From a virus: a stretch of 28,187 nucleotides of DNA. The stretch covers positions 1 to 28,187 of the IMG/VR virus record IMGVR_UViG_3300008450_000347. One strand, 5' to 3'. The notes under the pieces were generated by a model. That model did not search any database. It saw only the letters and a program-made list of their open reading frames with translations, and was not told the origin of the DNA. How positions within the stretch are numbered: the first letter of the stretch is position 1; every line of letters starts with the position of its first letter. A program made the position numbers and the translations under genes. Shown piece after piece: positions 1 to 28,187 of this stretch.

Positions 1-573
1 GCCCGTCACGTCGAAGCGGTCGATGCCCGCCGCGCTGCCACGATACTCGAACGTCTCCGCGTTCAGCGTGCCGCCGGAGTTCGCGTCGTTCGTGCAGACG
101 ATCGTCATCGCCTGCGCGACGAACTGCGCCTCAATGTCGTAGTTGTAGCGGTCCTTCGTCAGCCGCGTCGCCGTGCCCGTGCCCGTGCCCGTGAGCGTGA
201 ACGATCCGAAGGTGAAGTTCCGGGACTGGACCGTGACGGGCGTTCCCGCCGTGGCGAAGGACTCGTACAGGCGAGTCAGGACCGCCGCGACGTTCAGGTC
301 CGGGTAGAGCTTCACGCGCCCGTAGGTGACCCAAAGCGCGTTCAGGCAGGCATTCACCGAGGACGGCGCGACCGTGCCGACGATCGCGGCGCGAAGGGCG
401 GCGAGAGCGTTCTGCGTCCCGGGCGTCGAGTCGTTCGGCGTCTCGTCGAGAACGTCGAGCTGCATCGTGACGAAGTTCGGCGTGTTCGAGACGCCGAAGT
501 CCTCGATCTCGTCGAAGATCTTGATGACCTTGCCGATGACGGTGCGGAGGTCAGTTTCGCTCGGAAGGCTCAT
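1..573 (-). CDS. Hypothetical virion protein downstream of the head genes, partial at left edge
   Basis: The minus-strand frame is open from the ATG at 573 to the window edge, giving 191 codons without a stop, so the C-terminus is missing. GGAGA lies about 8 nt upstream of the ATG, and the start overlaps the small upstream frame by 23 bp. The N-terminus (MSLPSETDLRTVIGKVIKIF) looks helical. The middle is rich in Thr, Gly and Val like a beta-rich structural protein and contains a Thr-Gly repeat linker coded by a tandem hexamer. It follows the capsid gene block, so a head-completion or connector-proximal virion role is inferred from position only. I do not recognise a family. Confidence 0.75.
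   Translation of the reverse strand, partial: MSLPSETDLRTVIGKVIKIFDEIEDFGVSNTPNFVTMQLDVLDETPNDSTPGTQNALAALRAAIVGTVAPSSVNACLNALWVTYGRVKLYPDLNVAAVLTRLYESFATAGTPVTVQSRNFTFGSFTLTGTGTGTATRLTKDRYNYDIEAQFVAQAMTIVCTNDANSGGTLNAETFEYRGSAAGIDRFDVTG
173..193. repeat. Tandem hexamer GTGCCC, 3.5 copies
   Basis: The hexamer GTGCCC occurs at 173, 179 and 185, followed by GTG. On the coding strand it encodes alternating Thr-Gly in the first virion gene. It keeps frame in multiples of six, so copy changes would lengthen or shorten the linker without a frameshift. Confidence 0.8.
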
Positions 574-727
574 GATCGGTCTCCGGTGAGGGGCGAGGCG
601 CGGACGCGAGCCGCCGCATCGGGAGGACGCGCACGCGAGGCGCGAGGAGCCGCTCCCGTTCCGCCCGCGTCAGGCGAACCGCGAAGGCGGCGCGACCGGC
701 GCGTAGCGGAAAGGTTGAGAGCGGCAC
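551..727 (-). CDS. Possible small basic protein, 58 aa
   Basis: A GTG at 727 sits directly after the stop of the upstream gene (730), and the frame runs 58 codons to a TGA inside the start region of the next gene. It fills what would otherwise be a 157-bp gap in a very tightly packed operon. The peptide is Arg-rich with a short helix-like segment (VRLTRAERERL). There is no SD; translation would rely on coupling with the preceding gene. No family is recognised, and it could be non-coding spacer. Confidence 0.35.
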   Translation of the reverse strand: MPLSTFPLRAGRAAFAVRLTRAERERLLAPRVRVLPMRRLASAPRPSPETDHEPSERN

Positions 728-729
728 GG

Positions 730-1416
730 TCAGCCCGCGAGCCCGATCGCCTGGATGTCGTCGATGATCGCGTTGATGAGGCCAGCGCGCGTGATGCCGT
801 TCGCGCCGAGGGCGGCGAAGGCGTCGGCGGTATCCATGTTCTGGATCTGGACGATGAACGAGCCGGAACCCGCCGTGAAGGCGGTGCCGCCCGTGGCGAG
901 TTCGATGCTGAACGTCGCGTTCGCCGCGCCCGTGTTCGCGCCGGAGACCGCCGTCCCCGCCGTGAGTTCGCCCTTGTCGGACGTGGACGCCTCGGTGAGC
1001 GTGCAGGTCGAAGGGACCGTGCCCACGTCCGTCGTCCCGATCTCCATGTTGTAGACGCGGGACGCGCCCGTGCCGACGCCGGGAACGTCCGTCACGAACG
1101 TCCAGCCCAAGACCTTGAACTTGTGCCCGATCGTGATGGCGGTGACCACCTCGCCCACGCTTGTCCCGGCGGGGATCGTGTGCGGGATCACGAGGTTGTA
1201 GATGCCGACGCCCGCCGCCATCGCTGCCTGCGCCGCGCCGCCCGTCGAGTCGGTGACGGGAGCCGTCGTCGTGCGGACCGCCGTCGAGTACGCCGTCTGG
1301 ACGTACGCCGCTGCCTGATCGCCCGTCGAGGGGACGATGGTCGCGCCCGCGCCGAGAATGAGTTGCTCGTCGATCTGCTCGGCGGTGCGCCGGACAGCCG
1401 CTGCGTTGAGAGCCAT
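730..1416 (-). CDS. Putative virion accessory (decoration-like) protein, 228 aa
   Basis: An ATG at 1416 with AAGGA about 8 nt upstream opens a 228-aa frame. The first 60 residues are helical and Ala-rich. From about residue 75 on the protein is Thr/Gly/Ala/Val-rich and beta-strand-like, with no Cys cluster or enzyme motif. Residues near 125-200 resemble the C-terminal half of the 3191-4063 product (shared EIGxTxV, then GTAVxxAN, then a Phe-led strand). This suggests the same beta module was used twice in the virion. A head-decoration or neck role is inferred from place in the operon. No family name is claimed. Confidence 0.7.
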   Translation of the reverse strand: MALNAAAVRRTAEQIDEQLILGAGATIVPSTGDQAAAYVQTAYSTAVRTTTAPVTDSTGGAAQAAMAAGVGIYNLVIPHTIPAGTSVGEVVTAITIGHKFKVLGWTFVTDVPGVGTGASRVYNMEIGTTDVGTVPSTCTLTEASTSDKGELTAGTAVSGANTGAANATFSIELATGGTAFTAGSGSFIVQIQNMDTADAFAALGANGITRAGLINAIIDDIQAIGLAG

Positions 1417-1460
1417 GTGTGCATCCTTGCCGCACGCTGGCGGCGCTTCGGGTCAGGGTG

Positions 1461-1982
1461 TCAGGCGGAAGCCGCTGCGGGCTCCTCGGTCAGCATCGCG
1501 GCGGGCGGTTCCTCTTCGGGGTGCGCCGCCTCTTCCTCAGAGATCGCCTCGATGTAGAGGTACGTCGCGACGGGGCGCAGGCGCGAGGCGAGTTCCTCGT
1601 CACGCGGCCACGACGACGTTCCCACGCGGGCGCGGATCGGGGCGTTCGGGGACTTCGCGACGTACGTCTCCGAAATCACCTCGTGGAGCTTCGCGATCTG
1701 CTGGTCCGAGATCCGGACGATCCCGCCGAGCTTGCGCGGAAGGTGCGGATGGTTGCCGAACGTGTACGTCGGGAAGGTGACGCCCGCGAGCGTGATGTTC
1801 TGGAACGGGCAGTCGCCGCGAACGCCGACGCGGTAGGGGCGCTTGACCTCGTCCACCGGCTTCGGTGCGGGCTTGATCGCCTTCGCCAGCTTGATTGCGC
1901 CGAGCTTGCGTTCGGTCGCGGCGGGCTTCTTCGCGGCGGGGGCGGACGCCTGAGCGTCCCTCGGGTTCGTCGTGGGCTCCAT
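1461..1982 (-). CDS. Hypothetical structural-operon protein, 173 aa
   Basis: The ATG at 1982 has GGAG 7 nt upstream. The N-terminal ~45 residues are Ala/Pro/Lys-rich and probably disordered. A central region (about 48-145) looks folded, with Tyr-, Pro- and Gly-rich turns and a helix near residues 93-107 (SDQQIAKLHEVISET). The C-terminal 25 residues are acidic and Ala-rich. It lies directly downstream of the major capsid gene, where head-completion proteins often sit, but no recognised family motif is seen. Confidence 0.75.
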   Translation of the reverse strand: MEPTTNPRDAQASAPAAKKPAATERKLGAIKLAKAIKPAPKPVDEVKRPYRVGVRGDCPFQNITLAGVTFPTYTFGNHPHLPRKLGGIVRISDQQIAKLHEVISETYVAKSPNAPIRARVGTSSWPRDEELASRLRPVATYLYIEAISEEEAAHPEEEPPAAMLTEEPAAASA

Positions 1983-2031
1983 CTTCGGCTCCTGCGCGTC
2001 TCAACGCGCGGTGTGGTCGGTTTGCGCGAAT

Positions 2032-2059
2032 GGTCCGACAGGCACGCGCCCGCCGGACC
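2032..2059 (-). other. Stable RNA hairpin downstream of the major capsid gene
   Basis: The arms GGTCCG (2032-2037) and CGGACC (2054-2059) form a perfect 6-bp stem with further G-C pairing inside. It sits between the capsid stop (2080) and the next start (1982). No U-run follows, so it is not a clear terminator. It could stabilise or process the abundant capsid mRNA. Confidence 0.4.
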
Positions 2060-2079
2060 CTCGGCGCGTCGTGCGTCGG

Positions 2080-3105
2080 CTAGTTGTTCACCATCAGCGC
2101 GCCCTCGGGCATGTTGCAGCCGAAGCCGCTCCGCCCCTTCCAGTGCCACGAGATGAGGCGCTCTTCCATGTTCTGCCGCGAGTTCGTGCGGTCGAACTGC
2201 GAGTAGGACGCGGCGGAGCGCATCTGCTCGTAGACCGGCTTGACGCGAGCGCCGCGCGCGAAGATGTACCAGTCGTTGCCGCTGATGAGCGGGTTCGCGT
2301 GGAGCGTGACGTTGATCCCGCCCGTGCGGATCGTGTTGTCGATCGGCGTCGCCGCGACGTTCTCGGTCCCCGCGACGTTCTGGACGACGATCACCTGCTG
2401 CGCCGCCTTGAAGGCGTCGGTGAAGAGCTTGACGTGCGTGACCGGGAACATCACGTCGAAGCCCGCCGCGTTGAGGCGGTCGAGGTTGTGGAGCGGGAGG
2501 AGTTCCGTGTCGAGGAACTCGCCGAACCGCTGGACGCCGGAGAAGAAGTCGTCGAGGACGACCGCCGCCGAGCCGACGCCGGAGCCCGTCAGGATGTTGC
2601 CCGTCGAGATGCCGTAGCGGTAGCCGTTGCTCCAGAACGTCGAGGACGTGGCGAACAGAGCCTGCCCGTCCGGCGCGGTCGGGATCGTCGGGAGGAGGTC
2701 CGGGTTCGTCGCGCTGGAGATGATCTGCGAGAACACGCGGAAGGGAAGCTCCGCGAGCGCCGAGGCGGAGTCCTGAGCGCGGGAGACGGCGAGCCCGAGG
2801 CGGTCGTCCTCCGCGTCGTCCTCGTCGATGTAGGAGCCGACCTCCCAGTCGAGGTTCTCGGTCGTCCACTGGAACGAGCCGAAGCCCTTGTAGCTCGCCT
2901 TGTTGCCCGGACGCCAGCGCGAGGCGTGCGGCGCGGACTTGGCGGCGGCGTAGATCTCGTAACGCCCGCTCGACGGGACGCCGAGCTGCATCATCGGGTC
3001 CATCCGGCGGACGAGCGCCTCGGTCTCGCGCTGGAACGTCATCTGGAACGCGCCCTGGACTCCGGGGGTGAGCAGGGGGCCGACGTTGATTGCGTTGGCG
3101 GGCAT
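2080..3105 (-). CDS. Major capsid protein, Mu gpT-like
   Basis: This 341-aa protein would form the shell of the phage head. It resembles the Mu major head subunit gpT family: an N-terminal helix with a QRETEALVRRMDP segment, a Trp-rich stretch, then an acidic EVGSYIDEDD motif near residues 88-97. It ends with a beta-rich domain and a Trp/Gly-rich tail (SWHWKGRSGFGC). Length and gene order (terminase, portal, gpF, gpI, accessory head protein, gpT) match Mu-like head modules. The ATG at 3105 has GGAG 8 nt upstream. The call is by pattern and synteny. Confidence 0.82.
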   Translation of the reverse strand: MPANAINVGPLLTPGVQGAFQMTFQRETEALVRRMDPMMQLGVPSSGRYEIYAAAKSAPHASRWRPGNKASYKGFGSFQWTTENLDWEVGSYIDEDDAEDDRLGLAVSRAQDSASALAELPFRVFSQIISSATNPDLLPTIPTAPDGQALFATSSTFWSNGYRYGISTGNILTGSGVGSAAVVLDDFFSGVQRFGEFLDTELLPLHNLDRLNAAGFDVMFPVTHVKLFTDAFKAAQQVIVVQNVAGTENVAATPIDNTIRTGGINVTLHANPLISGNDWYIFARGARVKPVYEQMRSAASYSQFDRTNSRQNMEERLISWHWKGRSGFGCNMPEGALMVNN

Positions 3106-3190
3106 CGTGTGTTCTCCGTGGGTCGCTGGTGCGGCCTAAGCCGCGAGGAACTGTTGGGGGTTCGTGGGGGAGGCGTGCGGTCGCTTGCGA

Positions 3191-4063
3191 CTACAGGCCG
3201 ATGAGGCGCTCGTACACGATGTGGAGGTTGTAGAGACCCTCGTCCGTCGAGGTTCCGGCGGTGTTCACCGTGAACTCGATGTCGATCGCGTCGCCCGCGT
3301 GGAAGATGTTGGCGGCGGTGACCGCCGTGCCGCTCTTCTTGTCGCCAGCCGCGTCGGAGTGGAGGAGCGTGATGACGCCGCCCGTGACGTTCGTGCCGCC
3401 GATCTCGAAGTTGACCGAGATGTCCACGTCCGCGTCGGTCGTTTCCGCGACGCACTCGGCGTAGACCGAGAGGATCTTGCCAGCGCAGGGGGCGACGATG
3501 CCCGTCGCGACGTTGCCGGAGGCGGAGCGGTAGGGGCGGACGGTCGCGACGTGCCAGTCCGTCGAGTCACCGCCGCTCATCGCGAGGGCGAACTGCTCGC
3601 CCATGCTCAGGAAGTAGACGAACGCCGAGGTCGTGTCGTACTCCTGAACGATGATGCCCATCGGCACGACGGGCGAAGAGGGACGGGTGAGCGTGAACGT
3701 CGCGTCGTCCGTCGCGTAGACCTTCTTGTACCGATCGCCCGCGATCGTCCCGGCGAGTCCGGTCACGGGGATGAGGCGGACGGCGTTCGTCGCGTCCGCG
3801 CCGGAGACCACCGTGCCGCCCGCGTTGCCCGTGATGCCGGGCTGCGTGCCGTTCGTGTACCACGGGACGAACATGCCCATCGGGATGTTGCCCGCCGCGT
3901 TCGTCCAGGGGTAGACGCGCCCGATGTTCGCGGCGGTCCCGTTCTCCTGAGCGCCCGCAGCGATGAGCGAGTTGTTGTAGATCGTCGCCGCGGACTTCGG
4001 GACGACGTTCTCCAGGTCGTTCTCGCGCGTGCGGTAGATCGTCTGGTCGTTGGAGAGGGCCAT
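3191..4063 (-). CDS. Accessory head / decoration protein, 290 aa
   Basis: The ATG at 4063 has a good AAGGAG. It lies between the protease/scaffold and the major capsid gene, the usual slot for a head-decoration protein. The first half has the Gly/Ala-rich composition of capsid decoration proteins (INxAGNIPMG-like turns, GxVVSGAD). The second half (about 170-290) is a separate beta-rich module containing NFEIGGTNV and SGTAVTAANIFHAGD. That module has weak similarity to the 730-1416 product, so the two may share a surface-exposed fold. No enzyme motifs are present. Roles in capsid stabilisation or host-surface adhesion are both possible. Confidence 0.7.
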   Translation of the reverse strand: MALSNDQTIYRTRENDLENVVPKSAATIYNNSLIAAGAQENGTAANIGRVYPWTNAAGNIPMGMFVPWYTNGTQPGITGNAGGTVVSGADATNAVRLIPVTGLAGTIAGDRYKKVYATDDATFTLTRPSSPVVPMGIIVQEYDTTSAFVYFLSMGEQFALAMSGGDSTDWHVATVRPYRSASGNVATGIVAPCAGKILSVYAECVAETTDADVDISVNFEIGGTNVTGGVITLLHSDAAGDKKSGTAVTAANIFHAGDAIDIEFTVNTAGTSTDEGLYNLHIVYERLIGL

Positions 4064-4121
4064 GTTCGGGCTCCTTGGGGGTGCGTGTCAGGGATGGGGC
4101 GAGGAGGGGACGCGGCGGCGA

Positions 4122-5606
4122 CTAGACGCGGACGCCGGTTGCCGAGAAGTGGTTGGTCAGGAACTGCTCGACGGAGTACGGGTAGGCGCTCGCGCCGAGG
4201 GTGCGACGGAGCGGGACGTACTCGGCGGCGACCGCCGCGCGAGCCTTCTCCAGCGTCCCGGCAGCCTTGCCGCTCGCGAACTTGACGAGGTCGGCTTCGA
4301 CGGAGGCGTCCAGCGGATCGCTCGCAGCGCCCGCCATCGCCATCGCGGCGGAGAACGTCTCGGGCGGGTCACGCCGGGCGACGGAGCGGAGGGACGTGAC
4401 GTAGGCGGCGAGCGTGTCGTCACCGTGCGCGGCGAACTTCGCAGCGACGGCGTCGAAGTCGCCGGGAACGATGATGCGCTCGACGGCGAGGGACTTCCGC
4501 GCGTCGGCCACCTTCGCGGAGATCGCGTCGGCCTTCTCCTTGGCGGACAGCTTCTCCGTCAGCGCGGAGAGTTTGCCGGTGAGGTCGGCCACGTCGGCGC
4601 GGAGCTTGTCGCGCTCGCCTTCGAGAGCGGCGAAGCGGGACTGCGTGGCTGCGTCGAGAGTCGTCTTCGAGGCGGGGGTCGTGGCGCTCATCTTCTGCTC
4701 CTTGTCGCCCTTCGGGGCGGGGTCTTCCGCGTCGTCGGCGGGGGTGTCCTTCATGTCGGTGTCGGCGGACTCGTCGGCGTCTTCGTCGCCGTCCGGCTCC
4801 GCGTGGTCGCCCATCGCGTCGGCCTTGTCGTCGTCCTCGTCGCCCGTCTTCGAGTCGGTCACGGGCTGCGCGACGGGCTCCTCTTCGGAGCCGACCGAGA
4901 CGCCGAGCTTCCCGGCGATCTTCGCGAGGACGTTCATCAGCTTCGCGAGGATGGACGCCTGATCGGCGGCACCCGGGTCGCGCTGCGGAGAGGCGTCCTT
5001 GTCGTCGTTCTTCGGGGGCATCTCGTCTCCCTCGGCGGCGAGCCGGATCGCGCACTTAGCGGCGAGGAGCGCCGCAGAGAACCGCGCAACCGCCGTCTCG
5101 TCGAGGACGGTTCCCGCCATCACGGCGAAGCGGAAGTGCGGCGGATCGCCCGCGAGGAGAGCGAGGGCGGACACGCGGGGCGTCTCCCATCCCTTGATCT
5201 CGACGGAGCGGAAGGGCCAACGTCCGGCGTCAATCTCGGCGGTCGTGCGCTCGTCCACCGCGACGAGGTCCGCGAACAGCGTCGGCATCTCGACGCCGTC
5301 GTAGTCCTCGACGCCGACGTGAGTCAGCCGCAGGAAGCCCGCGATGTGCGGGAGCCCGTCCGCGTGGGTCAGCTTGACCGGGGCGAGGAACCCGCGGCGC
5401 TCGTCGGCTCGGGCGGCGCGTAGCGCGTCCTCGAGCCATGCGCCGTCGATGGCGTCCTTGTTGCCCCGTTCATTCGCGGAGAGCGTGCCCATGACGGGGA
5501 CGCCGCAAATATTGCTCGTCCCGTCCGCGTTGAGCGTGCGCCGATAGCGGACGCCCGGACGGGAGCCGGGGACGAGTGTTGCGGGAGCGATGCCGGAGGC
5601 GGGCAC
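4122..5606 (-). CDS. Head maturation protease with C-terminal scaffold (Mu gpI/gpZ-like)
   Basis: Read from the GTG at 5606 this is 494 aa. Residues 30-165 carry features of Mu gpI-type prohead proteases: GFLAPVKLTHADG around His81, a GRWPFRSVEIKGW segment around Ser134, then ALLAGDPPHF. His81 and Ser134 are candidate catalytic residues. Residues ~200-300 are a highly acidic linker. Residues 306-400 form a coiled-coil scaffold, followed by a conserved-looking tail. The protease would cut scaffold and itself during head maturation. The GTG start lacks an SD but has a TACTTT box 5 nt upstream. The ATG at 5492 is an alternative, but GVPVMGTL reads as mid-protein, so I prefer 5606. Two internal starts with SD sequences may give scaffold alone. 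Confidence 0.78.
   Translation of the reverse strand: MPASGIAPATLVPGSRPGVRYRRTLNADGTSNICGVPVMGTLSANERGNKDAIDGAWLEDALRAARADERRGFLAPVKLTHADGLPHIAGFLRLTHVGVEDYDGVEMPTLFADLVAVDERTTAEIDAGRWPFRSVEIKGWETPRVSALALLAGDPPHFRFAVMAGTVLDETAVARFSAALLAAKCAIRLAAEGDEMPPKNDDKDASPQRDPGAADQASILAKLMNVLAKIAGKLGVSVGSEEEPVAQPVTDSKTGDEDDDKADAMGDHAEPDGDEDADESADTDMKDTPADDAEDPAPKGDKEQKMSATTPASKTTLDAATQSRFAALEGERDKLRADVADLTGKLSALTEKLSAKEKADAISAKVADARKSLAVERIIVPGDFDAVAAKFAAHGDDTLAAYVTSLRSVARRDPPETFSAAMAMAGAASDPLDASVEADLVKFASGKAAGTLEKARAAVAAEYVPLRRTLGASAYPYSVEQFLTNHFSATGVRV
4689..4703 (-). promoter_or_regulatory. Internal ribosome binding site for a scaffold-only product
   Basis: AAGGAG (4698-4703) stands 6 nt before an in-frame ATG (4691), which would give a 189-aa coiled-coil scaffold ending at 4122. 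In Mu, scaffold gpZ is made from an internal start inside gene I, so the arrangement has precedent. Confidence 0.5.
5019..5033 (-). promoter_or_regulatory. Second internal ribosome binding site in the protease/scaffold gene
   Basis: GAGGGAG (5027-5033) stands 5 nt before an in-frame ATG at 5021. This start would give a 299-aa product with the acidic linker plus scaffold but no protease domain. It is the better SD of the two internal sites. Confidence 0.5.
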
Positions 5607-5611
5607 GCGGG

Positions 5612-5641
5612 AAAGTAGAGCGGTGCCCCGTTGCGCGTGAA
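5612..5641 (-). promoter_or_regulatory. Candidate leaderless promoter for the protease/capsid block
   Basis: On the minus strand TTCACG (5636-5641), 18 nt, then TACTTT (5612-5617) precede the GTG start at 5606 by 5 nt. Transcription would begin at or next to the start codon. This would let the capsid block be expressed independently of the head-on plus-strand cassette. Confidence 0.4.
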
Positions 5642-5659
5642 AGCGCCGCGATGTAGACT
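5631..5659 (+). promoter_or_regulatory. Candidate sigma70-type promoter of the plus-strand cassette
   Basis: TTGCGC (5631-5636), a 17-nt spacer and TAGACT (5654-5659) precede the first cassette gene by about 33 nt. GGAGGG (5677-5682) follows as its SD. It overlaps the proposed minus-strand promoter, so the two would compete for polymerase. Confidence 0.45.
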
Positions 5660-5692
5660 GCGAGCGCACCGCTAACGGAGGGCATTGACGGC

Positions 5693-5899
5693 ATGGCGCG
5701 TATAGACAGCACGACAGTCCCCGACGACCTCGTTCCGCCGAAGCGGGCGGCGTTCCTCGCGAAGTGTTCGCGGGATACGCTGATCCGGTGGGCGGAGAGC
5801 GGGAAGATCGCGGAGTATCGGCGGCGCGGGGACGACACGCGCGGGCGTTGGTACTCGGCGGCGGAATGCGCGGCGCTTGCGCCGAGGAGGGTGAAGTGA
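5693..5899 (+). CDS. MerR/excisionase-like HTH DNA-binding protein, 68 aa
   Basis: This small protein has a winged-HTH layout typical of helix_turn_helix_17/MerR-type or excisionase-like proteins. Residues 15-33 (PKRAAFLAKCSRDTLIRWA) form the HTH, followed by a basic wing ending RWYSAAECAAL. Such proteins bind DNA as regulators or excision/recombination factors. It is the first gene of the plus-strand cassette and overlaps the next gene by GTGA. GGAGGG lies 10 nt upstream of the ATG, a slightly long spacing. The target is unknown; autoregulation of the divergent 5607-5692 region is an inference. Confidence 0.72.
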   Translation: MARIDSTTVPDDLVPPKRAAFLAKCSRDTLIRWAESGKIAEYRRRGDDTRGRWYSAAECAALAPRRVK

Positions 5900-6204
5900 G
5901 GGACGTGTGGAAGCAAACCGCGTCGCGACTGCGGCACAAGGTCGCCGCAGACGTTGCCAACTCGCTGCAACACTTCGGGCTCGATCCTCGGGAGTTTGGG
6001 CTACAGGTCAGTTTCGGCACGCGATGCCCGGACAGGGATTGCGCGTTCTCGCACTTCCCCTACCGTCAGTCCGTCCATGTCCGCATCTCCGACGACAAGC
6101 GCAAGGTGTTCGTGTCGTGGCGATGCGCGGCGTGCCTGCGCGATCGGGCTAAGTACGAGTTCGACGTGGCGACAATCCTAGCTCCGACGCCGAGTGTCCG
6201 ATGA
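5896..6204 (+). CDS. Putative zinc-binding protein, 102 aa
   Basis: The GTG at 5896 overlaps the preceding stop by 4 nt (GTGA). The N-terminus is a helix (TASRLRHKVAADVANSLQHF). The C-terminal half carries CPDRDC (near residues 44-49) and CAAC (near 77-80), a four-cysteine zinc-ribbon or treble-clef layout separated by a beta hairpin. A nucleic-acid binding role is plausible but not shown. No named family is recognised. Confidence 0.75.
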   Translation: MRDVWKQTASRLRHKVAADVANSLQHFGLDPREFGLQVSFGTRCPDRDCAFSHFPYRQSVHVRISDDKRKVFVSWRCAACLRDRAKYEFDVATILAPTPSVR

Positions 6205-6710
6205 GCAAGGACCACAACCACGGCGGGAAGTTCGACGGACCGCTGGACTTCCGCCCGCCGCCGGGATCGACGACGCCCGCCGACGACGCGCATTGGTTCA
6301 GCCACGTCACTCCGCCCGTCTCGGCTCCGGTCGTGTGGCGGGATCAGCCGGAGTTCCTGCCGATCGACGGAAACGAAAGTGTCCGCGTTGCCTCCGTCAC
6401 GTCGGTTCGGCTCGGAGTCGTCGGCATCTGTCTGTTCATCGGCGGCAACCCGTTTGACGCTGACGCCCCCTACTTCGCCGCATGGCTCGACCGCCTCTCC
6501 ATCCCGTGGACGGAGGAACTCCGGCGGGCGCATGATATGTGGGACTCCATGCAGACGAAGTCGGACCCGTGCCAAGACGCGCCCGGCGGCGGGATGATCT
6601 GCACACTTTCCCGAGGGCACGCGCTTCCGCATCGCGGGCTTTGGAACGGCGAGATCGTGCGATGGAACCCGCCGACGCACCCGGACGCGCGGGCGGAGGA
6701 GGGCTCGTGA
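6201..6710 (+). CDS. Hypothetical protein, 169 aa, with Cys/His C-terminal motif
   Basis: The start is ATGA-coupled to the previous gene. The N-terminus is His/Pro-rich and the centre has a hydrophobic strand (VRLGVVGICLFIGG). The C-terminal part has a spaced Cys/His pattern, from SDPCQDAP through ICTLSRGHALPHRGLWNGE. A Cys, GH, PH, W pattern of this kind recurs in small phage proteins of unknown function and may bind a metal. There is no enzyme motif. Confidence 0.72.
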   Translation: MSKDHNHGGKFDGPLDFRPPPGSTTPADDAHWFSHVTPPVSAPVVWRDQPEFLPIDGNESVRVASVTSVRLGVVGICLFIGGNPFDADAPYFAAWLDRLSIPWTEELRRAHDMWDSMQTKSDPCQDAPGGGMICTLSRGHALPHRGLWNGEIVRWNPPTHPDARAEEGS

Positions 6711-7054
6711 GCCGCGACACGATCTGCGCCCGCTGCGCCGCCGCACCCGCGCCGCCGGAGGGGAGCCGCCGCGTTTGCTCGTTCGGTCAGGATGACGTGT
6801 TCCGCCCGGACGGGTTGTGCTGCGAGACGTTTGAGTCGCTGCACCTGCTCTCCGATCACGGGGACCGCCACAGCGAGTTTTGGAGCGACGGGCAGTCCGT
6901 TCAGGTGTTCTCGCGGAATGGGAAGTTCCTGATCGTCGGGCGCTACCACTCGAAGCCGTACCGGACGGAGTCGTGCGTCATCATCGACGAGGACCGCGTG
7001 GACGTGATGCCGACGTGGCAGGACGTGGAAGCGTTCATCGGGGGCGGGGCGTGA
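6707..7054 (+). CDS. Hypothetical protein with N-terminal CxxC, 115 aa
   Basis: The GTG start overlaps the previous stop (GTGA). CARC lies at the N-terminus, and further Cys residues (VCSF, LCCET) may complete a zinc site. The remainder is a beta-rich domain with repeated short strands (QVFSRNGKFLIVGRY). It is part of the cassette transcription unit. Function is unknown. Confidence 0.7.
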   Translation: MSRDTICARCAAAPAPPEGSRRVCSFGQDDVFRPDGLCCETFESLHLLSDHGDRHSEFWSDGQSVQVFSRNGKFLIVGRYHSKPYRTESCVIIDEDRVDVMPTWQDVEAFIGGGA

Positions 7055-7479
7055 GCGACGCCCCGAAGCCGATCCCCATCGTCGAGCGCGGCGAGAACCT
7101 CATCATGTACCCGGAGGAGAAGCCGGGCATGGTCTTCCTGTGGCCGTCGCGAGACGCCGACCTCACCCTCGGCATCGGAAGCGTGACGTGCGGGAGCGTC
7201 CCGCCGGACGGGGCGGCGCTGCTCGGCGTCCCCATCCCCGACCATCCCGAAGTGCGCGAGATCGTCGGGAGGTTCGCTGAGGAGATGGACTGGGCCGCGT
7301 TCGCGCGTCGCTACGCCGAGCGCATGAACGACGTGGCCTACCGCGTCATCTTCGAGCGCATGTCCGAGATCCGGTTCGACTCGCCGCGCCGCCCGATCCC
7401 GGAGATCGAGGCCCGCGCCGCGACCTCCCGATACTGGGCGCAGAGGCTTCGGTGGCTCCGGCGACGGGGGCGGGCGTGA
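7051..7479 (+). CDS. Hypothetical protein, 142 aa
   Basis: GTGA overlap with the previous gene supports the start. The first half is beta-rich (GMVFLWPSRDADLTLGIGSV). From about residue 70 it is helical and Arg/Glu-rich, ending in a strongly basic tail (YWAQRLRWLRRRGRA) that could bind nucleic acid. I recognise no family. Confidence 0.7.
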   Translation: MSDAPKPIPIVERGENLIMYPEEKPGMVFLWPSRDADLTLGIGSVTCGSVPPDGAALLGVPIPDHPEVREIVGRFAEEMDWAAFARRYAERMNDVAYRVIFERMSEIRFDSPRRPIPEIEARAATSRYWAQRLRWLRRRGRA

Positions 7480-7565
7480 CCGAAGGACTCTTCGTCGCCT
7501 GCATCCTCGGCTCCTACTTCCTCGGGCTCGCGATGTGGTGGTGGTGGCGCGGGGCGAAGGCGTGA
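7476..7565 (+). CDS. Single-pass membrane micropeptide, 29 aa
   Basis: A GTG overlaps the previous stop (GTGA) and the frame ends in a GTGA overlap with the next gene, so both junctions support coding. The peptide is one hydrophobic segment (LFVACILGSYFLGLAMWWWW) with a basic RGAKA tail, predicting a membrane helix with its C-terminus inside. Function is unknown; small membrane proteins in such cassettes can act in superinfection exclusion or lysis, which is not shown here. Confidence 0.6.
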   Translation: MTEGLFVACILGSYFLGLAMWWWWRGAKA

Positions 7566-7975
7566 CGAGGCGAGCGCCGCGCTACTTCGAGATGAAGAAC
7601 GTCGGTCTTCCTAGACGCATCCTCGGTAACCCGGACCTTGTCGATCAAGAAGAGCGCGACGAACTAATCCGTCGGACGCTCGCGTCGATGCCTTGGCGGA
7701 TGAGAACCGCGATTGAACTTAGGTACGGGCTCGACAGTCGGCGCAAGCCGCGCACCCTAGATGAAGTCGGCGCGGTGCTTGGGGTCAGCCGCGAGCGAAC
7801 TCGTCAGGTGCTTTCCACGGCAATCCGCGTCGCCTACAACCGCGCGATGGCAGTTGGGCTTGACCTTTGGCTCCCTGGTCGCCACGAGGACGACCGGAGG
7901 AGGTATTGGGACGGGCGACGCTGGAACTATCAGCTCGTGGGCTCTTGCCGACCGCGCGTTCACGCTGGCGACTAG
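7562..7975 (+). CDS. Sigma-70 region-4-like protein, 137 aa
   Basis: Residues 43-93 match sigma-70 region 4: MPWRMRTAIELRYGL, then TLDEVGAVLGVSRERTRQVL, the -35-recognising helix-turn-helix with its typical SRERTRQ recognition helix. Regions 2 and 3 are absent, so it is not a complete sigma factor. It could bind RNA polymerase beta-flap or promoter -35 DNA as a transcription modulator. The C-terminal tail is Trp/Arg-rich. Codons such as CTA, AGA, CTT and ATT are more frequent than in neighbours, hinting at separate origin. The GTG overlaps the previous stop. The TAG shares the palindrome CTAG with the stop of the converging gpF gene. Confidence 0.8.
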   Translation: MTRRAPRYFEMKNVGLPRRILGNPDLVDQEERDELIRRTLASMPWRMRTAIELRYGLDSRRKPRTLDEVGAVLGVSRERTRQVLSTAIRVAYNRAMAVGLDLWLPGRHEDDRRRYWDGRRWNYQLVGSCRPRVHAGD

Positions 7976-8916
7976 GTGAACGATCCGAAAGCGGCAACTC
8001 GGTCGGGCCGTCCGAGGCCGAAACCAGGGTCAGGATGCGCCTTGATCCCGAAGCCCGGCGGGAGAAGCGTGAGCATCTCGCCGTTGCGGATCAGCCCCTC
8101 GCGCTCGGCTTCGTAGACCGTGACTTCATCGACGGCACATAAACACGAAAATCCGAGGGGGGGTGAATATTTCCCCCACAGATGCGAAGTGACCGGCGCG
8201 ATGAGCCCTGCGCACGCTTCGTGGTTCGGGCGCGAGGTCGGCAGGTGCTGCGAGACGAACCGGAAGCCGGGCACGACGGCCATCACGTCGGGATCGCTCG
8301 CCCGCGCCCAGATGCCCGCCGTGTACGCCGTCTGCGCGTTCGTGCGGTAGACCGTGGTCGCGTAGCCCCGCTGCCAGCCCGTGTCCTCGATGATCTGCGA
8401 CACCGGGTCGAACGAGTCCCCGCTCTCCCCCGTGCGGATCGCCTCGCGGATGATCGTCTGGACGCGGTCGGTGACCGCCTTCGTCATCGCGCGGGCGCAG
8501 GCGAATGCGTGCTTCGTCGAGTAGAGCGAGGCGACCTTCCGCCAGTCCCGCTCGACGACGGGCATCCGCGTCGCGATGTCCCGAACCGCCTGCTCGAACT
8601 CGACGCGGGGGAGCATCGGTTGATCCGACGCAATCGCGCTGAGCTTGACCGTCTCGGCGGCGAGCATCTCGCGCCGCTCGTCGGCGGTGCGACGGGCGTG
8701 CGTGGCGATGAGTTGCATCCGCCGCCGCCCGAGGAGATCCGCGAACGCGAGGAGCCGTCCGATCGTCTCCGCCGCCGCGTCCTGCGCGTCCCGGATGAGC
8801 GCCGCGTCGCCGGAGGCAACCGCTCGCTCCATCCGCGCCACGTCCGCGACGAGCGCGGGCGCGGAGCGGTCCATCATCGCGTCCACGTCCTGCGACGGAG
8901 AGCGCGGCGGCGTCAT
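7972..8916 (-). CDS. Head morphogenesis protein, Mu gpF-like
   Basis: This 314-aa protein has the C-terminal Mu F-like domain: YRTNAQTAYTAGIW near residue 185, then RPNHEACAGLI, LWGKYSPPLGFSCLCAV and a final helical tail. Such minor capsid proteins sit at or near the portal and are needed for head assembly. The N-terminal half is helical (ARMERAVASGDAALIRDAQD). The ATG at 8916 overlaps the portal stop as ATGA, so the much longer upstream open frame is not part of the gene. The gene ends in a CTAG shared with the opposing sigma-like gene. A short run of AT-rich codons near 8136-8177 stands out. Confidence 0.85.
   Translation of the reverse strand: MTPPRSPSQDVDAMMDRSAPALVADVARMERAVASGDAALIRDAQDAAAETIGRLLAFADLLGRRRMQLIATHARRTADERREMLAAETVKLSAIASDQPMLPRVEFEQAVRDIATRMPVVERDWRKVASLYSTKHAFACARAMTKAVTDRVQTIIREAIRTGESGDSFDPVSQIIEDTGWQRGYATTVYRTNAQTAYTAGIWARASDPDVMAVVPGFRFVSQHLPTSRPNHEACAGLIAPVTSHLWGKYSPPLGFSCLCAVDEVTVYEAEREGLIRNGEMLTLLPPGFGIKAHPDPGFGLGRPDRVAAFGSFT
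8136..8177. other. AT-rich island with palindromic hairpin inside the gpF gene
   Basis: Five G (8159-8163), a 9-nt interior holding AATATT, and five C (8173-8177) form an inverted repeat. On the minus strand it is followed by a T-rich stretch. The codons used here (AAA, TAT, TCA, TTT, TGT, TTA) are rare in this GC-rich genome. It could be an attenuator, a protein-binding site or chance. Confidence 0.45.
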
Positions 8917-10394
8917 GCCGCCTCGCGAGCCGGGGCGGGCGGGGTGGGGGGCGTCGAGTCCTTCGGCGTGTCGCGCGGAGCGCCGTCCTGCGTGCCCGGC
9001 TTGGGCGGGGCGTCCCCGAACATGTCGCCCCCGAACCCGCCGCCGAAGCCGGAGATCGTCGGCGCGGGGGCCTTGATCTTCGCCTCGTTGTCGGCAGGCT
9101 TCCGGAGCCCGAAGCGGCGGTACGCCTCTTCCTCCGCGATTTCGAGCCCGGCCTTCTGCGCGGACTCGACGACGCGGCCGAACTTCTCGGGGTCTTCGTT
9201 CTCGTCGGCGGTCGAACTGAACGTCCCCGGGGGCACACCGAGGAGCCCGAGCGCCGCCCACGCGGGCTCGTTCTGCGCGTCGATCATGCGGACGAGACGG
9301 CGGGTCAGGACGTTGTCGAGGCGCATCCGGGACCGGTCGAGGAGATCGTCCGTCGTCTCCCCCTCTTCGCCCGCCCGCGCCGCGCTGCCCACGTCCTCGG
9401 CGTGACCGGTCGGGAGGACGGAGCCGAGAATGAGGCGCGTGATGTTCGCGTTGATCTCCGCGAGCCGCGCCCCGTAGGCGTCCTGCCCCGCGCTGCCCGG
9501 CTGGAGGATCTTGACCTCGTCCCGCTTGTCGTGGACGTATAGCCCGTTGTCTCGCATCCGCGCGGCGGCGGCGTAATGCTCGGCGGCGATATCCTCGTTC
9601 GTCTGCGTCGGCGTGCCGGTCCCCTCGTGAGAGACGCCGATGTCCGTGATGCCCTGGGACCACTTCTCGAAGCCCATGAGCCCGATCCGGTTGATGACGC
9701 CCTTGCGCCAGACCTGATCGTAGAGCGGCTCGTCGAGTCCGCGCCCGTAGCCCTTCCGGTCGATCGTGTCCTCGCCGACGACAAGCAGGATGAGGCACTC
9801 GGGATGGATGATCGGCAGGTGCCGCCCCGTCGCGAGCGTCGCGAGGTACGGGCGGACGACGATCTCCGGGTTCGCCGCGCCGAGGCGGGGGAGGACTTCC
9901 GCCTTGAGAACGACCTGCTTGATGTCGAGCGGACGGAGGGCGGTCGGCGTCCAGAACTCCGCGATGCGCCCCGCGTGTGCGCTCCATTCGCGCCGACCCT
10001 CGATCCAGACGGGCGAGTACCCCCACATGTCCGCGTGCGCCAGATGGGCGCGTCCGTCGTCGAGCGTGTCCACGCCTCGCAGCATCGACTCGATGATCTT
10101 CGACTTCATCGCCGCTTCGGGCGAGCCGTTCGCCGGGTCGATGCGCCACGTCTTCCGCACGACCTTCGCGAGCCGCTGTTCCCACGCCGGGCGGACGGCG
10201 TCGTCGCGCATGAGCGTCGTCCAGACGTTCGGGTCGCGCAGCCGCGCCGCGTCGGGATCGTAGAGGTACGGTGCCCCGGATCGGTAGATCGCGGAGCCTA
10301 TCGACATGTACGTCGTCGGGTACGGGTTCGCCGCGAGCCATGCCGCGTTCACGCCGCCCCAGGAGCCGCGCTCGCCGTTCGTCGTGTCACTCAC
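8913..10394 (-). CDS. Portal protein, DUF935 / Mu gp29-like
   Basis: This 493-aa protein matches the Mu gp29-like (DUF935) portal family in length, order and pattern: an N-terminal linker, then VWTTLMRDDAVRPAWEQR, a long middle domain, and the typical GRGLDEPLYDQVWRKGVINR followed by GLMGFEKW. The dodecameric portal forms the DNA channel at the head vertex and docks terminase. The C-terminal ~70 residues are Gly/Pro-rich and likely disordered. The GTG start (10394) overlaps the terminase stop by 8 nt; GAGAGGCGG lies upstream. The stop overlaps the gpF start (ATGA). Confidence 0.87.
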   Translation of the reverse strand: MSDTTNGERGSWGGVNAAWLAANPYPTTYMSIGSAIYRSGAPYLYDPDAARLRDPNVWTTLMRDDAVRPAWEQRLAKVVRKTWRIDPANGSPEAAMKSKIIESMLRGVDTLDDGRAHLAHADMWGYSPVWIEGRREWSAHAGRIAEFWTPTALRPLDIKQVVLKAEVLPRLGAANPEIVVRPYLATLATGRHLPIIHPECLILLVVGEDTIDRKGYGRGLDEPLYDQVWRKGVINRIGLMGFEKWSQGITDIGVSHEGTGTPTQTNEDIAAEHYAAAARMRDNGLYVHDKRDEVKILQPGSAGQDAYGARLAEINANITRLILGSVLPTGHAEDVGSAARAGEEGETTDDLLDRSRMRLDNVLTRRLVRMIDAQNEPAWAALGLLGVPPGTFSSTADENEDPEKFGRVVESAQKAGLEIAEEEAYRRFGLRKPADNEAKIKAPAPTISGFGGGFGGDMFGDAPPKPGTQDGAPRDTPKDSTPPTPPAPAREAA

Positions 10395-11940
10395 CGATGC
10401 CGCCTCTCGTCAGCTCGTCGCCAAAGCCGGGGTAGCGCCTCGAAAGGCTCCGCCTCGGCAGGGAAACGCGCGGGTCCGCGCCGACAAGCTCGGGTTCGTC
10501 CCGGTCACGCGGCGGCGGAGCGTCTCTCGGCTCCGCGCCCGACACGATACCACGGGAGCCGGGCGTAAGCCACGGCCACCGCGTCCCTTGGCACAGTTCC
10601 GCGAACGCGCCGGAGGAGGAGTCGGCTTGGTCGTCGTGAGCGCCGCCCGCGAACGCAACCTCCAGTTCGTCGAACCACGGACCGTTCCACGCGGCGCGTA
10701 CGATCGACACGTTCCCGGCTTGGCATTGGGCGGCGAACGGGCGGAAGCGCGTCTCCTTCGCGCCCGTGGACGGCTTGAACGTGACCGACCATCCGGCGAG
10801 GCGGCGCGTGAGGTAGCTCGCGTACATCTCGCCGTTCGATCCCGGCTCCTTCTCCACGACGATCGGCACGCCCCGCCCGTCCATCGTCGCGCATCGGATG
10901 ATCGCGTCGTCCACGTCCTGAGCGGTGCCCCGGAGGCGCTCGACGTGTTCAACGACGTACCGCTCCTCGCGCGTCCGCATCCCGAGCGTGCCCACGGCGT
11001 AGTCCCGGTCCATGGACTTGAGCCGTCCGGGGCGCGTCTTTGACGCCGCGAGATCCCAATAGCGCACCCTGGCAGAGTGCAGGGCGGGAGGAACGTCGAT
11101 CGTCTGGACCCAGGATCGGTTGAACAACCCGGACCCCTCGCGCAGCGGCTTCGCGTCGTATGCAGCCGCCCAGATGGCGGGAAGCATTGCGTTCTGCCCG
11201 TCGCCGTTCGGACCGTCGCGCCAACTGATCCACTCGGCGGCGGGGTGCAAGTCCTCGCAAAGAACCTCGCCCGGGGCGCGTCCCATCGGGTCGTCCTCGC
11301 GGGCAAACGCGGGGAGGACGATGGAGTCCCATCCACCGCCCCGGATGAACTCTCCGAACAGGTCGTCATCGTGCCAGCGAGTGTTGATGCCCCAGATGTT
11401 GCCACGCTTCGCGAGACGCCCAACAAGAACGGCGTAGAACGCCTCCTTCACCTTCTGCCGATGCGACGCGCTGAAAGCCTCGTCCGCGTTCATGTAAAGG
11501 TCGTCGATGATGATGTCCGTGTATCCCCAGCCGTTGATCGTGCCGGTGATGCCCGCCGCCATGCAGTAGCCGCCAGCGGTCGTTTCGAATAGGTCTTCTG
11601 TTCGCTTCCCGAGCTTCGTCCGTAGCCCGTTCTCCTCGCTCGCGAAGAGGTCGCGGTTCGCGCGGACGGATCGAGCGGCGAGGGACGCGGAGTAGCTGAC
11701 CACGAGGATGCGCCGCGTCGGGTCTAGTTCGAGCATCCACGCCGCCATCCATTGCGCGAATAGGAGGGACTTACCGCATTGAAATGGCATGGAGACAAGG
11801 AGCCGCACGCCCCGGCGCGAGTAGGCGTCCGCGATCCGGTTGGATAGAAACCGGATGTGGGGGTAGCGGATGAACGTGCCGCGAGACAGCTTCTCAGCGA
11901 AGCGGGCCGGGTCGGCAAGGTGAGCGGGCGGGAACTGCAC
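10387..11940 (-). CDS. Terminase large subunit (ATPase-nuclease)
   Basis: This is the DNA-packaging motor. From the GTG at 11940 it is 517 aa: Walker A MPFQCGKS (51-58), Walker B DIIIDDLY (142-149) and the coupling motif GINTRWH (184-190) form the ATPase. RYWDLAAS (293-300), VEKEPGS (362-368) and HDDQAD (435-440) supply the acidic residues of the RNase H-like nuclease. In most terminases the Walker A has Arg where this one has Gln54. A TTG at 11970 would add 10 residues but lies in the tail of a terminator hairpin. The GTG has a TAGACT box 7 nt upstream and no SD, so a leaderless start is likelier. The gene overlaps the portal by 8 nt. Confidence 0.9.
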   Translation of the reverse strand: MQFPPAHLADPARFAEKLSRGTFIRYPHIRFLSNRIADAYSRRGVRLLVSMPFQCGKSLLFAQWMAAWMLELDPTRRILVVSYSASLAARSVRANRDLFASEENGLRTKLGKRTEDLFETTAGGYCMAAGITGTINGWGYTDIIIDDLYMNADEAFSASHRQKVKEAFYAVLVGRLAKRGNIWGINTRWHDDDLFGEFIRGGGWDSIVLPAFAREDDPMGRAPGEVLCEDLHPAAEWISWRDGPNGDGQNAMLPAIWAAAYDAKPLREGSGLFNRSWVQTIDVPPALHSARVRYWDLAASKTRPGRLKSMDRDYAVGTLGMRTREERYVVEHVERLRGTAQDVDDAIIRCATMDGRGVPIVVEKEPGSNGEMYASYLTRRLAGWSVTFKPSTGAKETRFRPFAAQCQAGNVSIVRAAWNGPWFDELEVAFAGGAHDDQADSSSGAFAELCQGTRWPWLTPGSRGIVSGAEPRDAPPPRDRDEPELVGADPRVSLPRRSLSRRYPGFGDELTRGGIGE

Positions 11941-11947
11941 GCCCGGA

Positions 11948-11976
11948 AGTCTACCCGACGCCCCCGCCAACGAAAG
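11948..11976 (-). promoter_or_regulatory. Candidate leaderless late promoter before the terminase
   Basis: On the minus strand TAGACT (11948-11953) lies 7 nt before the terminase GTG. The -35 region is weak (TTTCGT or CTTTCG at 16-17 nt) and overlaps the terminator tail, so an activator or alternative sigma may be needed. The same -10 hexamer occurs in the promoter of the plus-strand cassette. Confidence 0.35.
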
Positions 11977-11998
11977 CGCCCGAGCCGGAGCCCGGGCG
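11966..11998 (-). terminator. Intrinsic terminator before the terminase gene
   Basis: On the minus strand CGCCCGGGC (11990-11998), loop TCCG, and GCTCGGGCG (11977-11985) form a 9-bp stem with one G-U pair, followed by CTTTCGTT. It lies 24 nt after the stop of the 12022-12174 gene and would separate the small-gene operon from the late operon. Confidence 0.6.
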
Positions 11999-12021
11999 TT
12001 CGTGCCGTTCGCGCGGGGAGC

Positions 12022-12174
12022 CTACGCGGGCGGGGGGTTTTCCCATGTACGCGACTTCTTCCGCGCCCGGGCCTCCCGCCTCGCCCGGTTCCGGGCCTCG
12101 CGGTTCTTCTCCTCGTGACGGGCGCGGGCGCGGCGGAGCGGCTCCGGGTCGTGTCCGCATTGGGGGCACTTCAT
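12022..12174 (-). CDS. Small zinc-ribbon basic protein, 50 aa
   Basis: The ATG at 12174 overlaps the previous stop (ATGA). The protein starts with CPQCGH, a half zinc knuckle, followed by a long Arg/Glu-rich helix (residues 14-42) ending in Pro. The basic helix suggests RNA or DNA contact. It is the last gene before the terminator. Confidence 0.7.
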   Translation of the reverse strand: MKCPQCGHDPEPLRRARARHEEKNREARNRARREARARKKSRTWENPPPA

Positions 12175-12398
12175 GACGACACCGGGCGCACAGGTCCGAC
12201 CCTGCCGAACTTGGGAGGAGGGATGACGGGTCCGAGAGCCCTGCAGTCCTCGCAGTACCATCGCCACTCGACGCGCGGGCGAACGCTGCCCGTGCTGAGC
12301 GTGACCGGGTTCGCGCCGCGATGATCGCAGGCGACCTGCCGGGCGTCGTGTTCGCACCCAGCGGGGAACGTGTACCACTTCTTGCCGCCGTCGGTCAC
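12171..12398 (-). CDS. Small cysteine-containing hypothetical protein, 75 aa
   Basis: The GTG at 12398 overlaps the upstream stop (GTGA) and the stop overlaps the next start (ATGA). It has His/Cys residues spaced as AGCEHD, VACDH and YCEDC, consistent with one zinc site in a beta-rich fold, followed by a Pro-rich tail. No recognised family. Confidence 0.7.
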   Translation of the reverse strand: MTDGGKKWYTFPAGCEHDARQVACDHRGANPVTLSTGSVRPRVEWRWYCEDCRALGPVIPPPKFGRVGPVRPVSS

Positions 12399-12691
12399 CG
12401 TCCACCCCCCGCCGCCCAAACGCCCACGGCGACGATGGCGAACAGGAGCCCCGCGACGATCAGGAGCCGGACGACCCCGTCCCCGTCGTCCACCACGTCC
12501 TCCGGCTCCCGCCCCTGCCCGCCCTCGACCACGGCAAGCGGGCTCTCCTCGCCGTGCAGCGCGGCGCCGGCGACGTTCGGGAGCGGCACCGGGAGCCCGC
12601 AGAACTCGCACCGCTCGTCCCCGGTCCAGGGGTCGCGGATGGTGATCCGGGAGGCGCAGCACGCGCCGATCTTCGACAGGGGGGCGGTCAT
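12395..12691 (-). CDS. Zinc-knuckle protein with C-terminal membrane helix, 98 aa
   Basis: The ATG at 12691 overlaps the upstream stop (ATGA). The N-terminus has IGACCAS and CEFCG, a four-Cys zinc site. An acidic linker follows, and then a single hydrophobic helix (LLIVAGLLFAIVAVGVWAAG) at the very C-terminus, a tail-anchor layout with the zinc domain in the cytoplasm. Coupling of a metal-binding head to a membrane anchor is unusual. Function is unknown. Confidence 0.7.
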   Translation of the reverse strand: MTAPLSKIGACCASRITIRDPWTGDERCEFCGLPVPLPNVAGAALHGEESPLAVVEGGQGREPEDVVDDGDGVVRLLIVAGLLFAIVAVGVWAAGGGR

Positions 12692-12939
12692 CGGGCACCC
12701 GCCTTCCGGGAGTCGTCCCATCCCAGCGCGTCGGCGTAATCCGCATCGCAGACCGCCTTGCGGTCCCAGCCCGGCAAGTCCGCCGCCGAGAACACGTCCG
12801 CCCACGTCGTCTCGTCGTCGTCCGTCGCCAGCCCGTGCGGGTTGAAGACGATCGGCTCCATCGGTCCAGCGCCGGGCATCGCGTCCCGGAGTCCGCCGAC
12901 GATCCACGCTCGCGCCCGCTCCCGTGTCATCTTCGCCAT
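12688..12939 (-). CDS. Hypothetical acidic protein, 83 aa
   Basis: The ATG at 12939 has a strong GAGGAGAG SD. The first 20 residues form a basic helix (RERARAWIVGGLRDAM). The rest is acidic with several Asp and Trp (TDDDETTWADVFSAADLPGW). It leads the ATGA-coupled four-gene run ending at the terminator. Family not recognised. Confidence 0.72.
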   Translation of the reverse strand: MAKMTRERARAWIVGGLRDAMPGAGPMEPIVFNPHGLATDDDETTWADVFSAADLPGWDRKAVCDADYADALGWDDSRKAGAR

Positions 12940-13001
12940 CGTTCTCTCTCCTCGCGGCTCCCGCCGCCTTCCTCCGCCCCCGCCGAAGTGACGGGGAGCA
13001 A

Positions 13002-13277
13002 TCACGCCGCGCTGATGTGCGCGAGCGAGATGCAAACCTCACCCTTGCCGTGACGCACCCAAGCGCCGTTCGCGGTCGCGCGGAACCACCCCGCGTGCTT
13101 CGCCGTGTACTTCGTCGAGCGCGTCATCGTCGTGACGTAGACCGAGCGGCCCTCGGTAAGCCGGGCGACGATCCAAGCGACCATCCGCTTGTTCGTCTGC
13201 CAGGAAGCGAAACGCCCGCGCTTCATCGCCGCGTTGCTGGTCGTCGTCTTCCGCGTGGCCGTCGTCGTGTTCGTCAT
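13002..13277 (-). CDS. Hypothetical basic protein from a leaderless start, 91 aa
   Basis: The ATG at 13277 lacks an SD but lies 6 nt downstream of a good -10 box, so it is probably translated from a leaderless mRNA. The protein is basic and Thr-rich at the N-terminus (TNTTTATRKTTTSNAAMKRG). A small alpha-beta domain follows, with QTNKRMVAWIVARLTEG, paired strands SVYVTTMTR and AWVRHGKGEVCIS. It could bind nucleic acid. There is no named family. Confidence 0.72.
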   Translation of the reverse strand: MTNTTTATRKTTTSNAAMKRGRFASWQTNKRMVAWIVARLTEGRSVYVTTMTRSTKYTAKHAGWFRATANGAWVRHGKGEVCISLAHISAA

Positions 13278-13283
13278 GCCCAA

Positions 13284-13311
13284 AGGATACGATATCGGGA
13301 CGCGGATGCAA
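13284..13311 (-). promoter_or_regulatory. Sigma70-type promoter giving a leaderless mRNA
   Basis: On the minus strand TTGCAT (13306-13311), a 16-nt spacer and TATCCT (13284-13289) lie 6 nt before the ATG at 13277. The predicted start of transcription coincides with the start codon. This is the best -35/-10 pair of the three leaderless candidates. The rest of the 13278-13454 gap holds an AT-rich patch with CTCCG repeated 14 bp apart and no gene. Confidence 0.6.
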
Positions 13312-13454
13312 GGGGGTTCCGGAGATTTATTTTCGGAGGCGGCGCGGATGAAATCGGGAGCCTGCCCCCCGGCGAAAACTTGCTGACGATCCGGCAGCCG
13401 CGCTATGAGGGAACCTACGGAGGGTGTCGAGCCGAAGGCGAGTAGCTGAACCCG

Positions 13455-14069
13455 CTATGCGTCCGCCCGCTTCGCCGCCGCCGCCTCCATGCGGTCCAGC
13501 AGTTCCCGGTACAGCCGCGACGCCTCCGGGTCGCTCGCTATCGTCGCCGCGAGGTCGTGCGCGCTCGGGCCGGATGTCGCCTGCGCGATGGCGGCGACGT
13601 TGACCGTCGTCGAGCCCTTGCCGCCGAGGATGCCCGCCGCCTCAAGCGCCACCTTCGACGACGCCAGCGCCACGCGAGCCGCGTCCGCGTGCATCGGCGT
13701 CTCGAACGTGCGGACCTTCACGAACTGGCTCACGGTCGTTGCCGCGTCGGTCACCGTCTCCGCGAGAGACAGCGCCGCCTCCGCGCGAGCCCGCTCCCAC
13801 TCCGGGAGGGCGCACCGCTCGCAGAACCGACGGAACATGTCGAGCGCCTTCGCCGGGGCGAGCGACGCGGCTCCGCGATGCGCCTTGTAACCGTAGTCCG
13901 GGTGCGTCGCCACGGTCACGAAAGCCGCGAGCGGAGCGGCTCCGGAGGCTCGCAGCTTGCGCCACTCCGTGAGCCTAAGCGCGTCGAAGCTGGACAGCCT
14001 CGTGCCCGCGCGCGCGGACGCAAGGGCTTTGCCGTAACTGCCTTCGGAGACGAGCGCCATCGGGCTCAT
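13455..14069 (-). CDS. Possible terminase small subunit, 204 aa
   Basis: The ATG at 14069 overlaps the previous stop (ATGA); a second ATG at 14060 is possible. The protein is almost all helical. Its C-terminal half (ARVALASSKVALEAAGILGG followed by STTVNVAAIAQ) resembles the end of many phage small terminases, where an oligomerising helix is followed by a GG-x-TVNV strand. Upstream of TerL is the expected place, though five small genes intervene. If correct, it would recognise the packaging site and load TerL. The DNA-binding HTH is not obvious, so this is a tentative call. Confidence 0.5.
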   Translation of the reverse strand: MSPMALVSEGSYGKALASARAGTRLSSFDALRLTEWRKLRASGAAPLAAFVTVATHPDYGYKAHRGAASLAPAKALDMFRRFCERCALPEWERARAEAALSLAETVTDAATTVSQFVKVRTFETPMHADAARVALASSKVALEAAGILGGKGSTTVNVAAIAQATSGPSAHDLAATIASDPEASRLYRELLDRMEAAAAKRADA

Positions 14070-14305
14070 GGCTCCGATCCTACCGCGCCGGGGGCGTCAA
14101 CGGTAGCGCGGCGTCCGGCTGGGCAAGCGCATGTGATCGCGGCGATGGTGCATCTGCGCCACCTTGCGACCCCAAGGCAGGCGTCATCGGCTCCGCAGGA
14201 TGGGCAGACTACGGAATGCTGATCGTAGCTCCCGACCTTGAGCGCCCGAGCCTCGAACGCGATGCGGATCAAGTCGTGCCCCACACCGTCAATCGCCGCC
14301 TTCAT
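14066..14305 (-). CDS. Small zinc-ribbon-like protein, 79 aa
   Basis: ATGA overlaps at both ends define the gene. A short helix (GHDLIRIAFEARALKVG) is followed by CPSCGADDAC and a later CACP, a four-cysteine arrangement that could hold zinc. The last 20 residues are Pro/Gly-rich. No family. Confidence 0.7.
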   Translation of the reverse strand: MKAAIDGVGHDLIRIAFEARALKVGSYDQHSVVCPSCGADDACLGVARWRRCTIAAITCACPAGRRATVDAPGAVGSEP

Positions 14306-14502
14306 CCGAACAGCCCTCCCTGCTTCGCGTCCCGCGCCGCCGCGAGCTTCGCCCGGTGGATCGCCACGACGACGGCTTCGCACCCGACGAACTCGGACGC
14401 AGCCGCCTCCTCCGCCTGCGAGCGGGGCATCCGGGCTTCGAACTCGCGGACGGCGGCGCGTTCGGTCCATGCGGCGATGACCTCGGCGTCCGGGCGCGTC
14501 AC
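14302..14502 (-). CDS. Small helical protein ending in a clamp-like QGGLFG motif, 66 aa
   Basis: The GTG at 14502 overlaps the upstream stop (GTGA). The protein is one long Ala/Glu/Arg helical stretch, with ARMPRSQAEEAAASEFVGCE in the middle, ending AARDAKQGGLFG. The last residues resemble the QxxLF peptide by which proteins dock on the beta sliding clamp. That reading is inference from six residues. No other domain is visible. Confidence 0.68.
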   Translation of the reverse strand: MTRPDAEVIAAWTERAAVREFEARMPRSQAEEAAASEFVGCEAVVVAIHRAKLAAARDAKQGGLFG

Positions 14503-14774
14503 GGCTTCGGCTCCGGGCAATGCACCGGGCACCCCATCGTGAACACGAACTGCCCCGGCACGCCCCGGAAGCCCCGTCCGTGCCCGTTGTCGAGGACCGG
14601 GCACCAACACCCGGCGTCCACGGCGGCGCGGGAGCCGGGGTTCGGTGGTGCGGACCCATCTCCGTACCCTCCCGAGGGGCGATCGTCGGAAATAGGCCCG
14701 TTTCCGGCGGTTTTCAGGGCATCCGGTCCCGGTTCTCGCCTTGGCGGAGACTGCCCGTCTCTCTGGTCAAACAT
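14499..14774 (-). CDS. Small Cys/Gly/Pro-rich hypothetical protein, 91 aa
   Basis: I chose the ATG at 14774, 7 nt after GGAGG; a GTG at 14777 is adjacent in frame. The stop overlaps the next start (GTGA). The first half is Gly/Pro/Asp-rich and likely disordered. The second half has CWCPVLDNGHGRGF then GCPVHCPEP, four Cys and His residues suggesting a zinc site. Function is unknown. Confidence 0.62.
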   Translation of the reverse strand: MFDQRDGQSPPRREPGPDALKTAGNGPISDDRPSGGYGDGSAPPNPGSRAAVDAGCWCPVLDNGHGRGFRGVPGQFVFTMGCPVHCPEPKP

Positions 14775-14988
14775 CACGTCTCCTCCGGGGCTTCCGCCCC
14801 TTCCGCTTCCAGTTCAGGTCCACCGTCGCATCCCGCACCCTCTCCCAGTTCACGTCCTCCGGCCACGCCTCGGCGGGGGTCGCGAGGGTGAGTTCGGCGG
14901 GGGCGGCGCGGCGGCAGGGGAGGCTCCCGAAGCGGGCGAGGAGGCGTTCCCAGTTGGCGCGGAGGGCTGGGATGTCGGCTTCGCTCAT
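14767..14988 (-). CDS. Hypothetical protein with basic C-terminus, 73 aa
   Basis: The ATG at 14988 overlaps the upstream stop (ATGA). The N-terminus is MSEADIPALRANWERLLARF, a helix; the end is strongly basic (KRKGRKPRRRRDV). Its first residues and SD region match the start of the preceding gene, as if the junction had been duplicated. No family is recognised. Confidence 0.66.
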   Translation of the reverse strand: MSEADIPALRANWERLLARFGSLPCRRAAPAELTLATPAEAWPEDVNWERVRDATVDLNWKRKGRKPRRRRDV

Positions 14989-15326
14989 GTCTCGCCTCCC
15001 GTCTCGCCGCGCTTCCACGCGCACCCATCCTCGAAACACGGGATGCGGTAAGTCCCGATGCCGAAGCGGTGCCCACAGGCGAAGCCGGGGACGCCGTTGA
15101 TCTCGACCACCGTCCCGGACCGACCCTCGTCGGTCTTCTCCCCGAGGTTCCAGCGGTTGCACGCCGCCTTCCACGCCGCGATCTCCTCGGGGGAGCAGCA
15201 CTCCCCGTCGGGAGAGTAGTTGCGCGGATCGCCACCGGGGAAGTAGCCGTAGCCCATGATCCAGCCGTCCTGACACTCGCAGGACTGCGGCACGTTGTCC
15301 TGCCAGAACTCGTCCGCTTCGCTCAC
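14985..15326 (-). CDS. Cysteine-rich hypothetical protein, 113 aa
   Basis: The GTG at 15326 overlaps the upstream stop (GTGA), with GGGAGGGAGGAG just before it. Eight cysteines are present: CECQDGW at about 16-22, CC near 43-44, then Cys at about 55, 83, 95 and 100. With His85 they could form two zinc sites. The C-terminal strand region (VPGFACGHRFGIGTYRIPCF) resembles a small zinc-binding domain. No name can be given. Confidence 0.7.
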   Translation of the reverse strand: MSEADEFWQDNVPQSCECQDGWIMGYGYFPGGDPRNYSPDGECCSPEEIAAWKAACNRWNLGEKTDEGRSGTVVEINGVPGFACGHRFGIGTYRIPCFEDGCAWKRGETGGET

Positions 15327-15766
15327 GTCTCCTCCCTCCCCGCCTCGCGGTCCGCCTTGCGCTTGACGATCCGCTGGGCGGCGTCGAGGGCTTCGCGGAG
15401 GCGGGCGACTTCGGCTTCCGCCTTCTTCCAGTCCGCGCAGAACCGATCGGCGGCGGCGTTCATGGCGTTCCACGCCTCGCGCCACTTGCAGACATCGCCG
15501 TTGAGTCGGAGCAACTCCTGACCGACAAGCCCAAGCCGGGACCACTCCGTCTCGCCCGCCTCGTTCGGAGCCCCCTCGGGTGCGTCCATCATGTCGAGCT
15601 TCACGGCGAGGGCGTTCCGGTAGGTGATGAAGTCGCGGGTGAGCCGCTCGTTCTCATCCCTCAGCCTCCGCACCTCCGCGACGAGGGCGAGCCCGTCCTG
15701 CCGGATCTCCTCGGTGTAGACGCGGTTCATCCGCTCCTCGACCTCCGCGAGTTCCTCGGGCGTCAT
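15323..15766 (-). CDS. Coiled-coil protein, 147 aa
   Basis: ATGA overlap with the upstream gene and GTGA overlap downstream. Two coiled-coil segments are visible: residues 3-60 (LAEVEERMNRVYTEEIRQDG and on) and about 95-140 with heptad-like KKAEAEVARLREALDAAQ. Small proteins of this type are common in phage replication operons and usually lack assigned roles. No membrane segment or enzyme motif. Confidence 0.72.
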   Translation of the reverse strand: MTPEELAEVEERMNRVYTEEIRQDGLALVAEVRRLRDENERLTRDFITYRNALAVKLDMMDAPEGAPNEAGETEWSRLGLVGQELLRLNGDVCKWREAWNAMNAAADRFCADWKKAEAEVARLREALDAAQRIVKRKADREAGREET

Positions 15767-15945
15767 GTTCCCCTCCCGTTCATGCCGTCAAGCGCGGCGA
15801 GCGCCCGGCGGCGTGTCTCCTTGTCCCCGTCCCGGTAGAGCGCCAGCCACGCATTTCGCTGGATCACGTCCGCCCGAGACAGTTCCCGCAGCCCGCGACG
15901 CACACGCTCGCGGTTCAGCCTGCGGAGTTGTGAAACGTCGATCAT
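15763..15945 (-). CDS. Small basic helical protein, 60 aa
   Basis: ATGA overlaps at both ends. The protein is Arg-rich and helical (VSQLRRLNRERVRRGLRELS, then ADVIQRNAWLALYRDG). It may bind DNA or RNA, but I do not see a diagnostic HTH. No family. Confidence 0.68.
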   Translation of the reverse strand: MIDVSQLRRLNRERVRRGLRELSRADVIQRNAWLALYRDGDKETRRRALAALDGMNGRGT

Positions 15946-16406
15946 GTCCCGTACCTCCCGTCCGCGACCACGATGCGCGGAACCATCTCGCACGCCTCCG
16001 GCGCGTATGCCCACACGGTCGCGCCGCCGACGACGCCTTCCGGGAACCGCCGGAGCAGTTCCGCCGCGTAAAACGGTCGCGCCTCGGGGCGCATCCTAGT
16101 TCCCGGAGCCACAGGTTGCGCCGCCGTGGAAGCGGAGACGTTGTCATGTAGGTCCGCGAGGTCGAGCGCCGGGGCGCGAACGACGTGCGAGTCGTCGGCG
16201 CGGGCGAGCGCGACCTGCAAGGCGTTCATCTGCGACCCCGTAAGCGGGACGTACTCCGTTGCGACGGGGTACTCCGGGAACGTGTCGAGCGAGGTTGGAC
16301 CCGTCGCGAGGATTGCGAGTAGCTCCGCCGCCGAGACGCCAAATTCCGACGCCGTGAGCGTCAGCCCGCGACGGAGAACCCATGCCCGCGTGTCTTCGCC
16401 GCTCAT
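15942..16406 (-). CDS. Hypothetical protein next to DnaB, 154 aa
   Basis: The ATG at 16406 overlaps the DnaB stop (ATGA). A possible N-terminal HTH-like segment (TLTASEFGVSAAELLAIL) is followed by loops, a helix (GSQMNALQVALARADDS) and a C-terminal mixed alpha-beta part. Translational coupling to the helicase suggests a replication-linked role such as helicase loader or accessory. This is from position only. Confidence 0.66.
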   Translation of the reverse strand: MSGEDTRAWVLRRGLTLTASEFGVSAAELLAILATGPTSLDTFPEYPVATEYVPLTGSQMNALQVALARADDSHVVRAPALDLADLHDNVSASTAAQPVAPGTRMRPEARPFYAAELLRRFPEGVVGGATVWAYAPEACEMVPRIVVADGRYGT

Positions 16407-17713
16407 GCCGTGAACCTGTCGCGTTCTTCGTGGAACCGCTGCGCCGGACCTTCGAACGTGAACGGCACGACGCCGAGGGGACCGCCGCGATGCTTCACGA
16501 CGATCAGTTGAGAGCCCTCCGGCGTCGTGTCGCTGTTCGCGTCGGAAGCCGTCGTGTCCGTCACGTCGGGACGATGGATCATCACGACCATGTGCGCGTC
16601 GGACTCGATGTTGCCGGACTCGCGAAGGTCGGACGCGGACGGCTTCCTCGATGACCGCGTCATCTCGCGGTTGATCGCGCAGGGCGCGAGAACCGGGCAA
16701 CCGAGTTCCTTCGCGAGTTCGGACAGCGCCGTCGAGACGTGCGCCACTTCCTGTTCGCGGTTCCCGTACCGGGCTCCCGGCTCGCCCTTGACCCGTTGCA
16801 GGTAGTCCACGACGAGGAGCTTCAACCCGTGCGCGTGCTTGTGGTGAAGCGCGATAGCGCGGATCGCGGACACGCTGGCCGACACGGGCTCGATGACGTG
16901 GAACGACGGCATCTGACTCAGGTGCATCGAAGCCTTGACGACCTTGTCCTCAACTTCCTTCGTCACGAACCCGGAGCGGAGCCCGGCGACCTGAACGCCG
17001 CACTCCTGAGCGATCAGCACTCGGCACACCTCCTCCCGCGTCATTTCGAGGGACACGAGGAGGACCGGGTCGGAGCGCCCGACGTGCCGGGCAATCTGGA
17101 TGCAGAGCGAGGTCTTCCCGACGCCGGGGCGAGCGCCGACGACGACGAGCCCCTCCGGGATGCCGCCGAACATGGAGTCAAAGACCGGGAGCCCGGTTTC
17201 GAGGTAGCGCGACTTGATGCCGCCGTGTTCCATCGCGTTGCAGATCTCGAACAACATCGCGCCGATCGTGTGGTCCGTCTGCCCGACGCGGAGACACGCA
17301 GAGAGCTTCGCAATCGCGTTCCCGAGGAGTTCGTGCGGCTTGTCCACCCCGGCGTCGAGTGAGTCCGCCACGGAACGCGCGGTCGCCCGCATCCGGCGCA
17401 GGATCGCCGCGTCCCGGATGCGTGTCGCGTAGAACTCGGCGTTCTCGGCGGAAACTCCCGCCTTGCTGATGAACGAGGACAGCCCCTCGATGCCGCCGAA
17501 CAGACTGAGGCGGTTGGACTTCGTCAGCGAGTCCACGAGGGTTCCCACGTCCACCTGTCGGTGCCCGTCCCACACGTCGCGCACGGCGGCAACGAAGGCG
17601 GAGGCAATGGCGTCCGTGAAGTCGGACGGATCGACCGTGGCGAAGACGAGAGCGCGGTCCTGATGCGTCGCGTGGATCAGGATGTGGCAGAGAGCCTCTT
17701 CGTCCCGGTTCAA
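16403..17713 (-). CDS. dnaB: Replicative DNA helicase, DnaB-like
   Basis: This 436-aa protein is a hexameric 5'-3' DNA helicase of the DnaB/RecA-like class that unwinds the fork. It has a short N-terminal DnaB domain (1-110), then Walker A GARPGVGKTS (193-202), SLEM (221-224), Walker B LLVVDYLQ (299-306), a sensor segment from LGCPVLAPCAINRE (337-350) with SASDLRESGNIESDA after it, and the final KHRGGPLG loop. The start is an unusual TTG at 17713 overlapping the stop of the initiator gene as TTGA, which ties helicase output to initiator translation. The gene order initiator then helicase parallels lambda O-P systems. Confidence 0.92.
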   Translation of the reverse strand: MNRDEEALCHILIHATHQDRALVFATVDPSDFTDAIASAFVAAVRDVWDGHRQVDVGTLVDSLTKSNRLSLFGGIEGLSSFISKAGVSAENAEFYATRIRDAAILRRMRATARSVADSLDAGVDKPHELLGNAIAKLSACLRVGQTDHTIGAMLFEICNAMEHGGIKSRYLETGLPVFDSMFGGIPEGLVVVGARPGVGKTSLCIQIARHVGRSDPVLLVSLEMTREEVCRVLIAQECGVQVAGLRSGFVTKEVEDKVVKASMHLSQMPSFHVIEPVSASVSAIRAIALHHKHAHGLKLLVVDYLQRVKGEPGARYGNREQEVAHVSTALSELAKELGCPVLAPCAINREMTRSSRKPSASDLRESGNIESDAHMVVMIHRPDVTDTTASDANSDTTPEGSQLIVVKHRGGPLGVVPFTFEGPAQRFHEERDRFTA

Positions 17714-18345
17714 GACGCACCGCCTTGGCCGGGGCGCTTCGCGCGTCCATCCGCAATCGCCTTGCGCCAGAACTGAACCTTCGGGTCGTTCTCGTCGAGT
17801 TCGGGGAGGTCGTCGCGAGGCGTCCCGATGCGCGACGCAGGGAGCGAAGCCGGAGGCGAAGCGATGGGGAGTGACTCCCTCGGACCCGAAGGGGCGGGAG
17901 GAACTCCCCCTTCTTCCGTAGGAAGAAGACGTGGCGTTACTGACGGTGTATAGCGTTTGTCACCGTTACGCCCCGTTACTCCTCCCTTCGCACGCCTCAC
18001 CTTGGACGCAGAGCGGAACTTTTCCTGCCGAGCGTTCGAGGTAGGATCGGGCTGGTACTTGCGCCAACTAGGGATGACATAATGGGTTGCGTCTTCAACG
18101 AGGAGCCCGTGCTTCACGCAGAGCGAAAGCCCGTCACCAACGTGTTTGACACCGTTACTCACCGTTACGAGGTTGAGATGACGGGCGATGATCTCCGGCG
18201 TGAAATGTCCCTTCGGGATGCATCCGCGCCAGTTGTGGAGCTTCGCCATGGTCATCCCGGCGAGGTAGACCTGACTCCCCCAGAACCCGACGGCCAGCGT
18301 CTGGGGGTGAGAAAAGTACGCCGCTTCAAGCCGCAGCCACGTCAT
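17710..18345 (-). CDS. Phage replication initiator (replisome organiser-like), 211 aa
   Basis: The N-terminal ~105 residues (WLRLEAAYFSHPQTLAVGFW onward, then LHNWRGCIPKGHFTPEIIAR) have the layout of phage winged-helix replication initiators such as lambda O-type or DnaD-linked organisers. The C-terminal half is Pro/Ser-rich and disordered, ending in a short helix (DPKVQFWRKAIADG) that may touch the helicase. It lies directly before DnaB and contains two in-frame copies of an iteron, as the lambda O gene contains its own origin. The ATG at 18345 overlaps the stop of the small frame upstream (ATGA); there is no SD. The iterons code VTVSNGVKH and VTGRNGDKR. Confidence 0.72.
   Translation of the reverse strand: MTWLRLEAAYFSHPQTLAVGFWGSQVYLAGMTMAKLHNWRGCIPKGHFTPEIIARHLNLVTVSNGVKHVGDGLSLCVKHGLLVEDATHYVIPSWRKYQPDPTSNARQEKFRSASKVRRAKGGVTGRNGDKRYTPSVTPRLLPTEEGGVPPAPSGPRESLPIASPPASLPASRIGTPRDDLPELDENDPKVQFWRKAIADGRAKRPGQGGAS
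17955..18168. repeat. Candidate phage replication origin: two bipartite iterons
   Basis: Two 25-bp direct repeats lie at 17955-17979 and 18144-18168, 189 bp (63 codons) apart. Each reads GTTTGWCACCGTTAC, three variable bases, then CCGTTAC, so each holds two CCGTTAC boxes 10 bp apart, about one helical turn. An extra CGTTAC lies at 17935. They lie inside the initiator gene, the same arrangement as the lambda origin within O. Confidence 0.65.
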
Positions 18346-18530
18346 CGGACACCGCACAGTCCCGAGTAGCCGCCGCGAGCAGCCGGAATGCTGTCCAAGG
18401 CGATCCGTGTCCACCCGTGAGGGTGGCGCTCTGCGGCGGTTTCTCGGAAAGGGGGTGATGTGAACACGCGATCGACCTTGGACTCCGGCAGGTTACACCT
18501 CCGCCGCATCCCGCGCAAGAGGCTACGCAC
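18342..18530 (-). CDS. Possible small basic protein, 62 aa
   Basis: A GTG at 18530 overlaps the stop of the alpha-CTD gene by 8 nt (GTGCGTAG), and the stop overlaps the initiator start (ATGA). The same 8-nt overlap form (ATGCGTAG) is used at 19673-19680. The peptide is Arg-rich, with PESKVDRVFTSPPF in the middle, and resembles no family. Codons such as ACA, TCA, CCT and CGA are unlike the neighbours and no SD is present, so it may be a coupling spacer rather than a functional gene. Confidence 0.4.
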   Translation of the reverse strand: MRSLLRGMRRRCNLPESKVDRVFTSPPFRETAAERHPHGWTRIALDSIPAARGGYSGLCGVR

Positions 18531-18948
18531 GGGGCGGAACGACGACCTTCTCGTCGCGCAGAGCGAGCCCGTGCCGCCCGAGTGCCTCGCGGATCTCGAC
18601 CAAGGACAGCGTCCCCATGCCGGGCAATACGAGAAGGTCCGTGTAACTCTTCTCGGTCAGTTCACCGACCGTGCTGATGTGCGCCCGGCGCAGGATGGTG
18701 CGCGAGCGGACCGACAGTTCAAGAACGTCGGTTGCCTCGCCGTAGATCGGAGCGGAGCGATCCACCAGGGGGATTTCGAGACGCTCGGCGATCACCGTGG
18801 CGGACTCCTTGAAGCAGATCGCCGTAGATCCGCCCATGATGTAGAGCCAGCATCCTCCGCTCGGGCGCTCCTGAATGGCTGTCACCGAGTAGTGGGAGAT
18901 GTACCAGACGACGCCGTCGTTCGCGGTGAGCTTGGCAAGCTGCTTCAT
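18523..18948 (-). CDS. FlbD-like domain fused to an RNA polymerase alpha-CTD-like domain, 141 aa
   Basis: The ATG at 18948 has GGAGG 7 nt upstream. Residues 74-132 match the C-terminal domain of bacterial RNA polymerase alpha: VLELSVRSRTILRRAHISTV, GELTEKSYTDLLVLPGMG, then SLVEIREALGRHGLAL. Aligned to E. coli, Arg265 (here R81), Gly296 (G112), Ser299 (S115) and Glu302 (E118) are kept. Asn268 is Thr84, Asn294 is Gly110 and Lys298 is Leu114. Residues 10-58 (VVWYISHYSVTAIQ, then WLYIMGGSTAICFKES) resemble the small FlbD-like beta-hairpin domain. There is no alpha-NTD, so it cannot assemble polymerase. It may act as a transcription factor that binds UP-element DNA or sigma. Confidence 0.8.
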   Translation of the reverse strand: MKQLAKLTANDGVVWYISHYSVTAIQERPSGGCWLYIMGGSTAICFKESATVIAERLEIPLVDRSAPIYGEATDVLELSVRSRTILRRAHISTVGELTEKSYTDLLVLPGMGTLSLVEIREALGRHGLALRDEKVVVPPRA

Positions 18949-18950
18949 GG

Positions 18951-19274
18951 CTACGCCTCCGGTCCGATGAACGACTCGTCCTTCGTGTCCACGCCGTCGG
19001 CGTCGAGGCTGATCTGCACGAGCGCCGCGAGAAGCTCGTTCTTGGAGTGCGCCCATGATGCCTGCCGCGCTGTCACGCGGACGTTCGCCAGTCTCCGGCT
19101 GAACTCGTCGCGCTCGCAAAGCGGGCAAACTTCCAGCGGATCGTGCTGCATGACGTGGACGATCGTCTTGTACCCGTCGCGTTCGTAGAACAGCGAGTGG
19201 TTGCGGACGGAGCGCCCGGGTCCGTCGTCGATCGTCACGGAGTCCATCGTGTAGCGGCCACGTTCGTTGCTCAT
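18951..19274 (-). CDS. Hypothetical protein, 107 aa, first gene of the replication operon
   Basis: The ATG at 19274 follows GAGGG by 3 nt; another ATG at 19286 is 2 nt from GGAGAA and less well spaced. The first ~45 residues are a beta-rich segment (YTMDSVTIDDGPGRSVRNHS). A single CPLCERDEF knuckle comes next, then a helical end with HSKNELLAALVQISLDAD. One CxxC alone could form a zinc site only in a dimer. It is separated by 2 nt from the alpha-CTD gene and presumably co-transcribed. No family. Confidence 0.72.
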   Translation of the reverse strand: MSNERGRYTMDSVTIDDGPGRSVRNHSLFYERDGYKTIVHVMQHDPLEVCPLCERDEFSRRLANVRVTARQASWAHSKNELLAALVQISLDADGVDTKDESFIGPEA

Positions 19275-19320
19275 GTTCCCTCGCATTTCTCCTAGGTTTC
19301 CGCCACCCTTCCGCGAAGTG

Positions 19321-19387
19321 CGGTACGGCGACGGTTTTCTGACGGTACGGCGGCGGTACGGACTGCACGAGACTGCACGAGACTGCA
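19321..19387. promoter_or_regulatory. Operator-like array before the replication operon
   Basis: CGGTACGG occurs at 19321, 19343 and 19354, start spacing 22 and 11 bp, so all three lie on one face of the helix. Directly after it GACTGCACGA is repeated at 19361 and 19371 with a partial third copy at 19381. The array is 47 bp upstream of the first gene (ATG at 19274) in a 137-bp gap. I see no convincing -35/-10 pair there. It could bind a phage regulator or be a second set of origin iterons. Confidence 0.6.
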
Positions 19388-19411
19388 AGCCCCAAGGTGC
19401 GCCCGCCCCGG

Positions 19412-19546
19412 TCACGGACGCACCGCCCGCGCCTGGCGCTTCGCCCGCTTGTTGTCGCGGTCGCAGTCCAGGCACACGCGGCAGAGGTAGCCCCGGGCGT
19501 TCCGGCGGCGGCGGAAGCGGGTGTGACCCCATCGGCAAGGCGTCAT
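19412..19546 (-). CDS. Small zinc-binding basic protein, 44 aa
   Basis: The ATG at 19546 overlaps the stop of the upstream small gene (ATGA). The peptide begins MTPCRWGHTRF and continues with CRVCLDCDRDNKRAKRQAR, a Cys/His zinc motif followed by a basic helix, as seen in tiny phage zinc-finger proteins related to HNH-type knuckles without the nuclease part. It is the last gene of its run before the repeat array. Confidence 0.68.
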   Translation of the reverse strand: MTPCRWGHTRFRRRRNARGYLCRVCLDCDRDNKRAKRQARAVRP

Positions 19547-19680
19547 GCCAGCCTCTTGAGACAGCGGAGACATTCAATCCGCCACTCGTAGCGCGGGTGC
19601 GACGGGCGGACGAAGACGTACCAGCCGATCGGGCGGTGGAAGCCGAGAAGGCACCGCAGGCGGCGGAGGGCGCTACGCAT
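19543..19680 (-). CDS. Small CxxC protein, 45 aa
   Basis: The ATG at 19680 overlaps the stop of the helicase-methyltransferase gene by 8 nt (ATGCGTAG) and the stop overlaps the next start (ATGA). It reads LRCLLGFHRPIGWYVFVR, then a CLRC knuckle near the end; with the first Cys and His it may hold one zinc ion. Similar mini-proteins (GFH near the start, CxxC at the end) are common in high-GC phages. Function is unknown. Confidence 0.66.
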   Translation of the reverse strand: MRSALRRLRCLLGFHRPIGWYVFVRPSHPRYEWRIECLRCLKRLA

Positions 19681-21880
19681 CGGCGTTCACCATCCCGAAC
19701 AGCCCCTCCTCCTTCCGCGCCGCTTCCGCCTTCCGCACGTTCGCGACGGCGCACCGGAAGTACGAGGCCTTCAGTTCGACGCCGAGCGCCTTCCGCCCGA
19801 AACGGACCGCCTGATACGCCTCGGAGCCGATGCCGAGGAACGGCGTGAACACCGTCTCCCCCTTGTTCGACCAGAGCCGGATGCACCGCTCGATCGTGCC
19901 CAACTGGAGCGGGCACAGGTGGCGCTCGTCCTTGTCCTCCCGCGCCTCCCGCACTTGCAGCGTGTCGGCTTCCTTGATCCCGTACCAGATCGGACGAGCC
20001 CACTCGATCCAGTCCTCGCGCGTCACGTCGTCGTTCTGGATCGGGACGGCGTTCTCGCCCGGCTTGCGGAAGACGCAGATGTAGTCCGCGAGCGCGGGGC
20101 GCAGCCACGAGGAGTCCCGTTCCTTCTGGACGAAGAGGAGCGACTTCGACTTGGTACGGATGGCCTGCGCCTGCGGGCACTTGTCGATCGTCACTTCCCC
20201 GTGGAAGATCCACCCCGCCGCGATGAACTCGCGGACGAGGTCGCCGCGAATATCCTTCACGCCGATGTAGCCGTCGCGGGAGAGCATCGCGGGAACGTTC
20301 GCGATGTGGACCGCTGCGAGCCGCCCCGGCTTCGTGACGCGGAGGAGTTCCGGGATCGCGAACCGGAAGTGCGTCCAGAACTCATCGTCGTTCTTGCAGT
20401 TCCCGATGTCGCGCGGCGAGTTGGAGTAGGTGAACAGCGACGAGAACGGCGGGGAGAACACGGACAGGTCCACGCTGTCCGTGGCGATCTTCCGCTTCAT
20501 CGTCTCGACGCAGTCCCCGTTGTGAAGCGTCCAGCTGTCGCCGGACACGGACTCCTCGCGGTAGTTGTCGCGCTCGCGCTCGCTCATCTTGAGGCTCTCC
20601 CGTTCGTAGTCGCGGACGGACGCGACGATCCTCGAGGCAAGTTCGGACGCCTCGATCTCCTTGCGCTTCACGTTCTGGACGATCTCCTGTTCCACGTCCG
20701 CGATGACGATGCGGACGCGCACGCTCCGCGTCTGCCCGAAGCGGTAGCAGCGCCGGATCGCTTGGTAGTAGCCCTCGTATGAGTCGGAGAGCCCGAGGAA
20801 CGCCATCGAGGCGCACCTTTGCAGGTTCAACCCGAATCCAGCAATCGACACCTTCGACACTAGGACCCGGTAGTCCCCGCGCAGGAAGCCAAGGATCGCC
20901 GCTTCCTTCTCCTCGTCGCTCATGGCTCCGGTCACTTCCACCGCGCCCCGAATGCCCTCCGCCGCGCGTTCGCTTTCGAGGTTCAGCCCGCACCAGACGA
21001 TCCACGGTTCGTCATCGGCGTTGACCATCTCGACGGTGGCCGCGATGCGAGCCTCCGCCGTGGACTTGCGGATATCGCTTCGGTCCTTCACCCCGCCCAT
21101 CCCCGTAAAGAACAGCGAGCCGGGCGACGCGACGGGAACGGGCACGATGACGGGGGCGATGTCCAGCGGCGGCAGGATGTACCCGTCGTCCTCAAATCCG
21201 AGGTCGGACGGGAACTGGACGAACATTGCCCACGACGCGATCCACTTGTAGAAGCTCTCCGCCGCGTGCCCCTTGAGCCGCCACGACTGCTCATCGTGGA
21301 CGAACCACGTCGCGAGCATCTCGATCCGTCGCATGATCCCGAGGAACTCCGCGTGATTGCCGATCTCGCTCGTGTCATTCGGCGCGGGCGTCGCGGTGCA
21401 AGCGAGACGGTACGGCGTGTCGCGGAACGCTTCGATCAGCGCCTCGCGCGTCGCGCCGTCAAAGTTCTTGAGGATGCTCGACTCGTCGAGGACCACGGCG
21501 TCGAACGCGGCGGGGTCGATCTTGTGCAGCGAGTCGTAGTTCACGACGTTCAGCCCTTCGCGGGGCGTCCAGTTGTCGCGCAGGTCGTGGACGCGGACTC
21601 CGATCGTCGCCGCCTCGCGGATCGTCTGAGCGCCCACGGCGAGGGGGGCGAGGATGATCGCCTTGCCCTTCGACACGAGCCGCGCCCACTCGATCTGCAT
21701 TCGCGTCTTCCCGAGCCCGGTACCGCAGAACAGCGCCGCGCGTCCGCGCATCGCCGCCCACGCCACGAGCGCCCGCTGGAACGGGAACAGGGACGGGTGA
21801 ATGTCGTCGTCATCCACGGCGATCCCCTGCGGGGCGACGCGGATCTCTTTCGACGCCAGAAACGCCTCGTACTCGCTCAC
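19673..21880 (-). CDS. SNF2-type helicase fused to a beta-class DNA methyltransferase, 735 aa
   Basis: The N-terminal half is a superfamily-2 DNA translocase: FPFQ, CGTGLGKT (52-59), VVLDESS (129-135), CTATPAPND (161-169) and motif VI QAIRRCYRFGQTRSVRV (373-389). From about 447 a methyltransferase follows in beta-class order. LHNGDCVETM comes first, catalytic SPPF (476-479) next, then the AdoMet loop FTPFLGIGS (678-686) and VELKASYF (701-708). SPPF suggests N4-cytosine or N6-adenine methylation. The combination would couple DNA tracking to methylation, perhaps to protect phage DNA or to mark replicated DNA. The GTG start has a strong GGAGGAG SD and overlaps the upstream stop (GTGA). The C-terminus ends EEGLFGMVNADA. 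Confidence 0.85.
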   Translation of the reverse strand: MSEYEAFLASKEIRVAPQGIAVDDDDIHPSLFPFQRALVAWAAMRGRAALFCGTGLGKTRMQIEWARLVSKGKAIILAPLAVGAQTIREAATIGVRVHDLRDNWTPREGLNVVNYDSLHKIDPAAFDAVVLDESSILKNFDGATREALIEAFRDTPYRLACTATPAPNDTSEIGNHAEFLGIMRRIEMLATWFVHDEQSWRLKGHAAESFYKWIASWAMFVQFPSDLGFEDDGYILPPLDIAPVIVPVPVASPGSLFFTGMGGVKDRSDIRKSTAEARIAATVEMVNADDEPWIVWCGLNLESERAAEGIRGAVEVTGAMSDEEKEAAILGFLRGDYRVLVSKVSIAGFGLNLQRCASMAFLGLSDSYEGYYQAIRRCYRFGQTRSVRVRIVIADVEQEIVQNVKRKEIEASELASRIVASVRDYERESLKMSERERDNYREESVSGDSWTLHNGDCVETMKRKIATDSVDLSVFSPPFSSLFTYSNSPRDIGNCKNDDEFWTHFRFAIPELLRVTKPGRLAAVHIANVPAMLSRDGYIGVKDIRGDLVREFIAAGWIFHGEVTIDKCPQAQAIRTKSKSLLFVQKERDSSWLRPALADYICVFRKPGENAVPIQNDDVTREDWIEWARPIWYGIKEADTLQVREAREDKDERHLCPLQLGTIERCIRLWSNKGETVFTPFLGIGSEAYQAVRFGRKALGVELKASYFRCAVANVRKAEAARKEEGLFGMVNADA

Positions 21881-22005
21881 GCTTTCTCCTCCGTCCCCAC
21901 CGGGAACCGCTTGGAACACGACTCGCAGACGCCCAGGTCCGCGCTCACGTCGAGGATCTCGCCGCCGCATCGGTCGCACGAGACGATGCCGTCGCCGGGG
22001 CTCAT
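21877..22005 (-). CDS. Small zinc-ribbon protein, 42 aa
   Basis: ATGA overlap upstream and GTGA overlap downstream fix the gene. CDRCGGEILD and CESCSKRF form a complete four-Cys zinc ribbon. It precedes the helicase-methyltransferase and is translated with it. A role as a nucleic-acid or partner-binding adaptor is possible. Confidence 0.7.
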   Translation of the reverse strand: MSPGDGIVSCDRCGGEILDVSADLGVCESCSKRFPVGTEEKA

Positions 22006-22202
22006 GGCTGCGCCTCCCACTCCTCGACGCGCAGGTAGTCGCACCGATCCCGCCAGACGCGAAAGCCGTCCGGCTTCCACGACTCAAACACGGGCTTCAC
22101 GTTGGCGAGCGCCCACGCTTCCGCCGTCGCGCCGTCGAGGAAGACGCCGCAGACGCTTCCGCCGCAGGACCGCTCGCCGGAGATGACGACGTAGACCTTC
22201 AC
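22002..22202 (-). CDS. Small hypothetical protein, 66 aa
   Basis: The GTG at 22202 overlaps the upstream stop (GTGA). The protein is alpha-beta with strand KVYVVISGE, a Ser/Cys/Gly turn, helix ATAEAWALANVK and a Trp/Tyr-rich end (FRVWRDRCDYLRVEEWEAQ). It resembles short phage proteins of the kind often found next to methyltransferases, but no name can be given. Confidence 0.7.
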   Translation of the reverse strand: MKVYVVISGERSCGGSVCGVFLDGATAEAWALANVKPVFESWKPDGFRVWRDRCDYLRVEEWEAQP

Positions 22203-22696
22203 GACGCCTCCCTCCGCGCCCGGATCGCCTCGCGGAGCGCCGCCCACTCCCCCGGCGAGTTCGGACCCGACGCGAGCGCCTCGGCGGCGGCGACGACCTT
22301 TTCCGTGAGGGACAGCCGCGCCTCCAACAGCGTGCGCTCGTCTCCGGCGAGGTCGAGTTCCCTGCGCGACGCGATGTTCAACTCGGTCAACGCGCGGCAC
22401 GACTCCTTCATCTGCTCGTTGAGCCTCTCCAGCGCCGCCACGTCCGCGCGGAGGTTCGTCGCCTCCGCCTGCCACGCCTCCCATTGCGAGGACTTCGCCT
22501 TCAGCGCCTCGTCGCGCTCCCGCCGGAACGCCTCGACGGAGAGAGCGTCCGTCTCGCGGGCGGCGGCGAGTCGGTCGCGCTCGCTCTCCGCCTCCGTCAT
22601 GCGGCGCAGCGCCGACCGCAGTTCGTAGACGAGGCACAGCGTCAGCGTCACGAGGGCGGCGACGCCGATCAAGAGGATGGCGGTGGTGAGGGTCAT
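22199..22696 (-). CDS. Membrane-anchored coiled-coil protein, 165 aa
   Basis: The ATG at 22696 overlaps the HTH gene stop (ATGA). Residues 3-25 (TTAILLIGVAALVTLTLCLV) are a membrane helix. The rest, 26-150, is continuous Glu/Arg/Leu coiled coil. The layout is that of an i-spanin, but it lies among early replication genes and no lysis genes are nearby, so a spanin role is doubtful. Membrane tethering of replication is an alternative guess. Confidence 0.72.
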   Translation of the reverse strand: MTLTTAILLIGVAALVTLTLCLVYELRSALRRMTEAESERDRLAAARETDALSVEAFRRERDEALKAKSSQWEAWQAEATNLRADVAALERLNEQMKESCRALTELNIASRRELDLAGDERTLLEARLSLTEKVVAAAEALASGPNSPGEWAALREAIRARREAS

Positions 22697-22914
22697 TTCG
22701 CACCCGCCTTCCGCGCCGCCTTGATCGACTCCCGCAGCGCCGCAAGCCGCCTGCGAATGCGGATCTGTGGCACCGTCTCCGGGCGCTTCTTCCACGTCTC
22801 CAGCGTCTTGGACGTGATGCCGAGAGCGTCGCAAACCGCCCCCGGACCCATCCCGCTCCGCTGCGCCGCCGCCACGATGCGTAGCGCCTCGGCTGCGTCC
22901 ATGACGGCGGTCAT
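22693..22914 (-). CDS. HTH DNA-binding protein, 73 aa
   Basis: Residues ~20-50 (GMGPGAVCDALGITSKTLET, then WKKRPE) form a homeodomain-like helix-turn-helix close to those in transposase or terminase-type DNA-binding domains. The tail is basic and helical (RIRRRLAALRESIKAARKAG). As the first true gene of the leftward early operon facing a divergent control region, it is a likely regulator of 22925-23098. The ATG at 22914 has no good SD but overlaps the stop of an 11-codon minicistron that has one. The ATG at 22902 is an alternative. Confidence 0.72.
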   Translation of the reverse strand: MTAVMDAAEALRIVAAAQRSGMGPGAVCDALGITSKTLETWKKRPETVPQIRIRRRLAALRESIKAARKAGAK

Positions 22915-22946
22915 CGTCCGCCACCGTTGCAAGTGTTCCTGTTCAT
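22911..22946 (-). CDS. 11-codon leader minicistron
   Basis: ATG at 22946 follows AGGAGG by 6 nt, the best SD in this operon, and codes MNRNTCNGGGR before a TGA that overlaps the HTH start (ATGA). The short product is unlikely to have its own function. It probably loads ribosomes for the next gene or acts as a regulatory leader. Confidence 0.5.
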   Translation of the reverse strand: MNRNTCNGGGR

Positions 22947-22952
22947 CTCGGG

Positions 22953-22974
22953 CCTCCTGTCGCACCGTTGCGAC
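22953..22974 (-). promoter_or_regulatory. SD and adjoining RNA hairpin of the leftward early operon
   Basis: The SD AGGAGG (22953-22958) abuts a hairpin with stem GTCGC/GCGAC and a 6-nt loop (22959-22974). The sequence GCAACGGTG occurs in this hairpin and again just before the HTH start, 43 bp away. The hairpin could tune ribosome access or be bound by a regulator. Confidence 0.4.
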
Positions 22975-23008
22975 GCGGGCATCCTAACCCGTGCGCGACG
23001 GCGAACGC

Positions 23009-23058
23009 GAAAGAAAAACGAAAAAGATTGTAGACGTGTCCCCGGCGGTCGGTAGGAT
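23009..23058 (+). promoter_or_regulatory. Rightward promoter with A-tract UP-like element
   Basis: Two A-tracts (23010-23025) precede TTGTAG (23028-23033), a 19-nt spacer and TAGGAT (23053-23058), 40 nt before the first gene of the recombination operon. A-tracts are rare in this GC-rich sequence and resemble the UP elements bound by RNA polymerase alpha-CTD. The hexamers are weak. It overlaps the opposite -10. Confidence 0.4.
23027..23032 (-). promoter_or_regulatory. -10 box of the leftward early promoter
   Basis: TACAAT on the minus strand is one base from the consensus -10. No clear -35 stands upstream (CTACCG at 17 nt), so activation is likely. The predicted 5' leader is about 75 nt and T-rich at its start. 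Confidence 0.4.
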
Positions 23059-23098
23059 GTGCCCATCGGTGCGATCCCCGCGCCGACGAGGAGGAGAG

Positions 23099-23299
23099 AT
23101 GAGACTCGACAGTTCCTGCCCCGAAGTCCGCTGGATGAACTTCGGTCGGACCGAAGGCGTCGAGACGGTGGCGAAGCGCATCCGCGCGGCGTGCCTCTGC
23201 TCGGCGTGCTACGAACTGGCGAAGCGCGTCCGCGAGGGCGGGCGGCGATGGTTGGATGCGAACCTGCGCCGGAGCGGCGAGAAGGAGACGGAGAAGTGA
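23099..23299 (+). CDS. Small Cys-containing basic protein, 66 aa
   Basis: The ATG at 23099 follows GGAGGAGAG by a few nt. Mixed composition with PEVRWMNFGRTEGVETVAKR, a CLCSAC cluster (about residues 37-42) and a basic helical end. The Cys cluster could hold metal. It is the first gene of the rightward operon and overlaps the next as GTGA. Confidence 0.68.
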   Translation: MRLDSSCPEVRWMNFGRTEGVETVAKRIRAACLCSACYELAKRVREGGRRWLDANLRRSGEKETEK

Positions 23300-23373
23300 G
23301 CAAGAGCATGGTGCGCTACTACGAGGCGTGGATGGGCGACGATGGTGCCGACCGCGCGGAGGGGGAGTCGTGA
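23296..23373 (+). CDS. Micropeptide, 25 aa
   Basis: A GTG overlapping the previous stop (GTGA) opens 25 codons (SKSMVRYYEAWMGDD and on) whose stop overlaps the next GTG (GTGA). The double coupling supports translation. It has no recognisable domain. Confidence 0.5.
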   Translation: MSKSMVRYYEAWMGDDGADRAEGES

Positions 23374-23588
23374 CGATCAAGACGACGCTGGAACTCCGCC
23401 TCACGCTCGCGGTCGAGGGCATGGTCTTCTCCGGGCTGCGCGAGGGCTCGACGGAGATCGACGGCTTGGAGATCGCGCTTGTCGGACCCGGCGGCGCGAC
23501 GATGGACGTGCCGGAGTCGATGTTCACGAAGGAAGAGATGCGGAAGATCGTGGAGGCGCTCGTCGAGGCGCGGGAGGATCGGCTGTGA
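23370..23588 (+). CDS. Small alpha-beta hypothetical protein, 72 aa
   Basis: GTGA overlaps on both sides. Three strands (TLELRLTLAVEGMVFSGL, TEIDGLEIALVG) are followed by a helix (TKEEMRKIVEALVEAREDRL). It is compact and probably folded. No family is recognised. Confidence 0.66.
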   Translation: MTIKTTLELRLTLAVEGMVFSGLREGSTEIDGLEIALVGPGGATMDVPESMFTKEEMRKIVEALVEAREDRL

Positions 23589-23839
23589 AGCCAGAGGACA
23601 TCTTTGAGATCGCGCGTGCGGTAGCGCCGTGCGTCAAGGGTCACCATCGGTGCGTCGCCGGGCACGCCATCGACATTCACGTTCTCGGCATGGTCGAGGA
23701 TACGATCCGGATTGCGACGCGCCGGGAACGCTCCCGCTGCGCCGCGTTGGCGCAGACGGTTGGAGATGACGACGCGGAGCCGCATTCCGCCCGCGAAGTC
23801 GCGTACCGCATCGCCGCCGCAATCGAAGGTGGATCATGA
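23585..23839 (+). CDS. Small hypothetical protein, 84 aa
   Basis: The GTG overlaps the upstream stop (GTGA) and its stop overlaps the exonuclease start (ATGA). It has CVKGHHRCVAGHAIDIHVLG, with Cys and His residues that may bind zinc, and a helical end (SAREVAYRIAAAIEGGS). Co-translation with the exonuclease is the only functional hint. Confidence 0.66.
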   Translation: MKPEDIFEIARAVAPCVKGHHRCVAGHAIDIHVLGMVEDTIRIATRRERSRCAALAQTVGDDDAEPHSAREVAYRIAAAIEGGS

Positions 23840-24726
23840 ACCTCACCCACTACGCCGACCGCGCCGCATGGCTTGAGGCACGCCGCTCCGGCCTTGGCGG
23901 CAGCGACGTTCCGGTCATCCTCGGCTTCGCCCGCTACGGCAAGACTCCGCTCTCCGTCTGGACGAGCAAGGTTCTGCCGCCGGAGGAGGAGACGGAGTCG
24001 TACACGCTCAAGCGCGGGACGTTCATGGAGGGCTTCATCGCCGCCCGTCTCCGCGAGGAGGCGGGGCTTCGCAGCGTGGACCGCGAGCATGACGCCATCG
24101 TGACGGCGGACGATCCGTGCCTGCTCTACTCGCCCGACGCCTTCGCTACGGAGGAGGACGGCACGCTCGTCCTCTGCGAGTTCAAGTCCCGCCTCCGCGA
24201 CGCCAGCGAGTGGGAGGAAGGCGTCCCGCCGGACGTGGTCGCGCAGGCGCAGCACGGGATGGAAGTCTGTAACTTGCCCGCCTGCTACGTCGCCTGCGAC
24301 ACGGGCAACGAACTGCGCTGGCAGCGGATCGAGCGTGACCCGAAGTGGGCAACGGAAGTGCGCCCGCGCCTCATCGCGTGGTGGAACACCTACGTCGTCC
24401 CGCAGGTTCCGCCGCCGCCGGAGAGCGAGGACGCGGCTGTCCTTGGGCGCATCTATCCTCGGGAGGACGCGGGCAAGACGATCGCGCTGCCGGGGGAGTT
24501 CCTGGCGCTGCGGGACGAGTTGAACGAGGCGGAGGCGATCAAGTCCGCCGCCGAGGCGAAGATCGACGAGATCAAGAACCGTGTCCGCGCCGCGATGGGA
24601 GACGCCGCCGCTGGCGTTCTCGCGGACGGAAGCGGTTGGACGTGGAAGGTGCAGAAGCGGAAGGCGTACACCGTGGAGGCGGGCGAGTCGCGCGTCCTCC
24701 GGGCGTACAAGAGCAAGGAGAAGTGA
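23836..24726 (+). CDS. YqaJ-type (lambda exonuclease-like) recombination nuclease, 296 aa
   Basis: The protein matches the YqaJ viral recombinase family, a 5'-3' dsDNA exonuclease that makes 3' single strands for the annealase. Motifs are R..GLGGSDVPVILGF (17-31), the Glu-containing GTFMEGF (61-67), SPDAF (99-103, metal ligand D101), LCEFKS (113-118, E115 and K117) and QAQHGM (137-142). The C-terminal 75 residues add a helical extension with a final basic strand. It is directly followed by RecT, the usual partner. The ATGA start overlaps the preceding gene. Confidence 0.9.
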   Translation: MNLTHYADRAAWLEARRSGLGGSDVPVILGFARYGKTPLSVWTSKVLPPEEETESYTLKRGTFMEGFIAARLREEAGLRSVDREHDAIVTADDPCLLYSPDAFATEEDGTLVLCEFKSRLRDASEWEEGVPPDVVAQAQHGMEVCNLPACYVACDTGNELRWQRIERDPKWATEVRPRLIAWWNTYVVPQVPPPPESEDAAVLGRIYPREDAGKTIALPGEFLALRDELNEAEAIKSAAEAKIDEIKNRVRAAMGDAAAGVLADGSGWTWKVQKRKAYTVEAGESRVLRAYKSKEK

Positions 24727-24727
24727 A

Positions 24728-25522
24728 ATGGGCGAGATCGTGACGCGGGAGCAGGCGGAGAAGAACGTCCTCGCCGCTCTCAACGACAAGAAGGTGCAGG
24801 CGCAACTCGGGGCGGCGCTCCCGGGCGTCGGCATCAAGCCGGAGACGTTCGTGCGTTGGTGCGTCACCGCGCTCCGCAAGAACCCGGCGCTCCTCAAGAC
24901 GAACCGCCAGTCGCTCCTCGGGGCGATGGTGCAGGCGGCGCAGCTTGGGCTCGACCCGTCCGGCGCGACGGGTCAGGCGTACCTCGTCCCGTTCAAGGAC
25001 GAATGCACGTTCATCGTGGGCTACAAAGGCTACATCAACCTCGCGTACCGGAGCGGGCAGATCGCCAGCATCGACGCGAAGGTGGTGTACGCGAACGACG
25101 CCTTCTCCTACGCCTACGGGCTGAACCCGAAGCTGGAACACGTCCCGTGCGACGGCGACCGGGGCGAGCTTCGCGCGGCCTACGCCATCGCGAAGATCAA
25201 GGGGGGCGACACGGTGTTCGTGGTTCTGACGGCTGGGGACATCGCCCGGATCAAGGCGTCGTCCGCGTCCGCGCGTTCGGCGTCCTCGCCGTGGGCATCG
25301 CATCCCGCGTCCATGTGGCAGAAGTCGGCGGTGCGGCAGCTTTCGAAGCTCCTCCCGCTCTCCACGGAGGCGATGACGGCGCTCGGTCGCGACGAGGACG
25401 ACGACGAGCGGGGCATCCCGCCGATCATCAGCATCGACGACTTCACGATCACGGACGCTGAGCCCGCTTCCGCCGCGCCCGGCGTCTCGTCCATCGAGCA
25501 GGACCGGAAGGACAACGCCTAA
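24728..25522 (+). CDS. recT: RecT-family single-strand annealing protein, 264 aa
   Basis: The protein binds ssDNA and anneals complementary strands during phage recombination. The RecT core is seen in the N-terminal helices, QAAQLGLDPSGATGQAYLVP (69-88), then CTFIVGYKGYINLAYRSG (93-110), the strand SIDAKVVYANDAFSYAYG and the MWQKSAVRQLSKLLPLS helix near residue 200. The C-terminal 50 residues are acidic and disordered and may touch partners. The ATG is 2 nt after the exonuclease stop; a longer GTG/ATG frame upstream overlaps the nuclease and is not used. Confidence 0.92.
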   Translation: MGEIVTREQAEKNVLAALNDKKVQAQLGAALPGVGIKPETFVRWCVTALRKNPALLKTNRQSLLGAMVQAAQLGLDPSGATGQAYLVPFKDECTFIVGYKGYINLAYRSGQIASIDAKVVYANDAFSYAYGLNPKLEHVPCDGDRGELRAAYAIAKIKGGDTVFVVLTAGDIARIKASSASARSASSPWASHPASMWQKSAVRQLSKLLPLSTEAMTALGRDEDDDERGIPPIISIDDFTITDAEPASAAPGVSSIEQDRKDNA

Positions 25523-25935
25523 TGCTCAACTCCGTTGTCGTCGTCGGTCCCGTCGTCTCCGTAAAAGAGCGTGGGTCCGTCGTGAAGGTCGTGATCGCAG
25601 GCGTCCGCGAGTTCAAGGGCAACGCCGAGGAGACGCGCGTCGAGGTCGTCGTGTTCTCGCGGAACGCGGACGCGGCGCGAGCCCTGCGCGAAGGCGAGAT
25701 CGTCTGCGTTCGGGGTCGCGTCGAGACGAAGTGGCGCGAGTCGAAGACGGGGGGCGAGTGGGCGGCGACGGACGTGATCGCGGACGAGATCCGCGCCATC
25801 GCGCCGGCGGCACCGCGCCCGTCCGCCCCGCCGCCGAACCGGGCTCCCGCTGGGAAGCCTCCGGCGGATGACGGCTGGGGCGACGGTGGAATTCCGTTCG
25901 CGTGGCTCCTGCCGCTGCTGGCGCTGCTCAACTAA
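25522..25935 (+). CDS. ssb: Single-stranded DNA-binding (SSB-like) protein, 137 aa
   Basis: Residues 1-95 form an OB fold of SSB type: LNSVVVVGPVV start, TRVEVVVFSRNADAARALRE, EIVCVRGRVETKWRE. Residues 96-115 are a Pro-rich linker, and an acidic tip ADDGWGDGGIPF (115-126) resembles the SSB interaction peptide. Unusually, the tip is followed by 11 hydrophobic residues (AWLLPLLALLN). The ATG shares one base with the RecT stop (TAATG). It would coat ssDNA for RecT and the replisome. Confidence 0.82.
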   Translation: MLNSVVVVGPVVSVKERGSVVKVVIAGVREFKGNAEETRVEVVVFSRNADAARALREGEIVCVRGRVETKWRESKTGGEWAATDVIADEIRAIAPAAPRPSAPPPNRAPAGKPPADDGWGDGGIPFAWLLPLLALLN

Positions 25936-25938
25936 CCC

Positions 25939-25958
25939 GCCGCGCCCGATGGGGCGGC
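25939..25958 (+). other. GC-rich hairpin after the SSB gene
   Basis: GCCGCGCCC and GGGGCGGC pair as an 8-bp stem with one bulged base, separated by GAT. No U-run follows, so it is not a standard intrinsic terminator; it may pause polymerase or protect the upstream mRNA. Confidence 0.3.
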
Positions 25959-25974
25959 ACAACCGGAGGATGAG

Positions 25975-26265
25975 ATGAAGACCAAGAGGAAGATCGTGCG
26001 GAAGGCGAAGCCCGCGCCGGAGCCCGTGGCGTCGGTCCAGTGGTTCGGTACGACGAACCCCGGTCTGGACCCGTACTGGGAGGGCTACGGGCAGGGGCGC
26101 AAGGCGGGGGCGCAGGACGCGCTCGACGCCGTCGCCAAGCTCCTCGTCCAGATGCAGGCTCGCCCGCGGATCGACTCGGAGATCCTGACGGAGTTCGACG
26201 CCGCCGAGGAGAAGCGGGAGATGAACCGCCGCCTCGCCGCGATCGAGGCGAAGCTGACCAAGTAG
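25975..26265 (+). CDS. Hypothetical protein, 96 aa
   Basis: The ATG follows GGAGG by 6 nt. The basic N-terminus (KTKRKIVRKAKPAPEPV) is followed by an aromatic Gly-rich segment (LDPYWEGYGQGRKAGAQDAL) and two helices ending AEEKREMNRRLAAIEAKLTK. It is probably a small oligomeric coiled-coil protein. Family unknown. A 90-nt gap follows (26266-26355) with no feature I can name. Confidence 0.7.
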   Translation: MKTKRKIVRKAKPAPEPVASVQWFGTTNPGLDPYWEGYGQGRKAGAQDALDAVAKLLVQMQARPRIDSEILTEFDAAEEKREMNRRLAAIEAKLTK

Positions 26266-26355
26266 ACACTCTGCCGGGTTGGGCCTGACCCGCCCGTGAA
26301 AGCTGCCTGCTGACTCCCCAGCGGCGCTCCCCCGGCACCCCCCAAGGAGACGACC

Positions 26356-26745
26356 ATGAAGCTCGACGAACTCAAGAGGCTGGACGCGGCGGCGACGCCC
26401 GCGCCGTGGGCTATCGAGGACACCGACGACGGGTTCCGGTACGTCATGGCGACGCACGATCGCCCGTGGAGGCAGCCGATCTGCTCCAACGTGACGTACT
26501 ACCCAACGGCGGTCGGCGTGCAGGATCAAGCCCTGATCGCCGCCGCCCGGAACGCCCTGCCGAAGCTGATCGCGGTGGCCGAGGCGGCGAAGGAACTGCT
26601 CGCGACGGAAGCGGTCCAGGCGACCGTCGAGCGCATCCGCTCCGCACGCGCGGGCGGGGGGGAGGTCACGCAGGCGGATTGCGACTTCGAGTACGCCTAC
26701 GCCTTGGCGAAGGGCTCCATCGCGGAACTGGAGGCGCAGCCGTGA
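26356..26745 (+). CDS. Ead/Ea22-like phage protein, 129 aa
   Basis: The ATG follows AAGGAG. Residues 9-20 (LDAAATPAPWAI) and 60-83 (ALIAAARNALPKLIAVAEAA) are the typical start and helix of ead/Ea22-like proteins found in many temperate and lytic phages. Their function is unknown. The end is helical and overlaps the RusA start (GTGA). Confidence 0.75.
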   Translation: MKLDELKRLDAAATPAPWAIEDTDDGFRYVMATHDRPWRQPICSNVTYYPTAVGVQDQALIAAARNALPKLIAVAEAAKELLATEAVQATVERIRSARAGGGEVTQADCDFEYAYALAKGSIAELEAQP

Positions 26746-27176
26746 CCATCTCCTTCTTCGCCCCCGGCGACCCCAAGGGCCAGCCCCGCCCCCGCGCGTT
26801 CAGCCGGGGAGGGCACGCCCGCGTCTTCGACCCCGGGACGGCGGAGGGGTGGAAGTCGGCGGTCGCGGTCGCGGCGAAGCCTCACATCCCGGCGCAGCCC
26901 ATCGCCGGGGCGGTGTACGTCACGCTGGACTTCTACTTCCGCCGCCCCAAGTCGCACTACCGGACGGGCAAGCGGGCGGGCGAACTGCGCGACGATGCCC
27001 CGGAAGTGTTCCTGTCGAAGCCAGACGCGGACAACCTTGCGAAGGCGGTCCTCGACGCGATGACGACGATCGGGTTCTGGAAGGACGACGCGCAGGTGTG
27101 GAACCTCAGCGTCAGCAAGCGGTACGACCGAGACGGACGCCCGGGTGTGTGCGTGGAAGTGATCTCGTCAAAGTAA
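26742..27176 (+). CDS. rusA: RusA-family Holliday junction resolvase, 144 aa
   Basis: The protein matches RusA-type crossover junction endodeoxyribonucleases. GDPKGQPRPRAF (9-20) is at the N-terminus, the catalytic acid motif KPDADNLAKAVLDAM (93-107) is in the middle, and KDDAQV (114-119) follows. D95, D97 and D115/D116 are the likely metal ligands. It cuts Holliday junctions or branched DNA before packaging and completes the YqaJ-RecT-SSB set. The GTG overlaps the preceding stop (GTGA). Length is close to that of RusA (about 120-140 aa). Confidence 0.9.
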   Translation: MTISFFAPGDPKGQPRPRAFSRGGHARVFDPGTAEGWKSAVAVAAKPHIPAQPIAGAVYVTLDFYFRRPKSHYRTGKRAGELRDDAPEVFLSKPDADNLAKAVLDAMTTIGFWKDDAQVWNLSVSKRYDRDGRPGVCVEVISSK

Positions 27177-27190
27177 GTAAGGAGGGTGCG

Positions 27191-27415
27191 ATGAGCGAGA
27201 ACAAAGACGATGGGTTCAAGTTCGGAGCGGTTGTCTGGCTTTTGGCGCTGACTTGTTTGGCGGTCGGTTCCGTTTGCTCCGCCGATGCGTCCGACAAGAG
27301 GGACGCTCGCCGGAAGGAGGAAGCCGCCGCCGCGATGGCGGCGCTGCGGTCCGAGATCCGAGAGGATCTTCACCGGATCGAGCTTCGGATCGTCCGGGTG
27401 GAGGAGCGGCGATGA
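27191..27415 (+). CDS. Small membrane-anchored coiled-coil protein, 74 aa
   Basis: The ATG follows AAGGAGGG. A membrane helix (AVVWLLALTCLAVGSVCSAD) is followed by a charged coiled coil. VGSVCS resembles a lipobox only loosely, with no Leu at -3, so an anchored rather than lipidated protein is likelier. The next gene starts inside its stop (ATGA). Confidence 0.66.
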   Translation: MSENKDDGFKFGAVVWLLALTCLAVGSVCSADASDKRDARRKEEAAAAMAALRSEIREDLHRIELRIVRVEERR

Positions 27416-27591
27416 GCCCGCACGCCCACCGTTGGCTGCTGGGCTCCCTCCGCGCCTGCCGCACCCGGCGCGTGGCGCTGGTCAAATATCTGTGTTCCTG
27501 CGGGAAGCGGCGGACGGAGCGACGGGCGACCGACCTCGCGGTGAGGACGGCGCGGCTGATCGAGGCGAAGGAAGTGAGGAGGGTGCGATGA
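27412..27591 (+). CDS. Small basic CxC protein, 59 aa
   Basis: ATGA overlaps at both ends. The N-terminal SPHAHRWLLGSLRACRTR and later YLCSCGKRRTERRA give His and Cys residues that may form one zinc site, followed by a basic helix. This is the zinc mini-protein style seen repeatedly in this phage. Function is unknown. Confidence 0.66.
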   Translation: MSPHAHRWLLGSLRACRTRRVALVKYLCSCGKRRTERRATDLAVRTARLIEAKEVRRVR

Positions 27592-28085
27592 CGGCGACAA
27601 TGACTCCTACCGATTGGCTCATGGGCGACGACACGGGCATCAGCAGCGTGGCGATCTGCGCGACGATGACCGGAAGCAGGCACGGGCGCGTTGGATCGTG
27701 TCGCCCGCACGACCCGTCCGACTTCGGGCGGTGCTACCGCCTGCTCGCGCGGTTCCCGGAGTGGCGGGGGCGGATGCCCGAGGTCGCGGCGCGGTTCCCC
27801 GAGTGGGGTCCGCTTGTCGCCATCTGGGACGAACTGACGATCATGTACGAAGCGATCCTCGCGACGAAGGCGCAGCACGGGGAGGCGCACTACCCCTACG
27901 TCCGCAACCATATGCGCCTGTCGAAAAAGGAGCGGGCGCAGATCGCCGTCTTCGAGGCGCACCCCGCGACGAAGGCGTACCGCGCGATGTACGACCGGAT
28001 GCAGCAGGTGGAAGACTCCTGCATGGTCGCGGGCGGCTGGACGAAGACGGGGCCGGGTTCGTGGACGAAGGGAGCGACGACATGA
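27588..28085 (+). CDS. Hypothetical protein, 165 aa
   Basis: The ATG overlaps the upstream stop (ATGA), with GAGGAGGG before it. The N-terminal part has an ISSVAICATMTGSRHG segment and CRPHDPSDFGRCYRLLARFP, with a Cys/His pattern. The middle is helical with two FPEW repeats. The fold resembles small phage proteins often annotated as hypothetical beside RusA; no name is claimed. The stop overlaps the next start (ATGA). Confidence 0.7.
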   Translation: MTATMTPTDWLMGDDTGISSVAICATMTGSRHGRVGSCRPHDPSDFGRCYRLLARFPEWRGRMPEVAARFPEWGPLVAIWDELTIMYEAILATKAQHGEAHYPYVRNHMRLSKKERAQIAVFEAHPATKAYRAMYDRMQQVEDSCMVAGGWTKTGPGSWTKGATT

Positions 28086-28187
28086 GCGACAGCTACGAGG
28101 TGCGCTTCAACCGGCTCGTCCACGCCGTGGATCTCGCGGTGCGGGTGTGGACGCAGGACATCCACGACGCCTACGCGAAGGGCGGCA
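28082..28187 (+). CDS. Hypothetical protein, partial at right edge
   Basis: ATGA overlap with the previous gene, then 35 codons open to the window end (MSDSYEVRFNRLVHAVDLAV and on). The visible N-terminus is a short helix. Nothing more can be said. Confidence 0.6.
   Translation, partial: MSDSYEVRFNRLVHAVDLAVRVWTQDIHDAYAKGG

Follow-up and report, generated by a model that had tools for sequence, protein, structure and literature searches.

Locus and coding capacity

The window examined here is the entire contig of a 28,187-base virus record. Its minus strand carries a single ORF of 735 codons that starts with GTG at position 21880, stops at 19673 without an internal stop, and encodes one intact 735-aa polypeptide in which a SNF2-fold ATPase is joined to a beta-class methyltransferase (MTase) (Table 1). 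A preliminary description of this DNA had located a helicase and an MTase in one ORF at these positions, and both its coordinates and its motifs proved to be correct.

Table 1. Features of the fusion gene and its product (window positions; residues of the 735-aa protein)
Feature	Residues	Positions	Strand	Basis or remark
SNF2 ATPase–beta-class DNA MTase fusion gene		19673..21880	−	Single ORF, PHROG_16 match
Shine-Dalgarno-like GGAGGAG		21886..21892	−	5 bases ahead of the GTG start; read from the sequence
SNF2/SF2 ATPase domain	about 30–410	20651..21793	−	Pfam Helicase_C, Foldseek; motifs invariant in relatives
Helicase motif GTGLGKT	53–59			
Helicase motif DESS	132–135			
Helicase motif TATPAPN	162–168			
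Helicase motif GFGLN	348–352			
Helicase motif QAIRRCYRFGQ	373–383			
Linker, short: long helix, then low-confidence hinge	411–446	20543..20650	−	AlphaFold2 model
In-frame ATG (Met432), GGGAG upstream, where split MTase genes begin	432	20585..20587	−	Alignment with split MTases
Beta-class amino-MTase domain	447–716	19733..20542	−	Pfam N6_N4_Mtase, TTHA0409 match
MTase motif IV, SPPF	476–479	20444..20455	−	Conserved in relatives
MTase motif I, FTPFLGIGS, AdoMet binding	678–686	19823..19849	−	Conserved FxGxGS

A small zinc-ribbon-like ORF (CxxC...CxxC; 21877–22005, minus strand) ends in a stop codon that overlaps the fusion gene's GTG start (GTGA), an arrangement that suggests translational coupling. 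The fusion gene is also adjoined by an ORF at 18523–18951 (minus strand) that ends in an RNA polymerase alpha-CTD domain (Pfam, 2e-11) and possibly encodes a phage transcription factor. The window further encodes a Mu-like portal, an F-like protein, a gpT-like head protein, a terminase, DnaB, a replication initiator-like protein, YqaJ/RecE, RecT, SSB, and RusA. The genes for YqaJ/RecE, RecT, an SSB-like protein and, further on, a RusA-type resolvase form a recombination cassette on the plus strand (23836–25935 and 26406–27176). An ORF with a sigma-70 region 4 domain (7535–7975, plus strand; 5e-11) lies on the strand opposite to the surrounding head genes.

Both halves of the protein retain their catalytic motifs

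The profile of PHROG_16 ("DNA helicase") matches residues 26 to 734 with an E value of 6.8e-66 (profile positions 268–928 of 986). Because both halves fall within this match, the helicase–MTase arrangement already resides inside a curated phage protein family. An AlphaFold2 model prepared with 65 fused homologues as input reached a pLDDT of 86.2 and a pTM of 0.77, with values under 50 at the hinge between the halves (residues 434–436). By Pfam and by this model, the chain is fully accounted for by the ATPase and the MTase, and because no domain is left over in the model, the chain holds no nuclease.

In the first half, ATPase motifs I, II, III, V, and VI are all intact. Pfam Helicase_C matched residues 313 to 382 above its cut-off (7e-8), and the SNF2 N-lobe profile SNF2-rel_dom fell below its own (0.0012). 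A Foldseek search of the PDB with the modeled first half returned SNF2 remodellers at the top (Mot1, the BRG1/PBAF motor, CSB, CHD1, and ISW1/ISWI), and also RapA, so that the SNF2 assignment is firm by predicted fold. Across an alignment of relatives from 156 loci, the Walker A lysine is kept in 155 and the DE of motif II in 155, and the TP and PN of motif III and the RR..R.GQ of motif VI are almost invariant.

The second half matched Pfam N6_N4_Mtase (PF01555) at residues 470 to 711, above the cut-off (4.3e-14), and the Thermus putative modification methylase TTHA0409 (2zie) both by phmmer (1.4e-16) and by Foldseek (TM 0.83 by target length). HNGDC, SPPF, FTPFLGIGS, and GVELK are present in the beta-class order, with motif IV before motif I, and motifs I, II, and IV are intact. 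Among the same 156 loci, the serine, the second proline, and the phenylalanine of SPPF occur in all, and the first proline in 152; the FxGxGS of motif I is kept in about 150 of the 153 that have sequence at that place. A degenerate AdoMet site, which the preliminary description had named as a finding that would count against it, is thus contradicted by near-invariant motifs, and its assignment of a SNF2 helicase and a beta-class MTase to one polypeptide agrees with Pfam, PHROG_16, and AlphaFold2/Foldseek alike. The near-invariance of the catalytic motifs indicates that both activities are under selection.

Most bacterial N4-cytosine MTases carry SPPY and N6-adenine MTases carry DPPY (PMC8885841), and the serine of SPPF therefore favors N4-cytosine over N6-adenine as the predicted target; judged by this motif, the MTase half is probably N4-methylcytosine (m4C)-forming. 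Distances among relatives show the MTase half to be more conserved than the helicase half. We saw no hypervariability in the presumed target-recognition region (residues about 557–650), which is no more variable than the remaining MTase, and this argues for a fixed or low-complexity target rather than frequent switching of specificity.

Met432 could possibly be a relic or an internal start that yields a free MTase. The second reading is suggestive in the window, but a linker start preceded by a Shine-Dalgarno-like sequence (any start codon counted) occurs in only 20 of 88 fused loci, and we therefore rejected an internal start as a feature of the family.

Fused and two-gene forms are both common

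Many relatives are encoded by two genes with overlapping ATGA ends, and a frameshift error joining two such genes might produce an ORF of this kind, as the preliminary description had recognized. We regard such an artefact as virtually excluded. A contig of another metagenome record in IMG/VR (L002) is 100% identical over 10,205 bp, which speaks against a local frameshift as its origin; the fusion recurs in 87 other distinct relatives, and isolate genomes contain it as well (for example, Synechococcus phage S-CBS3 gp40, Arthrobacter phage Seahorse gp83, and Flavobacterium phage FCV-1).

The implied rarity of the fusion, by contrast, did not hold: fused and two-gene forms are both common, and the fusion has already been annotated in GenBank and treated in the literature. 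By tblastn, 324 GenBank phage records contain a homologue; in 304, a single location covers 80% or more of the query, and some homologues are already named "DNA helicase/methylase" (e.g., Seahorse gp83). Scans of IMG/VR gave at least 583 and at least 599 confirmed relatives. One relative, at 47%, sits in a Myxococcales MAG. The deduplicated loci with both halves (n = 163) comprise 88 fused and 75 two-gene forms, although this set is skewed to near relatives and the full-length query favors fused forms. In the two-gene loci, the genes are adjacent in 61 and separated by an insert in 12, and the MTase gene comes first in two (L030 and L143).

A less biased measure of the pairing was obtained by using each half alone as the query; note that this covers close relatives and that the two resulting sets overlap. 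Seeded with the helicase, 78 of the 80 best of more than 580 loci had the MTase no more than 1.3 kb away on the same strand (78 of 78 with room on the contig); seeded with the MTase, a helicase was present in 78 of the 80 best of more than 580 (78 of 78 testable). The other four loci are truncated by the end of their contig. A quick helicase tree, made with a simple model, requires 22 transitions between the fused and split states, of which well-supported branches force at least nine; such switching indicates that a working pair has been joined and separated repeatedly. Distances in the helicase half correlate with those in the MTase half (r = 0.75; Mantel, 0 of 500), partly because the phages themselves share ancestry. 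Read most simply, these data mean that the two enzymes act together regardless of whether they form one chain or two. The fusion itself adds little novelty, and the tight pairing is a modest point.

Presence of the gene is patchy within the genus Cheoctovirus. In the mycobacteriophage Fancypants, the halves are two genes in one reading frame, parted only by a single TAA; in Job42, they are fused and contain a large insert. Neither Taj nor Mutaforma13, also of this genus, has a match to the fusion protein anywhere in its complete genome. The gene is therefore dispensable in Cheoctovirus, and its patchy presence is that of an accessory gene, as counter-defence would predict. The Job42 product (gp69; L187 3983–7495) is 1170 aa long, and its insert interrupts the MTase half at the point that corresponds to query residues 632–655. 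Copies of this protein appear in RefSeq as "anaerobic ribonucleoside reductase large subunit," a name that an intein probably explains.

Relationship to known systems

Pfam identified no restriction nuclease in the 28-kb contig, whose ends are not joined and which may be incomplete. The only nucleases found were the YqaJ/RecE exonuclease and the RusA resolvase, both recombination enzymes, in agreement with the preliminary description, which had noted no restriction nuclease nearby. The fusion protein is thus an orphan phage MTase, with no cognate restriction enzyme in the contig. Type III and Type ISP restriction-modification enzymes share with it an SF2 motor and an MTase that work together, but the MTase of Type ISP is of the gamma class and a nuclease lies in the same chain. 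Because the protein has no endonuclease domain and Pfam found no restriction nuclease in the contig, we rejected its placement in either type.

The closest counterparts are PHROG_16 relatives such as S-CBS3 gp40, Seahorse gp83, and Mycobacterium phage helicase|methylase pairs like Fancypants gp69–gp70, which have the same domains, order, and catalytic motifs at 30 to 50% identity over the full length. They differ by lineage in being fused or two-gene, and some, like Job42 gp69, have a large insert in the MTase half. TTHA0409 shares the MTase fold and motifs but, unlike the window protein, stands alone without a motor. The MTase–helicase dyad in phages has already been discussed in print (PMC5512222), and the idea put forward in the preliminary description had been published by Iyer et al. 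Our search of the literature, which covered few subscription journals and no supplements, turned up no experimental work on this family.

DarB of phage P1 and the polyvalent LPD36-MTase-SNF2 proteins likewise couple a DNA MTase to a SNF2-clade ATPase in a phage. DarB is a packaged protein of 2255 aa with an LPD36 domain and a gamma-class NPP(Y/F) MTase N-terminal to the helicase, whereas the window protein has 735 aa, an N-terminal helicase, and a C-terminal beta-class SPPF MTase. On these grounds, and with only residues 1 to 30 ahead of its helicase, we rejected its classification as a DarB-like polyvalent protein. By analogy, it may nevertheless work similarly to DarB. Deletion of darB renders P1 sensitive to EcoB and EcoK (PMC11109961; PMC5512222). 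The mechanism of DarB is still undefined, and plasmid-borne darB provides anti-restriction without need for the protein (PMC11109961). Orphan methylases of actinophages, for which anti-restriction has been suggested, resemble the window gene in their patchy distribution (Gosselin et al. 2023, PMC9957025; Taj_79, 557 aa). Membership in that family was rejected, since Taj carries Taj_79 yet has no match to the window protein.

Function of the helicase–methyltransferase pair

We favor, with moderate confidence, an orphan phage modification module in which motor and MTase act as a pair, most likely in counter-restriction. The SNF2 motor would bind and translocate on double-stranded DNA without unwinding it, and would carry or load the MTase. 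The MTase would then methylate exocyclic amino groups of phage DNA, probably N4 of cytosine as judged from SPPF, and the modification would shield newly made or entering phage DNA from host restriction or another modification-sensing defence. This reading is favored by the orphan state of the MTase, the conservation of both active sites, the dispensability of the gene in one genus, and the DarB precedent. That the MTase is the better conserved half, with no excess of variation in its presumed target-recognition region, speaks mildly against the simplest arms-race model, in which restriction specificities would drive diversification.

The neighborhood of the gene brings in the main rival, an accessory of replication or recombination in which the motor would act at forks or recombination intermediates and the MTase would mark replicated phage DNA. 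The window gene lies in an early DNA-metabolism region, between the replication initiator-like and DnaB genes on one side and YqaJ, RecT, SSB, and RusA on the other, and genes beside its relatives include primase, VapE, PolA, DnaB, and VRR_NUC. Such neighbors are equally compatible with a role in replication or repair, but many early phage genes are kept in such a region whatever their function, and the location fails to separate a replication role from counter-defence. Moreover, the phage already encodes its own DnaB helicase, and the complete phages Taj and Mutaforma13 of a carrier genus do without the gene. We therefore consider a replication accessory unlikely, albeit worth keeping in view. 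The preliminary description had offered anti-restriction and the marking of replicated DNA as alternatives: anti-restriction is the more plausible, the neighborhood pointing only weakly to marking, and processive methylation by a translocating enzyme is something we would only infer.

Helicases are likewise paired with MTases in BREX, DISARM, and further defence systems, and PADLOC gave weak matches of the helicase to DrmD, DpdE, and BrxH. The pair might accordingly belong to a defence or superinfection-exclusion module in which modification and motor discriminate competing phages with the aid of an undetected effector. These matches, however, span the C-terminal helicase lobe only, and no nuclease or effector domain is present in the protein (by the full model) or elsewhere in the contig (by Pfam); we judge this improbable. 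Slightly less probable still is control of gene expression or packaging, by which methylation at set sites would regulate phage promoters or a packaging switch. An MTase sequence that is fixed and does not diversify across hosts suggests a constant target, but nothing in the gene context points to such control and presence within one genus is patchy.

Returning to the modification module, a bolder and rather doubtful version is an obligate two-part machine that would be unlike both DarB and every type of restriction-modification system. MTase activity would depend on the SNF2 motor, through ATP-driven scanning or the clearing of proteins off DNA, and phage genomes would be densely marked with m4C at a target that is fixed and simple. 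If methylation does prove to be motor-dependent, the pair would represent phage modification that uses the logic of Type I and Type III enzymes without cleavage. The importance of the family lies in what the pair does, given that it is found in hundreds of phages of many hosts with both active sites kept and the halves almost never apart among close relatives.

In the MTase alignment (A2), residues 565 to 585 fall into two sequence subtypes, DKDPQAQAIRTKA versus WKDPVxxxQRTKALGLLH, which might reflect two targets.
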